DNA of 64,000 nucleotides, from positions 62,001 to 126,000 of the forward strand of contig NZ_RHOA01000001.1 of the NCBI RefSeq assembly GCF_003946545.1. The letters run 5' to 3'. Below, piece by piece: positions 1 through 64,000 of the stretch. This stretch comes from Levilactobacillus tangyuanensis. Lineage in GTDB: Bacteria; Bacillota; Bacilli; Lactobacillales; Lactobacillaceae. A program made the translations under genes and the position numbers. The notes below the pieces were generated by a model. It saw only the letters and a list, made by a program, of their open reading frames with translations. It was not told the DNA's origin and ran no database searches. The first letter of the stretch is position 1. The number at the start of each line of letters is the position of its first letter.

Positions 1-1
1 G

Positions 2-613
2 AGCGAAAAAAATTCTTTTTATATTGCCGCAATCGAACATTCATACATCAGTGGGCGCAATATGAATTCGCCAATTACTGGCTTTGCCCTCCAATTAGTT
101 CAGGATAAGGTCTATTTGCAGAAGGACTACGTGACCCAGTATTTTGCAACGACGGATGATAATCGTAAAATTCAGGGCTCAACCTACTTCATTAAGGACG
201 GGGCGGACGGTATCTGTGGCTTGCTTTGCATTAACTTTGATACCAGCCGCTACGTTAACTTGGCCAACGAGGTTCTACGGATGACCGGCGTGGATATGCC
301 ATCGGTCAATCACCTCATTCAACCGGACGATGGCGAGGAGGATGCCGTGGCGACGCTAGTGGAACCAGTATCGGCGACCAAGCCAGCCGAAGCCCTACAT
401 GCCGATGTGGCCGCCATTATTAATGCCAGTATCGATCCCCAGTTGTTACAACCCGGGGTCGTGATGACGCCGGAAACGCGAGTTCAGATCGTTCAGGAAC
501 TCAGTGATAAAGGGGTCTTCCAGATCAAAGGGGTCATGCCTCACGTGGCCAAGGTGCTGGGCGTTTCGGAACCCAGTGTGTACCGGTATCTGCGGATGAT
601 CGACAAACCATAG
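2..613 (+). CDS. YheO/DauR-family PAS-HTH regulator, 5'-partial
   Basis: The frame is open back to the window edge. Residues before the first ATG (position 62) include ISGRN, matching the conserved ISGR...T region of YheO-type PAS domains, so the gene starts upstream and position 62 is internal. About 203 residues are visible: the rest of the PAS-like domain (FIKDG, GLLCINFD), a variable linker, and a C-terminal DauR-type helix-turn-helix of about 45 residues ending GVSEPSVYRYL. Family members are cytosolic DNA-binding regulators that sense small molecules. The ligand and targets cannot be told here. A parS-like site and a terminator follow the stop directly. Confidence 0.85.
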   Translation, partial: SEKNSFYIAAIEHSYISGRNMNSPITGFALQLVQDKVYLQKDYVTQYFATTDDNRKIQGSTYFIKDGADGICGLLCINFDTSRYVNLANEVLRMTGVDMPSVNHLIQPDDGEEDAVATLVEPVSATKPAEALHADVAAIINASIDPQLLQPGVVMTPETRVQIVQELSDKGVFQIKGVMPHVAKVLGVSEPSVYRYLRMIDKP

Positions 614-614
614 G

Positions 615-630
615 TGTTTCACGTGAAACG
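615..630. promoter_or_regulatory. parS: parS-like palindrome (ParB/Spo0J binding site)
   Basis: TGTTTCACGTGAAACG matches the Bacillus-type parS consensus TGTTNCACGTGAAACA at all but the last base. It sits just after the stop of the upstream gene and before its terminator. In Firmicutes parS sites cluster around the replication origin and nucleate ParB spreading. The match is seen; function is inferred. Confidence 0.8.
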
Positions 631-660
631 AAAGGGTTCCGCCAAGGCGGAACCCTTTTA
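631..660 (+). terminator. Rho-independent terminator
   Basis: Perfect 10-bp GC-rich stem (GGGTTCCGCC / GGCGGAACCC) with a two-base loop and a short T run, just after the DauR-type gene. Confidence 0.85.
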
Positions 661-748
661 CTATTAACGCTAGATTTGGTATGCTAGTAGGAATTATTTC
701 TAAACTTGGGTCGGCTGCGGAGTAGGACTTGAGGGAAAGTGGGGCTTT

Positions 749-1366
749 ATGTTTGCAATGTATCTACGGGGGCTGCTGTTAAGTCTGGCCCTCGTGTCAT
801 CCATTGGGATGCAAAATCTATTCGTCTTTAACAATGCCATTAATCAGCGGTTGCCACGGGCACTGATCGTGACCATTATGGTCTGGTTTGCCGATACGGC
901 GCTCACGCTGGCCGCCTTTTTCGGGATGGGGGCCATCATCAGCGCTCATCAAACCTTCAAGCTGATTATCATGTTCCTTGGTGGCCTGATGGTGATCTGG
1001 ATTGGCTTCGGTATCCTCCGATCGGCCCGAAGCTTCCAATTGGCCAGCTCCAATACGCCGCTGACCATGAAGAAGTCGCTGATTAATTCCTGGGTGGTCA
1101 CCTGGGCAAATCCGCAGGCCTTGATCGATACCAGTCTGATGTTTGGGGCGATGCGGGGGTCACTCAGCAATACCCAGGTGACGCCGTTCATCTCCGGCGT
1201 AGTGACGGCTACGGCCATTTGGTTCTTCGGCATTACCCTGATCCTGGGCCTGCTCAAGGAACGGTTACCACAGAAATTCCTCATGTGGGTCAACATTATC
1301 TCCGGTGGGGTTGTGATGATCTACGGTTGCTACTTGTTGTGGCAAGCCGTCATGATGGTCATTTAA
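749..1366 (+). CDS. LysE/ArgO-family amino acid exporter
   Basis: 205-residue integral membrane protein with about six hydrophobic segments, the usual LysE/RhtB size. The signature near the middle (WANPQALIDTS) corresponds to the conserved NP-x-DT region of LysE/ArgO exporters, which pump basic amino acids out using the proton gradient. The specific substrate cannot be assigned. ATG at 749 follows a weak purine-rich site (GAGGGA); an in-frame ATG nine bases later is an alternative. It stands alone between two terminators and converges on the next gene. Confidence 0.8.
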   Translation: MFAMYLRGLLLSLALVSSIGMQNLFVFNNAINQRLPRALIVTIMVWFADTALTLAAFFGMGAIISAHQTFKLIIMFLGGLMVIWIGFGILRSARSFQLASSNTPLTMKKSLINSWVVTWANPQALIDTSLMFGAMRGSLSNTQVTPFISGVVTATAIWFFGITLILGLLKERLPQKFLMWVNIISGGVVMIYGCYLLWQAVMMVI

Positions 1367-1384
1367 GTTAAATTTGAACATGCG

Positions 1385-1420
1385 AAAGGGCCTGGAACGG
1401 TAAAACTCCAGGCCCTTTTT
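1385..1420. terminator. Bidirectional terminator between convergent genes
   Basis: Inverted repeat AAGGGCCTGGA / TCCAGGCCCTT with a ten-base loop and T runs on both sides. It serves the exporter (+) and the CadD-like gene (-). Confidence 0.85.
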
Positions 1421-1424
1421 GATG

Positions 1425-2006
1425 TTATTGAACAAGAATGGCAATGCCCACGATCACGAGGAGTAAGGGCGACAACCAAGCGCCGAAGCGGGTAAAGAGT
1501 CGTCGAGCCCAGGTGGACTTGGCTAAGCGATAGCTGATGAATAGCCATAGGCCAATCATGATAATGAAGACCATCAGGACGATGCCGAGTTGACCCTGGT
1601 TAAGGTGCGTGAAGAAGGGAATGTAAATGCTGAGATTATCGCCGCCATTCCCTAACGTTAGCGACCAGACCAATGGTGGACTGATTAATTTGGGCAGGGC
1701 CGTTGGTGTGCGGTCATGTTTTCGGGTCCGATACCAATTCTGTAGGCCTAGGGTCCCTAACGTGAAGGGAATGATACCTAACAGATGTGTCCAGTGGGCG
1801 ATATTTAAAGTCACGAGGCCCCAGCTGATTCCCCAAGAAATGGCCATTAGTGTCAAGATCCCGAGATATTGACCCACGACAATTGACCGCCGTTGGTCGG
1901 GTGTTTTTGCCGTCAACCAGAGCAACAGGAGGACGATGAGGTCATCGGTATCCGTGACGAAGAAGACGCCAATACTGGTGAGAATAAAGAGCAACAGGGG
2001 AGGCAT
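1425..2006 (-). CDS. cadD: CadD-family cadmium resistance transporter
   Basis: 193-residue hydrophobic protein. It starts with a membrane helix carrying the acidic T-D-T-D-D-L motif near residue 20, typical of CadD-type permeases, and the length fits the family (about 200). CadD proteins confer modest cadmium resistance by an efflux or sequestration mechanism in the membrane. A charged cytoplasmic loop (RKHDRT) lies mid-protein. No CadC/ArsR regulator is adjacent, so cadmium induction is not evident. GtrA family membership was considered and rejected because the acidic helix fits CadD. Confidence 0.75.
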   Translation of the reverse strand: MPPLLLFILTSIGVFFVTDTDDLIVLLLLWLTAKTPDQRRSIVVGQYLGILTLMAISWGISWGLVTLNIAHWTHLLGIIPFTLGTLGLQNWYRTRKHDRTPTALPKLISPPLVWSLTLGNGGDNLSIYIPFFTHLNQGQLGIVLMVFIIMIGLWLFISYRLAKSTWARRLFTRFGAWLSPLLLVIVGIAILVQ

Positions 2007-2082
2007 GAGCGAATCAATCCTTTGTTAGACTTGATGAATTCATTCAATCATACACTAAAACCAGTCGGGACGGGGAACTTCG

Positions 2083-2117
2083 TCAAAAAAGACGCCTAGG
2101 CAACAGCCTAGACGCCG
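2083..2117 (-). terminator. Terminator after the GtrA-like gene
   Basis: On the minus strand GGCGTCTAGGC-TGTT-GCCTAGGCGTC is followed by six Ts. The perfect stem lies just past the gtrA-like stop and before cadD. Confidence 0.85.
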
Positions 2118-2122
2118 GTTAA

Positions 2123-2635
2123 TTAGTCGTTGGTTTCGGGATGCTTCTTGAAGACCAGCTTCATGGATAAGAAATAGTTGAAGCTGACGGCGAGCCCATG
2201 GGCAACCACCTTGGTAATGGTTGGATGGAACTTCAAGAGGGAGATACCCACCCATAAGAGAATGAATTCGATCAGGTAGGTAATCAGCCGCGTGCCGTAG
2301 AAGGTTGTCATTTCCTTGAAGTATCGGGTGGACTTGTGTTTGAAGACGAAGGTGCGGTCCAGCCAGAAGGAACATTGCACGGTCAGAATCCAGTCGATGA
2401 AGTTGGCTAATTGATATTCAATCCCCAGCATATGGTTCAGAAGATAGAAGAGGGCAATGTTAACGACAACGGTCAGTGCCCCGAACAACAGGAATCGTTG
2501 GGCTTGACCCTTATTCTTATTCTCAACGGCGGCCAGTTGTTCCTTAAATTCAGTTTCCGTTTCGGTCAATTCAGCTTCGTATTCTTCTTTAGTCGTGGGA
2601 TAGTGATCATGCCGTAATGGCGTTTGTTTCTCCAT
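2123..2635 (-). CDS. GtrA-family membrane protein with charged N-terminal extension
   Basis: 170 residues. The start is set by GGAAAGG about ten bases before an ATG at 2635; the open frame runs about 33 codons further without a ribosome site. The first 50 residues are highly charged and probably form a short coiled coil (KEEYEAELTETETEFKEQ). The rest is a four-helix GtrA domain (FLLFGALTVVVN; LDRTFVFKH). GtrA proteins are thought to help flip or use undecaprenyl-phosphate-linked sugars in cell-wall glycosylation, but no glycosyltransferase is adjacent, so the role is open. Confidence 0.8.
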   Translation of the reverse strand: MEKQTPLRHDHYPTTKEEYEAELTETETEFKEQLAAVENKNKGQAQRFLLFGALTVVVNIALFYLLNHMLGIEYQLANFIDWILTVQCSFWLDRTFVFKHKSTRYFKEMTTFYGTRLITYLIEFILLWVGISLLKFHPTITKVVAHGLAVSFNYFLSMKLVFKKHPETND

Positions 2636-2770
2636 AGCAATGGAACCTTTCCTTACGCTCAGGGCCTGAGAGCACCGCGGTTTTCGCGCGCTGTTCGCGG
2701 GATGAAAACGTGTAATTTGTCTCGTTAGGCCCATTATAACGCAAGTTGGTTAACCTGCTAATGAAAATTT

Positions 2771-4411
2771 CTAATTTGCAATGTGGGCGAGCCGGTAGTC
2801 GGCATTCCCATTGAACTTGTTGTAAACAACGCCCTTTAACTTGGGGTTAACCAACGTTCCTGTCCGACCTTCGTAAAGTGGCGTGACGGCTTGATCCTTG
2901 GCCGCCGTTTGGGCAGCTTTGACCAGTTCGGCATACCGCGCCGTCTGGTTGAGCGCATCCTTACCCTCGGAGTTGGCCAGGGCCTGATCGTAGGCCTTGC
3001 TGGTGTAGTGACCCATGTTAGACCCGTTCTTGGATTCCAAGATTTGGAGTGATTGAATTGGGTCGGCGTAGTCCATGCTCCAGCTGGTCAGGTTAACCTG
3101 GAAGTTGCCCGAGGAAACCTTGCTGAGCATGGCCGTAAATGGCATGGCGGCAACGTTAACCTTTAAGCCAAGCTTACTGCTGAGTTGGCTTTGAATGAAT
3201 TCGGCCAGGTTCTTGCTGGCATCGTCATCACCACAGGTGATCGTGATGGCCAGGGCCTTCTTACCCAGTTGTTGTTGCGCTTGCTTGTAAAGTTTCTTGG
3301 CCTGAGTGGGGTTGTAGTCTACGGTGTTCTTAACGTAGGCATCATTGGTGAAGTCAGTCCCGGTCTTAGGGTTCTTCATCATATCTTTAATCCCAAAGGT
3401 CTTGGCGGGTCGGGACCCATTCTTCAAAACCTTGGTGGCCAACTGTTGCCGGTCGATGGCCAGCGACATGGCAGTCCGTAGGTCGCGGTTAGCGGCGGTC
3501 TTGTTCTTTTCGTTGTATTGCATGAACCCAATGCGACCTTGCGAAACGGTCTTCAGGTTAGCGTTGTTCTTGTTTTGCGTGGTTTGTTCGCCGTCCAAAG
3601 TGACGGCGTCTAATTTCTTAGATTGATAGAGGTTGTACGACGTGGTGGTCGACTTAATCACCTTATAGTTAATATGATTGAGCTTGACGGACTTGGCCTC
3701 GTCGTAGTTAGGATTCTTCTTTAACGTCCAGTTATCGCCGGTACCGTTCCAGTTGGTGAGGACGAAGGGCCCGTTGTAAACGGTCGTTTTGGCCGAAGAC
3801 CCGTACTTCTTACCGTATTTTTCAACGGCCGATTGGTTCACTGGGTAATAGGTCGTGCTGGCCAGCATCTTCTTAAAGTAATCGGCCGGTTGACTGAGGG
3901 TAATCTTCAATTGATACTTGCCAACGGCTTTTACGCCGAGGGTCTTAGGGGCCTTCTTGCCTGCTGCAATCGCCGTGGCGTTTTTGATGTTGGCGAATTG
4001 GTAGGTGAATTCGGACTTGGACTTAGGGTCGAGCGTCCGTTCCCATGAGTAGATGAAGTCCTTGGCGGTTACGCCTTGACCGTTACTCCATTTGCCGTCG
4101 TGCCGCAGGTTAATGGTGTATTGGTGGCCGTGGTCAGATACCGTGGTTTTGGTGGCCAGGGCGTTCTCGGGCTGACTATCGGCGTTCAACCGGTACAGCC
4201 CTTCGCCAACCTGGCTTATGGTGGTACTGGAGACGCTATCGGTAACCTTAGCCGTGTCCAGACTGGTGATTGGCGCCGTCTGCGACAGATTTAAGTCCTG
4301 GGCCGTTGCAGTCTTCGTTGATTTTGAATGGGCGGTTACGGCAAAGATGCCACCGATTAGAATAATTCCGCCACACAGTGCTAATGTTTTTTTATGTTCT
4401 AGTAAGCTCAT
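2771..4411 (-). CDS. oppA: Oligopeptide ABC transporter substrate-binding protein (OppA-like) without lipobox
   Basis: About 546-residue family 5 extracellular solute-binding protein, with GLYRLNADSQPENALA and GKWSNGQGVTAKDFIYSWERTL stretches typical of OppA. These proteins capture peptides outside the cell for an Opp permease; no permease genes are in the window. The N-terminus is a hydrophobic segment without an LxGC lipobox. The only early Cys follows LAL rather than a small residue, so it may be signal-anchored or cleaved instead of lipid-modified. GGAGG lies before two adjacent ATGs; the second gives better spacing. The leader is a T-box with its own promoter. A paralogue lies at 33530-35164. 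Confidence 0.88.
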   Translation of the reverse strand: MSLLEHKKTLALCGGIILIGGIFAVTAHSKSTKTATAQDLNLSQTAPITSLDTAKVTDSVSSTTISQVGEGLYRLNADSQPENALATKTTVSDHGHQYTINLRHDGKWSNGQGVTAKDFIYSWERTLDPKSKSEFTYQFANIKNATAIAAGKKAPKTLGVKAVGKYQLKITLSQPADYFKKMLASTTYYPVNQSAVEKYGKKYGSSAKTTVYNGPFVLTNWNGTGDNWTLKKNPNYDEAKSVKLNHINYKVIKSTTTSYNLYQSKKLDAVTLDGEQTTQNKNNANLKTVSQGRIGFMQYNEKNKTAANRDLRTAMSLAIDRQQLATKVLKNGSRPAKTFGIKDMMKNPKTGTDFTNDAYVKNTVDYNPTQAKKLYKQAQQQLGKKALAITITCGDDDASKNLAEFIQSQLSSKLGLKVNVAAMPFTAMLSKVSSGNFQVNLTSWSMDYADPIQSLQILESKNGSNMGHYTSKAYDQALANSEGKDALNQTARYAELVKAAQTAAKDQAVTPLYEGRTGTLVNPKLKGVVYNKFNGNADYRLAHIAN

Positions 4412-4514
4412 CATAAATTCCTCCAGATAAATTAGTTTTGTCGGTTAGAAGTTAGATAAGCTTGGCCATCGTTTCAACATGGTGAATCCCCCTCGAGTCA
4501 TAAAAGTGTAGACA

Positions 4515-4800
4515 AAAAACCGTCCTCAACAGCCAATGTGTTAAGGACGGTTTTAACCGCGGTGCCACCTTAATTAGACGGATCCCGAAAAGAGATCGCG
4601 CCCCTCTCCACAGGGAACCAACATTCCCCTGACAACTGACGTATGTCGCACGTCTTCCCGTACTTTGATTCGGGGAAGCCCTCGGTGGTCCATTTAACTA
4701 TCTGCGTTCGGCCGTACTCTCAGCAACGACGGCTCTCTTGGCGTGCACGATAATCTTGATCTCCACCTCAATGGTTTGTTTCGGACGATTTATTGAATTG
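4515..4800 (-). ncRNA. T-box leader of oppA copy 1 (candidate tRNA-Met specifier)
   Basis: Minus-strand leader carries the canonical T-box AAGGTGGCACCGCGG (4557-4571). It is followed by a terminator, AAAACCGTCCTTAACA...TGAGGACGGTTTTTT (4515-4554). Stem I holds the AGAGA motif and a GCTGAGAG apical element. The predicted specifier loop, between a GGTGG/CCACC helix and an ATTATC/GATAGT helix, reads TAAATGGA, so ATG (4691-4693) is the best specifier candidate. Uncharged tRNA would allow read-through into oppA. Seen: T-box and terminator. Inferred: the specifier. Confidence 0.9.
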
Positions 4801-4805
4801 AGGCT

Positions 4806-4834
4806 AGTGTACCCCTGGAAAAAGAGGGTGTCAA
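4806..4834 (-). promoter_or_regulatory. Promoter of the T-box/oppA unit
   Basis: TTGACA, a 17-base spacer and TACACT on the minus strand. Transcription should start near 4799, just before T-box stem I. Confidence 0.85.
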
Positions 4835-4882
4835 CCAGCATTCTGAAAAAAGTTTTTTCAACCGGCACGTTATTATTAATAA

Positions 4883-5242
4883 TTAACTATTGATAACTAA
4901 ATTATAACTGTCATCGAGCAATTGAAAGAGTAGGGCTTCATCGGTCTTTTCGTTCAGAATCATGGTGAGCCAATGCTCTTTGTTCATATGGTAAGCGGGT
5001 AGGAATCCCGGTTTGCCCCGCAGTAATTCACCAAATTCTGGATCGACCTTCACGTCCAAAATCTCGAGGGCGTCCGTTCCGGTTAACCCCAGCTTATCGG
5101 CAGGCACGTTCATGAGGAGGCCAAACCACTTACCGTGGCGATTCTTAAGGGCGGCGTAGCGGGGATACTTCTTAAACGGAAATTCGGGGGTGACACCGAA
5201 ATTATCCTCGGTATACGTAAAAATAGCGGTTCTCGAAATCAT
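4883..5242 (-). CDS. MmcQ/YjbR-family (DUF419) DNA-binding-fold protein
   Basis: 119 residues from ATG 5242, preceded by GGGAGGT at good spacing; 25 extra upstream codons lack a ribosome site. The CyaY-like MmcQ/YjbR fold is recognised by KYPRYAALKNRHGKWFGLLMNVP, the charged middle and the C-terminal HMNKEHWLTMIL. Family members are small cytosolic proteins of uncertain function, thought to bind DNA. The gene is monocistronic, downstream of nothing obvious. Confidence 0.8.
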   Translation of the reverse strand: MISRTAIFTYTEDNFGVTPEFPFKKYPRYAALKNRHGKWFGLLMNVPADKLGLTGTDALEILDVKVDPEFGELLRGKPGFLPAYHMNKEHWLTMILNEKTDEALLFQLLDDSYNLVINS

Positions 5243-5565
5243 GGTCACTGACCTCCCAGTTTGTATGGATAGCCTCAGTTTATAGTTGTTTTCACTGATA
5301 TTCAATGGTCGTCTCAATGACTAAGCCAGCAAAACGATAGTTCTCGCCTTTTCCAAATTGGTGCGGCATACTGAAATTAAATCGGGAAGGATGATGGGAA
5401 ATGGCAGAAGCATATGTGTTATTGGCATTGTGGCAGGAGTTGGCACGCCGCGAGGATTGGCAGGTTCAGACCCACATGCCAGCCGGCGGTCGCGATAACT
5501 TTTCCGATCGACCCTACTAAACTAGCAAAGCCAGTCGTCGGTTCGACGCGATAACTTTTACAGAC
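5243..5565. other. Gene-free stretch
   Basis: No coding frame, strong hairpin or repeat recognised apart from the terminator that follows. Short open frames here lack ribosome sites and family resemblance. Confidence 0.5.
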
Positions 5566-5599
5566 AAAAGGAGCGATGACAACGTCATCGCTCCTCTTT
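5566..5599 (-). terminator. Terminator of the zinc alcohol dehydrogenase gene
   Basis: Stem GAGCGATGAC / GTCATCGCTC with an AAC-type loop, flanked by A and T runs, placed just after the minus-strand stop. Confidence 0.85.
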
Positions 5600-5610
5600 A
5601 GATCCAATAT

Positions 5611-6735
5611 TTATTTGCCAGGAACGTAGCTATCATCAATAACCAAGACTGGCTTGATGGTCTTCCCGGAAACGGAGTCGGCGTTTGCGGCATTGATGTC
5701 ACTGAACTTGTAGAACTTTTCAGTCTTATCAAAGTCGAACATGCCTAACTTGTAGAATTCAATTAAACGAGGAATGTCGATTTGCGGTACGGAGTCCCCC
5801 ATGTTAACCCCGATGACACTCTTGTCGTTGACACAGAGGTCGTTCCAAGTGTCGAGGTCGATGTGTTGGTTCGTCACGGCAATCGCTGCAGAAGTCCCGC
5901 CTTGTGCTAAGGCGGCGATGGAATTACTGATAACGGCGGAAACCCCAGTCGTATCCACGGCGAAGTTAACCCCGAAGCCACCGGTTAAGTCTTGGACGGC
6001 CTTCACAACGTCGTCAACCTTGTTGCTGTTGATGACATCGGTGGCGCCTAAGTCCTTGGCCAAGTCCAACCGTGAGTCCACGATATCGATGGCGATAACC
6101 TTGGTGCATCCGGAAATCCGGCCGGCCATCATGGCAGCCAAACCAACGGCCCCGGTCCCAAAGACGGCGATGGTGTCGCCAGGCTTTGGCTTTAAGGTGT
6201 TGAGGACAGTCCCAGAACCCGTGACGTAGCCACAGCCCAGTGGCCCTAATTTACGTAAGTCGAGGTCCTTATCAACCTTAACGGCGTTGCGTTCACGAAC
6301 GACCGTGGTGGTAGTGAAGGAACTTTGGTCGAACATGTCCGCAACCTTGTGGCCATCTTCGGTGAAGTGAGCGCTACCGTCTGGCCGAACACCGGACAGG
6401 TTGTTAGCCGCGTAGTTTTCGCATTGGGTTGGCATCCCCTTCAGGCAACTCTTACAGTTACCACAGCCATAGAAGCTTAAAACAACGTGGTCGCCTGGTT
6501 GGAATTGGGTCACTTCTGGCCCAACCTTTTCAACGATCCCGGAACCTTCATGGCCTAAAACGATGGGGTAGTCAATGGTGGCAATCCCAGTCCGTAAGGC
6601 TTCGTCGGAGTGGCAGATCCCACTGGCAACCATGTGGACTTGAATGTCGTCAGGACCCATGTCGGTCAATTCAACGTCATCACGAATATCAAAATCAGCA
6701 TTTTGTTTATCAACAACTGCAGCTTGAATCTTCAT
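5611..6735 (-). CDS. Zinc-dependent NAD(P) alcohol dehydrogenase, aryl/medium-chain type
   Basis: 374 residues from ATG 6735, with GAGGTG seven bases upstream; the longer frame begins at a GTG inside that ribosome site. Catalytic zinc ligands are in GICHSDE and GHEGSG. The structural zinc lobe is C-G-x-C-x-x-C-x7-C (GCGNCKSCLKGMPTQC). The Rossmann motif is GTGAVGLA. It resembles the MDR subgroup with benzyl alcohol and secondary alcohol dehydrogenases. It likely oxidises or reduces alcohols and aldehydes with NAD(H), fitting the redox balance of a heterofermenter. A cre-like site lies about 70 bases upstream. The natural substrate is unknown. Confidence 0.88.
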   Translation of the reverse strand: MKIQAAVVDKQNADFDIRDDVELTDMGPDDIQVHMVASGICHSDEALRTGIATIDYPIVLGHEGSGIVEKVGPEVTQFQPGDHVVLSFYGCGNCKSCLKGMPTQCENYAANNLSGVRPDGSAHFTEDGHKVADMFDQSSFTTTTVVRERNAVKVDKDLDLRKLGPLGCGYVTGSGTVLNTLKPKPGDTIAVFGTGAVGLAAMMAGRISGCTKVIAIDIVDSRLDLAKDLGATDVINSNKVDDVVKAVQDLTGGFGVNFAVDTTGVSAVISNSIAALAQGGTSAAIAVTNQHIDLDTWNDLCVNDKSVIGVNMGDSVPQIDIPRLIEFYKLGMFDFDKTEKFYKFSDINAANADSVSGKTIKPVLVIDDSYVPGK

Positions 6736-6804
6736 AATCGGCACCTCGTTTATAATTATTTAAGTTTCATATACACTGATCATTATTGCACAATCAGCTT
6801 TAAA

Positions 6805-6818
6805 AGCAAGCGCTTTCA
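6805..6818. promoter_or_regulatory. cre-like CcpA site upstream of the alcohol dehydrogenase
   Basis: AGCAAGCGCTTTCA fits the cre consensus TGWAANCGNTNWCA with two mismatches and has the palindromic GCGC core. It lies about 70 bases upstream of the adh start. Confidence 0.55.
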
Positions 6819-6931
6819 CGATGGGTTTCAACCCGCAAAGGCTGGTGTAAGCCCGATAAATAGGGCCTTTATCAAGCGACGGAAAATTTTCAAGCTTGCT
6901 AAAATTGCCACTTGTGTCGTTCCATTCAAAG

Positions 6932-6966
6932 AAAAGAGATCGTTCGAAAGGGAATGATCTCTTTTC
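6932..6966 (-). terminator. Terminator of the aldehyde dehydrogenase gene
   Basis: AAAAGAGATC...GATCTCTTTT stem immediately 3' of the minus-strand stop, ending in a T-rich run. Confidence 0.8.
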
Positions 6967-6973
6967 ACCGGGA

Positions 6974-8449
6974 CTAGCCCTGGGCCTTTTCGGGATGACC
7001 CTGCAGGTAGATGACGTGGGTATTTAGGAACTCTTCGATCCCGTGTTTCCCATCGTCGCCACCGATCCCAGATTCCTTCCAGCCGGAGTGCGACCCGTTC
7101 ATGGCCTCAAAGTTGAAGCGGTTGATATACGTTTCCCCATCTTCCAGCTCGTTGGCGGCGCGCATGGCGTTATCGATGTTTTCGGTAAAGATGGATGAAG
7201 TCAGGCCAAAGTCGCTGTCGTTAGCCATGGCGATCGCGTCATCCAAGGTCTTGAAGGTCAAGACGGGCAGAACCGGGCCGAAAATTTCGGATTGAACAAT
7301 CTCTGAATCCTGGGCAACGTTGGTAATGACCGTTGGTTCGTAGTAAAAGCCGTTGGCAATCTTGATCCGGTGACCCCCCGTGGCTAGTTTGCCGCCGGCC
7401 GCTACGGCACGATCGACCATGCCGGCCACCTTATCGAGGGCGCCCTGGTTAATCAGGGGCCCCATGTCGACGCCTTCATCGGCCATGGGATCGCCCACGG
7501 TCACTGCCGCCATCTTGTCGGCCAGCTTGCGGGTAAACTCAGCGGCAACGTCTGCTTGAACGTAGATGCGTTCACAATTGTTGCAGAGTTGGCCGTTGTT
7601 ATCGATGCGGGAGTCGATAATGGCCTGAACGGCCAGGTCAATGTCGGCGTCCTTGCAGACGATGGCCGGTGCCTTGCCACCAAGTTCCAGGGATACCTTA
7701 GCCATGTGGGTGGCGGCGGCTGCCATGACGCGCTTTCCGGAGTCGACTGACCCGGTCAGGCTGATAATGCCAATTTTTTTGTTCTTGGACAGCTCGTCAC
7801 CGATCACGGCGCCAGGGCCGGTGATAATATTGACGACCCCCTTAGGGATGCCCACTCGATCACAGATTTTACCAAATTCCAGTCCCAGGTTAGGCGTATC
7901 CGTGCTGGGTTTCAGCACGATGGTATTACCAGTAACCAAGGCCGGCCCCATCTTACGGGCGATGAGGAAGAAGGGAAAGTTCCACGGTAAGATGCCGGCG
8001 GCAACACCGATTGGTTGCTTATCGATGAGAATGTTCTCGTGGGCATTGTCGGACTGAACGATTTCTCCCTCATAGGTTCGGGCGGCACTAGCCATGTAGT
8101 CGAAGTAGTCCGCCGAGAAGAGAATTTCGGTGGTCGCCAGGGACTTAATCTTGCCTTGTTCCTCCTGGAGCATGGCGATCAAATGGTCTTGGTCCTTGCG
8201 AATCTCGGTTGCACAGTCGTGAAGATATTGCCCCCGGGTAGCGGCGGGTAAGAGTTTCCAAGACTTTTGGGCGGCGTAGGCCGCATCGATGGCCTCACGG
8301 GCCTCGTCCACGGTTGCACTGGGCACCGTGGAAATGGGAGCGCCGGTGGCCGGATTGATCACGGTGATCAAGTTGCCAGACGTGGAATCTTTGAACGCGC
8401 CATTGATGTACATTTGGTAATGCTGAAGTGAAACGGAATTCTGTGCCAT
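6974..8449 (-). CDS. aldA: NAD-dependent aldehyde dehydrogenase, AldA-like
   Basis: 491 residues, normal for the ALDH superfamily. The start at ATG 8449 has AGGCAGG nine bases upstream. Motifs in order: PWNFPFFL and KPSTDTP (cofactor), LTGSVDSG, catalytic Glu in LELGGKAP, catalytic Cys in GQLCNNCERI, and EIFGPVLPV. It is closest in feel to lactaldehyde/glycolaldehyde dehydrogenase (AldA), oxidising short aldehydes to acids with NAD. It lies head-to-tail with the alcohol dehydrogenase but has its own terminator. The substrate is inferred, so the symbol is tentative. Confidence 0.85.
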   Translation of the reverse strand: MAQNSVSLQHYQMYINGAFKDSTSGNLITVINPATGAPISTVPSATVDEAREAIDAAYAAQKSWKLLPAATRGQYLHDCATEIRKDQDHLIAMLQEEQGKIKSLATTEILFSADYFDYMASAARTYEGEIVQSDNAHENILIDKQPIGVAAGILPWNFPFFLIARKMGPALVTGNTIVLKPSTDTPNLGLEFGKICDRVGIPKGVVNIITGPGAVIGDELSKNKKIGIISLTGSVDSGKRVMAAAATHMAKVSLELGGKAPAIVCKDADIDLAVQAIIDSRIDNNGQLCNNCERIYVQADVAAEFTRKLADKMAAVTVGDPMADEGVDMGPLINQGALDKVAGMVDRAVAAGGKLATGGHRIKIANGFYYEPTVITNVAQDSEIVQSEIFGPVLPVLTFKTLDDAIAMANDSDFGLTSSIFTENIDNAMRAANELEDGETYINRFNFEAMNGSHSGWKESGIGGDDGKHGIEEFLNTHVIYLQGHPEKAQG

Positions 8450-8691
8450 AGGACTAAACCTGCCTTTCAAATCAATGTGAGTGACCAGAAGCATCTATTG
8501 TTAACAAATGAGCAAATAACGGCATGCTTATCCGCCTGCTCAAGAAAGGTTATAACCTGCGATGAGTTACATTGCAAAATAACTCACGCGTCAATGGCCA
8601 TTGAAAAGTTGTGAGTCGTTCGTTGACCCCGGTACGACGTTGCATGGTGACTTCGTCAGGGGACTTGCTTAACTCAGCGAAAAAAGGCCAT

Positions 8692-8725
8692 AAAAATGGG
8701 TCGTAACAAGGGTTACGGCCCGTTT
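8692..8725 (-). terminator. Terminator of the SDR gene
   Basis: Minus strand GGGCCGTAAC-CCT-TGTTACGACCC followed by ATTTTT, just beyond the SDR stop. Confidence 0.75.
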
Positions 8726-8738
8726 GGATTTAATAATC

Positions 8739-9524
8739 TTAATGCCGCTTGAGAAAGCCTGGATGGGAACGAATGAAGGCGGCCGCGCCGGCATGTTCCT
8801 CTAGAAAGGCATATAGTTTTTCGGGATCGCTGGTCAGCGCCTGTAGTTGATCGAACTCGGAGGTGGCGTTAGGTTCGCCCCCGGGGTAGAAAATTTCGGT
8901 GGCAGTCCGGTCTCGAGCCGCTTGGGTGTAAGCCTGGGCCACGTTCACAGGTTCCATCTCCGTACTGGTCCCGGCGATGCCTTGAATGGTAATCAGGCCC
9001 ACGTAGACGCCGCGGTCCTTGACGGCCGGAGCCAGTGAGAAGATGTAACTTCGTAGGGCCGCCTTGGTTAGCGACAATGAGGTGGTCAATTGGCCGGGAT
9101 GCAGGGCCGCGCCACCGCCAGTCACCAGGATATTGCGTGGTGTATCGTCCGGCGTCAATGCAAGGAATTGCCGGATGGTGCTGATGGCCCCGAGCACGTT
9201 GACGGTAAAGCGGTGACTAATCTCATCAAGGCGTGACTCCAACGGATTATCCAGGCTGGTGTCGGCCACGTTGTAGACCAACGTGGTGGGCAGTTCCCAC
9301 CGTTTCTGAATATCATCGAACATGGATGCCGTTTGCACGGCATCCGTGCTATCGGCGACCAGGTAGTCCGCCGACAGGTTTTCCGACTGTAGTTGTGCAC
9401 AGAGTTTCTTCAGTGAATCCGGGTGGCGGGCCACTAAGATGGGGTGATCACCCTGCTGGGCAAATGCCCGAGCAATCGCCATCCCAAAACCAGCGCCGGC
9501 GCCAAGAATAACAACAGTCCCCAT
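8739..9524 (-). CDS. Short-chain dehydrogenase/reductase lacking the catalytic Tyr
   Basis: 261 residues with a clear SDR Rossmann start (ILGAGAGFG, residues about 6-13) and the NVLGAI and VTGGGAAL strands expected of the family. The usual active-site YxxxK is replaced: the conserved Lys is in SLSLTKAAL, but the position four before it is Leu. It may therefore be an inactive or repurposed SDR, for example a nucleotide-binding sensor. ATG 9524 follows AAGGGGGA. The start of the downstream terminator pairs it with no other gene, and the SMR gene behind it runs the same way only 28 bases away. Confidence 0.8.
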   Translation of the reverse strand: MGTVVILGAGAGFGMAIARAFAQQGDHPILVARHPDSLKKLCAQLQSENLSADYLVADSTDAVQTASMFDDIQKRWELPTTLVYNVADTSLDNPLESRLDEISHRFTVNVLGAISTIRQFLALTPDDTPRNILVTGGGAALHPGQLTTSLSLTKAALRSYIFSLAPAVKDRGVYVGLITIQGIAGTSTEMEPVNVAQAYTQAARDRTATEIFYPGGEPNATSEFDQLQALTSDPEKLYAFLEEHAGAAAFIRSHPGFLKRH

Positions 9525-9552
9525 TGTAGATTCCCCCTTAAGCTGAAACAGC

Positions 9553-9876
9553 CTAGTGACTAGGTCCGTACAAGTTTAAAACAACGACGCCAACCACCAC
9601 TAACCCCATCCCCACGATACTCGCGAGGTTAATGGGCTCATGCCAGATAGTGAGAGAGATGACGGTGGTAATCACAATGCCAATTCCCGCCCAAATGGCG
9701 TAAGCAATATTCAGGTCGATACTCTTCATGGCTAACGACAGGAAGTAAAAACACAAGCCATAGGCCACCATGGCACCCATGGCGGGAATAAGTCGCGTGA
9801 AGCCGGTCGCGGCTTTAAGTAAGTTGGTTCCGATTAATTCACCAAAAATGGCAGCTCCTAAGTAAACATAAGGCAT
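9553..9876 (-). CDS. Small multidrug resistance (EmrE/QacC-type) exporter
   Basis: 107 residues, four membrane helices, with the essential membrane Glu in the first helix (FGELIGTNLLKA) and the conserved AYAIWAGIG and WHEPIN motifs. SMR proteins are dual-topology dimers that exchange protons for quaternary cations. ATG 9876 follows GAGGGA; the longer frame starts at a GTG too close to that site. A perfect cre box is 58 bases upstream. It may be co-transcribed with the SDR gene. Unlike the pair at 48.4-49.0 kb it has no guanidine riboswitch. Confidence 0.88.
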   Translation of the reverse strand: MPYVYLGAAIFGELIGTNLLKAATGFTRLIPAMGAMVAYGLCFYFLSLAMKSIDLNIAYAIWAGIGIVITTVISLTIWHEPINLASIVGMGLVVVGVVVLNLYGPSH

Positions 9877-9933
9877 TCTGATCACTCCCTCAGGGTTTAT
9901 AAAAATATCTATCAGAATGATTCTAGCAGTGTG

Positions 9934-9947
9934 TGTAAGCGTTTACA
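9934..9947. promoter_or_regulatory. Perfect cre (CcpA) site upstream of the SMR gene
   Basis: TGTAAGCGTTTACA satisfies every position of TGWAANCGNTNWCA and lies 58 bases before the SMR start. Carbon catabolite control of the SMR-SDR pair is inferred. Confidence 0.8.
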
Positions 9948-10085
9948 ATGAAAACCATCGATTTTTTTCAGGTTGATTGAGTTGGCTAAGAAAAGTTGGT
10001 TATGGCTGGTGTCAGTTGCTTAGCCTTCCATAAACCGGGGCCGCCACTCCCGGGCCGGCAAGGCGGGCAATGTTCGGAAAATTTC

Positions 10086-10119
10086 GAAAAAAAAAGAGCC
10101 GTCGGTAGGCCGACAGCCC
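10086..10119 (-). terminator. Terminator of the amidase gene
   Basis: Minus strand GGGCTGTCGGC-CTA-CCGACGGCTC followed by nine Ts. Confidence 0.85.
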
Positions 10120-10126
10120 GAATTGA

Positions 10127-10795
10127 TTATTTGATTTTTTCATTGGTGATCGCTTCAATATCGGCCTTGGCAATCTTGGCCATGTTTTTCTTGAGGTGCT
10201 TGTAGTTGGACTTGTTGGTAATGAAGCCCATCTCGACCAGGCTGTAATCAATGCCGCGTTTTCGCAGGACGTTACAGTTTCTTAGGTTGGTACGGAAGCT
10301 GTAGCCACCCCGATAGGCCCGGTTGAGCCCCACGTATTTTTTAATGACCTTAGCGAGTCGTTTGTCGCGCTTCGTGGGGTGTTTCTTATGAATGATGACG
10401 TGGCCACCCTTGCCGTTGGGCGCGTCTAGATGGAACATGATGACCGTCGTATGCTTGTTAATCTTGTAGGAGCCCTTGTGGTGAACCAGGGTATCCTTGA
10501 CGATATTATGTTTGGGATTGTAGAAGGTGATCTGGCTATTCTTGACTTCCTTCGAGTATTTCTTCAATTGGGGGAGTAAGTTTTTGCGTAGAAAGGTGGC
10601 CTCGTTGGTGCCATTTCCCCTGGCGCCAGGGTCGCCAGCCCCATGTCCCATGATGATTAGGTATTGTTTCTTGGGCTTGGCCTTAGCGGTCGTTGCCGCC
10701 TTGCTGGCCGCTTGGGCCGAGGTCGTGGTGCTAATCAGGGCCACTGGTAGTAACAGCATGAGGCCGACTGCCAGCCGTAATTTCCATTTTTTCAT
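10127..10795 (-). CDS. Secreted N-acetylmuramoyl-L-alanine amidase (Amidase_3)
   Basis: 222 residues with a classical signal peptide (MKKWK, hydrophobic core, cleavage likely after TSAQA near residue 29). The catalytic domain has the zinc ligands of Amidase_3: the His in MGHGAGDPG, a Glu near GTNEATF, the His in MFHLDAP, and the Glu in LVEMGFITN. It cleaves the bond between MurNAc and L-Ala of peptidoglycan. No binding modules are attached. The many Lys residues (high pI) would favour cell-wall attachment. ATG 10795 follows AAGGAG. The gene is monocistronic. Confidence 0.85.
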   Translation of the reverse strand: MKKWKLRLAVGLMLLLPVALISTTTSAQAASKAATTAKAKPKKQYLIIMGHGAGDPGARGNGTNEATFLRKNLLPQLKKYSKEVKNSQITFYNPKHNIVKDTLVHHKGSYKINKHTTVIMFHLDAPNGKGGHVIIHKKHPTKRDKRLAKVIKKYVGLNRAYRGGYSFRTNLRNCNVLRKRGIDYSLVEMGFITNKSNYKHLKKNMAKIAKADIEAITNEKIK

Positions 10796-10954
10796 ATGTA
10801 TGGTCGCTCCTTACGAAGATTGGTGGACAATTAACTCCCTTAAGAATACGCCAAATGCGGCAAAAGAGGTAGTCCAGAACCAAATTAAATGGCCGTGTTT
10901 CGGGCAACGAAAGCCGGTATAATAAATTTAGTAGTATCAAGGAGGAATGTTCGG

Positions 10955-11515
10955 ATGACGAATGAGGAACGGCTGAAGGCCATCATTCAGGCCCAGCCAG
11001 AGTTAATGAGCATCTTGGAAATGATTAGGGATGCCCACCTGGCCCAAGGCGCCTTGGCGGCCGGGTGCATTCGCAATACCGTCTGGCAGGTGTTGAGCGG
11101 CCAACCGGTCCGCCTACAGAGCGATGTGGACGTGGTGTTCTTCGATCCGCAGCGGCCGGCGAGTGATGATCTAAAGATTTATGCCGCGTTGCGACAACGG
11201 GCGCCTCAGTTTAGCTGGCAGGTGAAGAATGAGGTCTACATGGCGCATTACAATTTTTCCGATACCCCGGACTTTACATCGGTGGCGGATGCGATTGGTC
11301 ACTTCGTTGAGGTGCCCACCTGTGTGGGCGCCTATCTGGCGGGGGATGACCTTAAGGTGATCGCCCCGCATGGGCTGGACGACCTGTTTGCGATGCGGTG
11401 CCGGCCGATTCCATTCTACCAGCAAGATGATCGCCACATGGCGATATTTCGTGAGCGCATGGCCGCTAAGCAGTGGGATCGAAAATGGCCTAGTTTACAG
11501 GTTTCTGACAGCTAG
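10955..11515 (+). CDS. Nucleotidyltransferase-fold protein (DUF925 type)
   Basis: 186 residues from ATG 10955, which has AAGGAGG at ideal spacing; the longer frame adds 22 codons without support. It contains GALAAGCIRNTVW and the metal-binding DVDVVFFDP motif, as in the nucleotidyltransferase-like DUF925 family. Members are predicted to transfer nucleotides, but the substrate is not known. Monocistronic and followed by a strong terminator. Confidence 0.8.
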   Translation: MTNEERLKAIIQAQPELMSILEMIRDAHLAQGALAAGCIRNTVWQVLSGQPVRLQSDVDVVFFDPQRPASDDLKIYAALRQRAPQFSWQVKNEVYMAHYNFSDTPDFTSVADAIGHFVEVPTCVGAYLAGDDLKVIAPHGLDDLFAMRCRPIPFYQQDDRHMAIFRERMAAKQWDRKWPSLQVSDS

Positions 11516-11536
11516 CTAAAGGTAATCGTGAAGACA

Positions 11537-11572
11537 CGAAAGGGACTGTGACGGTTGTCACAGTCCCTTTAC
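11537..11572 (+). terminator. Terminator
   Basis: AAGGGACTGTGAC-GGTT-GTCACAGTCCCTTT, a perfect 13-bp stem after the nucleotidyltransferase gene. Confidence 0.85.
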
Positions 11573-11601
11573 TTTATTGACTGGCGTGGGTCCCCAGCAA
11601 A

Positions 11602-11640
11602 TAAAAAACGCCGCAACACTATCTGGGTGATAGCGGCGAC
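11602..11640 (-). terminator. Terminator of the DUF2798 gene
   Basis: Minus strand CGCCGCTATCAC...GTGTTGCGGCG followed by six Ts. Confidence 0.85.
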
Positions 11641-11653
11641 GTGAAGTTTTGGT

Positions 11654-12169
11654 TTATTCGTTAACGGATTCTGGTGATTGCTTAGCTGCGGTAGCGGCCT
11701 TAACAGCGCTCCGTGCTTGAACGGCACCCAGGATCTTCCGGGCAATTGGCCCGACGATCAACAATTGTAATGGCAAGGCCATGAAAACGTTGAAGATCCA
11801 AGTGTGCAGGTAAGTTAGGAAGAAGTTGCTGCCGAAGTTATGCGTCACGATCATCCCGAAGAGTGACATCAGGGTAACCATGCCGGCAACCATCATGACG
11901 GAGATGGTTAAGGCAATTCGGATTTGTTTCTGCTTCATATAATCATTAACAATGAAGTGGAAAAAGATGTATTTCACACCGGGGCCGATAATCCCCAGAT
12001 CGCAGATAGCAGCGACGACTAAGGCCAGTGGATAACCCAACAGGACCTCGCGGATATAGTGGTTACCAAAGCCATCGGCTAAGGCAACGTTGTAACCTGC
12101 CATGACCAAGACCATCAGGCCAGCCATGACAGCAGTAAATAGTAATTCTTCTTTGAAATTTTTAGGCAT
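11654..12169 (-). CDS. DUF2798-type membrane protein
   Basis: 171 residues with four predicted membrane helices in two similar halves (AVMAGLMVLVMAGYN and ALTISVMMVAGMVTLM), the layout of DUF2798 proteins. The function is unknown in the family; homologues are often annotated as multidrug-related without evidence. A polar Ala/Ser/Lys tail ends the protein. ATG 12169 is preceded by GAGGAG. It is divergent from the heme-efflux operon, with 246 bases between the starts. Confidence 0.75.
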   Translation of the reverse strand: MPKNFKEELLFTAVMAGLMVLVMAGYNVALADGFGNHYIREVLLGYPLALVVAAICDLGIIGPGVKYIFFHFIVNDYMKQKQIRIALTISVMMVAGMVTLMSLFGMIVTHNFGSNFFLTYLHTWIFNVFMALPLQLLIVGPIARKILGAVQARSAVKAATAAKQSPESVNE

Positions 12170-12332
12170 TTGTGTTGCTCCTCGTTTAAATTCCCACGAT
12201 TGGTTACTATACCACGTTTTTTTGACCGTCGTAAGGAATATTTTGAAAATTGTTGAAAAAACGGCTGGGTTTTCAGAAAATAGGCGTTTTTAACCTGGAC
12301 TTAGCTAAGGGGGCCTGCGAATCAGTTTGAAG

Positions 12333-12347
12333 TTGACACGGTGTCAC
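12333..12347. promoter_or_regulatory. HrtR-type operator 1
   Basis: TTGACACGGTGTCAC resembles the 15-base palindrome bound by the heme sensor HrtR in Lactococcus (TGACAC-N-GTGTCA core) and overlaps the -35 box. Confidence 0.75.
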
Positions 12348-12361
12348 TATCGTGATAAAGT
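12333..12361 (+). promoter_or_regulatory. hrtRBA promoter
   Basis: TTGACA (12333-12338) lies 17 bases before TAAAGT (12356-12361). The -35 element overlaps the first operator palindrome, so repressor binding would block polymerase. Confidence 0.65.
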
Positions 12362-12374
12362 ACGCTTTAGTTCA

Positions 12375-12391
12375 AGTGACACCGTGTCACT
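12375..12391. promoter_or_regulatory. HrtR-type operator 2
   Basis: AGTGACACCGTGTCACT is a perfect palindrome around a central C with the same TGACAC/GTGTCA arms as operator 1. It lies between promoter and ribosome site. Confidence 0.78.
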
Positions 12392-12415
12392 TTTATTCCT
12401 GAGAGGAGCTTCATT

Positions 12416-12916
12416 ATGCCGTCAACAACCTATCAAAATCTAACAATCGCTAAACAGGACCGAATTCTAGCGGCCCTCTTAAATGAATTTTCTAATTACA
12501 GTCTTGCCGATGCCCAGGTGGCCCGGATCGTTAAGGATGCGGGAATTGCCCGCGGGGCCTTTTACAAATACTTCGATGATTTAACCGATGCCTACCAAAC
12601 GTTGTACGCCCATGCGATGCAGGCCGTCCATCATGGCATGGCGGCGCCAACCGGCGAGTTTGATCCCGCCGCCTATTATGCCGCCGTTACGGGGTTCGTT
12701 GACCATTTCCAGGACAACGAGTATACGGCATTGATCCGTCGTCACTATAGTGAAAATGAAAGCCTGTTACCGGAACAGCCGACACCCGCTGATTTGAGTA
12801 GTGCCGACTGGGCGGCCATGGTTCTGAGTCACGCCACTATTAAGGCCATGATGATTGCTCCAGCGCCGGCCGTCATGGAACGGTTTTGCCAGGCACTGGA
12901 ATTATTGAAGGGATAG
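12416..12916 (+). CDS. hrtR: TetR-family regulator, probable heme sensor HrtR
   Basis: 166 residues with an N-terminal TetR helix-turn-helix (residues about 15-55; AGIARGAFYKYFDD). Heme release control is inferred from three things: the operon order hrtR-hrtB-hrtA known from Lactococcus lactis, the two TGACAC-N-GTGTCA operators in the promoter, and His72 (AVHHG) plus His139 (LSHATIK), which could match the two His residues that coordinate heme in lactococcal HrtR. When heme binds, the repressor should leave DNA and allow efflux. ATG 12416 follows GAGAGGAGC. The stop is 12 bases before hrtB. Confidence 0.8.
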   Translation: MPSTTYQNLTIAKQDRILAALLNEFSNYSLADAQVARIVKDAGIARGAFYKYFDDLTDAYQTLYAHAMQAVHHGMAAPTGEFDPAAYYAAVTGFVDHFQDNEYTALIRRHYSENESLLPEQPTPADLSSADWAAMVLSHATIKAMMIAPAPAVMERFCQALELLKG

Positions 12917-12927
12917 GAGCGAATGCC

Positions 12928-13989
12928 ATGTTTTTAGCACTCAAAGAGATTCGCCACGAGAAGCTGCGGTATGGGTTAATCGTGGGCATGGTCGTCCTGG
13001 TAAGTTACTTAGTCTTTGTCCTGAGTGGTCTGGCCTATGGGCTCGCGCAGCAAAACACTCAGGCCATTACATCCTGGAATGCTCGTAGCATCACGCTCAA
13101 CGATGATGCCAATGAGAGTCTATCGCAGTCGTTGCTGACGACGAAAACAACCAAGGCGTTGACCTTAAGCAAACACGAGGCCTACATTGGCCAGACAGGC
13201 GTGGTGGCTAAGGAAAAAGGGCGCGCGAAGCTTTCGGCCCAGTTCGTGGGGGTGGATCGGAATCAGTTCATCTATGATCGGGTGGCCGTGACCAGTGGGC
13301 ATAAGCCCAAGCGGGCCAACCAGATCCTTGTCGATGACAGCTTTAGGGATAATGGGTACCATCTAGGCGATCGGGTTCAGTTAAATTCAACCAGTTCGCG
13401 ATACCGCATCGTTGGTTTTACCCATAATGCTAAGCTGAGTGTTGCCCCGGTTATTTACGGGACGCTGGGCACCTGGCGGACCTTGAGTCACGTGACCGCC
13501 GACTTTAAGGCCAGTGGGGTGGTTTCAAATTCGGCGACGTTCAAGCCTAAAACCGCGGGGTTAGCGACTTTATCGATGAGTAAATTCATCAATAAACTAC
13601 CGGGCTATTCCGCTCAAAACACCACGTTTACCTTCATGATTGCCTTTTTGATGGTGATTGCGATGGTCGTGATCGCCGTTTTCCTTTACATCTTAACGAT
13701 GCAGAAACTCCCGAATTATGCCGTCTTGCGGGCCCAGGGGATTCCGGCCCGGGTCTTGGTCAGTACCACGATTAGTCAGGCCCTCATCCTGGTGGTGAGT
13801 GGCTTAGTCATTGGGGCGGCCTTGACCGCGGCAACGGTCTTGGCACTGCCGGCCGGGGTTCCCATGAGTTTTAATATGCCGCTCTTATCCGGCGTCACCG
13901 GGGGGATCCTATTGACCGGCGTGATTGGGGCGCTGATTCCGGTGCGGATTATTTTACACGTTGACCCCGTCAGCGTGATTGGAGGTTAA
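12928..13989 (+). CDS. hrtB: FtsX-type ABC permease, probable heme exporter subunit HrtB
   Basis: 353 residues from ATG 12928 with GGAG eight bases upstream. The topology is that of HrtB/MacB-like permeases: one N-terminal membrane helix (residues about 16-38), a large outside domain of about 200 residues, and three C-terminal helices with conserved LRAQGIPAR and DPVSVIGG. With HrtA it would expel excess heme or hemin from the membrane. It is tightly packed between hrtR and hrtA (2-base gap). If the heme assignment is wrong, it is still an FtsX-type export permease. Confidence 0.82.
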   Translation: MFLALKEIRHEKLRYGLIVGMVVLVSYLVFVLSGLAYGLAQQNTQAITSWNARSITLNDDANESLSQSLLTTKTTKALTLSKHEAYIGQTGVVAKEKGRAKLSAQFVGVDRNQFIYDRVAVTSGHKPKRANQILVDDSFRDNGYHLGDRVQLNSTSSRYRIVGFTHNAKLSVAPVIYGTLGTWRTLSHVTADFKASGVVSNSATFKPKTAGLATLSMSKFINKLPGYSAQNTTFTFMIAFLMVIAMVVIAVFLYILTMQKLPNYAVLRAQGIPARVLVSTTISQALILVVSGLVIGAALTAATVLALPAGVPMSFNMPLLSGVTGGILLTGVIGALIPVRIILHVDPVSVIGG

Positions 13990-13991
13990 TC

Positions 13992-14663
13992 ATGCCAGCA
14001 TTAATATTAAGTCATGTGACGAAAACCTTTGGACACGATACCAATGAGGTCACGGTTTTAAAGGATGTTAACTTCGAAGCGGCGGCGGGCGAAGTCAGCC
14101 TGGTGATTGGACCGTCCGGGTCCGGTAAGAGTACGTTTCTGACCATTGCCGGGGGCATTCAGACGCCCACCGCTGGGGAGGTTCAGGTGCAATCGGCCAA
14201 TCTTCATCAGCTGAACAGCAAGGACCGCGATGCCTTGCGCCTGAACAAGATTGGGTTTATTCTCCAGGCCTACAACCTGGTGCCCTATCTCACGGTGCAA
14301 GATCAGTTTACGTTGGTCGATCGGGTGAAACCGCAGGGGAATCTTTCCCCGGCGGCGCTCAGGGAACTATTGATGCAGTTGGGGATTGAACGATTGACCC
14401 ACCAATTCCCCGGCGAGTTGTCTGGTGGCCAAACACAGCGGGTGGCGATTGCCTGGGCCCTGTATCAGAACCCCGATATTATCCTGGCGGATGAACCGAC
14501 GGCTGCACTGGATAGTGACCGGGTGAAGGTGGTTGGGCGCCTGCTTCACGATCTGGCCAAGCAACATCATAAGGCCATTGTCGTGGTGACACATGACCTG
14601 CGACTTAAAGAATTTGCGGATAAGACCTACGCCATTATGGATGGTCAAATGACGCTCGCTTAA
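13992..14663 (+). CDS. hrtA: ABC transporter ATPase, probable HrtA
   Basis: 223 residues, a complete ATP-binding subunit of the MacB/LolD class. It has Walker A GPSGSGKS (residues 40-47), the Q-loop in ILQAYNLVPYL, signature LSGGQTQR, Walker B IILADEPTAALD and H-loop VVTHD. The LxSGGQxQR plus AALD pattern is typical of HrtA-type exporters. It powers HrtB. The ribosome site GGAGG overlaps the end of hrtB, so the two are translationally coupled. A terminator follows at 14731. Confidence 0.87.
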   Translation: MPALILSHVTKTFGHDTNEVTVLKDVNFEAAAGEVSLVIGPSGSGKSTFLTIAGGIQTPTAGEVQVQSANLHQLNSKDRDALRLNKIGFILQAYNLVPYLTVQDQFTLVDRVKPQGNLSPAALRELLMQLGIERLTHQFPGELSGGQTQRVAIAWALYQNPDIILADEPTAALDSDRVKVVGRLLHDLAKQHHKAIVVVTHDLRLKEFADKTYAIMDGQMTLA

Positions 14664-14730
14664 AAATTTTTTTAAAGTAGTTATGAGGTTATTTTTGAAA
14701 AAGTACACAAAAATTGGTCTAGTTTTCTGA

Positions 14731-14763
14731 AAAGAGTTGCCTGCGAAGGCAGCCCTTTTTTTA
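14731..14763 (+). terminator. Terminator of the hrt operon
   Basis: GAGTTGCCT-GCGA-AGGCAGCCC followed by seven Ts. Confidence 0.7.
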
Positions 14764-14844
14764 GTTTGGGGGCCATTAATGGTCTAGACGAATTGTTAGG
14801 CTTAACCGAAACAACCGGTTGCAAATGCTCATAAAATCACGATA

Positions 14845-14880
14845 AGAAAGCGTTTACAGAAAATCATGTAAGCGCTATAG
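14845..14880. promoter_or_regulatory. Two cre-like sites ahead of the sugar symporter
   Basis: AGAAAGCGTTTACA (14845-14858) matches TGWAANCGNTNWCA at 13 of 14 positions. TGTAAGCGCTATAG (14867-14880) is a second, weaker copy (12 of 14). They lie 22-nt apart start to start, in the leader of the symporter. Confidence 0.7.
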
Positions 14881-14920
14881 TGGATTTACTGATTATTTAT
14901 GAAGGGTGATGACGATTAAC

Positions 14921-16303
14921 ATGAATCGACATTTAAGTACTTTTTTCATCTTCACATTCGGGGCATTAGGTGGTCTGTTATTCGGCTTCGATACCGGGAT
15001 TATTTCGGGGGCGTCACCATTAATCGAACACAACTTTAGCTTGGATATCGCGCAAACGGGTTTCATTACGTCATCTGTCTTGATTGGGTCATCCGTTGGG
15101 GCATTAGGCGTTGGACCCTTGGCCGATCGGTATGGTCGTAAGCGTCTCTTAATTCTGGCGGCGATTATGTTTTTACTGGGGTCATCGCTATCCATGGTCG
15201 CCGTTGGTTTCTGGTCCATGGTGATTGCCCGGATTATCTTGGGCTTAGCCGTTGGATCCGCCTCAGCCTTAACGCCAGCCTACTTAGCCGAATTGGCACC
15301 GGCCAAACGGCGGGGGTCACTGGGAACTCTGTTCCAACTGATGATTACGCTGGGGATCCTGCTGGCCTACGTCTCTAACTTGGGCTTCCTGGGTCACAAC
15401 CTGTTGGGCATTCGCGACTGGCGCTGGATGCTGGGATCGGCGTTGATTCCGGCTGCGCTGTTACTAATCGGTGGCCTGCTGTTGCCTGAATCACCACGGT
15501 TCTTGGCCGAACAAGGGCACAACGATCAAGCGCTGAGCGTCTTAAAGATGTTGCGGAAGAATAGTCCCGAGGATCCCGAAAAGGAGTTGGCCGAGATTCA
15601 ACTGGTGGCCAACCAACCTAAGGGCGGTCTGAAAGAACTCTTTACGGTTGCCCGGCCAGCAGTGATTGTGGCCGTGGGGATCATGTTACTCCAACAATTA
15701 GTTGGGATTAATTCCGTCATTTACTTCCTGCCACAAGTCTTTATCAAGGGCTTTGGATTTCCCGAAGGCAGTGCCATCTGGATTTCCGTTGGGATTGGGA
15801 TCGTGAACTTTGTCGTCACGGTCTTGGCGACGTTCATTATGGATAAATTCAATCGGAAGACCTTCCTGATGTTTGGTTCGATTGTCATGGCCCTTTCATT
15901 AGGGGTCTTGGCGGTGATGAATTTCACCATGGACATTCATGCCGCAGCCATTCCAACCATGATTCTGATTGCGGTTTACATCTTTGGGTTCGCCATCTCA
16001 TGGGGACCAATCGCCTGGGTAACCATTGGTGAAATTTTCCCTCTGAGTGTCCGGGGGATTGGGTCATCCATCGGCTCGGCGGCCAACTGGATTGGGAACT
16101 TCTTAGTCTCCCAATTCTTCCTGGTGATGCTAGCGTACTTCCACAACAATGTTGGGGGACCATTTGCCGTCTTTGCCGTCTTCGCGGTTCTGTCCATGTT
16201 CTTCGTCCATTACCTGGTGCCGGAAACCCGGGGCAAGTCATTGGAAGAGATCGAATTGGAATTTCGCCACCATGATAAGCAAGCCGAAATGTCGGATAAA
16301 TAG
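14921..16303 (+). CDS. Sugar porter-family MFS sugar:H+ symporter
   Basis: About 460 residues, 12 membrane helices, with the sugar porter signatures: GGLLFGFDTGIISGA in helix 1, DRYGRKR between helices 2 and 3, PESPRFLAEQG before the central loop, QQLVGINSV in helix 7 and PETRGKSLEEIE at the C-terminus. It resembles XylE/AraE/GlcP-type hexose or pentose:H+ symporters; the exact sugar cannot be read. ATG 14921 is favoured because GGTGAT sits ten bases upstream, but ATG 14909 and GTG 14906 remain possible. cre sites suggest CcpA repression. Confidence 0.88.
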   Translation: MNRHLSTFFIFTFGALGGLLFGFDTGIISGASPLIEHNFSLDIAQTGFITSSVLIGSSVGALGVGPLADRYGRKRLLILAAIMFLLGSSLSMVAVGFWSMVIARIILGLAVGSASALTPAYLAELAPAKRRGSLGTLFQLMITLGILLAYVSNLGFLGHNLLGIRDWRWMLGSALIPAALLLIGGLLLPESPRFLAEQGHNDQALSVLKMLRKNSPEDPEKELAEIQLVANQPKGGLKELFTVARPAVIVAVGIMLLQQLVGINSVIYFLPQVFIKGFGFPEGSAIWISVGIGIVNFVVTVLATFIMDKFNRKTFLMFGSIVMALSLGVLAVMNFTMDIHAAAIPTMILIAVYIFGFAISWGPIAWVTIGEIFPLSVRGIGSSIGSAANWIGNFLVSQFFLVMLAYFHNNVGGPFAVFAVFAVLSMFFVHYLVPETRGKSLEEIELEFRHHDKQAEMSDK

Positions 16304-16316
16304 TGTGGTCATTAAT

Positions 16317-16353
16317 AAAAACGCTTGGGGCCAGTTGGCCGCAAGCGTTTTTT
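16317..16353 (+). terminator. Terminator of the sugar symporter
   Basis: AAAACGCTTG...CAAGCGTTTTTT with a 14-base loop. Confidence 0.85.
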
Positions 16354-16398
16354 AGTGACGGTTCAAGGATAGGGGCAGACGTTTGTGCTCAAGTGATA

Positions 16399-17358
16399 TT
16401 AGGTCAGCCGATCTAATTGGGCCGTGAGCTCCTGGCGCAGCGCGATCTTAACCGGGTTGGGGGCCTGGACCAAGTGCGCCGTGTGGCCCAGGTAGAGGAA
16501 CCAACGGACGAAATCGTTCAGTTGCTGAGGCTGGTCGACAGCCAGCGTACATTCAAGCCGGGCCGTCTGTTGAAAGGGATCCAGAAACTGTAGCGCAGCC
16601 GTGGGATGGGGATGCTGGCGAAATTGTTGAATCGCTGATGCCTCCAGGCGGATGGTGATGTTGGTCATCGGTCGAGCGGCCTTGATGGTCGCCGCCAATT
16701 CCTTGGGGTCCACGGTTTGGTCCTGAGGAAGGGGCGTGATGTTCTGGATATCGGTGACTGCGATCTCACGAAATTCCTGGTTTTCCAGATCCCAAACGTC
16801 CGCGTACCAGGCGTCCTGGCGATTGTAGATGTGACGGACCCAGACTGCATTTGCCGACTGGGCCAGCCGGATCGTCAGTTGACGGTTGGTTAAACAGGCG
16901 TTAAGCAGGGTCTTAAGCATGGCCGGGGCAAAGTCGGTGAGCTCGGTTAGTTGGGTGTTGGCTGGATTGGTGTGTTTAAAGACCAAGAGCTCTTGTAGCG
17001 TCAGCAGGTCGTCTTGTTGGGTCTGTGAGGCAATGGCCACCAGCTTTTCGGTCAGTGTATTGCGATTTTGTAGATAAGGCAATTGGGTGTTTAACGTTGC
17101 CAGAAAACTGACGAAAAGGGCCTTGAGCTCCTCACTATTGAATTGCACGGCGGGTAGTAGTTGATTCTGCATGACGGCGTAACCGCCATCGCGGCCAACG
17201 GTGGCGGTCAGGGGCATTCCCAGTTCTTGAATTGTGTTGAGGTCCCGAATGATGGTGCTGCGGGAGACGTTGAAGTGGGTCATCAGTTCGTGAATGGTAA
17301 AGAATTGACGATTATTGATGTAGCGCATGACGGTGTTGATCCGGTCGGTTTTAGTCAT
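16399..17358 (-). CDS. DeoR-type HTH, WYL-domain transcriptional regulator
   Basis: 319 residues from ATG 17358, preceded by AGGAGAA; 38 extra upstream codons lack support. An N-terminal winged helix (residues 1-60; FTIHELMTHFNVSRSTIIRDL) is followed by a WYL domain with the core VRHIYNRQDAWYADVWDLENQEFREI and a WCX-like C-terminus. Such proteins sense ligands, often nucleic-acid derived or small metabolites. It is divergent from the effector-binding-domain gene at 17439, which it probably controls. Confidence 0.85.
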   Translation of the reverse strand: MTKTDRINTVMRYINNRQFFTIHELMTHFNVSRSTIIRDLNTIQELGMPLTATVGRDGGYAVMQNQLLPAVQFNSEELKALFVSFLATLNTQLPYLQNRNTLTEKLVAIASQTQQDDLLTLQELLVFKHTNPANTQLTELTDFAPAMLKTLLNACLTNRQLTIRLAQSANAVWVRHIYNRQDAWYADVWDLENQEFREIAVTDIQNITPLPQDQTVDPKELAATIKAARPMTNITIRLEASAIQQFRQHPHPTAALQFLDPFQQTARLECTLAVDQPQQLNDFVRWFLYLGHTAHLVQAPNPVKIALRQELTAQLDRLT

Positions 17359-17438
17359 AATTTTTCTCCTAACAGTGTCATTTTTTGAAACCATTAGACG
17401 GTACACTGAGTTTATCATTTTAAGGAGGCGACAACAAC

Positions 17439-17909
17439 ATGGCAAATTACACGATTGAAACAAAGGCGGCATTTACGGTTTTGGGCATCGACAAGCAACT
17501 GACAGGTGACTACTCGACGATGGGTCAACAGAAGCAGGACTTCTGGCAGACCATTAATGCCGACCATGCCCTGGATAAGTTGACCGGGATTAATGATTAT
17601 CCATTTGCCGTTAACGAAGCCATCAATGGCGAGTTCCATTACTATGCCGGCCGACAAGTGGCCGTGGATACGACTGCCGCAGCCGGTCAACGGCTGATCG
17701 AGTTTCCCGCCGGTAAGTATCTGGTGATTACCGGCACGGCTGCCGATCAGATGGGGGTCTACAACGCCTTAGAAGGGCCGGCCTTCGGTGAAATTTTGCC
17801 ACAATTGACGGACTATGCCTACGTTGGTGGTCCCAACACCTCGTTTGTGACGGGCACGGATGCCGATGGTGTTCACGGTGAAATGCTGGTCCCATTAGTT
17901 GAAAAATAA
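17439..17909 (+). CDS. GyrI-like / AraC effector-binding-domain protein
   Basis: 156-residue stand-alone effector-binding (GyrI-like) domain with the FPAGKYLVITGTA strand and a YAYVGGPNTSFVTG segment. The fold binds small hydrophobic ligands or antagonises gyrase toxins in other systems. A typical partner of this stand-alone domain is a divergent WYL/DeoR regulator, as seen here. Start ATG 17439 follows AAGGAGG. Another GyrI-like gene lies just downstream. Function is otherwise unknown. Confidence 0.78.
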   Translation: MANYTIETKAAFTVLGIDKQLTGDYSTMGQQKQDFWQTINADHALDKLTGINDYPFAVNEAINGEFHYYAGRQVAVDTTAAAGQRLIEFPAGKYLVITGTAADQMGVYNALEGPAFGEILPQLTDYAYVGGPNTSFVTGTDADGVHGEMLVPLVEK

Positions 17910-17916
17910 GTAAACG

Positions 17917-17948
17917 AATCGTCGGTCAATTTGACTGGCGATTTTTTT
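17917..17948 (+). terminator. Terminator
   Basis: AATCGTCGGTCAA-TTTGACTGGCGATT stem followed by a T run, after the effector-domain gene. Confidence 0.65.
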
Positions 17949-17989
17949 GTTAAAATGGTTAATGAGGATTGGGATTGGAGGATGACCAC

Positions 17990-18619
17990 ATGAAACACGA
18001 ATGGCGTAAGGCCGAAAAGGATTGGTATCTGCCTAAAGAACCGACATTGTTGACGATACCGCGACTAAACTTTATCACGTTAGAGGGACAAGGTGACCCC
18101 AACCAACCGCAGTTTAGCGAGCAGATTGGGGCACTGTATCCCGTGGCCTACGACCTGAGAATGGCGCTGAAGCGGGGGGAACTCGGTGATCCCTACGAGT
18201 ATGTGGTGTATCCCTTGGAGGGTGTCTGGACGACCTCTGATGGGTCACGAGGGACTGATTTAAATAAGGCGGCCTTGCGATATAAGATCATGCTGCGGCA
18301 GCCGGACCGATTAACCTCGGCGGACTTCCAGGCCAGCCTGAAGCGGGTAATGGCGAAGAAGGCCAATCCGTGGTTTGATCGGCTACGGTTTGAGTCCTAT
18401 GAGGAAGGCCTGGTCCTGCAAACCATGCACCACGGACCGTTTGCCGATGAACCGACGACCTTTGCCGAGTTGCAACGGGTCTTAACGGAACGCAAACTGC
18501 GGGTGCGGCCAACCATGGGTGACTATTGGCATCGAGAAATCTATTTGACCGATCAGCGACGCACGGCTCCTGAAAAAGCCAAGACGATCTTGCGTTATCG
18601 GGTCGAACCGATCGATTGA
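17990..18619 (+). CDS. GyrI-like small-molecule-binding protein (COG4832 type)
   Basis: 209 residues from ATG 17990, with GGAGGAT upstream. It contains KHEWRKAEKDWYLPKEPTLL, the usual N-terminal region of YdfR-like GyrI proteins, followed by FITLEGQGDPN and a duplicated SHS2-like fold. These proteins are proposed to bind small molecules or to hydrolyse cyclopropanoid compounds, but the role is not established. It follows the smaller GyrI-like gene with a weak terminator between, and converges on the HAD gene. Confidence 0.78.
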   Translation: MKHEWRKAEKDWYLPKEPTLLTIPRLNFITLEGQGDPNQPQFSEQIGALYPVAYDLRMALKRGELGDPYEYVVYPLEGVWTTSDGSRGTDLNKAALRYKIMLRQPDRLTSADFQASLKRVMAKKANPWFDRLRFESYEEGLVLQTMHHGPFADEPTTFAELQRVLTERKLRVRPTMGDYWHREIYLTDQRRTAPEKAKTILRYRVEPID

Positions 18620-18626
18620 ACGAAAA

Positions 18627-18676
18627 TAAAAACGGCTGATTCCTACTGGCAAGAGCCGGCGGGAATCAGTCGTTTT
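18627..18676. terminator. Bidirectional terminator
   Basis: AAAACGGCTGATTCC...GGAATCAGTCGTTTT between the convergent GyrI-like and HAD genes. Confidence 0.82.
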
Positions 18677-18683
18677 ATGGTGA

Positions 18684-19343
18684 TTATAACCATTGCAAGA
18701 CTTGGTCTAGTGTCGAGACCTCGTGGGTTGGCCGAGCGGCCGCGGTTGGCTTCATACCGGAGCGATTGACCCAGATGGTGGGCCAACCCAGGGGATCGGT
18801 AGCCAGGATATCCGTGTCGTAACCTTGGGCGATATGCCAGTGATTTTCGCTGGTCAGGCCGTAATGGTCGGCAACCGTTTGGAAGAAGTCCAGGTCGGGC
18901 TTATAGGCGTGCACGTCCTCGGCCGGCCAAATGTCGAAAGGTACCTGCAGGGTGGCGGCGTTGAAGGGGATGATGTCCCAAGAAGAATTGGACATCATGA
19001 TTAGGTGATACCCCTTAGCCTGTAAAGCCTTTAGGGTGTCTAAGACTTCTGGGAAGGGTTTCAGATCCCGATGAGCCAATAGGACCTCGGGATAGTAACG
19101 TTCAAATTGATGTTTAAGGCCAAATTGATAATCGAGATGAATAAGATTGTTGCGGGTTAGGAGATCGTAATCGAGGTAGGGATGGACGTTGTCGCGGTCG
19201 TCTTGGTAGGCAATAAACCGTTGGCGGGCCAATTGCGGGTCCACCCCGATTTTGGTGGCCAACTTGGCAATCTCGTCGTAGGTTCCATCTTCGTTTAACA
19301 GTGTGCCATAACAATCGAACGTTAAGTATTTAGTTTGGGTCAT
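18684..19343 (-). CDS. HAD-IA family hydrolase (haloacid dehalogenase-like)
   Basis: 219 residues with the HAD motifs: I, FDCYGTLLN with nucleophile Asp9; II, MSNSSWDI; III, the Lys in AYKPDLDFF; IV, AQGYDTDILATDPLGW. The cap length fits the type II 2-haloacid dehalogenase group, but most such proteins in lactobacilli are probably small phosphatases. ATG 19343 follows AAGGAGT. A hairpin with T run (19379-19410) lies only 36 bases upstream, so leader attenuation is possible. Confidence 0.85.
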   Translation of the reverse strand: MTQTKYLTFDCYGTLLNEDGTYDEIAKLATKIGVDPQLARQRFIAYQDDRDNVHPYLDYDLLTRNNLIHLDYQFGLKHQFERYYPEVLLAHRDLKPFPEVLDTLKALQAKGYHLIMMSNSSWDIIPFNAATLQVPFDIWPAEDVHAYKPDLDFFQTVADHYGLTSENHWHIAQGYDTDILATDPLGWPTIWVNRSGMKPTAAARPTHEVSTLDQVLQWL

Positions 19344-19378
19344 TGTAAGACTCCTTCAATAAATTTGTGAAAGTGGGT

Positions 19379-19410
19379 AAAAGAAAAGGACCATCCGAAG
19401 ATGGCCCTTC
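19379..19410 (-). terminator. Terminator-like hairpin in the HAD leader
   Basis: Minus strand AAGGGCCATC-TTCG-GATGGTCCTT followed by TTCTTTT. It ends the dhaT 3' region or attenuates transcription into the HAD gene. Confidence 0.75.
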
Positions 19411-19804
19411 CCCTCACATCACCAGTCGTACTCGGACTAATCACTTGCGAAGGGGGCAAATGGTCAGGCGAGCTGACACACTTACAGTCTTTAACCGAAA
19501 CGAGTTCGGACCGGCTGTTGGATCAGCGTCGTTTACGCGTTGTCTACTAAACAACGGCAAACAGTTCTCACCAACACCCCACCGGCACCTGGACAGGTCG
19601 GTTGATTATTAGATTTAGGGGAGCACCCCGCTTGTAAGGGTTCGCTTGGGCCTCGGGGATGGTAGATCCGGGAGACTGGCGGCCTCTGAAACGTGTTCCT
19701 CGGGGCAACGCCCTCCGCTTAACCCCCTTAAGCACCGACTCGGCTCCGCCAAGTAGGCCCTTAAGGACGTTAATGCTCAGGCGCTAACCGCCCCTCGTCA
19801 CTCT
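19411..19804 (-). repeat. Gene-free tract with diverged folded repeat (copy H)
   Basis: About 390 bases between dhaT and the HAD gene without a supported coding frame. On the minus strand 19612-19795 begins GGCGGTTAGCGCC...CGTCCTTAAGGGCC and ends CTCCCCTAAATC. This matches the head of the F repeats at 23.2-23.6 kb (GGCGGTTAGGGGC...CGTCCTATGGGGCC). It also has CCTTAAG/CTTAAGG pairing and a GAGGCC...GTCTC hairpin like the R copies. A 23-base piece, 19770-19792, recurs at 27494-27516. Membership is inferred from these shared blocks. Confidence 0.5.
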
Positions 19805-20977
19805 CTACTCAGCGTCGTAAGCTGCTTGGAAGATCTTGACGATGTCTTCCTTAGTCCCCTTACGAGGGTTAGAGAAGGCGTTCCCATCCTTCAAGGCGTT
19901 TTCAGCCATCAGTTCGAAGTCTTCTGGCTTTGCACCGATTTCCTTGATGGACTTAGGAATACCAACGTCTTCTGACATTTGCTTCATGGCCTTGATGGAC
20001 AATTCAGCAGCGTCACGAGTTGATAAGCCGTCGGTGTTTTCACCCATGATCTTTGCTAATTCAGCAAAGCGTTCTGGGCAAGCAATGATGTTGTATTGTT
20101 CTACGTAAGGTAAGAGCAATGCACAGCAAACACCATGAGGAGCGTCGTATTGGCCACCAAGTTGGTGAGCCATGGCGTGAACGTAACCCAAGTTGGCGTT
20201 GTTGAAGGCCATCCCGGCTAACATTTCAGCTTCAACCATCTTAGTCCGTGCGTCCAGGTTGTGACCGTTAGCAACGGCTTCACGTAAGGAAGTTTCAATT
20301 AACTTGATAGCTTCGATACATTGTGAGTCGGTGATAGGGTTGTGGTCAACGGAAACGTAGGGTTCGATTGATTGAACGAAGGCGTCCATCCCAGTAGCAG
20401 CAGTTAAGCCCTTAGGAACATCGAGCATCAAAGTAGGGTCGTTGTATGAAACTAACGGAATGTTCCGCCATGAAACGACAACGAACTTCAAGTGAGTTTC
20501 TTCGTTAGTGATAACCGCGTGACGGGTCAATTCTGAACCAGTCCCGGCAGTCGTGTTAACAGCAATTAATGGAGGTAATGGGTTGTCGAGCGTTTCGATC
20601 CCGGCGAGCTTAGTAATGTCGTCGCCGTTGGTCAAGATAATGCCGGCACCTTTACCAGTATCGTGAGCAGAACCACCACCGATAGTAATGATGGAGTCCG
20701 CACCAGAGTCTTCATAAAGTTTCTTAACTTCTTTAATATTACGAATCTTAGGGTTTGGTTCGACATTGTTGTAAATGACGTAGTCGACGCCAGCAGCCTT
20801 CAGAGAAGCCAAAGACTGTTGAACGGCACCATTATCCATGCTTTCCAGGAATTTATCGGTAACAATTACCGGTTTCTTCATTCCTAACATCTTTGCACGG
20901 TCACCAATTTTAGAGATTACACCAGGGCCAAAAAAGTTGACGCTGGGCATCAGAAAGTCATAACTACGATCAGCCAT
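19805..20977 (-). CDS. dhaT: Iron-containing alcohol dehydrogenase, 1,3-propanediol dehydrogenase type
   Basis: 390 residues, group III (iron) alcohol dehydrogenase. It starts SYDFLMPSVNFFGPG and carries the GGGSAHDTGK cofactor motif and TTAGTGSE. The metal ligands are Asp in TGMDAFVQSIE and His residues in GYVHAMAHQLGGQYDAPHG. It closely resembles DhaT of heterofermentative lactobacilli, which reduces 3-hydroxypropionaldehyde to 1,3-propanediol and regenerates NAD. No glycerol dehydratase genes are in view. Codon choice is strongly biased (GTC, AAC, GAA), suggesting high expression. A near-consensus promoter lies at 21036-21064. Confidence 0.88.
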   Translation of the reverse strand: MADRSYDFLMPSVNFFGPGVISKIGDRAKMLGMKKPVIVTDKFLESMDNGAVQQSLASLKAAGVDYVIYNNVEPNPKIRNIKEVKKLYEDSGADSIITIGGGSAHDTGKGAGIILTNGDDITKLAGIETLDNPLPPLIAVNTTAGTGSELTRHAVITNEETHLKFVVVSWRNIPLVSYNDPTLMLDVPKGLTAATGMDAFVQSIEPYVSVDHNPITDSQCIEAIKLIETSLREAVANGHNLDARTKMVEAEMLAGMAFNNANLGYVHAMAHQLGGQYDAPHGVCCALLLPYVEQYNIIACPERFAELAKIMGENTDGLSTRDAAELSIKAMKQMSEDVGIPKSIKEIGAKPEDFELMAENALKDGNAFSNPRKGTKEDIVKIFQAAYDAE

Positions 20978-21035
20978 TATACAAATACCTTCTTTCAGAA
21001 GTTTTGAAAATCTTTAATACCGATTTCACAAAGCA

Positions 21036-21064
21036 ATTATAAACGAACCAGTTACAGTTTGCAA
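21036..21064 (-). promoter_or_regulatory. dhaT promoter
   Basis: TTGCAA, a 17-base spacer and a perfect TATAAT on the minus strand, about 59 bases before the dhaT start. The rest of 20978-21386 is AT-rich; no operator was recognised. Confidence 0.85.
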
Positions 21065-21386
21065 TAGGTTTCCAAGAGAAGATTGGTTGTTGAACGAAAA
21101 AACCGGTAGAATACACTGGTAGCAAGGGATCGCTCGCTTAAAAGAAAATTTATTTTAACGTTTTCAACATAAAAACAGCAATCGTGAAAATAATCATAAA
21201 TTTCATAAGATCTGATTAATTGTTCTATCAGCACATGTTTTTTCGCATGAATTATTGGACAAATAGTTGTGACTATTATCTGGAAACGTATTTACTTATT
21301 GTAGTTGAATAATAAATAGCTTAAACTGAAACTATGGTGCCAGAGTTATACATAATAGGTCTTTATAAAATGCGGAGGCAATACAT

Positions 21387-22133
21387 ATGAAAATCAAAAA
21401 AATTATCCTGACAATGGCCTTAGCGGTCTTAGCTGTGGGTATGGCGGGTTGTACCGCTGGGAACAGTGCGGCAGATAAGAATGGCAGTTCCAGCAGTTCG
21501 TCCAATAGCCAATTGGCTCAAGACGAGGTTATTATTAAAGATGCCCAATCACTGAACGCCGACGGCCACTATAAGGCTTCTAACAAGAAGCTAAGTAGTA
21601 TTGATATTGCAGACTTGAGCAAGAAGGGTTTCGGTTCATTGAAGTCCGAATACTTCCACTTGCAGAAGAGTAACGACAAGTTCCTATTGAAGGATAACAA
21701 GTCTTCCAAGTCGACCAATAATGGGAATAACACGTCTAATAACAACACGACTTCGACGGGAACTAATAACAGTTTCAGTAGCTTCTCTAAGTTCACCGGG
21801 GACTATATTTTCTACAACCAGGATGGCGATCGGCAACAATCCGACCTGACGATTAGTTCCGATGGGTCCGTCGTTCAACACAACAATGATGGTTCGGCCT
21901 TCTACGGGACGGCGGTCGCTTCCGGTTCTAGTCAAAGTGGTATTCTGTCTTACGACGTGACGACGAATACGAATGACACCAAGAAGATTAATGCTAACGT
22001 TGAAATCGATGTGACTTGGGATAATGGGGAACACGAAACGTACTACGGCTACACGTCTTATGATGGTGACAGTGTATTGACCGATGGCAATTCTTACCAC
22101 GGCGACCTGGTCAACGAAGTTTGGATTCAGTAA
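21387..22133 (+). CDS. Predicted lipoprotein with Ser/Asn-rich linker
   Basis: 248 residues. The N-terminal signal ends in lipobox MAGC (Cys22), so it should be anchored to the outer face of the membrane. The next 120 residues are Ser/Asn/Thr-rich and low in complexity, including a DEVIIKDAQSLNADGHYKAS region. The C-terminal 100 residues look like a small beta-rich domain (FTGDYIFYNQDGDRQQSDLTI). I do not recognise a family. It is followed by a terminator and the serine hydrolase gene. Confidence 0.75.
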   Translation: MKIKKIILTMALAVLAVGMAGCTAGNSAADKNGSSSSSSNSQLAQDEVIIKDAQSLNADGHYKASNKKLSSIDIADLSKKGFGSLKSEYFHLQKSNDKFLLKDNKSSKSTNNGNNTSNNNTTSTGTNNSFSSFSKFTGDYIFYNQDGDRQQSDLTISSDGSVVQHNNDGSAFYGTAVASGSSQSGILSYDVTTNTNDTKKINANVEIDVTWDNGEHETYYGYTSYDGDSVLTDGNSYHGDLVNEVWIQ

Positions 22134-22150
22134 AGTCAGTGTGAACAAAA

Positions 22151-22185
22151 TGAAGCCCGGGACGGTGGTCTCGGGCTTTTCTTTT
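22151..22185 (+). terminator. Terminator after the lipoprotein gene
   Basis: GAAGCCCGGGAC-GGTG-GTCTCGGGCTT with a TTTTCTTTT tail. Confidence 0.82.
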
Positions 22186-22198
22186 AGGAGTGAAGATA

Positions 22199-23185
22199 AT
22201 GAAGAAACGTGGATTAGCGGGAATCGTTGCCATCATTTTGGTCTTGGTTGGTGGCGGACTCTGGTGGGACCAGGCAACCTCTAAACCGGCACCGGCACGC
22301 TCAACAAGTCAGTCGGCCGGTCGTTCTAGCGCCTCGCATTCAACTAAAAAGGCGAAGACCAAGCCGGCAAAAAAAGTTAAGACAAGTGGACAAACGAGTA
22401 AGGATTATCCCTTCAAGACCATCACCCAACAGGCGATGGGGCAACTGAAGGGTCACAACTCGGTCGCGATTGCGACGAGTTTTTCCGATGACCACTATCA
22501 ATGGCATAACCAGGCGCAACGAGCCGCCAGTGATATCAAGGTCTTTATCTTGGCGACGGTTTATCATCAGGTGGACCAGGGAAAGTATCAACTCAGTGGG
22601 CATTATACGTTACGGGATGCCGACAAGGTTGGTGGGACGGGTAGCCTGCAAGGTATGGCGGCCGGAACGACCGTGACCAACCAACAATTATTACATTATA
22701 TGATGACCGTTAGTGATAACACGGCAACGAATATTACTCTCCGGCAGGTTGGGGGATTAGGGGTCGTTAACCGATATGCCCGGGACTTGGGGGCCAAGGA
22801 TACCCACGTGGTTCGCAAGATGATGGATCAGAAGGCCCTGGATGCCGGTAAGGACAATCTAACGTCGGTGGCTGATCTGAGCATGGTTCTGATGAAGCTT
22901 TGGCGTCATCAGTTGATATCGACCTCCGCGGACACGGCAATGCTAAAACTGATGAGTGAAAATACCAACCATAGCAAGTTGCCTAAGGATGTTCCCACCG
23001 ATCGGACGGTTTATAACAAGACGGGGGAATTCGATACCTATGGTGTTGAGAACGATGCCGCCATCTTTGCTAAGGGTGGCAAGGCAGTGGTCGTCGTCGC
23101 CATGAGCGAAGGCGGTCAACTTGGCCAGCAAGTGCCAGCCATGAATCGCCTCGGCCAACAGGTCGATCACGCGGTCTTTGGCTAG
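22199..23185 (+). CDS. Membrane-anchored class A beta-lactamase-like serine hydrolase
   Basis: 328 residues from ATG 22199 (TAGGAG upstream; the longer frame starts at a GTG inside that site). It has an N-terminal anchor helix, a Ser/Lys/Thr-rich linker to about residue 70, then a beta-lactamase fold with SxxK (ASDIKVF), SDN (VSDNTATN) and KTG (YNKTGEF). Such proteins in lactobacilli are more likely cell-wall peptidases than antibiotic-degrading enzymes, and the usual Glu of the omega loop is not evident. The terminator at 22151 separates it from the lipoprotein. A folded repeat tract follows directly. Confidence 0.82.
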   Translation: MKKRGLAGIVAIILVLVGGGLWWDQATSKPAPARSTSQSAGRSSASHSTKKAKTKPAKKVKTSGQTSKDYPFKTITQQAMGQLKGHNSVAIATSFSDDHYQWHNQAQRAASDIKVFILATVYHQVDQGKYQLSGHYTLRDADKVGGTGSLQGMAAGTTVTNQQLLHYMMTVSDNTATNITLRQVGGLGVVNRYARDLGAKDTHVVRKMMDQKALDAGKDNLTSVADLSMVLMKLWRHQLISTSADTAMLKLMSENTNHSKLPKDVPTDRTVYNKTGEFDTYGVENDAAIFAKGGKAVVVVAMSEGGQLGQQVPAMNRLGQQVDHAVFG

Positions 23186-23223
23186 GGCTTGGCTAGGGTT
23201 TGATGGATTGGACCACCGACGGC

Positions 23224-23386
23224 GGTTAGGAGCTCCGTCCTATGGGGCCCGCTCGGAGCCAAGGAGCGGTCTCCAAGCTCACTTTCAAGCCACCCCAAGA
23301 CCGGGCGGCCCGAAAGCTGGCCCGTGGTGTAAGACCGGCAAGCCCAGCCGCTCAAACACCACCGACACAGGACTACGTCCCTAACC
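23224..23386 (+). repeat. Folded repeat, F copy 1
   Basis: Closing stem GGTTAGGAGCTCCGTCCT / AGGACTACGTCCCTAACC (partly paired) encloses a hairpin with the GGAGCC...CGGTCTCC core seen in the R copies. It is nearly identical to F copy 2 at 23497-23625 except for about 34 extra bases that include a second AAGACC. The flanks are also alike. Open frames across it on both strands have no ribosome sites. Confidence 0.75.
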
Positions 23387-23496
23387 ACCTTTGGCTTTGA
23401 TCTAGCTTGCTAGCGGTGGTTGCCGCCCCTGACTGGCTGGATGGACACGATGACTCGGATGTTGGTTAGGCTTTGTTGGACTGGACCGCCGACGGC

Positions 23497-23625
23497 GGTT
23501 AGGGGCTTCGTCCTATGGGGCCCGCTTGGAGCCAAGGGGCGGTCTCCAAGCTCACTTTCAAGCCACCCCAAGACCGGCAAGTCCAGCCGCTCAAACACCA
23601 CCGACACAGGACTACGCCCCTAACC
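23497..23625 (+). repeat. Folded repeat, F copy 2
   Basis: Same orientation as F copy 1, about 270 bases downstream. Closing stem GGTTAGGGGC / GCCCCTAACC is extended by CGTCCT / AGGACT. The inner hairpin CTTGGAG / CTCCAAG matches R-type hairpin 1. Confidence 0.75.
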
Positions 23626-23905
23626 ACCTTTGGCTTAGATCTAGTTTGTCAGTAACGATTGGGTATTATCAGCCGATGACAGATTTGTTTCATGGGGACA
23701 CGTGTGTTGAGCAGAGTTGGACCGCTGATATTTGATTGTATTCACTGCGTTCATTAATTTAGTCATTTGGCAATCTTCGCTGGCAAGTCTTTCTGTCCTG
23801 TACAAGGCAAGTGACCTTATTAATTTTTAGATAGTTTGTCGGGGTAAGCTCGCTTCCGTATGTAGCGATTCAGGTTGATGATTTAAAAGACAGTTTGAAG
23901 CTGGA

Positions 23906-24069
23906 GGTGGGTGGACGGCGTCCCGTGTCGGTGTCGTTAGCTAGGCGATCTTCCTAGCTTAGGACACGGGCCAATCTTTGAAACTCACGGGTTTTGTGAG
24001 GTCCAAAGTTGCCCTGAAGACTTGGGCTTTAGGCTTCAGGTCTGCCCCAGGGGACGCCGTCCACCCGCC
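23906..24069 (-). repeat. Folded repeat, G copy: 16-bp closing stem and three hairpins
   Basis: Perfect closing stem GGGTGGACGGCGTCCC / GGGACGCCGTCCACCC. On the minus strand it encloses, in order, CCTGAAG.../...CTTCAGG; CTTTGGACCTCAC...GTGAGTTTCAAAG (R-type hairpin 1); and GTCCTAAGCTAGG...CCTAGCTAACGAC, which keeps the CTAA/CTAA internal loop of R-type hairpin 2. A small CCCGCC-GTA-GGCGGG hairpin follows. The rest of the tract (23626-23905) shows no gene. Confidence 0.75.
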
Positions 24070-24156
24070 GTAGGCGGGGAATTCTAATAAGACTAGTACT
24101 CATCCAACAAAAGTGATTATAATGGACAGTATCTTAGGGGATAAGAGGGACTGCTC

Positions 24157-25137
24157 ATGAACGAATTTGACGAACATCGGCGTCAGGAAACCATTGCCTG
24201 GCACGAACGCCAACAACAAGAATTGAAGAAGCTAAAGGGTGCCCAGAACCATCTCTGGATAAATGTGGTGGCTTACCTGGCCATTTCGGTCATTGAATTT
24301 TACTTGGCCATCGTGGGTCACTCGCAAACGTTGCGGGCGGATGCATTCAATAATTTATCGGGGATTATTGCGTCCGTCTTATTATTAGTCGGTATTCACA
24401 TTGCCCGCGATATTGATGACGATGACTTGATGGGCCGGCCGCTGCCAGAGGAATCGCAGCACAGTGGTCAACGGCTCCAACTCACGCGTTTTCACTATGA
24501 AACGGTCTTCACCATGATTACGGGATTAGTCATGATTGTGATCGCCATTAGCGTTATCTATGGTGGAGTGCGGAGCCTGATGAGCCATGCCGACCAGGAG
24601 ATTCCTAAGCCGATTACCTTGGTCGGTGCCGGCATTGCGGCGGTGATCATGCTGGGTATCTGGTGGATGAATAAACGCGGCGGTCGACGCCTACAGAGTG
24701 CCGCGCTCATCGCGGCCGCTCAAGATAGTTTGAGTGATGCGGTCACCAGTATTGGAACGATGGTGGCCATCGGCGGGGCCATGGTCTTTAAGGTTGAATG
24801 GCTAGATGGCGTGGCTAGTATGATCGTTGGCCTGTTCATCCTGTCGGCCGGTGTCAAAATATTCCGTGAAAGTAGTCTGAACTTGGCGGATTATTTCGAT
24901 CCTAAATTAGAAGATCAATTCCGAGCGGCCGTGGGTGAATTTCCGGCGGCTAACGAGGTCTTGGAACTTAAGGCCCACTACAATGGGAATGTCGTGACCG
25001 TGGATACCACAATTGCCGTGGATGCTCACATGGAGGTTCAGGATAGTTATCGGCTGAGCGAAAATATTGAGGGCGCATTGCGTCGGCAGTTTGGGATTGT
25101 CGATACCAGCGTAATGGTGGTTCCGACAGAAGAATAA
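24157..25137 (+). CDS. Cation diffusion facilitator family metal exporter
   Basis: 326 residues: a charged N-terminus, six membrane helices, a C-terminal ferredoxin-like domain. The metal site in helix 5 is visible (AAAQDSLSDAVTS, two Asp three apart plus one). Helix 2 reads ADAFNNLSG, with Asn where zinc transporters carry His, which fits the MntE-type (manganese or iron) subgroup better than zinc CDFs. It exports divalent metal using the proton gradient. ATG 24157 follows AGAGGG; a TATAAT box at 24118 is a probable -10. Confidence 0.83.
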   Translation: MNEFDEHRRQETIAWHERQQQELKKLKGAQNHLWINVVAYLAISVIEFYLAIVGHSQTLRADAFNNLSGIIASVLLLVGIHIARDIDDDDLMGRPLPEESQHSGQRLQLTRFHYETVFTMITGLVMIVIAISVIYGGVRSLMSHADQEIPKPITLVGAGIAAVIMLGIWWMNKRGGRRLQSAALIAAAQDSLSDAVTSIGTMVAIGGAMVFKVEWLDGVASMIVGLFILSAGVKIFRESSLNLADYFDPKLEDQFRAAVGEFPAANEVLELKAHYNGNVVTVDTTIAVDAHMEVQDSYRLSENIEGALRRQFGIVDTSVMVVPTEE

Positions 25138-25140
25138 AAC

Positions 25141-25184
25141 CAGCGCCGCAAAGATGATTTTTCACAATCTTTGCGGCGCTTTTT
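25141..25184 (+). terminator. Terminator of the CDF gene
   Basis: AGCGCCGCAAAGATGA...TCTTTGCGGCGCT followed by five Ts. Confidence 0.87.
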
Positions 25185-25380
25185 GATCGAACGTGATGAG
25201 TATTTTCACAAGCCACCAATAATTTGGATAGTCAAATCATGGTTATTAGTATTGACCTTATTCTTTTTTCTTGAAGCTATGCGACGAAGTGGGATGTCAT
25301 TACATGGTTACTAAAAAGTGCCTACTACCCAAAAAGAACCATAGCGCGTAAAATAATCAAAAAAGCCGGGAGGTCGCATC

Positions 25381-25752
25381 GTGAAACAGACATTTAATAA
25401 TGGCGTTGAAGCCACTCTGAAAATCATTAGCGGTAAGTGGAAGCCGCAACTACTTTGCCACTTAGGGAACCGTCCCCAACGGACCTGCGACCTACGGCAA
25501 AAGCTACCGGATATTTCGCAAAAGGTGCTCACGCAACAACTTCGGGAACTGGAGCGAGATGGCATCATCGATCGCCAGATTACCGGGGAACAGGCCCCAT
25601 TTAAGGTCACCTATTCGTTGACGCCACTTGGACGGTCACTGGGCCAGATTCTGGTCCAGATGTCCATTTGGGGTGAGCAACGGGCCAGCGATCTACCCGA
25701 CGTGGAGATTACCAACGATCACGGGGGCTTCAGTCGATTACTAGAAAATTAA
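25381..25752 (+). CDS. HxlR-family transcriptional regulator
   Basis: 123 residues from a GTG start with GGGAGG eight bases upstream. A complete HxlR winged helix: ISGKWKPQLLCHLGN, then DISQKVLTQQLRELERDGIIDR and VTYSLTPLGRSL. Two Cys (QLLC and RTC) could allow redox sensing as in HypR/YodB types, but this is inference. It lies upstream of a second small winged-helix gene and the old-yellow-enzyme gene, with a terminator between. Confidence 0.85.
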   Translation: MKQTFNNGVEATLKIISGKWKPQLLCHLGNRPQRTCDLRQKLPDISQKVLTQQLRELERDGIIDRQITGEQAPFKVTYSLTPLGRSLGQILVQMSIWGEQRASDLPDVEITNDHGGFSRLLEN

Positions 25753-25755
25753 GCA

Positions 25756-25785
25756 GAAGGCACTTTAAAGTGCCTTCTTTTTTTG
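25756..25785 (+). terminator. Terminator after the HxlR gene
   Basis: GAAGGCACTTTAAAGTGCCTTC followed by seven Ts. Confidence 0.87.
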
Positions 25786-25832
25786 TGGATCGAGACCGGG
25801 TATGCTGAGGATATTGTTTAAGGAGGTGGCCA

Positions 25833-26141
25833 ATGGAAACTCAAATTCGTGGCTTAAAAACCACCCAGTCCATGGTCAACCATCCGGTGGAATGGCAATT
25901 AATGCTGGCGTTGTTGGCGGGGCCGCGGACCCTGACGCAATTGCGGCACCCGTTCCATGGATGGCAACGGTGGCAGGTTTATCCCCGACTGTATCGATTA
26001 CGGCAGCGGCAATTGGTGACGATCGATCAACAACACCGATTGTGGCAGCTCACGGCAACTGGGGAAAGCCTGTCCCCCGTCTTAACCGCATTAGCGACCT
26101 GTATGGCCTCGCAGAAAGAAGGAACGACTGATGAAATATAA
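25833..26141 (+). CDS. Small winged-helix protein, diverged HxlR/PadR-like
   Basis: 102 residues with AAGGAGGTGG upstream of ATG 25833. The layout W-x-L-x-L-L-x-G-P-R-T-L-T-Q-L, then a YPRLYRLRQRQLV wing helix and LWQLTATGESL resembles a winged-helix regulator with HxlR-like order, but the sequence is diverged. The stop overlaps the start of the reductase gene by 11 bases, so it is translated in the same operon and likely controls it. Confidence in the exact family is low. Confidence 0.65.
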   Translation: METQIRGLKTTQSMVNHPVEWQLMLALLAGPRTLTQLRHPFHGWQRWQVYPRLYRLRQRQLVTIDQQHRLWQLTATGESLSPVLTALATCMASQKEGTTDEI

Positions 26142-27318
26142 ATTCATGAACCCTTATACGTTTAGCAATGGTGTGACCTTAAAGAACCGCATGGTGATGT
26201 CGCCAACCACGACGATGTCCAGCTTTTATGATGGCAAGGTCACGAATGATGAAATTGCGTTTTACAGTGCCCGCGCCGGGGGTATCGGCTTGATTATCGG
26301 TGAGGTGGCGAACGTCACTGCCAGCGGTAAGGGCTTCGAGGGCGAGTTATCCATTGCTGACGACAGCGACATCGCCGGATTGACCAAGTTGGCCGCAGCG
26401 ATGAAGCAAAATGGGACCAAGGCGATTCTGCAAATCTTCCACGCCGGTCGTAAGTCAAACGATCAGATCTTGCGGGGCCAGCAGCCGGTTAGTGCCAGTG
26501 CCGTTAAGGCGGTTTTCCCACCAGATTCCCAGGAACCCCGGGCATTGACCGCCGCCGAAATTGATGACATTATTGTGGCGTTTGGCGATGCCACCCGCCG
26601 GGCGATTGCGGCCGGGTTCGATGGTGTTGAACTTCATGGGGCCAATACCTATTTGTTACAGCAATTCTTCTCTCCGAACTCTAATCAACGGACGGACAAA
26701 TGGGGTGGCGACCGGGATGGTCGAATGGCCTTTGCCAAAGCGGTGATTAGCCGCGTGAACACCACGATCGTCGAGACCGCCGACCGGCCCTTCTTGCTGG
26801 GATACCGGATTTCACCGGAAGAGATCGAAACGCCAGGGATCCGTTTAGAAGATAGCCTGGACTTCGTGGACCAGTTGGCCGAGTCAGCGGTGGATTATGT
26901 TCACGTCTCTATGGGATCGGCTCACCGGACGTCACTGAATAATCCGGAAGACCACGAGTTGATTATGACGAAATTGGTCAAGCAATTGGCCGGGCGTAAG
27001 CCGTTGATTGGCGTGGGATCGGTTGAAACGCCCACCGACGCCGATGACGTGCTGGCGATGGGTGCCGATTTGGTGGCCATGGGTCGTGAGATGATTCGCG
27101 AACCTCAGTGGTATGAAAAGGTTACCGACGGAGATGAAGCCAGCATTCGTTACCAATTGTCACCATCTGAAATGGATGAACTGAAGATTCCTCGTGCCAT
27201 GCAGGGTTACTTAAACACGGCCTTCTACTCGGTCATGCACTTTACGACCGATCCTGAGGTTGCGGCCGACTATCAAAATCAGGCGGCACCGATGGAAGGT
27301 TTCGAGCAAAAGCTCTAA
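26131..27318 (+). CDS. Old-yellow-enzyme family NADH:flavin oxidoreductase
   Basis: 395-residue FMN-dependent TIM barrel. Motifs: NRMVMSPTTT at the first strand, QIFHAGRKS, the substrate-binding HGANTYLLQQFFSPNSNQR (His/Asn pair), DRDGR, and GVGSVETPTDAD and MGREMIREP for FMN phosphate. These enzymes reduce activated C=C bonds or quinones with NAD(P)H. It overlaps the small winged-helix gene by 11 bases. An HxlR/OYE pairing often points to electrophile stress, but the trigger here is not visible. Confidence 0.88.
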   Translation: MKYKFMNPYTFSNGVTLKNRMVMSPTTTMSSFYDGKVTNDEIAFYSARAGGIGLIIGEVANVTASGKGFEGELSIADDSDIAGLTKLAAAMKQNGTKAILQIFHAGRKSNDQILRGQQPVSASAVKAVFPPDSQEPRALTAAEIDDIIVAFGDATRRAIAAGFDGVELHGANTYLLQQFFSPNSNQRTDKWGGDRDGRMAFAKAVISRVNTTIVETADRPFLLGYRISPEEIETPGIRLEDSLDFVDQLAESAVDYVHVSMGSAHRTSLNNPEDHELIMTKLVKQLAGRKPLIGVGSVETPTDADDVLAMGADLVAMGREMIREPQWYEKVTDGDEASIRYQLSPSEMDELKIPRAMQGYLNTAFYSVMHFTTDPEVAADYQNQAAPMEGFEQKL

Positions 27319-27356
27319 AATATTAATTTCGCGAATAGAAATGACTTAATCGCAAA

Positions 27357-27391
27357 ACAGAGTCTGGGACAAAACCCCAGACTCTGTTTTC
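27357..27391 (+). terminator. Terminator of the OYE operon
   Basis: ACAGAGTCTGGG-ACAAAA-CCCAGACTCTGT followed by TTT. Confidence 0.87.
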
Positions 27392-27493
27392 GTGTACCCA
27401 TTTATATGGCCGAAACATGCGAAAAAAGGCACCCGGTTCCGCTTAAAACTATTAACCAAACAATCCAAGACCAGGATTATTCGGTTAGCAGCC

Positions 27494-27516
27494 TTAATGC
27501 TCGCCGGCTAACCGCC
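27494..27516 (-). repeat. Short repeat shared with 19770-19792
   Basis: TTAATGCTCGCCGGCTAACC and its neighbours nearly repeat bases in copy H. Both lie 12-20 bases past a minus-strand stop and share a following ACTCTC. It forms a GGTTAGC/GCTAACC hairpin. Confidence 0.5.
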
Positions 27517-27536
27517 TTTTGTTCCACTCTCATTTT

Positions 27537-28220
27537 TTATTGGGTCACACTCACCTGACCAGAACCACTGGTGATGTGCAAGGGATGGTGACCAGACTGG
27601 TGGTAATGGCGACCGGCACTGTGGCCGTTCAACTTGAATTGGCCATTCCTGATGGTGACGGCCAGCCCATTGCTGGTAAGGTGGTGAATGGTCGTTTGGC
27701 CATTGTTCTTGGTCAGCTTGCCCGCCCCGGTGAGGGTCAAGTCTTGAGCTAAGGTGGTGCCGTTGTGATGATGGATTGAGAGGTCATGGGTCGTCAGATT
27801 AGTCAGCTTTAGGGTGCCGTTGAGTTGGTTAATGGTCAGCTGTTGGATCGCCCGGGGATCGGTCAGGGTCAAGGTGATGGTTGGTGATTGGGCGATTTCG
27901 AATTGATGCCGGTTGACCTGTTTTTCCGTGAGCGACCAGGACGTGCTGGTCTGATTCGTCTGGTATTGGTTCGATCCGGCATTGGTGAGTGTGAGTTGGT
28001 TAGTCCGGCCGGGTTTAATCCTGACGACGGCGGTTCGTAAGTCAAAACGGATTCGTTTGGGTGACTGCGAAAGTGTTTGGGTTTGGGTGCTTAATGACGT
28101 TGCGGTGAAGCGGGTGAGATTAAGGCGCCGATGGCTGCCGATTGCCCAGGCGGTCAGGCTCCCGCCAATCACGGCAATGGCGACAAGAATGACGAGGATC
28201 GTGATGATAATTTTTTTCAA
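27537..28220 (-). CDS. DUF4097-like membrane-anchored beta-repeat protein
   Basis: 227 residues from a TTG at 28220, with AAAGGAG seven bases upstream. The N-terminal anchor helix is KKIIITILVILVAIAVIGG. The remainder is Thr/Asn/Gln-rich and rises and falls in short strands (LTINQLNGTLKLTNLTTHDLSI), as in DUF4097 adhesin-like proteins; the last strands end SGSGQVSVTQ. The function in the family is unknown. A TetR operator repeat at 28241-28267 overlaps its promoter region, and the TetR gene is directly upstream. Confidence 0.72.
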   Translation of the reverse strand: MKKIIITILVILVAIAVIGGSLTAWAIGSHRRLNLTRFTATSLSTQTQTLSQSPKRIRFDLRTAVVRIKPGRTNQLTLTNAGSNQYQTNQTSTSWSLTEKQVNRHQFEIAQSPTITLTLTDPRAIQQLTINQLNGTLKLTNLTTHDLSIHHHNGTTLAQDLTLTGAGKLTKNNGQTTIHHLTSNGLAVTIRNGQFKLNGHSAGRHYHQSGHHPLHITSGSGQVSVTQ

Positions 28221-28240
28221 GGGAGAACTCCTTTTGAATG

Positions 28241-28267
28241 TGAATGAATAATTTGGAAATTCATTCA
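28241..28267. promoter_or_regulatory. TetR operator 1 (TGAATGAAT-N9-ATTCATTCA)
   Basis: Perfect inverted repeat with 9-base arms and a 9-base spacer, 20 bases upstream of the DUF4097-like start. It has the same geometry and arms as the copy at 28886-28912 next to the TetR gene. Confidence 0.8.
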
Positions 28268-28296
28268 TTTGTGATTAAAAAAATAGCCATCCCTGG

Positions 28297-28863
28297 TTAT
28301 TTTAGAATTTTTAGTAGGATACCGTCGATGAGGTCGCCCAGCAATTGAAAATAGTCGTCAGTCTGAATTTCACTTTGGTGGAAATCTACGACCGTTAAGG
28401 CGTTGAACAGGCTGAGAACCCGGTCCTTGGTCATCGTCGACTTGAGCAGGCCGGCCGCCAACCACCGATCAATGAGGGCGACCAGGGTGGCATAGATGAA
28501 GCTGTCTTCGACCGTGACGGCATTGGTCTTGGCGATAATGGCATTCAACTTGGCGTTGGTAAACCATTCCTGAAGAATCCGGTTGTCGGCGGATTGGTCA
28601 AGGATTTGTTTGAGAATGGTTTTGATGAGGGGATTAGGCGCCTGGTCAAAGTCAACATTAGCGAGAATGGTCCGCTTAACCCGGTCATTCTCGGCGTTGT
28701 AGACCTGAATGAAGATGGCGGTCTTGGATTGATAGAAGTTGTAGAAGGTGCCCACCGCCACGTTGGCTCCCGCGGCAATGGCGGAAATATTGGTGGCCTT
28801 GAAGCCTTGCGTTAGAAATAAAGCATGCGCCGCATCGAATAATCGTTGTTGTTTTTCTTCCAT
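28297..28863 (-). CDS. TetR-family transcriptional regulator
   Basis: 188 residues. The N-terminal TetR domain (residues 5-50) includes GFKATNISAIAAGANVAVGTFYNFYQSK; the C-terminal ligand domain is unlike well-known drug sensors. ATG 28863 follows AGGAGGG. Identical inverted repeats (TGAATGAAT-N9-ATTCATTCA) lie just upstream of this gene and upstream of the DUF4097-like gene, so it most likely represses itself and that gene. Whether it also acts on the MFS gene at 28963, whose 3' end faces it, is not clear. Confidence 0.86.
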   Translation of the reverse strand: MEEKQQRLFDAAHALFLTQGFKATNISAIAAGANVAVGTFYNFYQSKTAIFIQVYNAENDRVKRTILANVDFDQAPNPLIKTILKQILDQSADNRILQEWFTNAKLNAIIAKTNAVTVEDSFIYATLVALIDRWLAAGLLKSTMTKDRVLSLFNALTVVDFHQSEIQTDDYFQLLGDLIDGILLKILK

Positions 28864-28885
28864 GGGAACCCTCCTTATTTGGACA

Positions 28886-28912
28886 TGAATGAATATTATA
28901 TCAATTCATTCA
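28886..28912. promoter_or_regulatory. TetR operator 2 (TGAATGAAT-N9-ATTCATTCA)
   Basis: Same arms and spacer length as operator 1, 23 bases upstream of the TetR start, consistent with autoregulation. Confidence 0.82.
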
Positions 28913-28962
28913 TCAAGTCAAGCCAAAAATCCGATTACAAATTATGCAATCGGATTGGATAG

Positions 28963-30234
28963 TTATTCAGAGGATTCTTCGGTGGCGATTGCTGCCTTTT
29001 TGGCCTGGAGTTCTTGATCGAAGTGCCGGGCACTCGGCATGATCCACATGGCAAAGCCGCAGGCGAGTGAACCGATCCCGCCAATAATGAAGAGCTTTTC
29101 TACGCCGATGCTGTCGGCCAAAGGCCCGGCAAAGATTAGGCCCACGGGACCCGTGATGCTCATCATTGAGTTCAACACGCCCAGGACGCGCCCAAGGTGC
29201 TCGGCCGGAAAGCTTTGTTGAATCATGGCCATCAGGAGGGTGCTGTAGAATGGGGTGACGACGCCGGCCAAAGCATTTAATACCACGAACCAAATGAAGC
29301 CGGTGTGGTTGCCGGGTAACAGGCCGCTGCCACCAAAGGTGATCCCCATGGCGACCGTGGCCCACAGGATGGGCTTCATTCGATCTGACCAGTTACCGAA
29401 GAGGCCGATGATGGTTCCGCCGGCCAGCATGCCTACGGAATAAATGGCCTCGATCAGGCCGGCCTGACCCACGTTGCCATGGAAATACCCCATGGTCATC
29501 AAGGGGTACAGACTCGCCGCGGGCATGAACATCAGGGTGAACGCGGCCCCGGTCATGGTAATGGCCCAGAGCCCCTTGGTCTGGCGGAGCTTATCCAGGC
29601 CAAATTTGGCATCGGCGAGGACGTGAACCTTTTCATCAATGACGGGATGCTCGGGGATAGTCACGAACGTCAGCAGGCTAATGCCAATGATGGCGCCGAG
29701 CACATCCAATAAGATTAACCAGTTGATAGGGACAATGGCGAAGAGAAAGGCCCCTAGTGCCGGCGCAATGACCATGTTGGCCGACTGCACCATGCCCAAC
29801 TTACCATTGATCTTGGTCAGCTCCTCGGAGGGGACCATGGTCGGCAGAATCGATTGAATGGTGGGCATCTGGAAGGTCTGGGCAATCGCTCGTACTAGCA
29901 GCGAGATGAAGATGAGCCATAACGGATAGCTGGGGAGAAGCGTCCCGGTAATAGAAAGAATAATGGCAAAAATAGCGGCAATGATATCGGGCACAATCAG
30001 CAGGGCCTTCTTGTTCCACCGATCGACGAACGGCCCAACGAAGGGGCTCAGCAGGACCATTGGCAACATGCCCAGTAATGTGGCAAAGCTCAGAACCGTC
30101 GCCGATCCCGTCTGTTTGGTAAGGTACCAGACGATGGCGTACTGGACGACCATGCTGGTGATTCCCGACAGAAATTGACTGGTTAGAAATAAATAAATGT
30201 TGCGCCGCCAGTGCGGCAATGGTGTCGTGTCCAA
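28963..30234 (-). CDS. MFS exporter, MefA/enterobactin-exporter-like
   Basis: 423 residues, 12 membrane helices. The loop 2-3 motif is GPFVDRWNKK and the middle loop carries LPTMVPSEELTKINGKLG, usual for the MFS_3 group that includes macrolide and siderophore exporters. It starts at a TTG (30234) because AGGGGGG is eight bases upstream and no ATG follows for 40 codons. The substrate is unknown. It is transcribed toward the TetR gene, and no terminator separates them, so read-through is possible. Confidence 0.83.
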   Translation of the reverse strand: MDTTPLPHWRRNIYLFLTSQFLSGITSMVVQYAIVWYLTKQTGSATVLSFATLLGMLPMVLLSPFVGPFVDRWNKKALLIVPDIIAAIFAIILSITGTLLPSYPLWLIFISLLVRAIAQTFQMPTIQSILPTMVPSEELTKINGKLGMVQSANMVIAPALGAFLFAIVPINWLILLDVLGAIIGISLLTFVTIPEHPVIDEKVHVLADAKFGLDKLRQTKGLWAITMTGAAFTLMFMPAASLYPLMTMGYFHGNVGQAGLIEAIYSVGMLAGGTIIGLFGNWSDRMKPILWATVAMGITFGGSGLLPGNHTGFIWFVVLNALAGVVTPFYSTLLMAMIQQSFPAEHLGRVLGVLNSMMSITGPVGLIFAGPLADSIGVEKLFIIGGIGSLACGFAMWIMPSARHFDQELQAKKAAIATEESSE

Positions 30235-30327
30235 ATAACGACCCCCCTTTTAAAATCAATGAGCTTTTTATATTAGCATGTGGCGGACCCGAGATCAAGC
30301 GCTTACATTTATAATTTCATAACCCAA

Positions 30328-30360
30328 TAAAAAAGGCCCCGGACAGGTGTCCAGGGCCAG
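30328..30360 (-). terminator. Terminator of the MerR gene
   Basis: Minus strand CTGGCCCTGGACA-CC-TGTCCGGGGCC followed by TTTTTT. Confidence 0.85.
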
Positions 30361-30367
30361 ATGATGG

Positions 30368-30784
30368 TTAATTATTGACGGGTGTTTGACGCAGGTTACT
30401 TGGAACGAAACTGTCCGGCTCGTGAGAGTCCAACAGGCCGGCGTAGTGGTCAACCTTGAAGTTGATGGTTGATAAATGTTCTTGTAGTTGGTTAATTTCT
30501 TCCAGTGTTCGTTCCTGTTGGACCTTCATCATCTCATAGCGTTCGGGAACGGTCGATTCGCCTTCCTGAACCAAGTCGATGTAGTGGCGAATCCGTTCGA
30601 CCGGCATCCCGGTGGCCCGGAGGCAAACGATCATGTTTAGCCATTCCAGGTCACTGTCGCTGAAGACACGATTATTATTCGCGTCTCGTTGAACAAATGG
30701 TAGCATCCCGTGGTCGTGGTAGTAACGAATACTGTAAGTAGAAATCCCCGTCTTCTGGGCAACTTCGTGGATGGTATAAGTCAT
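30368..30784 (-). CDS. MerR-family regulator
   Basis: 138 residues: a MerR helix-turn-helix at residues 3-25 (YTIHEVAQKTGISTYSIRYYHDHGMLPF), a wing, then the dimerising coiled coil with MKVQQERTLEEINQLQEHL. It is of the AdhR/YfmP-like class without metal-binding Cys. ATG 30784 has AGGAGG at good spacing. The inverted repeat at 30802-30822 just upstream is its likely own operator. Targets other than itself are not evident: the divergent neighbour is the purine permease, 275 bases away. Confidence 0.85.
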   Translation of the reverse strand: MTYTIHEVAQKTGISTYSIRYYHDHGMLPFVQRDANNNRVFSDSDLEWLNMIVCLRATGMPVERIRHYIDLVQEGESTVPERYEMMKVQQERTLEEINQLQEHLSTINFKVDHYAGLLDSHEPDSFVPSNLRQTPVNN

Positions 30785-30801
30785 GATAACCTCCTAATGG
30801 T

Positions 30802-30822
30802 TTAGCGTTAGACTAACTCTAA
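30802..30822. promoter_or_regulatory. MerR-type operator
   Basis: TTAGCGTTAG-A-CTAACTCTAA, an inverted repeat of the kind MerR proteins bind between promoter elements, starts 18 bases before the merR ATG. Confidence 0.65.
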
Positions 30823-30920
30823 GTAATAGTTGTATTTTAACCGTTCCTGCCCGGTCTAACAAGTATTTGCCTTGTGAAAAGATTAAGGTTCTTTGTGAAA
30901 CGAATTGGTTTAAGTGACAA

Positions 30921-30967
30921 ACAATAATCGAATTTAATAACTATAATTATAGCTAATGTTCGTATGT
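30921..30967. promoter_or_regulatory. Candidate PurBox pair upstream of the purine genes
   Basis: ATAATCGAATTTA on the plus strand and ACATACGAACATT on the minus strand fit the PurR box (WWWNCGAACNWT) imperfectly. They face each other with a 26-base gap between CGAA cores, close to the usual spacing. Functional relevance is inferred from the purine genes that follow. Confidence 0.4.
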
Positions 30968-31058
30968 GGTCATAAAATTAGTGACTTGCCAGCCGTATTC
31001 CCTTATTATTTAAATTGAATCACGAATAAAGACTCATAACAAAGGGGAGAATTGAGTT

Positions 31059-32135
31059 ATGCACTGGGTAGCTGACTTATTAGCGGCCATTGGGGTAGTG
31101 TTAAACGGCATTCCACAAGGAATCATGGCGATGTCACTGGGATTTGCTATCTTTCCAACCATGTTTTCATTTATTTTTGCCTCGGCGGTTAACGGGGCCT
31201 TTGGGGCGGTTGCGCCGCTTTCCTTCCAGGCCGAGTCACTGGCGCTGACGGGAAACCTGGGTCGTAATCTGCGCGAACGAACTTCCATTATTCTTGGCGG
31301 CTCGATGGTCATGCTGGTCATTGGGGTGACCGGAACGCTGACTAAAATCGTAGACGTCCTGGGTGCCAATATCATGGCCGGCATGATGGCCGGTGTGGGG
31401 ATCATGTTGGCTAAGATTGCCCTGGGGATGGCGCGGGACCAGCGATTAACCGGCTGGTTGTCGGTAGCCTTGGCCGCCATCACATACTTTGTGAGCAAGG
31501 ATTTGGTTTGGACGATTGTGATTTCCGTCGTGGGATCGAGCCTAGCAGCGGTATTTATCGAACACTACCGCGCGGAGTTGCCGGAACATGTCACAGCCCG
31601 TCGCTTCATCTTTACGAAACCGATGATGAACGTCCGGGTCGTCCGGGGAGCCTTGAGTTTAGCCTGCCTAAACATTGGGGCGAATATTTCCTACGGCCTG
31701 ATTACGGGGCAGATGACCGGACAGAAGCCGAATCCGGTTAACCTGAACCTGTTGACGATTACGCAGTCGATTGCCGATATGGGAACAAGCCTGCTCGGTG
31801 GGGCCCCGGTCGAAGCAATTATTTCCGCGACGGCCAGCGCCCCCGAACCGGTGGTGGCCGGGATCATGATGATGTTAATCATGGCGGCGATCTTGGCGAT
31901 TGGCTGGTTACCGAAGTTGGGCAAGTATGTGCCGAGTGCCTCGATCGCGGGGTTCCTCTTTATTCTAGGGACGGTCGTGATCTTCCCGGTTAATGCCGCC
32001 ACGGCGCTACAGGGGTCATCTGGGACGATCGCGGCCATTACCATGGTCATTACCGCCGTTGCCGATCCATTTGCTGGATTGCTGACGGGGGCCTGCTTGA
32101 AATTCATTTTGCCACTTCTTGGATTGGGGGTATAA
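31059..32135 (+). CDS. NCS2-like purine/xanthine permease
   Basis: 358 residues, about 10-12 helices with no charged outer loops. It has repeated NCS2-like segments: ANIMAGMMAGVGIMLAKIALG in the middle, SIADMGTSLLGGAPVEAIISATA later, and GFLFILGTVVIFPVNAA near the end. It is shorter than the usual 430-residue NCS2 members. A phosphoribosyltransferase gene follows four bases later, as expected for purine-base salvage. ATG 31059 follows AAAGGGGAG. The base transported cannot be told. Confidence 0.75.
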   Translation: MHWVADLLAAIGVVLNGIPQGIMAMSLGFAIFPTMFSFIFASAVNGAFGAVAPLSFQAESLALTGNLGRNLRERTSIILGGSMVMLVIGVTGTLTKIVDVLGANIMAGMMAGVGIMLAKIALGMARDQRLTGWLSVALAAITYFVSKDLVWTIVISVVGSSLAAVFIEHYRAELPEHVTARRFIFTKPMMNVRVVRGALSLACLNIGANISYGLITGQMTGQKPNPVNLNLLTITQSIADMGTSLLGGAPVEAIISATASAPEPVVAGIMMMLIMAAILAIGWLPKLGKYVPSASIAGFLFILGTVVIFPVNAATALQGSSGTIAAITMVITAVADPFAGLLTGACLKFILPLLGLGV

Positions 32136-32138
32136 CGA

Positions 32139-32687
32139 ATGCTTAAAACCTATCAGCTTCAAATTGGTCCCATGACGCGGCAGCTCCCCGTCATGGCAAT
32201 CAACGAATCCACGGCGATCGCATCCTTCGTTTTACTGGGGGATGCCGAGCTGACGGATTACGCGGCTCACGAGTTGGTTCAACGAATGCCCAGCGAGTTT
32301 GATTTCCTGGTAACGTTGGAGAGCAAGGGAATTCCATTGGCGCAAGAGCTTAGTCGGTTGACGAATCACACCCAGTACGTTGTTTTACGCAAGAGTGTGA
32401 AGGACTACATGCGGGCACCGCTGACGACGCCGGTGAGCGCCATAACCACGAGCACGCCCCAGCGCCTGGTGTTGGATGGGACCGACGCCGACCGGCTGGT
32501 GGCCAAGCGCGTGGTCATCGTGGACGATGTCATCAGCTCCGGTGGTTCCTTGTCCGCGGCCGAAGAACTGGTCGAAAAGGCCGGTGCCAAGGTTGTTGGT
32601 CGGATGGCGATCTTGGCCGAAGGGGATGCCGTCAAGCGTCAGGATATTAGTTATCTGGCGGAACTGCCACTGTTTCCCGTTGATTAA
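32139..32687 (+). CDS. Purine phosphoribosyltransferase, adenine-type (Apt-like)
   Basis: 182 residues, type I PRTase fold. The PRPP-binding loop is VVIVDDVISSGGSL (residues about 125-138). The LESKGIPLAQEL and VLRKSVKDYM segments match adenine/xanthine phosphoribosyltransferases. The enzyme joins a purine base to PRPP in the cytosol. It is in one operon with the upstream permease (4-base gap), so the two form an uptake-salvage unit. Whether adenine, guanine or xanthine is used is not clear. Confidence 0.8.
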   Translation: MLKTYQLQIGPMTRQLPVMAINESTAIASFVLLGDAELTDYAAHELVQRMPSEFDFLVTLESKGIPLAQELSRLTNHTQYVVLRKSVKDYMRAPLTTPVSAITTSTPQRLVLDGTDADRLVAKRVVIVDDVISSGGSLSAAEELVEKAGAKVVGRMAILAEGDAVKRQDISYLAELPLFPVD

Positions 32688-32701
32688 AACTGAAATTTCA
32701 C

Positions 32702-32732
32702 GCGTCGTGGCCGCCGGCTGCGACGCTTTTTG
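32702..32732 (+). terminator. Terminator after the purine operon
   Basis: GCGTCG...CGACGC with a GC-rich apical part, followed by TTTTT. A long imperfect stem. Confidence 0.6.
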
Positions 32733-32733
32733 T

Positions 32734-32803
32734 TTCATATAGACAAATGTGAGCAAGTGTCTATATGAACGACTGGACCCGTCCTTAGGAGCCTCTTGCT
32801 CAC
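32734..32803. ncRNA. Pseudoknot-like inverted repeat of unknown role
   Basis: Perfect 12-bp inverted repeat TTCATATAGACA / TGTCTATATGAA (32734-32745, 32758-32769) with a 12-base loop. Nine loop bases, GTGAGCAAG (32749-32757), can pair with CTTGCTCAC at 32795-32803. No known family is recognised. It lies between the purine operon and the secreted protein gene. Confidence 0.45.
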
Positions 32804-32924
32804 GATTAATTAGTTATTGCTTCATTAAATCCGTTAGCCTATATTTAGATAGTTAAGTAGCCGACGGCGTAAACCTATCTGGAGCGGCTGTCGGGATTAA
32901 ACGCGATTAAAAGGGGTAATGACG

Positions 32925-33425
32925 ATGCAAAAATTTTTTCGGGCACTGATTTTAGGCCTCGCGATTTTGGGAGTCATCGTGTTGGGCAATGGGACCACGG
33001 CCCAAGCGGCCAGCAAGGCGGTTAGCCTGCCAAGTGGCTACCAGGGGGACTGGTACGGTTACGTCGGCAATGCGGCCGATGATCAGCAGCATAACCAGTA
33101 CGTTGTGGACAAGATGACGTTTGCCAAGCAGAAATTCACGGTCCGATCGTATACGACGCGGAATAAAAACCTGACGACTCGCCATTGGCAGGGGACCTTG
33201 TCACTGCCAGTCTCATATGCCAAGGAGTCAAACAAACTGTTAGTGAAAAGTAGCAAGACAATGGGCAGCCTGCCCGTTTTTTCTTTAAGCAAGCAGCAGG
33301 TCAACGTGAAGGTTCGTCACAAAAAGATGACGGCCCTAAAGGCGGTCATCGATGGCCAAAACTATTATCTCTTCCGTAGCCCCGTCCGTAGCCATAAGCT
33401 GCCGGTGGCGTCGATATTCGATTGA
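32925..33425 (+). CDS. Secreted small protein of unknown function
   Basis: 166 residues from ATG 32925, which has AAGGGGT eight bases upstream; an ATG six bases earlier is too close to it. The signal peptide ends TTAQA about residue 28, so it should be secreted. The mature part begins ASKAVSLPSGYQGDWYGYVG and looks like a small beta-barrel or SH3-like fold rich in Lys and Tyr. No family recognised. It stands between a pseudoknot-like element and a shared terminator. Confidence 0.75.
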   Translation: MQKFFRALILGLAILGVIVLGNGTTAQAASKAVSLPSGYQGDWYGYVGNAADDQQHNQYVVDKMTFAKQKFTVRSYTTRNKNLTTRHWQGTLSLPVSYAKESNKLLVKSSKTMGSLPVFSLSKQQVNVKVRHKKMTALKAVIDGQNYYLFRSPVRSHKLPVASIFD

Positions 33426-33441
33426 TCAGGGATTGTAGATG

Positions 33442-33495
33442 AAAAATAGGACTCGACCGATGCACATGGGGTGTGCTGGTTGAGTCCTATTTTGT
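33442..33495. terminator. Bidirectional terminator
   Basis: AAAATAGGACTC...GAGTCCTATTTT with a long loop between the convergent secreted-protein and oppA genes. Confidence 0.8.
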
Positions 33496-33529
33496 CATTA
33501 TGAGTCAAAACGCTACGGTTAGGTGGTTG

Positions 33530-35164
33530 TTACTTGGCAATGTAGGTTGTCTTGAAGTCGTAAGGCACACCGGCTGGATTATAGATGATACCCTTGACGT
33601 TGTGACGCAAGAGCTGAGACTTGGCCGTTTGGAACAAGGGAATCGTTCCCTGGTCGTTCATCAAGATCTTTTCGGCCTGTACCAGCTTGGTCCAGCGCTT
33701 GCTAGGTTGGTTACCGTCCTGATTTTCCGCCTCATCCAAGAGCTTGTCGTACTGGCTGTTCTTCCAGCCGCCGGTATTGTAGCTGGAGTTGGATTCGAAG
33801 ACGTCCAGGAAGTTAATGGGGTCGGCGAAGACGGATTGCCAGTTAGCCAGGGTTAGCTCGTAGTTCCCGTTATTTTGTTGGTTAATCAGTTGGACGTAGG
33901 GAACCGTCTTGATAGTGACCTTAACGTTGGGGAGCTTTTCGAGCGAGCTTTGGACGAATTCGGCCGTTTGCTTACTGGTATCGGTATCCGAAACGGAGAG
34001 GGTCAGGTCTAACGGCTTCTTGCCGAGTCCCTTAGCGAGTAAGGCCTTGGCCTGCTTGAGATCGTAAGACGTCCCGGTCGCGGTGGTCGCCTCTTGGTTA
34101 AAGGCTTCGCCTGTCTTAGGGTTGTTGCCCATGCCAGCCGGCACGTAACCCTTGGCGGCCACGGAGCCATCTTGCAGGACGTCATTGACCAATTGGTGCC
34201 GGTCGATGGCCAACGATAAGGCCTTCCGAACGTCGGCGTTCTTGAGCGCGGCGACCTTCTTCTCATTCAGGTCTAGTCGTTGTGATCCCGTTGGCAACCG
34301 TTTCACAAAGTCCTGACTGTTGCTGTTGTTCTTGATTTGTTGGCCGCTGAGTAGCGTCTCGTCGGTCTTCCTAGCGTTGAAGAGGTTGTAACTGGTGGTG
34401 GTACTTTCGGTCACGGCCACGTTAATCTTGTCGAGGCGGACGGACTTCTTATCCCAGTAGGTGGCGTTCTTGGCCAGCGTCCAGGATTTACCGGTGCCGT
34501 TCCATTTACTGAGGCGGAAGGGCCCGTTGTAGACGGTCGTGGCCGAGCTCGTGCCGTATTTTTTACCATACTGGTCGACGGCCTTTTGATTCAATGGGTA
34601 GAAGAGCGGCCAGGCCAGTAATTTCTTAAAGTAGAGGACGGGTTTGGTCAACTGAACGGTCAACTTGTAATCCCCGTGGGCCTTGATCCCCAAGGCGTTG
34701 AGCGGCTTCTTTCCCTGGTTAACGGCCTCGGCATTTTCAACCTGATAGAGGTAAAAGGCATCCTGTGAGGCCGTCTTGGGCGCTAAGGTCCGTTGCCAGG
34801 AATAGACGAAGTCCTTGGCGGTCACGGGTTGGCCATTCGACCATTTGGCATCCTTGCGCAACTTGAAGGTGTAGGTCTTGCCACCGTTGGTAATCTTGGT
34901 GCTAGTGGCCAGCGCGTTGGCCGGCGTTCCTTTGCTGTTCAATCGGTAGAGACCTTCCTGGGTGTTTTGCAGGACGGTAAAGCTCAACGTGTCGGTGGCC
35001 TGAGCCAGGTCGGAGGAGGCGAGCTCGGATGGCTCGGTCCAATTCAGTTCCTGCTTAGCGGCATACTTACCGCTGCCCGTTTGGCCGCTCGCCTGGCTAC
35101 CGCATCCAGCCAGGGTTAATACACTTAGTGCTGCAATAGTTAGAATCGTTCCCTTACGTTGCAT
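33530..35164 (-). CDS. oppA: Oligopeptide ABC transporter substrate-binding lipoprotein (OppA-like)
   Basis: 544 residues from ATG 35164 with AAGGAGA at proper spacing. A true lipoprotein signal ends LAGC (Cys20). The rest is a family 5 solute-binding protein (GLYRLNSKGTPANALATS; DAKWSNGQPVTAKDFVYSWQRTL; YNGPFRLSKWNGTGKSW). It is a paralogue of the gene at 2771-4411 but keeps its lipobox. Peptide capture for an Opp permease is the family role; the permease is elsewhere. A T-box with its own promoter controls it, giving amino-acid-starvation response. Confidence 0.9.
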   Translation of the reverse strand: MQRKGTILTIAALSVLTLAGCGSQASGQTGSGKYAAKQELNWTEPSELASSDLAQATDTLSFTVLQNTQEGLYRLNSKGTPANALATSTKITNGGKTYTFKLRKDAKWSNGQPVTAKDFVYSWQRTLAPKTASQDAFYLYQVENAEAVNQGKKPLNALGIKAHGDYKLTVQLTKPVLYFKKLLAWPLFYPLNQKAVDQYGKKYGTSSATTVYNGPFRLSKWNGTGKSWTLAKNATYWDKKSVRLDKINVAVTESTTTSYNLFNARKTDETLLSGQQIKNNSNSQDFVKRLPTGSQRLDLNEKKVAALKNADVRKALSLAIDRHQLVNDVLQDGSVAAKGYVPAGMGNNPKTGEAFNQEATTATGTSYDLKQAKALLAKGLGKKPLDLTLSVSDTDTSKQTAEFVQSSLEKLPNVKVTIKTVPYVQLINQQNNGNYELTLANWQSVFADPINFLDVFESNSSYNTGGWKNSQYDKLLDEAENQDGNQPSKRWTKLVQAEKILMNDQGTIPLFQTAKSQLLRHNVKGIIYNPAGVPYDFKTTYIAK

Positions 35165-35187
35165 CCCCAAACATCTCCTTAAATAAA

Positions 35188-35460
35188 AATCGTCCTTATG
35201 TCTAATCACATAAGGACGATTTTACTCGCGGTACCACCTTGCTTTATGGGGAGCTCGCGCCCACCATCTCCGTAACTTCTGTTGCCAAAAGTCGGAAGCG
35301 GTAACGGGCTTCAGGTCGAGTCGTCAGCTTGCACCGATGACTTGCTTCCAGGTTCATCTTCGCGGTTCCGTTGTAAGCCACCTTTTCAGCTACCGGTGGT
35401 CTCTAAACTTAGCGGGAATCGCTACTCTTCCTAGTCAGGCGTTCGTATATGTTTAATATG
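35188..35460 (-). ncRNA. T-box leader of oppA copy 2 (candidate tRNA-Met specifier)
   Basis: Minus strand: T-box AAGGTGGTACCGCG (35227-35240), followed by terminator AAAATCGTCCTTATG...CATAAGGACGATTTT (35188-35223). Stem I has AGAGACCACC-GGTA-GCTGAAAAGGTGG at its top. The specifier loop lies between a CTAGG/CCTGG helix and a GCGATTCC/GGAACCGC helix and reads GAAGATGAA, placing ATG at 35355-35357 (GAT is the alternative). The same ATG reading in the copy 1 leader supports tRNA-Met sensing. Confidence 0.9.
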
Positions 35461-35466
35461 GCTCCA

Positions 35467-35495
35467 ATCATAACCAGGCGGTTTGGGTTTGTCAA
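35467..35495 (-). promoter_or_regulatory. Promoter of the T-box/oppA unit 2
   Basis: TTGACA, 17 bases, TATGAT on the minus strand, leading directly into T-box stem I. The stretch from here to 35771 shows no gene. Confidence 0.85.
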
Positions 35496-35771
35496 CAAAG
35501 AAAGCTGGGATTGATTGGGAAGCGTTTGAAAATTATTAAAGACAATTAGTAGAAGGAATAACCGGGAAAGGGGTGGAAAATAAATATAATTATAAAGAGG
35601 CTAAATTCACGGCCGAAATGAATAAATATGCATAATTAACGCATTGTTCCTTTTCTCTTTATATATAGACTTGGGTTTACGGGTTCGGTAAAATAGCAGT
35701 AGGCGCTGATTGCTTTAATTTTAGACTTAGCGTTGGCGATGCTTAGACACAATGCACAGGGGAGAAGCAAA

Positions 35772-35900
35772 TTGAAAAAAGACGATGACGATTACCATGG
35801 CGCCTTCGAGGGAGACTATTTCGGCTGTTTCACGTTCTTAGTAGCGGGCACCATTGCCGTTATTGCCGTTGTGTTATGGTTCGGCATGGTGACTTATTAG
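35772..35900 (+). CDS. 42-residue single-helix membrane peptide
   Basis: Short frame with a TTG start and AGGGGAG at ideal spacing. The peptide has an acidic head (KKDDDDYHGAFEGDYFGC) and one hydrophobic helix (FLVAGTIAVIAVVLWFGMV), ending in TY. It has its own terminator 35 bases later, which supports expression. It stands between the T-box and the AEC transporter. No family recognised; candidates are small regulatory membrane proteins or toxins, with no evidence for either. Confidence 0.6.
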   Translation: MKKDDDDYHGAFEGDYFGCFTFLVAGTIAVIAVVLWFGMVTY

Positions 35901-35934
35901 TCGGGGTATCTAGCAACTACATAGGCTTTAATCC

Positions 35935-35966
35935 AAAGAAGCGACTCGTGAGAGTCGCTTCTTTTT
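35935..35966 (+). terminator. Terminator of the small peptide gene
   Basis: AAGAAGCGACTC-GTGA-GAGTCGCTTCTT followed by TTT. Confidence 0.87.
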
Positions 35967-36091
35967 GTTTCCCCTTATCAATGCCAGTTACAATTAGACA
36001 GATAACTTACAATTTCATCATTTGAATACTCATCGCGTAAAGGACCGATAATAGCCAAAGATCCAGGAGGTTAAATACGGAGGTGATCGTG

Positions 36092-37165
36092 ATGGAAATA
36101 TTGAAAGCTATCAGTGCAACTTTTTCCAATGCAGCCATTATGAGTTCAATTACGTCTACGATCTTTATCATTCTGTTAGGTTTCTTCTTGCGGCGTAAAG
36201 GGATTTTGGGCGATAATGTTGGTAAGATTTTAACCAACGTCGCCTTAACCGTGGCCATCCCTGCCTTGGCATTCAACTCGTTCATGCAACCCATGAACGG
36301 GGATGCCTTTCAACAAGGCATGGGCGTGTTAATCTGGGGGATTGTGATTTACATTCTCCTCATTTTCGTCACGCCGTTCATGTACCAACGTTACGTGAAG
36401 GGTGAACGCGAAGTCTTGGCGATTCTGACCACCTTTGGGTCCACCACGTTCTTTGGGATTCCCATTGTTGGCGCGGTCTATGGGGTCAAAGGGGTTATGT
36501 ACAGTTCCATCTTCAACATTGGCTATCGGATCTTCCTGTATTCTTACGCCTACATCAAGATGTCTGGCCTGAAGATGGAAGGCAAGAACATTAAGAAGAT
36601 GTTCCTGAATCCCATCGTCATTGCGACCTTCCTAGGCCTGTTCATGTGGCTTGGCCAACACCTGGTTCCCCAAGTCACCGTGCCCGTGGCGGTCAACGGG
36701 GTTGAAACGGCCAAGATGGCCTCGGTGGCCTTCTACCGGATTGACCAAACGGCACTCTGGCTGTACAAGCCACTGAGCTACCTGGCCAATTTGGCTTCAC
36801 CACTCGCTTGGTTAGCCATTGGGACCACGCTGGGGTCCATTTCGATTAAGGATGCTGCGGCCGACAAGACGCCATGGTATTATTCTCTTAACAAGGTCAT
36901 TATCGTGCCCCTGATTAACCTGGTACTCCTGATTCTCCTGGACATGACCGGCTTGTTATCCTTGAACTACATTGCGGTCGCTACCATCGTTGTCATGATG
37001 GCAACACCAACGGCGGCGGTGGTTTCCGCCTATGCCATTAGCTTCGACCGGGATGCCGTCATGGCCTCGAATGCGTCGTTCATCTCAACCATTTCGGCCG
37101 TGGTGATGATGCCAATCTGGATTGCCGTCATGGAAGTTATTAATAGCTTAGGCATGTTGAAATAA
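36092..37165 (+). CDS. AEC (auxin efflux carrier) family transporter
   Basis: 357 residues with ten helices in two inverted halves (LRRKGILGDNVGKILTNVALTVAIPALAFNSFMQ; FGSTTFFGIPIVGAVYGVKG). The start at ATG 36092 has GGAGG seven bases upstream. AEC carriers in lactobacilli move malate or other organic acids. The next gene, 18 bases on, encodes a D-2-hydroxyacid dehydrogenase, so the pair probably handles a 2-oxo or 2-hydroxy acid. The direction of transport is unknown. Confidence 0.85.
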   Translation: MEILKAISATFSNAAIMSSITSTIFIILLGFFLRRKGILGDNVGKILTNVALTVAIPALAFNSFMQPMNGDAFQQGMGVLIWGIVIYILLIFVTPFMYQRYVKGEREVLAILTTFGSTTFFGIPIVGAVYGVKGVMYSSIFNIGYRIFLYSYAYIKMSGLKMEGKNIKKMFLNPIVIATFLGLFMWLGQHLVPQVTVPVAVNGVETAKMASVAFYRIDQTALWLYKPLSYLANLASPLAWLAIGTTLGSISIKDAAADKTPWYYSLNKVIIVPLINLVLLILLDMTGLLSLNYIAVATIVVMMATPTAAVVSAYAISFDRDAVMASNASFISTISAVVMMPIWIAVMEVINSLGMLK

Positions 37166-37183
37166 GAAAAGGAGTGACAACCT

Positions 37184-38185
37184 ATGGTTAAAATTGCAGC
37201 CTATGGCGTTCGACCACTTGAACGTCCCTACTTTGACCGTTTGAATAAATATAATTATGACCTGATTTATATCGAAGATTTATTAACGCATGACAACGCC
37301 GACCTGGCGAAGGATGCGGATGCCGTGCTGGTACGGGGCAATTGCCTCGTGGATCGCGACAACCTGGAAAAGTTTTCCGGCTGGGGCATCAAGTACGTCC
37401 TTACCAGAACCGTCGGCTATAACCATATCGATCTGGCTGCCGCCGCAGACCTGGATATTGCGGTGGCTCGGGTCCCAGGTTATTCGCCATACGCGGTGGC
37501 CGAACTGGCCTTCACCCTGGGGATGACGCTGTTTCGTCACGTTAACTTGGCAATTGATGGCACGCGGCGCGGCGACTTTCGGGTGACCGACGGGATGTTT
37601 AGTCACGAGATTCATCGCTCAACCGTGGGTATCGTGGGGGTTGGTCGGATCGGCTTCACCGAAGCCAAGCTGTATCAAGGCCTCGGTGCGGACGTCTTGG
37701 CCTATGACCCGTATCCTTCGCCAGCCGCGAAGGAAGCCCTGGAATTAGTCGATCTGCCAACGCTGCTGGCCACCAGCGACATTGTCTCCATTCACGTCCC
37801 CTATTTCCCAGGGAAGAATGAAGACCTGGTCGATGCCGACTTTGTTGGCCGCATGAAGGACGGCGCGGTCCTGGTCAACACGGCCCGTGGTGAATTGGCC
37901 AACATTCCGGCAATCCTAGCTGGCATCGACAGTGGTCATCTGAGTGGCTACGGTGCCGACGTCATTGTGGACGAAGCCGCGATTCTTGGCAAACACTTCG
38001 CTGACGTGGGCGACGTTCCCAGTGCGCCGGTCCGCGACCTCCTGGCCGCCAATCCGCGCGTCCTGATCACGCCCCACATTGGGTCCTACACGGAACCCGC
38101 CCTGGAAGACATGATCAGCATCAGTTACGATAATTTCAATGATTTATTAACCACGGGCAGCACCAAGAATGCGATTCACGCCTAA
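37184..38185 (+). CDS. NAD-dependent D-2-hydroxyacid dehydrogenase
   Basis: 333 residues, family of D-lactate and D-2-hydroxyisocaproate dehydrogenases. The Rossmann motif is GVGRIGFTEA; the catalytic Arg is in NTARGELA and His in TPHIGSYTE, with the Glu of the relay in the preceding helix. YGADVIVDE is the usual acidic lid. It reduces 2-oxoacids to D-2-hydroxyacids with NADH. Co-transcribed with the AEC carrier (ribosome site AAAGGAG, 18-base gap). Substrate chain length cannot be read. Confidence 0.87.
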   Translation: MVKIAAYGVRPLERPYFDRLNKYNYDLIYIEDLLTHDNADLAKDADAVLVRGNCLVDRDNLEKFSGWGIKYVLTRTVGYNHIDLAAAADLDIAVARVPGYSPYAVAELAFTLGMTLFRHVNLAIDGTRRGDFRVTDGMFSHEIHRSTVGIVGVGRIGFTEAKLYQGLGADVLAYDPYPSPAAKEALELVDLPTLLATSDIVSIHVPYFPGKNEDLVDADFVGRMKDGAVLVNTARGELANIPAILAGIDSGHLSGYGADVIVDEAAILGKHFADVGDVPSAPVRDLLAANPRVLITPHIGSYTEPALEDMISISYDNFNDLLTTGSTKNAIHA

Positions 38186-38186
38186 C

Positions 38187-38229
38187 AAAATAGCGTCCCG
38201 ACAATTTAATTGTCGGAACGCTATTTTTA
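38187..38229. terminator. Bidirectional terminator
   Basis: AAAATAGCGTCCCGACAA-TTTAA-TTGTCGGAACGCTATTTTT between the convergent dehydrogenase and zinc-ribbon genes. Confidence 0.87.
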
Positions 38230-38236
38230 ATGGATT

Positions 38237-39733
38237 TTAGTAGTCATCGTCTTCATCACGATGAGTATCCTTAATCGTGGTGGAGCCGGACACGCTGGTA
38301 ATCTCGTAATTCAGGTTAGCGGAACTGTCATGGCTGGTATCCTTCATGTTGGCGGTGTACCGCAACGTTTGGATGTGGTGGGTGTCTTCGAGTTCGAAGT
38401 CATACTCAACGTCGAAGGTGACCACACTGGTGCCATTAGGACCGGGCTTAATGGCCGCAATGGAGGTCGTCATGTCGGTACCGTAGATGTCATCGTCATC
38501 TTCATAACCGGACGCCATCTTTTGGAGTTGGTTATAGAAGTTGCCACTGGACCCTTCGGAGAAGAAGTCGGACATGTCGTCCCCGTTGTCGTCGGTTTCG
38601 TCATCGTTACCGTTTGCGACGGCCTGAACCGTTTCAAACAGGTTGGAATAGAAGTCGTCGGCATCGCTATTACTGATCAAGTTCGGGTACTTCAGGTCGA
38701 TGTTGTTGCCATCGTCGTTCTTTTGTAGTTGAACGGAATTGGACACGGCCTTGCCGGCACTTGAGGTGTAGTGCGCGGAGACGGACATGTCGGAAGACCA
38801 AGGCTCGTCCTTCAACCGGTAGGTCCCGGAATTGTCGACCGTCCCGATCTTCTTACCGTTCAGGTAAATGTCGGAGCCGGGCACGGTGTTCAGGTTGGCG
38901 GAAATCGTGGTCAAGTCCAGGTCATAAGACTTGCTGCTGGTGATGTGATAGTCGCCACTGTTGACCAGGTTATGCTTACCGACCTTGCCACTGGCCTGCA
39001 AATGATATTGGCCAGGAGCCAGCGCACTCAACCGCTTGGAGTAGTTGTCGGACGTTGCCGTGGCGATTTGCTTGTGGTCCAGGGTGATCTTGTTACCGGT
39101 GTGGTTGGTCGTGACGGTTGGGTACACGGGACTCACAATGATTTGGTACTTCGGGAAGAACAGCATGTGGCGTCCGTTCGTCCGGAAGCTAAAGTTGCCG
39201 TTGTCGCTACGGCCGGAGGCGGCCAATTGGTCCTTTAGGCTGCTGAGGTCGCCAGCATGGGCGCTGTAGTACCGGTTGATTGGCAGGAGCGAACTCTTGG
39301 TAATCTTGAGGTCGGGACTGGAACTGGTGAAGTCGTTGGTCATGTTCTGCCCCTTTTGGATGTCCGTGATGGACCGATCCAAGGTGACCTGCCGAGAATA
39401 GTGATGGAAGCCCCAGGCAAAGAAGATGATCAGGAGCAAGACGACCACACCAATGCTGGTCCACTTGCGCCGGTTCTTCTTCGAAGCGGGCGATTGATTC
39501 TTGCCGCCTCGTAAGCGTTCGCGCAGGGAAGGCTTGGTAGTCGTTGTTTGGGTGGTGGCCGCTGGGGCTGGGGTGGTTGGTTGGGCGGGAGCGGATTGGC
39601 TCTCGTCTAATTGGTACCCACAGTTAGGGCAAAAGGTGTCGCTAGCTGATAATGAATGCCCACAATTAGGGCAAAAATGGCTTTGGCCGCCGGGCTGATT
39701 ATCAGCGGGCGCGGCGAAATGGGATAAGTGCAT
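38237..39733 (-). CDS. Zinc-ribbon membrane protein of TcaA type, C-terminal of operon
   Basis: 498 residues. N-terminal double Cys pairs (CPNCGHSLSASDTFCPNCGYQ, residues about 21-40) form a zinc ribbon; then a Pro/Thr-rich linker, a basic patch and one membrane helix (WTSIGVVVLLLIIFFAWGF). A large outside part of about 380 residues has repeated Ser/Asn/Asp-rich beta domains and ends very acidic. This is the TcaA-like layout of cell-envelope proteins linked to antibiotic response. ATG 39733 follows GGAGG. It is last in an operon with two other zinc-ribbon genes. Confidence 0.8.
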   Translation of the reverse strand: MHLSHFAAPADNQPGGQSHFCPNCGHSLSASDTFCPNCGYQLDESQSAPAQPTTPAPAATTQTTTTKPSLRERLRGGKNQSPASKKNRRKWTSIGVVVLLLIIFFAWGFHHYSRQVTLDRSITDIQKGQNMTNDFTSSSPDLKITKSSLLPINRYYSAHAGDLSSLKDQLAASGRSDNGNFSFRTNGRHMLFFPKYQIIVSPVYPTVTTNHTGNKITLDHKQIATATSDNYSKRLSALAPGQYHLQASGKVGKHNLVNSGDYHITSSKSYDLDLTTISANLNTVPGSDIYLNGKKIGTVDNSGTYRLKDEPWSSDMSVSAHYTSSAGKAVSNSVQLQKNDDGNNIDLKYPNLISNSDADDFYSNLFETVQAVANGNDDETDDNGDDMSDFFSEGSSGNFYNQLQKMASGYEDDDDIYGTDMTTSIAAIKPGPNGTSVVTFDVEYDFELEDTHHIQTLRYTANMKDTSHDSSANLNYEITSVSGSTTIKDTHRDEDDDY

Positions 39734-39750
39734 GTAGATTCCTCCAAGGA

Positions 39751-40191
39751 TTATAGCTGATTATTAGGAACAAAGGCTTCGCCGGTCAAGAAAAGCTGAC
39801 CTGGCTTAGCGGACTGGGATTCAATGCTGACGCGAGCAACGCCGGCATAATGCTTGGCCAACATGAGGCCATAGAGGCGCTTCATGAGGTCTTCCCAGAC
39901 GGGTTTCATACCGGATTGCGCGGAGACGCTACTTTCGGCGAAGACCAGCCCTGCACTGCGGTAGCCGGTGGGGATGATGTCAGATTTCGTGATCATGAAA
40001 TTCTTCGTTTCCGCGAGTTCTTCGGGCGTCAGTTCCAGGTCGAAGAGGGGAAAACTCTTGTCGGCGGCGTAAGGCGTGAAGATATAATCATCGTCGGTGG
40101 TTAAGGTCGTCCCACATTGGAGACAGAAGTTGGCATCCGCCGTGTTTTGGTGGCCACATTTGGAACAGATGCGGTAGATATTTTGCTTCAT
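39751..40191 (-). CDS. Small zinc-ribbon protein
   Basis: 146 residues without a membrane helix. The N-terminus carries two Cys pairs (CSKCGHQNTADANFCLQCG). The rest is a soluble domain of unknown fold (LELTPEELAETKNFMITKSD; MKPVWEDLMKRLYGLMLAKHY). It sits between two TcaA-like membrane genes in the same direction, with gaps of about 18 bases, so it probably acts at their cytoplasmic zinc-ribbon ends. No precise family recognised. Confidence 0.75.
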   Translation of the reverse strand: MKQNIYRICSKCGHQNTADANFCLQCGTTLTTDDDYIFTPYAADKSFPLFDLELTPEELAETKNFMITKSDIIPTGYRSAGLVFAESSVSAQSGMKPVWEDLMKRLYGLMLAKHYAGVARVSIESQSAKPGQLFLTGEAFVPNNQL

Positions 40192-40209
40192 AGGTCAAGT
40201 TCCTTTCTA

Positions 40210-41370
40210 TTATGCCGGGTCAAATTTGCCCGTGTCGGTATTATATTCGGAGTAAACGTCGTGAATGTCATCGTAACGGTACGTGCCGAAGAGCGAATGA
40301 TCGTTCGCATTGTCGTAGACTTTCACTTGGTAAACGTCGGTGTACGGCTCGGAGACCTTGAAGTCAAAGTCATCCTCGGGGTAATCGAATTCATCAGACA
40401 CGGAATCGATGGCATCCTGCTGATCGCTATCGACATCGTCTTGGTCGGTGTAATCCGACGCCTTGGGATTATTACCGGTTTGTTGTTGGACTTGGCTATT
40501 GTTATTAGAGTTATCCGTGGTGTTGCTATCATCGTTGTTGTTATTGGTGGTGGACTTCTCGGCTTTGAGTGACTTGGCAATCAGGTCAATCTGGCGGTCG
40601 TTGTCGCCACTAGAAATCAAGTTGACGGACTGAGATGCCGTTGAACGGCTGCCCGTCAGTTTAAATTTGTAGTGTCCAGGGAAGAGCGGACCGGCCTTGT
40701 AGACATAGTGGTCACTCTTCGAGGTCACGAGGTCGTCGCCATTGGCAACGATCGTGGCGTTATCCACATTGGTGGCCACCGTTGGATGCATCGTGGTGAC
40801 CCGCAGCTTGTAGATTGGGAAGATCAGGAAATTATGACCGTCGGTAACCAGCTTAAAGGTTTGATCCGTGGTTTCGCCGGATTGTTTGAGACTGGCCTTC
40901 ATGCTGTCGACGTATTTCGGATGCGTCCGTGCGTAGGTCAGGAAGGGCTGAACGGTATCCCCATCAATTTTTAAGCTGGGATTGTCGCTCAGTAAGACCT
41001 TAGCCAGGTCATCACTCTGATTGCCGGTGATCATGTCGGCCATGTTATCGATTTGCTTATCCTTGCCGGCCTGCTTGTTGTAAAAGGACAGGGCAAGGAC
41101 CAGGACAATCACCCCGGCAATGGCGATGATGCTCCAGATGACGCGCTTGAACCAGCGGCCTTTTTTCGCGGGCTTGCCGGTCTTTTTCTTGCGGGACTTT
41201 AATAAACCCCGGCGCTTTCCCTTCCCGTTACGACGACGGTGGGGTTCGGCCGTTTCAGGAGTCGAGTCGGTCACCGCTGTAGGCTGGGCCTGTCGAAGGT
41301 CGTAGCCACAGTGATCACAGAACGCACTTCCAGGGGTCACGGGCTGGTGACAATTGGGACATTCTTTCAT
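40210..41370 (-). CDS. Zinc-ribbon membrane protein of TcaA type, first gene of operon
   Basis: 386 residues from ATG 41370 with GAGGAG upstream; 20 earlier codons are unsupported. Zinc ribbon at residues 3-26 (CPNCHQPVTPGSAFCDHCGYD), a basic linker, one membrane helix (VIWSIIAIAGVIVLVLALSFY), then an outside region of about 280 residues with a TcaA-like domain and a low-complexity N/D/S-rich stretch near the C-terminus. It opens the three-gene zinc-ribbon operon. Confidence 0.8.
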   Translation of the reverse strand: MKECPNCHQPVTPGSAFCDHCGYDLRQAQPTAVTDSTPETAEPHRRRNGKGKRRGLLKSRKKKTGKPAKKGRWFKRVIWSIIAIAGVIVLVLALSFYNKQAGKDKQIDNMADMITGNQSDDLAKVLLSDNPSLKIDGDTVQPFLTYARTHPKYVDSMKASLKQSGETTDQTFKLVTDGHNFLIFPIYKLRVTTMHPTVATNVDNATIVANGDDLVTSKSDHYVYKAGPLFPGHYKFKLTGSRSTASQSVNLISSGDNDRQIDLIAKSLKAEKSTTNNNNDDSNTTDNSNNNSQVQQQTGNNPKASDYTDQDDVDSDQQDAIDSVSDEFDYPEDDFDFKVSEPYTDVYQVKVYDNANDHSLFGTYRYDDIHDVYSEYNTDTGKFDPA

Positions 41371-41746
41371 AAGATTCACTCCTCGAGGTGAGGTGGACGT
41401 AAAAAAGCTTCGGCCGCACAGCCTAAACAAACTGTCGGCGGCTGAAGCTAGTCTGATTAGATGACGCTTAATTATGTATGATGGTTAATGACAATCGTAA
41501 AACAGATTGACACCCAGCACTCTACCTCAGTATTAAGTTTTAACTATGCCATCATTATACGCTAATACTCGATAAGTGGCCTAACAATTTTTAACTGATT
41601 ATTTGACAAAAGGTGAGCATGGTAGGATCGGTTGCCACTCCGACTGTCCGTTTAGTCGTCCTGCGCTATCGTTGGGCATCTTTACTTGTTAACTCTGGCC
41701 GTGGGCTTCGTAGGAGAAAGACGGTCGTTCGCTGCGGTGCCCTTGC

Positions 41747-41853
41747 GGGCTGGAACGCGGTGAACATGACTTCAAGCCAAAGGGCGGTCTTGAAGGTCAG
41801 TTCTGCTTAAGCGGAGCAGCCCACTCCCCTAAGGCAGTTCCACGGCTGAGCCC
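41747..41853 (+). repeat. Folded repeat, R copy 1
   Basis: Begins GGGCTGGAACGCGGTGAAC and ends ACGGCTGAGCCC, with P1 GGGCT/AGCCC. Hairpin 1 is CTTCAAG/CTTGAAG around CC-AAAGGGCGG. Hairpin 2 has CTGC/GCAG ends with TAAG...CTAAGG. The plus orientation faces R copy 5. The surrounding 41371-42055 holds no supported gene. Confidence 0.78.
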
Positions 41854-42055
41854 CGTGCGCCTCCGCTCACTAATATTGGCCATTGAGCCGACGTCGGCTT
41901 GATGGCTACTGTGCTGGGTCACGGTGTCGGGGAATCTTGAAAATTGGGTGGTTGGGTGTAGAGAGTTGGATGGGACTTAGTTTTTAGTGGGTTCCCATGC
42001 TGACGTGAAGTCAGGGCGACCGTGAGTGGCCGCAGGATGAATAATGTCGGACAGA

Positions 42056-42096
42056 TAAAAAGTACCAGCTCTTCTCTATAGAAGAAACTGGTACTC
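42056..42096 (-). terminator. Terminator downstream of the NUDIX gene
   Basis: Minus strand GAGTACCAGTTTCTTC...GAAGAGCTGGTAC followed by TTTTT. It ends a transcript that would contain R copy 5. Confidence 0.82.
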
Positions 42097-42194
42097 GCTA
42101 GTCCGATTAGGATAAGTCATGTTTAGTCGTTGTGCCTGGTTTGTGGGCTAAGCGATTGGCCATTTTTCCTGGATCTCAGTGACCGAAGGAACCC

Positions 42195-42302
42195 GGGGCC
42201 CAGCTGTGGGACCACCTTAGGCGAGTGGGCTCCTCGGCTTAGGTGGAACCGATTCTAGAGACCGCTCTTTGGCTCTAGATCGTGTTCACCGCGTTCCGGC
42301 CC
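42195..42302 (-). repeat. Folded repeat, R copy 5
   Basis: Minus strand begins GGGCCGGAACGCGGTGAAC and ends GCTGGGCCC. Hairpin 1 CTAGAG/CTCTAG; hairpin 2 CCACCTAAGCCGAG...CTCGCCTAAGGTGG keeps the CTAA/CTAA loop. Inverted relative to R copy 1 and in the 3' region of the NUDIX transcript. Confidence 0.78.
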
Positions 42303-42362
42303 ATCAAGGGTCCCGCAGGGAACGCCAGCCTTCACAGCTTAGGCTTTGACCCAGATCTGGTC

Positions 42363-42405
42363 TTTGACCCTGCGGGCCATGGTTTGGTTCTTGACCCTGC
42401 GGGTC
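42363..42405. repeat. Short direct repeats TTGACCCTGCGGG
   Basis: Two copies of TTGACCCTGCGGG 30 bases apart, and a related CCCGCAGGG just before them, between R copy 5 and the NUDIX gene. Confidence 0.6.
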
Positions 42406-42420
42406 GAAAGGATAGAGAAC

Positions 42421-42882
42421 CTAATTGTTTTCGTTGAAGTATCGTTGAACGGCGGCCAACATGTCGGTCGTTTGTTGGTTCAACAGCGGTGGTAGGTCAT
42501 CCAGTGGGAAGTATTTCAGATCCAGTGTCTCATCGGTGGACGATTCTAAGGTGTGGCCGCCAATGGGTTTAACCAGGTACAGTCGAGAAATCACTTGGGT
42601 GACGTCGCCGTTGGGATACTCAGTGAAGCCTTGGTCAAAGATACCGAGTGGCTTCACGATTTCGACATCTAGGCCAGCGTCTTCCTTATATTCACGAATC
42701 ATGGCGGCATCAAAAGTCTCGCCATATTCGAGGTAACCCCCAGGGAGGCTCCAGTTATGGGTATCCGTTCGAAGGTTCAGTAGGACCTCGTGTTGATCGT
42801 TAGCAACAATTCCCGCCGCAGCGTTAAGAATTAAGGGCTTGTGGCCAACGAGCGCACGAATTTCTTTAATGTAATTTGCCAT
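42421..42882 (-). CDS. NUDIX hydrolase
   Basis: 153 residues. The Nudix box reads GGYLEYGETFDAAMIREYKEDAG: the final Glu of the REUXEE pattern is Asp, a tolerated change. Upstream, AAAGIVANDQHEVLLNLR and NWSLPGG are typical strands. It hydrolyses a nucleoside diphosphate linked to some group, substrate unknown, possibly damaged nucleotides or sugar nucleotides. ATG 42882 follows AAGCAGG. The 3' region contains R copy 5 and a terminator. Monocistronic. Confidence 0.85.
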   Translation of the reverse strand: MANYIKEIRALVGHKPLILNAAAGIVANDQHEVLLNLRTDTHNWSLPGGYLEYGETFDAAMIREYKEDAGLDVEIVKPLGIFDQGFTEYPNGDVTQVISRLYLVKPIGGHTLESSTDETLDLKYFPLDDLPPLLNQQTTDMLAAVQRYFNENN

Positions 42883-43207
42883 GATTAGCAGACCTGCTTT
42901 CTGACTGAATTTCTTCTAGTATAGCGCACTCTGAGTATGAATTGTCCTTATTAAAGGCGTTCCTACAGTCACAATAAGTGGTAGAACTGAATGGGTGACC
43001 TGATTGATTCCCCTCATCGTTGTTCAGATGAATGATTACCTGCTCGGGTGAGTTAGGTTGGGTAACAAATGGAGGGGCCTCATCACTTATCCTAATAGGT
43101 ATCGGGTTATGATGGACACGATAACAGGTTAGGCTAACTGACTTGTTAACGAGCCTGAACGTTGGAGGAGGATAAAAAGGGTAACTCTTTCGGAAAGTCC
43201 GTGGATG

Positions 43208-43253
43208 TTGGCGGGCATGACAATTACTTATACTATATATGTAAGCGGTTACG
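43208..43253 (+). promoter_or_regulatory. Promoter with cre site for the GH65 operon
   Basis: TTGGCG (43208-43213) with TACTAT at a 17-base spacing. Immediately downstream is TGTAAGCGGTTACG (43240-43253), a cre box with one mismatch. CcpA bound there would block transcription. The remaining 42883-43207 shows no gene. Confidence 0.65.
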
Positions 43254-43295
43254 TAATGAGCGGATAATAGTCAGAATTTGGGGGAGGTTTTTGTT

Positions 43296-44714
43296 ATGAA
43301 CAAGTTACAAGTATGGAAACAAAGATTCTTCTATGGGGCGACCGACATGGCCGGTAACTTAATTTGGCAAATTGTGGGTCTGTATCTGTTGTTCTATTAC
43401 ACGACGGTCATGGGCATCTCCCCGGCCTTCGTGGGGACGCTGTTCCTGGTGGTTCGGTTCATCGATGCCTTTGACGGGGTGGTTTACGGGTTCTTAATCG
43501 ACCACACCCATTCGAAATTTGGGAAGTCACGGCCATACTTTATTTGGTTCGGGATTCCCCTTGGGATTTTAACCATGCTACTGTTCTTTAATCCCGCCTT
43601 TGGTGGCAATAAGACGGTTCAATTGGTATGGGTCGCCATTATTTACACACTATTTAGCTTAGTCTATTCTGGGGCTAATACCCCAATCACGGCCATTCTA
43701 CCAAGTCTGACCTCTGACCCTGACGAACGGACCAACCTCGCCAGTGCCCGGATGGTCATGACGAACATTGGGACGGCGGTTATCGGGGCCATCTCCTTGC
43801 CAATGGTGGCGTTCCTAGGTGGTAAGAATGCCGAACGTGGCTGGTCAATTTGGGGCATGATCATTGGGGTTGCGATCATCGTGCTCTTCTTCGGCGCCTT
43901 CATGAACCTTCACGAAACCAATTCCGTTGCCGCCGATGCAGCGGCAGACGACGATGCCAATATCAAGGGCCATTTGTCCGTGAAGGAATCGTTGAAGGGG
44001 GCCGTTAAGAATAAACCATGGGTCATCTTGAGTGTCAGCTTTATCCTGTTACAAACGTTCTGGGTTATTCGGATGCAAACGGCCGTCTACTACCTGACCT
44101 ATGTTTACCGGCGGACGGACATGATTGGCCTGTTCAATGGCCTGGTGATCGTTGCCGTCATCGGGAACTTATCCGTGCCATTCCTGAGCAAGATTATGAA
44201 GCATCGTAACGTGATGGAATTGGCCATGATTACGTTTGCGATTGGTGAAGCCATCATGCCTGTAGGGATGATGACCAAGAACCTGGTCTTTCTCTTCGCC
44301 GGTAACATTATCGCCACGATTGCCATGGGGGCGGCCTTCTCGATTGCCTTCGTCATGATTGCCGACACGGTAGAATACGCCCGGACTGAAATGCATATCG
44401 ACGAACCCGGAATCTTATCCTCAGTACCAATGGTTGGGGCTAAGCTTGGCATGGGCTTTGGGGGTGCGTTGTCCGGCTGGATTCTTTCCTGGGGTGGTTT
44501 CAAAGCCGCAGCCAAGATTCAAGCGCCGAAGGCCGTTACCGCCATTAGTACCAGCTTTATCTGGTTACCAATTATCTTGGCATTAGCGATTGTAGTCATC
44601 CTGCACTTCTACAAGTTGGATGAAGATGCGGTTGCCGCGGACAAGGCGGCCCAAGCGCCGGAAAAAGTGGCTGCTGTGGCAGCGGACGATGACAAGACAG
44701 TGAAAGCTGATTAG
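43296..44714 (+). CDS. GPH-family glycoside:cation symporter
   Basis: 472 residues from ATG 43296 (GGGGAGG upstream). Twelve helices with the GPH (glycoside-pentoside-hexuronide) marks: FFYGATDMAGNLIWQ in helix 1, FDGVVYGFLIDHTHSKFGKSRPY in the loop after helix 2, ANTPITAILPSLTSDPDERTNLASAR. It carries a C-terminal acidic/Ala-rich tail. It is the first gene of an operon with an esterase and a GH65 phosphorylase, so it should import a disaccharide. Sodium or proton coupling is not clear. Confidence 0.88.
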   Translation: MNKLQVWKQRFFYGATDMAGNLIWQIVGLYLLFYYTTVMGISPAFVGTLFLVVRFIDAFDGVVYGFLIDHTHSKFGKSRPYFIWFGIPLGILTMLLFFNPAFGGNKTVQLVWVAIIYTLFSLVYSGANTPITAILPSLTSDPDERTNLASARMVMTNIGTAVIGAISLPMVAFLGGKNAERGWSIWGMIIGVAIIVLFFGAFMNLHETNSVAADAAADDDANIKGHLSVKESLKGAVKNKPWVILSVSFILLQTFWVIRMQTAVYYLTYVYRRTDMIGLFNGLVIVAVIGNLSVPFLSKIMKHRNVMELAMITFAIGEAIMPVGMMTKNLVFLFAGNIIATIAMGAAFSIAFVMIADTVEYARTEMHIDEPGILSSVPMVGAKLGMGFGGALSGWILSWGGFKAAAKIQAPKAVTAISTSFIWLPIILALAIVVILHFYKLDEDAVAADKAAQAPEKVAAVAADDDKTVKAD

Positions 44715-44825
44715 CGTCAGCCGACCACAACTTTGGGGAGTAACAATGTGAGTTGCTGGTCGAACGGCGTTAGTGGCTTGAACCGCTAATGTCGCTAACA
44801 AATACTAAAGAGAGGGGTAATTGAC

Positions 44826-45878
44826 ATGTTGAATGACACGACAACCAAGCAATCTTTGGGGTATGCCGATGAGTTGAAACGGTTGCAACACATGCCAGTC
44901 ACGACTAAGGTAGATGGCATCAAACAATGGATTAAGGACCGCGATCCAGAGCATACCTTTGAACCATTAGTTTGGGATACGGTGGCCGAAATTGAAGAAG
45001 ATCCCCAATTACCAACGGATCTTTTCAGTCTGCGGCAAGGAACCGAAACGGCGGGGCAAAAGGATTTGACGTCCACGCCGATGAAAATTGAAATGCAACA
45101 AATTGTGGCGATGAATCGCCGGGTACGGGTGATTCGGATTGCCCGGATGGACCATTTGACGGCGGAAAAGGCCCTCATCTACTTTCACGGTGGCGCCTAT
45201 TATGGTGGCACGCCGGAAGATGTCCTGTTGGCCCTGAAGTTTGTGGCGGAACAAGCCAATTGTGTGGTCTACAACGTGGATTACGCCTTGGCCCCGGAAC
45301 AACCCTATCCAGCGGGAATTCTGGATGGGCTCGCCGTCGTTGCCGCGATGGCGCCCAACTATCACCACCTATCCTTGGGTGGCGACTCTGCCGGGGGATC
45401 GATTGCCTTGGCCGTCAGCCAACTCTGCAAGTCGATGGGGATTTGCACGATCGATAGCCACCTGCTGTTCTACCCAACGTTGATTCAGGGCTCCGATCTC
45501 GAGGGGCCACTGTGGGATGACAGTCGGATTGACGTGATTCCCAGTCAACGAGATGCGCTGCATCGTAGCTACCAACTTTTTGAACAACTGGATACGATTA
45601 TGAGTGGGTATTACGTGGCCGATCAACCGTTCGACCTGACCTCACCGCTACTATCGCCATTGTTAGCAGACCCACGGGTATTTAAGAATGTGACGGTACT
45701 GGTCGGCGAATACGACCCGTTCCGACTCCAAGACGAAGCCTTTATTCAACAAATCGGGCGGGCAACGGGAACCGGTAACTATATTCGCTATGGCGGGATC
45801 AGTCATGCCTTCCTGAACTTCACCGGGAACGTTCCGGCGGTGGAAGATGCCCTGGCAATGGGGGCACGATTGATTTAA
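44826..45878 (+). CDS. Alpha/beta hydrolase of the HSL-type (acetyl)esterase group
   Basis: 350 residues. The oxyanion motif HGGAYYGG, nucleophile elbow GGDSAGG and the late acid and His (GEYDPF, GGISHAF) mark the hormone-sensitive-lipase family. Small acyl esters are usual substrates. It lies between a glycoside symporter and a GH65 phosphorylase, so removal of acetyl groups from an imported sugar is plausible but inferred. ATG 44826 follows AGAGAGGGG. The gap to the phosphorylase is 28 bases. Confidence 0.83.
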   Translation: MLNDTTTKQSLGYADELKRLQHMPVTTKVDGIKQWIKDRDPEHTFEPLVWDTVAEIEEDPQLPTDLFSLRQGTETAGQKDLTSTPMKIEMQQIVAMNRRVRVIRIARMDHLTAEKALIYFHGGAYYGGTPEDVLLALKFVAEQANCVVYNVDYALAPEQPYPAGILDGLAVVAAMAPNYHHLSLGGDSAGGSIALAVSQLCKSMGICTIDSHLLFYPTLIQGSDLEGPLWDDSRIDVIPSQRDALHRSYQLFEQLDTIMSGYYVADQPFDLTSPLLSPLLADPRVFKNVTVLVGEYDPFRLQDEAFIQQIGRATGTGNYIRYGGISHAFLNFTGNVPAVEDALAMGARLI

Positions 45879-45906
45879 AATAGCAGCGAACTATGGGGGG
45901 ATTAAT

Positions 45907-48111
45907 GTGACTATCAAGAATTATCATTTAACATTACGGGACGTGGCGAGTCATGACGCCGAGTACCTGGAAACCGTTTTTTCCCTAGCCAATGGGCATT
46001 TTGGGGTGCGGGCCAATGACCCCATCACCGGTAATCCCATCACCGGCACGCTAATCAACGGTTTCTATGAAACTTCCCCCATCACATACGGTGAAGCGGG
46101 GATTGGCTACGCGCAGCATCATCAGACCATTTTGAATCTGCCCGATCTGCGGCATCTGACCATTTTAACGGAACACGGCCACCGGTTCACCAAGAGCCGG
46201 CGGACAACGGCCAACCTGGATTTGACTTCGGGACTCTTAACCGAAAAGTATTCCTTGGAGACCATGCAGGGCGAGAGCATTTACCTTGGCGTCCAGTCCG
46301 TGATTGGCCAGGGCCAGCGGAACTTTTGGGCCGTCAGCTACACGATTACACCTGGGAATTATCATGGTCTACTCGTTGTCAGTAAGTCGATTGCCGTGCC
46401 GGCCGAGGCCGAGGAATTAAAATCGGTCGACCCACGGAAGTCGCGGATCGCCGGGCTACCCGAGTGTGAGAGTGATTTTATCACTCAGGATCTCCAGCGT
46501 TATCATGTGAAGACGCGGCGGACACAGGAGTCCGTGACCATGTACCTCGGCAGTCTGACGCCAAATTGCAGTCTGCTGCGCCAGTCGGTCGATCTCGGCG
46601 ATGGCCGGCCGCACGTGCTCGAATACGAAGTGTACGTTGGGGATGTCGGTGAACAGAATACGATTGATCCCGCCGCCACGTTCCTGGTTAACTCATGGGT
46701 GGCCTTACAAAAGGACAGTCGGGACTTCTGGGATGATGTTTGGGAACGTAGTGAGGTGACCGTTTCCGGCAATGACGAGCTGAATCTGGCCATTCACTAC
46801 AACGTCTTTCAACTGAACCAGGCGGCCGGTCGAGATGGCCGAACCAACATCGCGGCTAAGGGACTGAGTGGCTCCGGCTACGAGGGCCATTACTTCTGGG
46901 ACACGGAAATGTATATGTTACCGTACTTCATTTACACTAACCAACCGATGGCTCGCCAACTCCTGTTTTATCGGTACCAAACCCTGCCACAGGCGCGGAT
47001 GCGGGCCCGGGCGTTGGGAATCGACAATGGGGCGCTGTTTGCCTGGCGGACGATCAATGGTGAAGAAGCCTCGCCATACTTCCCAGCCGGGACGGCCCAG
47101 TACCATATCGATGCCGACATCGCCTACGCGGTGGGCCGGTATTTCGAGATTACCCGTGACCTGGACTTTATCATTCAGTGTGGGTTTGAAATGGTGCTGG
47201 AAACGGCCCGTTTCTGGGAAAACTTCGGGTCTTGGAATCAGGTGGACACGGCCTCGCGGTTCGAATTCCACACCGTGACCGGACCCGATGAATACACGGC
47301 GCTGGTCAACAACAATTACTACACGAACCGCTTGGCTAAGCATAACTTTAACCTGGTGGTTAGCCTGGCCCATGAAATTCTAGCCGATGATCCCGATGGT
47401 CTGGAACCGTTTGGCCTCACCGAGGCCGATCTGGATGTCTTTAGCAATCTGGCCGATCACGTTTACCTGCCATACAGTCGGGAACTCCGGATCAACGAGC
47501 AGGATGATAGCTTCCTGAGCAAGCCGCGTTGGCCACTATCCAAGTCAACGCCGGAGAACTTTCCGCTCTTGCTGCACTACCATCCATTGACCATTTATCG
47601 CTACCAGGTTTCCAAGCAGGCCGATACCTTATTGGCAGACTACCTGTTTCCGGAGGATCTGAGTCTCGACCAATTGAAACGAGAGTATCGCTATTATGAA
47701 GGGGTGACCACCCATGATTCTTCCCTGTCGCGGTCGATCTTTAGCATTTTAGCGGCACGGATGGACGATCCGGAAAAGGCCTACCGTTACTTCATGGATA
47801 CGGCGCGGATGGATCTAGTCAACCTGCAAAAGAACACGGCCGATGGGCTCCATTTGGCGAATCTTGGGGGCAGTTGGCTGGCCTTAGTGGCGGGCTTCTC
47901 CGGCTTCTATGTTCAGGACGAAGTGGTCCACTTCAATAATCATCTGCCACAGGAAATTTCCGAACTGACGTATCGGATGAAGATTGCCGAAAGTGTCTTG
48001 GAAATCTCACTGACGACGACGACCACCAATGTTACCGTCATTAGCGGGCCGATCCCAACGTATGGGGTTAGCGTTAACGGCGAGATGATTTCATTGGAAA
48101 AGGTCAGCTAA
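45907..48111 (+). CDS. Glycoside hydrolase family 65 disaccharide phosphorylase
   Basis: 734 residues from a GTG with GGGGG upstream. Three-domain GH65 architecture: N-terminal beta-sandwich, linker helices, (alpha/alpha)6 barrel and a small C-terminal cap. The catalytic Glu462 is in TGPDEY, and the phosphate-binding Ser pair is in THDSSLS. The substrate loop reads GRTNIAAKGLSGSGYEGHYFWDTE. GH65 enzymes cleave maltose, kojibiose, nigerose or trehalose with phosphate to glucose-1-phosphate. Which disaccharide is not decidable by eye. No beta-phosphoglucomutase is adjacent. Confidence 0.9.
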   Translation: MTIKNYHLTLRDVASHDAEYLETVFSLANGHFGVRANDPITGNPITGTLINGFYETSPITYGEAGIGYAQHHQTILNLPDLRHLTILTEHGHRFTKSRRTTANLDLTSGLLTEKYSLETMQGESIYLGVQSVIGQGQRNFWAVSYTITPGNYHGLLVVSKSIAVPAEAEELKSVDPRKSRIAGLPECESDFITQDLQRYHVKTRRTQESVTMYLGSLTPNCSLLRQSVDLGDGRPHVLEYEVYVGDVGEQNTIDPAATFLVNSWVALQKDSRDFWDDVWERSEVTVSGNDELNLAIHYNVFQLNQAAGRDGRTNIAAKGLSGSGYEGHYFWDTEMYMLPYFIYTNQPMARQLLFYRYQTLPQARMRARALGIDNGALFAWRTINGEEASPYFPAGTAQYHIDADIAYAVGRYFEITRDLDFIIQCGFEMVLETARFWENFGSWNQVDTASRFEFHTVTGPDEYTALVNNNYYTNRLAKHNFNLVVSLAHEILADDPDGLEPFGLTEADLDVFSNLADHVYLPYSRELRINEQDDSFLSKPRWPLSKSTPENFPLLLHYHPLTIYRYQVSKQADTLLADYLFPEDLSLDQLKREYRYYEGVTTHDSSLSRSIFSILAARMDDPEKAYRYFMDTARMDLVNLQKNTADGLHLANLGGSWLALVAGFSGFYVQDEVVHFNNHLPQEISELTYRMKIAESVLEISLTTTTTNVTVISGPIPTYGVSVNGEMISLEKVS

Positions 48112-48348
48112 GGGCTTTTGATGAACGGCTTGAAAAAGATTGGTCTATATGATAGATTGAACGTGTAGTTGGAATAAAACCAGTCATATTAAAGCCACCA
48201 TGTGAGTGGCCATGTGACATTGGTATAGCTATGCGAGCGTCCCCCATTTGGAGGAGTTACGACAACTGATGGCGACCGGGGATGCCGCTAAATCGCCGTC
48301 CGAGTTAACGATGTGAATCAAGGGTTCAAAGTTAACTGAATTTTGAGT

Positions 48349-48393
48349 AAGGGAATCATCGTCGATCATGCGTGACGATGGTTCCCTTTTTGT
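48349..48393 (+). terminator. Terminator of the GH65 operon
   Basis: AAGGGAATCATCGTC...GACGATGGTTCCCTT followed by TTT. Bases 48112-48348 show no gene. Confidence 0.82.
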
Positions 48394-48399
48394 TTGGAC

Positions 48400-48714
48400 C
48401 TAGCCGACCAGCTTAAGTCCGATGGTGGCGCCTAAGATGACGACAACCCAGACCAGCTTGCGCCAACTGCGCGATTCGTTGAAGAACAACATGCCGGTTA
48501 TGACACCACCGGCGGCTCCGATACCGGTCCAGATGGCATAAGCGGTTCCCATGGGGAGCGTTCGTAAGGCCAGTTCTAGGCCGCCGAAGCTGAGCCCAAA
48601 GGCACCAATCATCATTGCCCATGGCCACCAACGATGCCGATGAAGAGCCAGGTTCATGAAGGTCACGCCGAGCATTTCGCTTAGTCCAGCGAGAATTAAC
48701 CAAATCCAGGCCAT
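48400..48714 (-). CDS. SMR exporter subunit, probable guanidinium exporter (YkkD-like)
   Basis: 104 residues, four helices, with Glu in helix 1 (LSEMLGVTFMNLAL) and GTAYAIWTGIGAAGG in helix 3. It pairs with the SMR gene just upstream: ribosome site AAGGAG inside the end of that gene, three-base separation. A guanidine-I riboswitch lies upstream. Paired SMR genes under that switch work as heterodimers exporting guanidinium. Which is C and which is D of the YkkCD pair is a guess. Confidence 0.82.
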   Translation of the reverse strand: MAWIWLILAGLSEMLGVTFMNLALHRHRWWPWAMMIGAFGLSFGGLELALRTLPMGTAYAIWTGIGAAGGVITGMLFFNESRSWRKLVWVVVILGATIGLKLVG

Positions 48715-48716
48715 GA

Positions 48717-49040
48717 TTAGTCAGCTCCTTTCGTTGTGAGTTGAAGCCCCACGATACCGACGACGAGTAGGCAGATTAAGCCAATTTTGATCAGGTTGAC
48801 CGGCTCGTTGAAGACTAGTATCCCAACGGTTGTGGTCCCGAGGGTTCCCAGGCCGACAAAGACGGCGTAGGCGGTCCCGGTGGGGATGACCCGGCCGGCC
48901 CGTATCAGAAAGTAAAAGCTTAAGTAGACCGCGATGGCCGTGACCATCCAGGCGAGAAGGGAGTCAGCGTGTTTGAAGCCGACCACCCAAGTGACCTCGA
49001 AAATGGCGCCTAACAAGACGTTTAACCAATGTTTGAACAT
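48717..49040 (-). CDS. SMR exporter subunit, probable guanidinium exporter (YkkC-like)
   Basis: 107 residues, four helices, with the first-helix Glu (GAIFEVTWVVGFKHA) and GTAYAVFVGLGTLGTT. First gene after the guanidine-I riboswitch, ATG 49040 with AAGGAGG upstream. Together with the next SMR gene it forms the two-gene exporter often found under this switch. Folded repeat R copy 2 and the riboswitch fill the space between promoter and gene. Confidence 0.83.
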   Translation of the reverse strand: MFKHWLNVLLGAIFEVTWVVGFKHADSLLAWMVTAIAVYLSFYFLIRAGRVIPTGTAYAVFVGLGTLGTTTVGILVFNEPVNLIKIGLICLLVVGIVGLQLTTKGAD

Positions 49041-49101
49041 TTTGTTTCCTCCTTACGTGGTTATCTTCTAGTTCTAAAAACAAGTTAGGCTAAGCTGGCT
49101 C

Positions 49102-49242
49102 GCCGGCAGTTGGCCTTTAAGGGCTGGAACGCCGTGAACACGACCTAGAGCCAAAGGGCGGTCTCTAGTGTCGGTTCCCCCTAAGCCGTGGAAAACACTT
49201 AACTAAGGGGGTCCCACCGCTGAGCCCCGGCCAACTGCCGGC
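49102..49242 (+). repeat. Folded repeat, R copy 2, between riboswitch and exporter genes
   Basis: Perfect 13-14-bp closing stem GCCGGCAGTTGGCC / GGCCAACTGCCGGC with the R core GGGCTGGAACGCCGTGAAC...GAGCCC inside (49121-49227). Hairpin 1 CTAGAG/CTCTAG; hairpin 2 CCCCCTAAG...CTAAGGGGG. It is transcribed antisense to the SMR operon, inside its leader. Confidence 0.8.
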
Positions 49243-49405
49243 TGCTGACTAGTCGTTGAGTACTGGGTTCAAAATCGTAAAGTCAGGCATAAATTGGCGG
49301 TCAGACACTGGTCTGGCAGCAATTTATTTGACGGTTAGTGTTTTGTCCAACTGGCTGCTCTCTTAGCCTATTAGAAGTGTTCATTCAATATTTCTTATCC
49401 TGAAA

Positions 49406-49540
49406 CGCCAAAAAGCCCGGGAAATTCTGTCGTTATCGACAAAATCTCCCGGGCTTTTATCCCTCCGTGGCCACGACATGACGTCGCAGGTTCTCTCTTG
49501 GACCTGACCCTTGCGGCGGAACCCTAGAGAACTTTTTCTT
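49406..49540 (-). ncRNA. Guanidine-I (ykkC class) riboswitch with terminator
   Basis: Minus strand carries the conserved TCTCTAGGGTTCCG, the GGTCAGGTCCAAGAGAGAAC segment and ACGGAGGGATAAAAGCCCGGGAGA in the expected order. A terminator (49408-49457), GCCCGGGAGATTTTGTCG...GACAGAATTTCCCGGGC with T run, uses the last conserved arm. Guanidine binding should prevent it and allow the SMR genes to be read. Confidence 0.9.
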
Positions 49541-49561
49541 CAGTTGGCTTTCAGTCCCAAT

Positions 49562-49590
49562 AGCTTAGCACATTCCAGAATTTCGGGCAA
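49562..49590 (-). promoter_or_regulatory. Promoter of the riboswitch-SMR unit
   Basis: TTGCCC, 17 bases, TAAGCT preceded by TG (extended -10) on the minus strand, about 15 bases before the aptamer. Confidence 0.6.
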
Positions 49591-49620
49591 GGAACGTGAA
49601 AATGAGTCATGAAAATCCGT

Positions 49621-49634
49621 TGTAAGCGTTTACA
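49621..49634. promoter_or_regulatory. Perfect cre site upstream of fructokinase
   Basis: TGTAAGCGTTTACA matches the cre consensus in full. It lies between the divergent SMR and fructokinase promoters. Confidence 0.8.
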
Positions 49635-49782
49635 AAACGCCCCATTTTGGACCAAAAATAGTGAATAAGTGATGAATTTCACGAAAAATGAAATCGATTG
49701 TATTCGGATGACACCTGGATTTTGCGCTGTTTTCTGAAAAAATCAGGGGGTAAAAACCCCTTATTTTGCAGAGAAGCGATGC

Positions 49783-49801
49783 TATACTTTAAACGTTTTC
49801 A
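49783..49801 (+). promoter_or_regulatory. -10 box and second cre-like site of the fructokinase operon
   Basis: TATACT at 49783 overlaps the upstream end of TTTAAACGTTTTCA (49788-49801). On the reverse strand this is TGAAAACGTTTAAA, one mismatch from cre. A short GGGGTAAAAACCCC hairpin with TTATTTT lies at 49746-49767. Confidence 0.6.
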
Positions 49802-49872
49802 AGATGACTGAACCGAGATCGTCAAACAGATGCCGCGGGTCGAACCCCGGCCAACAGATGGAGGTAACGAGT

Positions 49873-50748
49873 ATGCAACTCGGAAGCATTGAAGCTGGTG
49901 GAACAAAATTTGTTTGTGCAGTCGGTAACGAAGATTATCGGGTGCTCGACGAAGAATACATTCCAACCACAACACCAGAGGAAACTCTGAGTAAAACCAT
50001 TGCTTATTTTAAAAAGTTTCCGGACGTGAAGGCCATTGCCATTTCGTCCTTTGGACCCATTGAACTGCGGCGTAATTCGCCAAAGTACGGTTTTATCACC
50101 AATACACCTAAGCCGGGTTGGTCCAATACCGATTTCGTTGGTCGGCTGAAGCAAGACTTAGACGTCCCCATGTTTTGGACAACCGACGTGAATGGCTCGG
50201 CATACGGTGAATACGTGATGTCGACGCTGTTTAACGAAAATGTTGGATCACTGGTCTACTTCACCATTGGGACTGGGGTCGGTGCTGGGGCCATTGTTAA
50301 TGGCAACTTCATTGGCAGCATGGGGCATCCTGAAATGGGACACGTGCGGTTGAAGCGCCACCCAGACGACCTGGACTTCAAGGGCATTTGCCCCTTCCAT
50401 GGGGATTGCCTGGAAGGCCTGGTTAGTGGCCCAACGTTTGATGCCCGGCTGGGTAAGCCCGGCAAGGATGTTCCACTGACGGATCATGTCTGGGACATCA
50501 TGGCGTACTACGTTGCCCAAGCGGCCTTGCAAGAAACCTTGATGTTGCGGCCAGACAAGATTGTCTTTGGCGGTGGCGTGGTTAGCGAAGCCTTCCTCGT
50601 GAAGGTTCGCGCCGAGTTCGCCAAGTTGTTAAATGACTATGTTGAAGTCGGCAACCTGGATGACTACATTGTCATGCCAGCCGTTAAGGATAACGGTTCG
50701 GCAACCGTCGGCGATTTCGCGATGGCCTTGATTGAATATAACAAGTAA
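49873..50748 (+). CDS. scrK: ROK-family fructokinase
   Basis: 291 residues from ATG 49873 with GGAGGT eight bases upstream; 23 earlier codons are unsupported. ATP-binding SIEAGGTKFVCAVG opens the protein. The ROK zinc site is H-x-C-x2-H-x2-C-like (GHVRLKRHP, CPFHGDCLEG) and Asp in TTDVNGSA is the catalytic base. It phosphorylates fructose to fructose-6-phosphate in the cytosol. It leads an operon with mannitol dehydrogenase, so fructose can be either phosphorylated or reduced. Two cre sites precede it. Confidence 0.88.
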   Translation: MQLGSIEAGGTKFVCAVGNEDYRVLDEEYIPTTTPEETLSKTIAYFKKFPDVKAIAISSFGPIELRRNSPKYGFITNTPKPGWSNTDFVGRLKQDLDVPMFWTTDVNGSAYGEYVMSTLFNENVGSLVYFTIGTGVGAGAIVNGNFIGSMGHPEMGHVRLKRHPDDLDFKGICPFHGDCLEGLVSGPTFDARLGKPGKDVPLTDHVWDIMAYYVAQAALQETLMLRPDKIVFGGGVVSEAFLVKVRAEFAKLLNDYVEVGNLDDYIVMPAVKDNGSATVGDFAMALIEYNK

Positions 50749-50766
50749 GAGAGGGAGATTTAATTT

Positions 50767-51768
50767 ATGAAAGCCTTAGTTTTAACTGGAAAAGAAAAGA
50801 TGGAGATTCAGAACGTTGCTACCCCAGAGGTTAAGTCTAACGAAGTCTTGGTTAACACCGCTTACGCTGGGATTTGTGGGACCGACCGTGCCTTATATGC
50901 CGGCCTTCCAGGCTCTGCCAACGCCGTTCCTCCAATTATCTTAGGTCATGAAAACTCCGGGATCGTTGCCGCTATCGGTAGCGACGTCACCAACGTTAAG
51001 GTTGGCGACCGTGTGACCGTTGACCCTAACATCTACTGTGGCCAATGCAAGTACTGCCGGACTGACCGTCCAGAACTCTGTGACAACCTGTCTGCCGTTG
51101 GGGTTACCCGCGATGGTGGCTTAGCAGAATCCTTCACGGCGCCTTCATCCGTGGTCTACCCAATTCCAGACAGCGTGTCATTGAAGTCAGCTGCAACGAC
51201 GGAACCCATCTCATGTGCCGTTCACGGAATTAAGTTATTAGACTTGACCCCTTATCAAAAAGCCTTGGTTATCGGTGATGGCTTCATGGGCCAACTCTTC
51301 GTTCAACTGTTACAAGCTCAGGGTGTTCACCAAGTTGACTTTGCCGGGATTTCCGATGAAAAGTTAGCCTTCAACAAGGAACACTTTGGCGTTACGAACA
51401 CCTACAACACGACTCGCGAGAGCATTCCTGCCGACTACGACGTGGTTATCGAGGCCGTTGGTTTACCACAAACCCAAGAACAAGCCGTTGAAGCTACTCG
51501 TAAGGGCGCCCAAGTTCTGATGTTTGGTGTTGGGAAGCCAGACCAAACCTTCTCAATGAACACTTACGAAGTTTACCAAAAGCAATTAAAGATCCAAGGG
51601 GCCTTCATCAACCCATACGCTTTCGAAGATGCCATTGCATTGTTAGCTAGCGGTCAATTGGACGTTGAATCCCTGATCAGTCATGAAGTCAGCCTGGAAC
51701 AAGTTGAAGATGTTTTGACGGGTAAAGTTGCACATGTCAGCAAGGCTGTTGTTAAAGTTTCCGACTAA
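50767..51768 (+). CDS. mdh: Mannitol 2-dehydrogenase, zinc-dependent
   Basis: 333-residue medium-chain dehydrogenase. MKALVLTGK, AGICGTDRALYAGLPGSA, GHENSG and VDPNIYCGQCKYCRTDRPELC match the mannitol dehydrogenase known from Leuconostoc and heterofermentative lactobacilli. Catalytic zinc ligands are Cys in ICGTD, His in GHENSG and the later Glu. Four Cys of the structural zinc lobe are present. It reduces fructose to mannitol with NADH, regenerating NAD as an extra electron sink. It follows the fructokinase by 18 bases with GAGAGGGAG. Codon use is that of a highly expressed gene. Confidence 0.9.
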   Translation: MKALVLTGKEKMEIQNVATPEVKSNEVLVNTAYAGICGTDRALYAGLPGSANAVPPIILGHENSGIVAAIGSDVTNVKVGDRVTVDPNIYCGQCKYCRTDRPELCDNLSAVGVTRDGGLAESFTAPSSVVYPIPDSVSLKSAATTEPISCAVHGIKLLDLTPYQKALVIGDGFMGQLFVQLLQAQGVHQVDFAGISDEKLAFNKEHFGVTNTYNTTRESIPADYDVVIEAVGLPQTQEQAVEATRKGAQVLMFGVGKPDQTFSMNTYEVYQKQLKIQGAFINPYAFEDAIALLASGQLDVESLISHEVSLEQVEDVLTGKVAHVSKAVVKVSD

Positions 51769-51787
51769 GTAAAGGTGGTTGAGGATT

Positions 51788-52558
51788 GTGAGAGTTGAAC
51801 CAGCAAGTAATTTGAATGCTGACGCACCAAAGGCAGAAACGAGTCAGCGAACGATTTCAATGTCTAAGGCGATTGGTTACTTTGCCTTATCGCTCGTGAT
51901 TAACTCGGCGGGGAATGTCTTGACCCTGGTGACCAGCGCCAAGATTCACCCCTCATTCTTGGGGGCCGCTTACTGGTCAGCTGCTGAAGCTAACCTCGGA
52001 ACGGCATTTCATTGGAATTTGTTCTGGGCCTTCTTGATTATGGGGTTCCTGACCTCAGTTCTGAACGCGGTCTTGATTCATCACTGGGATTGGAAACGGA
52101 TTGCCGGCAACATGATTTTCATGGTGCCGTTCTCCGCTTTGATTCAGGTGTTCGAAGACTTCTTCGATGGCAAGTATCCGGCAATTTTTGGGGGATTACC
52201 GGATGCGCACAGTTTGGGCATGATTATCCTATATATTTTCCTAAACTTCTTAGGGGTAGCCTTCATCGCGGTGGCCATTTCCATTTATCAACGGGTTAAC
52301 CTGGTCTTACATCCAGCCGATGATCTGATGCAAATTCTGCGGTTCCGCTACTGCCATGGGAATGCGGCCCTGGCGATGTGGTTCTCTTACATTCCACCAA
52401 CTGTGATGGCGATTGTTGCCATCATCATCACCCGTCAATTCAGCAACTTTGGGTTGGGAACGGTCTTTGCCTTCCTTGCTCAAGGGGGTATCACGGGGAT
52501 TGCCGACCGGGTGATCTTCCCTCGGCTGAAGCACCAAGCAGTCGATGTCGGCAAATAG
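51788..52558 (+). CDS. YczE/YitT-like membrane protein
   Basis: 256 residues from GTG 51788, with AAAGGTGG ten bases upstream; earlier frames start at a TTG too close. About six helices after a 28-residue polar head (SMSKAIGYFALSLVINSAGNVLTLVTSAKI). The AYWSAAEANLG and GKYPAIFGGL segments fit the YczE/YitT-like group, often annotated as possible sugar permeases. It follows the mannitol dehydrogenase within 20 bases and could import or export sugar alcohol, but that is inference from position. Confidence 0.65.
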   Translation: MRVEPASNLNADAPKAETSQRTISMSKAIGYFALSLVINSAGNVLTLVTSAKIHPSFLGAAYWSAAEANLGTAFHWNLFWAFLIMGFLTSVLNAVLIHHWDWKRIAGNMIFMVPFSALIQVFEDFFDGKYPAIFGGLPDAHSLGMIILYIFLNFLGVAFIAVAISIYQRVNLVLHPADDLMQILRFRYCHGNAALAMWFSYIPPTVMAIVAIIITRQFSNFGLGTVFAFLAQGGITGIADRVIFPRLKHQAVDVGK

Positions 52559-52615
52559 GTTTTGATTCTGGCAGCCGGGAGGTTCAGGTCTGCGAGCCTG
52601 TCCGCCTTGCCGGTC

Positions 52616-52740
52616 GTCAAATATGGGCTGGAACGCGGTGAACGCGGTTATGGGCCACAGACCGGTCCCATAATCCGGTTCTGCCTAATCCGAGAATAAC
52701 GCTCGGCTAAGGCAGTGCCACGGCTGAGCCCATATTTGAC
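52616..52740 (+). repeat. Folded repeat, R copy 3
   Basis: Perfect 13-bp closing stem GTCAAATATGGGC / GCCCATATTTGAC. Hairpin 1 TTATGG/CCATAA; hairpin 2 CTGCCTAATCCGAG...CTCGGCTAAGGCAG with the CTAA/CTAA internal loop. Confidence 0.82.
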
Positions 52741-52821
52741 TTCCCTTTCAGGCTGATATTGTTGTCAGAACTATTCAGTAAGAAATTAATGACGTTACGA
52801 GTGTTCAGAGCCGTGAGGGCG

Positions 52822-52948
52822 GCTCTGGGAGGGCTCAGCCATGAAATTTCTCTTAGCCGAGTGATTTACTCGGGTTAGAGAAAGGTCAGTCTTTGAGACG
52901 TGGCTTGCGGCTCAAAGCTGTGCCCATGGCGTTCCAGCCCTCCCGGAG
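52822..52948 (-). repeat. Folded repeat, R copy 4
   Basis: Minus strand closing stem CCGGGAGGGCT / AGCCCTCCCAG. Hairpin 1 CTTTGAG/CTCAAAG; hairpin 2 TTTCTCTAACCCGAG...CTCGGCTAAGAGAAA. It stands inverted to R copy 3, 82 bases away. Confidence 0.82.
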
Positions 52949-52996
52949 CAACCGGCAAGGCGCCAGGCCCGTAAACATAAAAAGGAGCCAGTAAAA

Positions 52997-53389
52997 ATGT
53001 CTGTAAGTGATTTTATTACCGGGATTCAACACGTAGGGATTCCTACGGCGGATTTGGATGCAACGATGGCCTTCTACGAAAGCTTAGGCTTCGAACGGGC
53101 CGGCCTATTTCCTAACGGCGACAACCGTTGTGCCTTCATGCGGTTAGGCAACTTGACGATTGAAACCTGGGAAGGTGACGCCACCAACCCAACTGCCGGT
53201 GCGATCAACCATATTTCTCTGAACACCACCGACGTTGACAAGGCCTTTGCTGCCGCCAAGGCGCAAGGCTTGAACATGGTTAATGATGAAATCCAATCAA
53301 TCCCATCATTCTGGGACAAGGGGATTCGGTTCTTTAACATCCTGGGGCCTAATCATGAAACCATTGAATTCTGTGAAATCTTGAAGTAA
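52997..53389 (+). CDS. VOC (glyoxalase/bleomycin resistance) family protein
   Basis: 130 residues, two beta-alpha-beta-beta-beta modules. The metal positions are visible as His in IQHVGIPTADLD, Glu in LTIETWEGD, His in AINHISLNTTD and Glu in NHETIEFCEIL, so it should bind a divalent metal. ATG 52997 follows AAAGGAG. It may be the last gene of the fructokinase operon, although the 440-base repeat tract separates it. The substrate is unknown; glyoxalase I and fosfomycin-type activities are both possible. Confidence 0.83.
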   Translation: MSVSDFITGIQHVGIPTADLDATMAFYESLGFERAGLFPNGDNRCAFMRLGNLTIETWEGDATNPTAGAINHISLNTTDVDKAFAAAKAQGLNMVNDEIQSIPSFWDKGIRFFNILGPNHETIEFCEILK

Positions 53390-53400
53390 GTGTGGGCAAA

Positions 53401-53437
53401 AGCCGACCGTGAGAATCTGCTCACGGTCGGCTTTTTT
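53401..53437. terminator. Bidirectional terminator
   Basis: AGCCGACCGTGAG-AATCTG-CTCACGGTCGGCT followed by TTTTT, between the convergent VOC and MocR genes. Confidence 0.87.
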
Positions 53438-54848
53438 ATGGCTTCAATTGACGTAATTGGGTTTCAAGTTGCCGTTGTTTAGTGGCGTCCATTGCCGCGA
53501 AATTAAAGCGGAACGTTTGCCGATCGGCACCGTAGATTGGCCCAGGCTTCACGAGAATATGGTTGGCGAGCAGGTGATTAAAGATTTCCTGGTCGCGTTG
53601 GGTGATCCAGAAGAACAGGCCGCCGTTCGGGCTAGCAAACTGCCAGTCGGGACGAACCTCGTGGAAGATCTTGGCGACGGCCTCGCGGCGAGCGGTGAGT
53701 TCCAGGGTTAATTTGTGAATCTCGGAGTTAAAGGAGGGGTTGGTCAGCGCCAGGTTGGCCATGACCTGGGCGAGCATGCTGGGCACGATGTCCAGTTTCT
53801 TTTGGACCTGTAATAAACGCTGACCGATGGCCTGTGGGGCCACGATCCAGCCAATCCGCGTGCTGGAACCCAGGAGCTTGGACAGGGAACTGATGTAGAT
53901 GACGTTAGCCGGTGCCAAGGATTTAAAGGTGGGCACCTCGTCGGCCTTGTTGACCAGCCAGCCGAACACGTCATCCTCGATGATGGGCACCTGGTATTGC
54001 TGGCAAAGGGTCAAAATCTTTTGTCGTTGACGGAGACTGACGATCTCACCAGTTGGGTTTTGAAAGGTCGGATTCAATAGGAGAAGTTTGATCCGATGCT
54101 TCAAGATGAGGTCCTCTAGGACCGCCAGATCAAGTTTCCCGTGCTTAAGCGGTACGGTGTAGGTGCGGACCCCGACCGCCTGGAAGATAGCACTGGCGTT
54201 GAAATACGAGGGCTGGGCGTAGGCCACGGCATCGCCGACCTGGAGCAGGCTTCGTAGAATTAATAGGAGGGATTGTTGGGCCCCGCCCGCGATGATCAGG
54301 GATTGGCGGGTTAATTTGAATTGGTTGCGGGCCTTGTGGACATTACTGATGGTTTGAATGAGTGGCAGATAGCCGGCATCCTGCTCCTGGTGCTGCGCGA
54401 GCAAAAAGTTCTGCCAGTCCATCTGGAGAGATCCTAGCTTGGGAATCAGGTCCATGGGCAATTCGTTCACGGCGCCATCGATTAATTGGCCGTTATCGAG
54501 CGCTCGAGCCTGAAGAAGCTGGCCCTGGTAGGCCTGATAGTTATTTGAGGCGGTCGTCTCGAGAAACGTCGTCCAGTTGACCTTGTTGGCGGCACTGTCC
54601 AGTTGCGGCAGCGAGGACACGAAGGTGCCACTACCGGTACGCTTGACGACCAGACCGACGGAGGCCAGTTCCAGCAAGGCCCGGCTAACGGTCGATCGGT
54701 CCACCTTTAGGGCCTCGGCCAATTCCCGCTCTGCCGGCAGTCGTTGGCCGGGTAAGAGCTTATCTTCCTGAATCAAGTGGCGGATAAGTTGAGTGATGGC
54801 TAAATATTTTGGCTTAATATCGGGTAAGTCGGCGTACCAATCAATCAT
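53436..54848 (-). CDS. pdxR: MocR-family GntR-HTH/aminotransferase regulator, PdxR-like
   Basis: 470 residues: GntR winged helix (residues 10-75; LPAERELAEALKVDRSTVSRALLELASVGL), linker, then an aminotransferase class I fold that binds PLP through the Lys in SLSKLLGSSTRIGW. MocR proteins of the PdxR group regulate vitamin B6 genes. The divergent partners here are a pyridoxal kinase and an ECF S-component, so this is most likely the B6 regulator. Direct TTGG repeats lie in the shared promoter region. ATG 54848 follows GGAGAC. Activator or repressor is not clear. Confidence 0.86.
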   Translation of the reverse strand: MIDWYADLPDIKPKYLAITQLIRHLIQEDKLLPGQRLPAERELAEALKVDRSTVSRALLELASVGLVVKRTGSGTFVSSLPQLDSAANKVNWTTFLETTASNNYQAYQGQLLQARALDNGQLIDGAVNELPMDLIPKLGSLQMDWQNFLLAQHQEQDAGYLPLIQTISNVHKARNQFKLTRQSLIIAGGAQQSLLLILRSLLQVGDAVAYAQPSYFNASAIFQAVGVRTYTVPLKHGKLDLAVLEDLILKHRIKLLLLNPTFQNPTGEIVSLRQRQKILTLCQQYQVPIIEDDVFGWLVNKADEVPTFKSLAPANVIYISSLSKLLGSSTRIGWIVAPQAIGQRLLQVQKKLDIVPSMLAQVMANLALTNPSFNSEIHKLTLELTARREAVAKIFHEVRPDWQFASPNGGLFFWITQRDQEIFNHLLANHILVKPGPIYGADRQTFRFNFAAMDATKQRQLETQLRQLKP

Positions 54849-54861
54849 ATGGAGGTCTCCT

Positions 54862-54919
54862 TTGGCGGTTTACTTAAGTATAGTAATTGGCTGGATTAAA
54901 AACAAGCCAATTGGCGGTT
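54862..54919. promoter_or_regulatory. Direct TTGG repeats, probable MocR/PdxR binding region
   Basis: TTGGCGGTT at 54862-54870 and 54911-54919, with TTGGCTGGA at 54887-54895 between them, spaced 24-25 bases. AATTGGCT...AGCCAATT also forms an inverted pair. MocR regulators usually bind such repeated sites in the gap between divergent genes. Confidence 0.6.
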
Positions 54920-54969
54920 GTGATCGCTTCCACGAAGGACAATAATTGACAGTATCAGGAGGAGATCTC

Positions 54970-55755
54970 ATGGAAAACGTCTTAACCATCGCTGGTTCGG
55001 ATAGTTTGGCCGGCGGTGGTATTCAGGCCGACCTAAAAACATTTGAAGAACTCAATGTTTTTGGTGTCAGCGTGTTAACCAGCGTGGCGAGCATCTTGCC
55101 CAGCGGGGTCAGCTTGTATCAAATAGATTCAGCCATTATTAAGCAACAACTCGATTCGATCTTGACCCAGTTGCCGGTGCACTTTGCTAAAACGGGCTTA
55201 CTTGGTGATTTACCTGCCTTGGAAACCGTGTGCGACGAGCTGGCCGCTCATCCGCTAAAGTTGGTGGTTGATCCCGTCCTGGTGTTCAAGGAGGGTGATA
55301 CTCAGTTACAGTCGGATTACCTTAAAGCCATGCAACAACGGTTATTACCACTTGGATTTGTGACGACGCCTAATCTTGACGAGGCCGGCCAATTGAGCGG
55401 CTTGGGCAAGATTACGACGAAAGCCGAAATGGTCACGGCGGCAAAGGCCATTCAGGCCTTTGGTTGTCCTAACGTGGTCATCAAAGGTGGTAATCGGCTG
55501 CCGGGCGACACGGCAGTGGACTATTTGCGGTATGGCGAACAAGATTTCTGGTTTGAGAGTCCTAAGATTCACCAGTCAACGACTGATGGTGCGGGATGTA
55601 CCTTCTCCGCCGCCATTACAGGTCAGTTGGCTAACGGTCGGTCGTTACCTGACGCGGTTAACGATGCCAAGCGGTTCGTCCACTTGGGCATTGAACATGG
55701 CGTCGTGATTAGTCCACAGCTTGGGAGCGTGTGGCAAGGCGCTAGCCGCCAATAG
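54970..55755 (+). CDS. pdxK: Pyridoxal/pyridoxine kinase of the ThiD type
   Basis: 261 residues from ATG 54970 (GGAGGAG upstream). Ribokinase fold as in ThiD and the PdxK of Bacillus: LTIAGSDSLAGGGIQADLKTF at the start, VVDPVLVFKEGD, TPNLDEAG, then VVIKGG and the anion-hole TTDGAGCTFSAAIT. It phosphorylates vitamin B6 vitamers, or HMP if it acts as ThiD. The B6 reading is favoured by the divergent MocR regulator and the following S-component. The stop is 12 bases before the next gene. Confidence 0.82.
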   Translation: MENVLTIAGSDSLAGGGIQADLKTFEELNVFGVSVLTSVASILPSGVSLYQIDSAIIKQQLDSILTQLPVHFAKTGLLGDLPALETVCDELAAHPLKLVVDPVLVFKEGDTQLQSDYLKAMQQRLLPLGFVTTPNLDEAGQLSGLGKITTKAEMVTAAKAIQAFGCPNVVIKGGNRLPGDTAVDYLRYGEQDFWFESPKIHQSTTDGAGCTFSAAITGQLANGRSLPDAVNDAKRFVHLGIEHGVVISPQLGSVWQGASRQ

Positions 55756-55767
55756 GAGGGAAACCCA

Positions 55768-56268
55768 ATGAAACACGATGCATTGAAGACGAATACGTTA
55801 GCAGCGGTGATGATCGCCTTAACGGTGGCATTGTCGTTACTTGTACGGATTCCAATTGCTGGTACCAACGGATTTGTGACGTTATGTGAAGTGGGTATTT
55901 ATACCAGTGCGATTTTGTTTGGCAATCCAGTTGGTGTCATGGTGGGGGCCGGTAGTGGTTTCTTAATTGATATCCTTGCTGGCTACCCAGTGTGGTGCCT
56001 CTTCTCGTTAGTCATTCATGGTACTCAAGGTTTCGCCGTCGCTTACCTGACACCAGAAAATGATAAGTCTTTAAAGGCTACCATCTTCCCATTGATTGTC
56101 GGTAGCGCTATCATGGTAGTTGGTTATTGTTTAGCGACTGCCTTCCTATACGGCTGGCCGGCCGGTATAGCATCAATTACAAGTAATTTATTTCAAGTTG
56201 GATTCGGGATGGTCGTGGCGGTCTTACTCGTTAAGAGCCTCGTTAAATTCAAGCCCAGTCTGACATAA
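55768..56268 (+). CDS. ECF transporter S-component, probable pyridoxine-specific
   Basis: 166 residues, six helices, with the [16 protein letters not shown] start and small Gly/Ala patches ([26 protein letters not shown]) that bind the shared ECF energy module. PdxU-type S-components occur beside B6 kinase and MocR genes, as here. The energising EcfAAT genes are not in this window, as is usual for group II ECF systems. GAGGGAAA upstream; 12-base gap from pdxK. Confidence 0.8.
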
Positions 56269-56282
56269 GGAGAGTGTGCATC

Positions 56283-56843
56283 ATGATGGATATTGATATT
56301 GAAAAGTTGAAAGCAGACTTGAACGTTATCGTTCAAGATGTGTTGGACGCAGCAAAATTACACAAGGGGGACCTTTTCGTCCTCGGTTGTTCTACTAGTG
56401 AAGTAGTTGGTGGGCGAATTGGTAAGAATTCTAACCTAGATGTCGGTGAAGCAATTATCCAGACGATCATTGCTAAGCTGAAGCCAGAAGGAATTCACTT
56501 GGCCGTTCAAGGTTGCGAACACATCAACCGGAGTGTTGTGGTTGAACGTGAAGTAGCTGAAAAGAAGGGCTTCGAAATTGTCAACGTCGTTCCAGCTTTG
56601 CATGCTGGTGGTGCTGGTTCAATCGCCGCTTTCAAGAACTTTGACGATCCCGTTGAAGTTGAACACATTGTTGCCCAAGCTGGGCTCGATATCGGTGATA
56701 CCTTCATTGGGATGCACGTTAAGTTCGTTCAAGTCCCAGTTCGTCCTTCCATCAAGGAATTAGGTGGCGCCCACGTGACGGCCTTACGTTCACGGGCAAA
56801 GTACGTTGGTGGCCCACGGGCAAACTACGACCCAATCAAGTAA
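56283..56843 (+). CDS. YwlG-family (DUF436) protein
   Basis: 186 residues from ATG 56283 with AAGGAGA nine bases upstream; the longer frame begins at a [38 protein letters not shown] and HAGGAGS are conserved in the TIGR01440/YwlG family, which has no assigned function. It follows the S-component after 14 bases, so it is probably in the vitamin B6 operon, but no direct role is known. Codon bias suggests high expression. Terminator at 56869. Confidence 0.85.
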
Positions 56844-56868
56844 ATTAATCGAGCTAACCGCTCAAATC

Positions 56869-56899
56869 AAAAGTCGCGACTTGGTCGCGACTTTTTTCG
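56869..56899 (+). terminator. Terminator of the B6 operon
   Basis: AAAAGTCGCGACTTGGTCGCGACTTTT followed by TT. Compact, nearly palindromic. Confidence 0.82.
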
Positions 56900-56976
56900 T
56901 AACGATTTTTATAGTTGTCTAGTTCGATAAGCGGCTTCGCTCAAGCTTAGTCAAGTTGAAACCGTGCCACCAAGGC

Positions 56977-57954
56977 CTATCGGTCAATCACCGTAGTGGC
57001 GAGACGAATTTCTTGAGGCGGGGTGGCCGGGTCTTGAATACGCTGCAATAGATGCTCAACGGCCAGTTGGCCCAGTTGATTCACCGGCTGACGGGCGGTG
57101 ACGATCGGTTGTTCGAGCAGGTCGAACCATGACTGATCGTCGAAGCCTCCCAGGTAAAGGCGTGGCAGCTTCAGTTCGGGTAGTTTGCGTAGAACGGCCG
57201 CCATGATGGTGTTGTCCGCCACAAAGAGGCCGTCGCACTTTTGGTTAATGAGGATTTGTCGGGTCATCTGTTCAACATTACTGTTGTCCGTCCGAGCGGT
57301 GGCCTCGATGGCTGCCTCCTGTGGCAATCCAGCGGCCGCTAGCGCTTGGTGGTACCCTTGGCGTCGTTCGTGGGCCGTGAACGGAACGGCACTGTTGATG
57401 ATTCCGATACGTTGCGCTCCTTGTTTAATCAGGTGGGCCACGACATCGCGGGTGCCTTGGACGTTGTCGACCAGAATCCGATCCAGGCCGGTTTGGCTAC
57501 TATCGAGTGGGGTTCGGTCGACGAAAACGGTGGGCATGCCCCCAAGAAGTTCCCGATAGTCGGTATCCCCCTCGGCGCTGGCAATGATCAACCCGTCCAC
57601 CCGCTTCTCTAACATCAGGTTGAGGGCCCGCGTTTCCTTCTCGGGATGCTCGTCGGTATTGACGATGACGACATCGTAGCCGGCTTGGTCGCTGGCGTCT
57701 TCGATTGCCCGAATGAATTGGGTAAAGAAGTCATTGAGAATATCCGGAATAATGACGCCTAGGGTATGGGATTGTTGCATCCGAATACTGCGGGCAAGTC
57801 CATTGGGATGATACCCAAGATTATTGGCAATGTTCTGAATCTTTTGTTGGGTGTCCCTTTTGACCTGATCGCTGTGGTTTAAAGCCCGTGACACGGTGGC
57901 CTCGGAGACGCCGGCAGCCTTGGCAACATCCTTAATGGTAATGGTGGTCGACAT
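56977..57954 (-). CDS. LacI-family transcriptional regulator
   Basis: 325 residues from ATG 57954 with AGGAGGGG upstream; 19 extra codons are unsupported. The LacI headpiece is TITIKDVAKAAGVSEATVSRALN with hinge GLARSIR, followed by a periplasmic-binding-type sensor domain (LGVIIPDILNDFFTQFIRAIEDA). No sugar genes are adjacent, so the regulon is elsewhere or unknown. The 3' end shows no clear terminator. A cre-like site at 58059-58072 lies about 105 bases upstream and may put it under CcpA. Confidence 0.87.
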   Translation of the reverse strand: MSTTITIKDVAKAAGVSEATVSRALNHSDQVKRDTQQKIQNIANNLGYHPNGLARSIRMQQSHTLGVIIPDILNDFFTQFIRAIEDASDQAGYDVVIVNTDEHPEKETRALNLMLEKRVDGLIIASAEGDTDYRELLGGMPTVFVDRTPLDSSQTGLDRILVDNVQGTRDVVAHLIKQGAQRIGIINSAVPFTAHERRQGYHQALAAAGLPQEAAIEATARTDNSNVEQMTRQILINQKCDGLFVADNTIMAAVLRKLPELKLPRLYLGGFDDQSWFDLLEQPIVTARQPVNQLGQLAVEHLLQRIQDPATPPQEIRLATTVIDR

Positions 57955-58058
57955 GTCGGCCCCTCCTTTTTTAGTCCCAGAAGGACCGTTTAATTGTGAA
58001 TTAATATACATTCATGGTAGCCGTTTGTTGGGTTAAGTGTCAACTAATCTTCTCGTAT

Positions 58059-58072
58059 CATAAGCGTTTTCA
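58059..58072. promoter_or_regulatory. cre-like site upstream of the LacI gene
   Basis: CATAAGCGTTTTCA fits TGWAANCGNTNWCA with two mismatches, in the gap between the LacI gene and tRNA-Gln. Confidence 0.5.
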
Positions 58073-58142
58073 TAAAAGGGGTTGCATTTTGACGGTTGTG
58101 AATGCTAAACTAATAGCTGTTGAGTCATAACGACTTAATTAT

Positions 58143-58214
58143 TGGGCTATAGCCAAGCGGTAAGGCAACGGGTTTTGATCCCGTCATGCGTTGGTTCGAA
58201 TCCAGCTAGCCCAA
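58143..58214 (+). tRNA. tRNA-Gln (anticodon TTG)
   Basis: 72-base cloverleaf. Acceptor TGGGCTA/TAGCCCA with discriminator A. D arm GCC...GGC (AGCCAAGCGGTAAGGC). Anticodon loop TTTTGAT gives TTG. T arm GCTGG-type (TTGGTTCGAATCCA). Genomic CCA is absent, common in these bacteria. A terminator follows. Confidence 0.95.
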
Positions 58215-58227
58215 TCAGAGGTTTACG

Positions 58228-58257
58228 AATCCCCGTCCTAGTGACGGGGATTTTTTT
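58228..58257 (+). terminator. Terminator of tRNA-Gln
   Basis: AATCCCCGTC-CTAGT-GACGGGGATT followed by TTTTT. Confidence 0.85.
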
Positions 58258-58418
58258 AATTGGCCACGATCTTTAGGGACTTTTAATGATCTGCACAAAC
58301 CCCGTGACGCCGGTGGCTGGGCAGGACGATAGTCGTTCGATTACCCAATACATACCCCTGACAAGGGGCTTTTCATTTATACTGATCAGATAAATTAAGC
58401 GAATGGAGTGACTTAAAA

Positions 58419-59099
58419 TTGGAAGAGACGGATTTTCCAGCTCACGAGCAGTTATTATTTGGGAGCGCACTAACCATGATTGCGGGGGCGTTGGACGCCT
58501 ATTCTTATTTGGAACACGGTGAAATCTTCGCTGGACTACAGACGGGGAACTTTATTTTATTAGGTATTCATCTGGGCCGCATGGAATTCAGTACAGTGGG
58601 TCATTATTTGGCTTCCATTTTAGCCTTTGCTGTGGGAACGATGTTGGCGCGGGGATTGCAACATCTCTTGGAGAAGCGCTCGGTGAACCAGCAGTACATT
58701 GTGTTGTGGTATGAACTTGTTTTATTGGTCTTTGTCATGATTGCGACCAATCGGCTGCCGGATATCGTCATTACCACCTTGCTTTCCTTAGCCGCCGCGG
58801 CAGAATTACAAGAGTTCCGGCGAATTAAGGGGGCGCCATTCACGCCACTGATGATGACGGGTAACCTGCGCAAGGCCTCGGCGTCATTGTATGATGGCGT
58901 TCGTTATCACGACCACAAGGCCAGCAGCCAGGCGCTCGATACCTTCACGGTGTTGGGGAGTTTTGCGATCGGCGCCATTTTAATCGGGCTCTTTAGCAAA
59001 ATTCTGGCGGGCTTTGCGTTAATTGTCCCGATTCTTATTATCATTGGGCTGATCACCTGGCTCTACCGAACCCATCATCACCGTCGTTGGAAGCATTAG
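58419..59099 (+). CDS. DUF1275 (YoaK-type) membrane protein
   Basis: 226 residues from a TTG start with GGAG nine bases upstream. Six to seven helices. ALTMIAGALDAYSYLEHGEIFAGLQTGNFILLG is the DUF1275 signature, repeated in part by LMMTGNLRKASASLY in the second half. These proteins are found in many bacteria; their role is unknown, though membrane transport is suspected. It sits alone between tRNA-Gln and a bidirectional terminator. Confidence 0.83.
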   Translation: MEETDFPAHEQLLFGSALTMIAGALDAYSYLEHGEIFAGLQTGNFILLGIHLGRMEFSTVGHYLASILAFAVGTMLARGLQHLLEKRSVNQQYIVLWYELVLLVFVMIATNRLPDIVITTLLSLAAAAELQEFRRIKGAPFTPLMMTGNLRKASASLYDGVRYHDHKASSQALDTFTVLGSFAIGAILIGLFSKILAGFALIVPILIIIGLITWLYRTHHHRRWKH

Positions 59100-59120
59100 G
59101 CAATCTTTAAATCACGAAAT

Positions 59121-59168
59121 AAAAAGGGAGACGACACTATCTTTGTCAGATACTGTGGTCTCCCTTTA
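59121..59168. terminator. Terminator after the DUF1275 gene
   Basis: TAAAGGGAGAC...GTCTCCCTTTA with an interrupted loop, T-rich on both ends. Confidence 0.72.
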
Positions 59169-59179
59169 ATTTGGTTAAC

Positions 59180-59338
59180 TTTTGAGAATGGTGTTTGAGG
59201 CAATATCATCGATCTGATCCGGAAGGGTCCAAGATTAAGTGAAGCGGGGTCGAAGGTGAAAGTCCAGATTATGGCTGGAGGAGGCCCCACAGCGAACGGC
59301 GCACCTAAGCACCGGAGACGCCAGTTAAACGTCAGCGC
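59180..59338. other. Folded gene-free stretch after the arylsulfotransferase gene
   Basis: GGGGTC...GGCCCC (59249-59290) encloses TCCAG...CTGGA, and GACGCC...GGCGCC-like pairing follows (59319-59339). It has no T run and does not match the R core. A possible processed 3' end or degenerate repeat; not assigned. Confidence 0.4.
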
Positions 59339-61063
59339 CTATTTAGTCGCGTCGAATTGATAGGCAGCGTCATAGAACGGCACACGGTAGGCGCGGTAGG
59401 CGTAGGCCTTGGAGGCCGCACTCTTCATGGTGACGTTGAAGACTTGCTTGCCGGACTGATTGACCTCGATGACGTTACTTTCCTTACCGCCGTTCTTGAA
59501 CCCAAAGTCGATGAGGACGTTATCATTGGCCAGCTTTTGGGCATAACCGATGACGGGCGTGAAGTTGGTCTTTCCTAAGGACTGACCATAGGCCCAGGTT
59601 TGTTTAATGGTCATCTTCCGGGTATCAACGTGGTATTGAACGGCCTGCGAATACTTACCGGAGGTCTTTTTATTGCCGTTGGTCACGGCAATATTGTTGT
59701 CGTAGAGCATGAAGTCTTCACTGTTGGCACTATTCTTGCCGCCATTGTTCAAGAGATAGAGACCGTGTTGGCCACCGGTAATCGTGGTGCCCTTGGCTGG
59801 TGTCAACAGGTATTTCCGGTAGGCGGACGGCCAACTGGACTTCTGTTTGCCGGTGTAAATCCACTTGATATGGTCGGTCTTATAGTCGAGCTTCATGATC
59901 AGGTCTTGGTTCCGACTGGAAATGACGATGGAATCGTCATTCTTGTCGTAGTCCACAGCGTTTTGATGGAGCCAATCAATCTTGCCATCGATGCCCTTCT
60001 TGTAATGTGACCACATGGATTTCGGCAGGAGCTTCTTCATATCGATGACCTTCACAATTCTTCCGGTCTTGTGAGAAACTTCAATCATGGTATCTTCCTT
60101 ATACTTGGAGCCGTCGGAAACGGTCGCGAGAAAGTTGTGATTTGGCAATTCAACCAGGTCATGATGAATGACCGTGGTTTCCTTGTTGGACTTGGCAGCG
60201 GCCTTGGAAACGCTACTGCTGTCGGAGCTACTGGTATTGGCGGAGAAAGAATATTCTTTGTAGACGCGGCCTAAGTAATCGGTCTCTAAGAGGTCGTTGT
60301 AGACGTCTGAATTCACGTCCTTCTTCGACAACATCATGACATGGCCGTTTGACCATTGTTCGATAGTGTGTTGTGAGTAGTTGGTGTCGTACCAACGAAC
60401 TTCGCCATCGGCATCGATAGCAAAAGGCTGTTTCGTGGTGCGGTTCATAATGGTTAATTTGTTTTTGCCAATTTCCATCTCGTCCTTGTCACTCTTGGTG
60501 ACGTTGATGGTGGCATCCTTGATGTACTTAGGCAAGGATCCGGTTTGCATCTTTAAAGTCTTAGTGGTGGTTTTCCCATTCTTTGACGTTGTCGTGATCT
60601 TAACGGTGTTGTTGGTGTCGGCGTATAGACCAACGACCGGCACTTGGTGCGACTTGGTATAGCCACCTTTGACCGTGTTGGTGATGGATGTCTTGTCCGT
60701 CTTACCAACGACGGTATAGGTGACCTTCACGGCCTCGCCGGTCTTGAAGGTCACCAGTGCCGTCAATGGTGAGGCGTTGTAGGGATTGATTTTGACGTAG
60801 GGACTGGTCAATGTGTACCGGTCACTTTCGGCCGCCGTCTTGTACTGAGCAGTCAACGCCTTCTGACTGTCTTGACGGGTCGTAATGATCTTCGTATCCA
60901 AATTCTTCTTAATTTGGGCGGTGGTCAGCGCCACCTTGTTGTTCTTGATGCCATAGTCGGATGCAGAAGTCTTGTTTGAGCTCGAGCAACCGGCTAGACC
61001 AATGGTTAGGACTGCCAGAGAAGCAGCGGCGAACGCTGCCATCCGCGGGTGTTTGAATTGCAA
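59339..61063 (-). CDS. Arylsulfotransferase (ASST) lipoprotein
   Basis: 574 residues from a TTG at 61063, chosen because AAGGAG lies nine bases upstream; an ATG at 61072 abuts that site. The lipoprotein signal ends LAGC (Cys26). An N-terminal beta domain of about 180 residues is followed by the ASST beta-propeller with conserved His residues: HHDLVELPN, DWLHQNAVDYD and GQHGLYLL. ASST enzymes move sulfate between aryl esters and phenols. Such a lipoprotein in a Gram-positive lactobacillus is uncommon; its donor and acceptor are unknown. Monocistronic. Confidence 0.83.
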   Translation of the reverse strand: MQFKHPRMAAFAAASLAVLTIGLAGCSSSNKTSASDYGIKNNKVALTTAQIKKNLDTKIITTRQDSQKALTAQYKTAAESDRYTLTSPYVKINPYNASPLTALVTFKTGEAVKVTYTVVGKTDKTSITNTVKGGYTKSHQVPVVGLYADTNNTVKITTTSKNGKTTTKTLKMQTGSLPKYIKDATINVTKSDKDEMEIGKNKLTIMNRTTKQPFAIDADGEVRWYDTNYSQHTIEQWSNGHVMMLSKKDVNSDVYNDLLETDYLGRVYKEYSFSANTSSSDSSSVSKAAAKSNKETTVIHHDLVELPNHNFLATVSDGSKYKEDTMIEVSHKTGRIVKVIDMKKLLPKSMWSHYKKGIDGKIDWLHQNAVDYDKNDDSIVISSRNQDLIMKLDYKTDHIKWIYTGKQKSSWPSAYRKYLLTPAKGTTITGGQHGLYLLNNGGKNSANSEDFMLYDNNIAVTNGNKKTSGKYSQAVQYHVDTRKMTIKQTWAYGQSLGKTNFTPVIGYAQKLANDNVLIDFGFKNGGKESNVIEVNQSGKQVFNVTMKSAASKAYAYRAYRVPFYDAAYQFDATK

Positions 61064-61393
61064 ATAAGCCATCTCCTTCTTAAATTGTGCCAAAAAGGGC
61101 GAGACTGGTCCCCCCGGCCAATCTCCCCCCAAAAAATATATGTAACACCTACAATATAGCAGTCGTATAAATTAGTTATGTTAACGAACTCTAACGAAAT
61201 TTTGAATTCTCTGTGAAGATAGTATGAAGACGACAAAAATCGTTATAATAACGAAAAACGTCAGCCAGGACGAGTGTCGGTTTGGCGCTTCTTCTGGGAG
61301 TCGTTTGAGATTACTGGCACGAATAACCCGGGAAATATGATGAGGCAACTGGTTCATGTGGCGACTTCCTTGGCTTGACAATCAAGTAGAAAC
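61064..61393. other. Gene-free stretch
   Basis: About 330 bases between two minus-strand secreted-protein genes. AT-rich near 61140-61250, likely holding the sulfotransferase promoter. No repeat, RNA or convincing short gene was recognised. Confidence 0.5.
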
Positions 61394-61422
61394 AAAAAAA
61401 CTCCCTGTTTAAAAACAGGGAG
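61394..61422 (-). terminator. Terminator of the C39 peptidase gene
   Basis: Minus strand CTCCCTGTTT-TTA-AAACAGGGAG followed by seven Ts. Confidence 0.87.
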
Positions 61423-61431
61423 CCGACTTAT

Positions 61432-62406
61432 TTAATAGCTGAGTGCTCGGTAAGCATCATGTTTCCGGTGGTTATTAAGATTCTTGAGTGTCATACTGGT
61501 TCGCTTTTTGGTCCAGGGGTCGTTGTAGTAGGCCCGAGTGGCACTGTACCCCGTTAAAGTAATGGCGTGATTAACGAAGCCGTCGACACCGGCGACCCAG
61601 ATAACGACAGGGTGGCCCTTATCGATTTGTTTCTTCATTTTGGTGAAGGAGGCACCGGTCATGTCTTTGGCGGACCCGACATGTTTCTTAACGGTCTTTA
61701 ATAGGCCCTTGGGATAGATCCACCAGCCGGATTTGGCATAGGGACTACCAACGAACCCCTTATTAGGATTCGAGCTACGGGGCATTTCCTTTGCGAGGGA
61801 CATCTTAGTCACCTTGGCGCCAGCGTATTGAAGCATCATGGTTGTTGCGGTAATCTCACAGCCGGTTGGTAGTTGTGGGCGTTGAGCAATCAATGGCACG
61901 CTTAACATGCGGTAACTTTTAACGGTCCCGTTGCGATGAATCCAGCCGGTTTTGGTATGATTGTAGGTGAATTTCAACCATAAACCGTCGGCCATCGTTT
62001 GTTCCCGGGTGATGTGGACCTTCAGATTGGCGTAGTGCCGACCCGTTGAAATGGCCGTCCAGTTCGCCGCGGAGGACTTGGCACCGCCGGACTTGTAGAC
62101 CTTGTAATTGTGACGCTTATTACTGTTGATCTTGGTGTAGTACGTCACCTTTTTGGTCTTGATAACCTTACGGTAGACCCGTTTAGGCTTCGGGGTCGGC
62201 TGGGGCTTGGTCGTCGATGATTCGCTGGACGAGGATGTTGAAGTCGAAGTCGAACTGGAAGAACTGGTTACCGGTGCCGTGGTCGAAGCGGACGTGGCGG
62301 TTGCGGTACTAGCCGCAGTGGATGTTGCCGTCGCGGCATGGGCAACTCCCATGGGGGTCACGGTCAGAAGTAGGCCAAGACCGAGTGTAATGAATAGGCG
62401 TTTCAT
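61432..62406 (-). CDS. Secreted C39-like cysteine peptidase
   Basis: 324 residues. A signal peptide ends AHAA (about residue 25). A 50-residue Ser/Thr-rich linker then gives way to a basic SH3-like cell-wall-binding module (residues about 80-165; VTYYTKINSNKRHNYKVYKSG; GWIHRNG). The C-terminal C39-like domain has Cys in PTGCEITATTMML, His in GFVNHAITLTGY and Asp/Asn in YYNDPW. It probably cleaves a cell-surface or extracellular protein. ATG 62406 follows AAAGGTGG. Monocistronic. Confidence 0.84.
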   Translation of the reverse strand: MKRLFITLGLGLLLTVTPMGVAHAATATSTAASTATATSASTTAPVTSSSSSTSTSTSSSSESSTTKPQPTPKPKRVYRKVIKTKKVTYYTKINSNKRHNYKVYKSGGAKSSAANWTAISTGRHYANLKVHITREQTMADGLWLKFTYNHTKTGWIHRNGTVKSYRMLSVPLIAQRPQLPTGCEITATTMMLQYAGAKVTKMSLAKEMPRSSNPNKGFVGSPYAKSGWWIYPKGLLKTVKKHVGSAKDMTGASFTKMKKQIDKGHPVVIWVAGVDGFVNHAITLTGYSATRAYYNDPWTKKRTSMTLKNLNNHRKHDAYRALSY

Positions 62407-62515
62407 GTTAAGTGGCCACCTTTATATGTATAGATTTAGTTTTATTGGCAGATAATTTGCCTAAAAACTGGTTATGCCTCTTATTGTACGCCACTCGAAT
62501 GTTTCGGACAATCCC

Positions 62516-62554
62516 AAAAAGCACCGCTACGAAACCAATCGTGACGGTGCTTTT
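62516..62554 (-). terminator. Terminator of the isochorismatase-fold gene
   Basis: Minus strand AAGCACCGTCACGA...TAGCGGTGCTT followed by TTT. Confidence 0.8.
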
Positions 62555-62567
62555 AGGCATTTCTTAG

Positions 62568-63122
62568 TTAGACGACTTGTGCGCCAAGCACGTTGACGAA
62601 GTGCTTGAGGGCCCACTCGTGACCAGTGGGATCAAAGCTCGCCACGGCATCCTGATGGATGATGAGCTGGTAGCCCAAGTTGTAGGCATCAACGGCGGTA
62701 TGGAGGACGCAGATATCCGTGCAGACTCCCGCCAAGTGTAGGGTGTCGACGTGACGTTCACGGAGTCGCAGATCCAGATCGGTTCCCGCAAAGGCGCTGT
62801 AACGGGTCTTGTCAAATTGCTTCACGGTGGCATCGGTCTGATGTTGGTCGAACCAAGTCGCTAGGGGACCGAAAAGTTGGCGACCCCAAGAGCCGCGAAC
62901 GTTGTGTGGCGGGAAGAGTTTGGTTTCCGGATGGTACGGGTCATTTGGCGTATGGACATCGGTCGGCAGGTAAATCCAGTCACCAGCGGCCAGCATGTCA
63001 TCGGCCAGGCTGACAATGGTCGCGGCCAGCCTTTGCCCGGGTTCGCCGCAAGTTAGGGCCCCCTGGTCGGCGACAAAGTCGTTGGTATAATCGATGATCA
63101 ACAGTGCTTGATGGTTGAGCAT
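62568..63122 (-). CDS. Isochorismatase-fold cysteine hydrolase, nicotinamidase-like
   Basis: 184 residues from ATG 63122 with GAGGGGG eight bases upstream; 20 earlier codons are unsupported. The catalytic triad is visible: Asp in IIDYTNDF, Lys in VKQFDKTRYSAF and Cys in GVCTDICVLHTA. A PTDVHTPNDPYHPE metal-binding loop (Asp/His) fits nicotinamidase (PncA-like) enzymes, which convert nicotinamide to nicotinate for NAD salvage. Other amide substrates are possible. Monocistronic. Confidence 0.83.
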   Translation of the reverse strand: MLNHQALLIIDYTNDFVADQGALTCGEPGQRLAATIVSLADDMLAAGDWIYLPTDVHTPNDPYHPETKLFPPHNVRGSWGRQLFGPLATWFDQHQTDATVKQFDKTRYSAFAGTDLDLRLRERHVDTLHLAGVCTDICVLHTAVDAYNLGYQLIIHQDAVASFDPTGHEWALKHFVNVLGAQVV

Positions 63123-63388
63123 ACAGTAATCCCCCTCGGTAATGATTAGAATAAGTATGCTAAGACCGCCCCGTAAAGTCAACGAAACGTCTCATTTGTT
63201 TATTTATAAAATGCCGATAACAATCAATGGTTGATTCGTTGAACGACTAATGCTTGAAAATGCTTTAAGATGGGCACTTTGAAGGGGGTCATCAATTGAC
63301 ATTTACTGGCTAAATTAGTATATTGTTAGCGACTTGATGAGAACGAGAATTTACCCAAAATAGGACTAGTGACTGGAGGGCAAGTGAC

Positions 63389-64000
63389 ATGCGACATCGA
63401 CGGCGAGTTAGCCTAACCTTGATTGTGTTAGGCGTGATTTTAGGAGGCCTGGGCTGGTGGCACCATGGTGGCCAGGCGGTGGCATGGGACCATGAGGCTC
63501 ATGCATTACGGGTTGCCCGTAGCGTGAGTCGTCACGTGAGGCCGGTAGCCTATCAAAACATTGAGATTGCGAGCCCGGTGCCGGTCACTGTGAAGTCTGG
63601 CAACACCAACCAGGTGACGGTGCGCTATCTAAAGGGAACCAAGACGCGGCCACATGTGGTCGTTGATGGCTCAGCCTTAAAGATTACCGGTGGTCAAGTG
63701 AAGGCTAAGACCGCAACGCTCCTTGGTGGCAAGGCCAGTGTTGGGGCGGCCGTTGCCAACCCGAGCGGCGTGCTCGTGACCGTGCCCAAGGATACGCAAC
63801 TTGACCGGGTCAATGTGGCGGCCAAGAGTGGGTCAGTATCGTTACAGGGCATTAAAGCCAATCGGGTGACGGTGGCCGATAGCGCTGATTTGACGCTTCA
63901 AGGCCTGACGGTAGCCAAGCAACTACAGGTTCACTCGACGACCGGTGACGTTTGGTTAGACGACGTCCGCGCCGGCCAGCTGGCGGTGCAGACCCTGCAA
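63389..64000 (+). CDS. DUF4097-like exported protein, 3'-partial
   Basis: Open frame of 204 codons from ATG 63389 (GGAGGG upstream) to the window end, so the gene continues beyond. The N-terminus has one hydrophobic helix (LTLIVLGVILGGLGWW) preceded by Arg-rich residues. The rest is a row of short beta strands (VPKDTQLDRVNVAAKSGSVSLQGIKANRVTVADSADLTLQGL) typical of the DUF4097 adhesin-like repeat family. It resembles the gene at 27537-28220 in layout. Function unknown. Confidence 0.75.
   Translation, partial: MRHRRRVSLTLIVLGVILGGLGWWHHGGQAVAWDHEAHALRVARSVSRHVRPVAYQNIEIASPVPVTVKSGNTNQVTVRYLKGTKTRPHVVVDGSALKITGGQVKAKTATLLGGKASVGAAVANPSGVLVTVPKDTQLDRVNVAAKSGSVSLQGIKANRVTVADSADLTLQGLTVAKQLQVHSTTGDVWLDDVRAGQLAVQTLQ

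Follow-up and report, generated by a model that had tools for sequence, protein, structure and literature searches.

Inverted pairs of folded intergenic repeats are characteristic of the REP/BIME/REPIN system, with its Y1 transposase RAYT; in invertons, a short segment located between short inverted repeats is flipped, which makes it phase-variable; and the terminal repeats of parvoviruses are T-shaped, consisting of an outer stem and two small hairpins, inverted at both ends. The function and the spread of the common small folded repeats of bacteria are poorly understood. In the Firmicutes, MITE-like repeats have been described as BOX, RUP and SPRITE in pneumococcus, bcr1 in Bacillus cereus and Efa-1 in Enterococcus, (PMC3049150, PMC2267715).

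The family that we describe here is represented by five copies (R1 to R5) in the window, i.e. in the whole stretch of 64,000 nucleotides of Levilactobacillus tangyuanensis (contig NZ_RHOA01000001.1, positions 62,001 to 126,000) that has been analysed. It resembles the Firmicutes repeats, as they have been described, in being short, non-coding, intergenic, multicopy and strongly folded, with inverted terminal repeats; judged by those descriptions, it is set apart by its ends, which are facing three-way-junction modules with covarying arms, by its in-place flips between sister species and by its spread over 14 genera. Of the features of MITEs, terminal inverted repeats (in Levilactobacillus), non-coding sequence, dispersed copies and insertion polymorphism are present. 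With REP/BIME/REPIN it shares the inverted folded pairs between genes; kinship with REP/RAYT has been considered and rejected, PF01797 being found in none of four copy-bearing genomes and in two genomes without copies. As in an inverton, the same segment is located in both orientations at one locus (10 of 25 classed loci, between two species); unlike an inverton, the unit occurs tens of times per genome. The likeness to parvovirus ends is one of geometry only, the element being here chromosomal and bacterial, without a replication protein. No description of this lactobacilli family was recognised in the literature searched, outside which most subscription papers lie; the Lactobacillales motifs included in a list of structured RNAs are in Rfam or otherwise named, and the one family that a survey of folded repeats gives for L. 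johnsonii is a coding one.

Copies in the window and the unit that they bound

The first-pass annotation had described five copies with a common core and two hairpins; both the places and the shared architecture are borne out, the core positions being confirmed by the covariance model. It had also given each copy a unique, pairing outer stem, which is true for three of the five (R3, R4 and R5, with the stems quoted for R3 and R4 being exact), because R1 and R2 are without a clear long outer stem. The copies and their surroundings are located as follows:

41747..41853, plus strand: core of R1 (118.3 bits, covariance model), facing R2
42196..42302, minus strand: core of R2 (122.8 bits, covariance model), facing R1 across a gap of 342 bases
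48717-49040, minus strand: SMR gene, at one flank of R3
49102..49242, plus strand: R3 with its perfect outer stem of 14 bp (core 49121-49227, 115.7 bits)
49444-49538, minus strand: Guanidine-I riboswitch, at the other flank of R3
52603..52962, no strand: whole R4/R5 unit of 360 bases, i.e. R4, R5 and the boundary repeats
52603..52613, plus strand: left boundary repeat CGCCTTGCCGG of the R4/R5 unit
52616..52740, plus strand: R4 with outer stem GTCAAATATGGGC/GCCCATATTTGAC (core 52625-52731, 114.8 bits)
52822..52948, minus strand: R5 with outer stem GGGAGGGC/GCCCTCCC (core 52831-52940, 82.3 bits), facing R4 across a gap of 100 bases
52952..52962, minus strand: right boundary repeat CCGGCAAGGCG of the R4/R5 unit, the reverse complement of the left repeat

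Four of the five copies fold better than their shuffles (z of -3.22 for R2, -5.79 for R3, -7.23 for R4 and -7.94 for R5), the exception being R1 (-0.38).

R3 is without a facing partner. Among 120 distinct close pairs of copies, 112 are facing, the remainder are tandem and none is divergent; with repeated units kept in the count, 120 of 128 are facing. In Levilactobacillus, the units are often bounded by the inverted repeat CGCCTT(A/G)CCGG, which is located at both ends in genomes G023 and G025 and in the R4/R5 unit; in G023, the facing pair lies between CGCCTTACCGG and the reverse complement of that repeat, and a weaker TCATN is located further out. The counts of the motif CGCCTTRCCGG are 68+69 for G023, 6+6 for G000, 4+3 for G034 and 21+15 for G029, compared with 3+3, 2+2, 1+1 and 3+3, respectively, for the control pattern, i.e. 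the motif read backwards. The boundary repeat was not found at R1/R2 or at R3, two mismatches having been allowed in the search at R1. Within the units, no transposase or recombinase gene was recognised among the ORFs of the wide gaps, which were viewed by eye; a candidate autonomous element, located between boundary repeats about 2 kb apart in G023, was rejected, as it held an MFS-like ORF and no transposase.

Most copies form facing pairs at the two ends of a larger inverted-repeat unit, which behaves as a small mobile and invertible element would; the family is therefore of a mobile-element kind. This modifies the first-pass interpretation, a selected RNA or folded DNA, of which the fold itself stands.

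Distribution, gain, loss and inversion

In the genome of the window, 33 copies reach a score of at least 56 bits, and 33 of the 35 genomes of the genus have from 10 to at least 67 matches (67 candidates having been scored per genome). Genomes G022 and G031 carry no copies. The model search that had been suggested for the Lactobacillaceae has revealed copies well beyond the window: with nine candidates scored per genome, which makes the counts lower bounds, matches occur in at least 95 of 397 genomes and in at least 14 of 40 genera, overturning our earlier assumption of a family restricted to one genus. None of 23 genomes from other families of the order has matches. A pattern scan of named genomes gives at least 80 loci, those listed being from Levilactobacillus, Lactiplantibacillus, Lacticaseibacillus, Lapidilactobacillus, Companilactobacillus, Schleiferilactobacillus and one uncultured Lactobacillus. 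The phage searches gave no copies; of the plasmid searches, one gave a single plasmid with a 68-base match inside an annotated hypothetical protein, another gave five plasmids with a partial copy, and two further ones gave no copies.

The occupancy of corresponding places differs between species. The R4/R5 unit is kept, in the same orientation, in G034, the nearest species; in G030 and G003 there is no unit, and hardly any space is left between the two genes. At the place in G034 that matches R3, the copy is missing or has been deleted. A unit of Lactiplantibacillus nangangensis is absent in the corresponding gap of G223, G201, G126, G275, G405 and G304, while G390 holds an altered form of it. 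At the compared loci, whose flanks are too diverged for a target-site duplication to be read, none was seen, nor was there a clean, base-level empty site among them.

The orientation of the units also differs, as is seen between the sister species G023 and G025 (Levilactobacillus; about 96% identical, mostly 94-97% in alignment). From the 60 units of G023, 32 are located outside the G025 stretches used and two are too short; among the 26 comparable units, 15 have the same orientation (five weak) and one is unclear, while 10 of the 25 that could be classed are inverted in place (four weak). Three of these inversions have been read base by base; in one, the locus-specific spacer is an almost perfect match once it is reversed, and the flanks of the inverted units retain the boundary repeats. 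With 14-18 bases, the repeat would be a short substrate for general recombination. No inversion was found among the 20 matched copies of G000 and G034, the matching having been confined to the same strand.

We tentatively prefer, at a little under an even chance, the reading of the family as a MITE-like, non-autonomous, invertible intergenic element with folded ends, whose fold would be read in one strand by a protein supplied in trans. This reading builds on the facing copies, the boundary repeats of Levilactobacillus, the many places occupied, the presence and absence of units, the inversion between sister species and the constraint on resident copies described below; its part that concerns anatomy, insertion and inversion is probable. 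The mechanism is one that we infer, since neither a transposase or recombinase nor a duplication of the target came to light: at each end, the fold would be read in the single strand that runs outward to the boundary repeat; a transposase or recombinase supplied in trans would move the unit, and would flip it when acting on both ends of one unit; and a good fold would be needed for spread, so that the arms would stay matched while their sequence drifts. Should the flipping also take place within a strain, the units could act as switches of transcription near many genes.

Covariation, strand and constraint of the fold

The selected three-way-junction fold with real covariation, as originally proposed, is supported. 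RNAalifold on the five window cores gives 38 pairs, of which 15 have a pair-keeping change on both sides; in 150 aligned copies from many species, both-sided change is seen in 34 of the 38 pairs. Pairing is found in 92.1% of the cells (70.8% in shuffled alignments), 1219 cells are changed on both sides (363 in shuffled alignments) and the covariation score is 0.534, compared with 0.149 after shuffling and 0.033-0.083 with slid partners; these values come from an alignment fitted to the covariance model, which favours structure, and related sequences can exceed shuffles. None of the five values was reached by the shuffles (0 of 500). A lack of covariation in a larger alignment had been named beforehand as refuting, and this test came out in favour of the original proposal. 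Since 16 of the 150 rows of set A7 are also present in A3, A5 or A6, the four sets of copies are not fully independent.

That the family had not been recognised as a named one agrees with Rfam: at the gathering threshold, the window gives the Guanidine-I riboswitch and a tRNA only, with no copy matched; the window copies give no match at E<=5, and the copies from other genera give no copy-overlapping match of meaningful score at E<=10.

In order to read the strand of the fold, A-C mismatches have been counted against G-T wobbles on the strand of the first-pass annotation (the reader's strand). The ratios of A-C to G-T are 112:40, 105:21, 12:0 and 134:50 for cells, and 67:35, 62:22, 7:0 and 106:43 for changes along a spanning tree, while in the control, the Guanidine-I riboswitch as it occurs in this genus, 46 G-T stand against 7 A-C. 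The strand bias of the copies, 2-3:1 in tree events, is weaker than that of the riboswitch; in one set out of three, the unpaired bases are biased to a similar degree (2.3-fold in A5, 1.2 in A3 and 0.87 in A7), and the single changes in resident copies have none (22 A-C and 20 G-T). The excess of G-U over A-C expected of a structured RNA is thus missing from the reader's strand, is 2-3:1 on its complement in tree events, and is not seen in the residents. The wobble statistics argue against an RNA from the reader's strand; because A-C exceeds G-T there, they point to the complement, running outward in each unit, if a single strand folds. An earlier reading, in which the wobble bias would be nil and the folding hence confined to DNA, was abandoned in view of the riboswitch control. 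The step of single-strand recognition in the preferred reading is possible rather than probable.

A bolder form, which we consider quite unlikely, would have family-wide mobile elements with T-shaped folded termini, recognised as single-stranded DNA (or together with RNA) by one enzyme in trans, and invertible intergenic sites numbering of the order of a hundred per genome that are flipped and occasionally copied; if true, this would be the first case of parvovirus-like folded ends used in bacteria for transposition and inversion. 

The element of lactobacilli, so often flipped between two close relatives, suggests a type of mobile or switching DNA that has not been described before. Covariation, orientation, insertion and in-place inversion can all be followed in public genomes of bacteria from food and gut, so that it becomes testable in laboratory lactobacilli whether RNA or DNA folds and what moves or flips the unit.

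Resident copies are under constraint, their rate of change being lower than that of the sequence around them. Between G000 and G034 (substitutions only), they are 94.2% identical in the core and 93.5% in the outer stem, compared with 81-84% in the non-ORF flanks and 88-91% in the ORFs, and 4.4% of their paired bases are changed against 11.7% of the unpaired ones; between G023 and G025, the core is 97.8% identical and the outside flanks 88-95%. Of the 36 G000 rows, 20 have an accepted G034 partner (one of them swapped for an alternative candidate in this comparison), 11 have no flank match and five are below 0.75 identity (two truncated or cut), so that the conservation figures lean slightly upward. 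This constraint leaves room for a role in the host, be it that of an RNA or that of an insulator in both directions. It also speaks against the preferred reading, in that an element that was nothing but a parasite could do without the conservation of its resident copies.

The nearest paralogs in G023 (distance <=10) have 24 double and 54 single paired changes, compared with 5 double and 76 single in resident ortholog copies (Fisher p 6e-5), an excess that may in part reflect age; when four of 21 resident pairs are left out (deletions, wrong partner or replaced subfamily), the other 17 have 21 single changes and one double.

Alternative readings

A structured RNA within transcripts (a leader, a 3' end or a processing element), in which each direction of transcription has a copy of its own and the outward-reading copy is the one that folds properly, is a rather unlikely alternative. 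The covariation is like that of real RNA, the double to single changes of the copies being 422:184 and 70:14 next to 28:18 in the Guanidine-I riboswitch (a control that led us to drop the view that an RNA would not have so many double changes); the resident copies are conserved, the A-C excess on the reader's strand is a G-U excess on the other, and R3 is located in a leader, between the riboswitch and its pump gene, where the favoured strand has the same sense as that gene. Against this, the wobble bias is far below that of the riboswitch and absent in residents, a match in Rfam is absent, and the units have no fixed sense relative to a gene, because they flip between sister species.

It is improbable that the host keeps the units between its genes as insulators or terminators of transcription in both directions, with a fold that works as RNA from either strand. 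Such a role would account for the enrichment between convergent genes, where 57 units are located, with 118 between tandem and 30 between divergent genes (205 units, repeated loci kept in), compared with 150, 581 and 204 of the other gaps (p 1.5e-4), as well as for the symmetry of the resident changes; it fits less well with the majority of units, which are between tandem genes, with those between divergent genes and with the sister species that are without units at the corresponding place, and avoidance of promoters alone would yield the convergent bias.

The copying of one arm from the other, by template switching in quasi-palindromes, would keep the arms matched without selection on the fold, and near-identical paralogs that differ at one matched pair only (e.g. 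C-G to A-T at outer pair 11), together with the transversion type of about half of the double changes, are in its favour; it is nevertheless very improbable, being unnecessary in view of the similar ratio of double to single changes in a true RNA, the riboswitch, and double changes are few in the residents.

Distribution of copies and boundary motifs

The source genome's 33 strong members of the element family (56 bits or more with the covariance model) are clustered: 28 of them sit outside contig C1, the majority on C7 and C32, with C16 also among the contigs concerned. Along contig C1 of genome G023, the boundary motif CGCCTT(A/G)CCGG is scarce between about 0.93 and 1.80 Mb, where only two of the 68 plus-strand sites of an apparently complete listing are found; this sparse stretch, which corresponds to one third of the chromosome, may be the terminus half.

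The riboswitch next to R3

Window 49102-49538 region: R3, between the Guanidine-I riboswitch and the SMR transporter gene
Window 49444-49538, minus strand: Guanidine-I riboswitch

The riboswitch should control the SMR transporter gene.

Reduced and possibly related forms

Comparison of L160 (15550-16160) with L202 reveals a minimal unit, common to G023 and G025, in which the two boundary repeats enclose almost no interior. On a Levilactobacillus brevis plasmid, a 68-base portion of the family (L187, 3001-3068) falls within an annotated hypothetical protein. A distinct repeat, present twice at one locus of genome G033 (L079, 900-1560; GGTTCGCTCAGRGCGTTGCGGCC...CTATCCGGAAAC), carries CTTAAC/CTAAG elements and is perhaps a distant relative.
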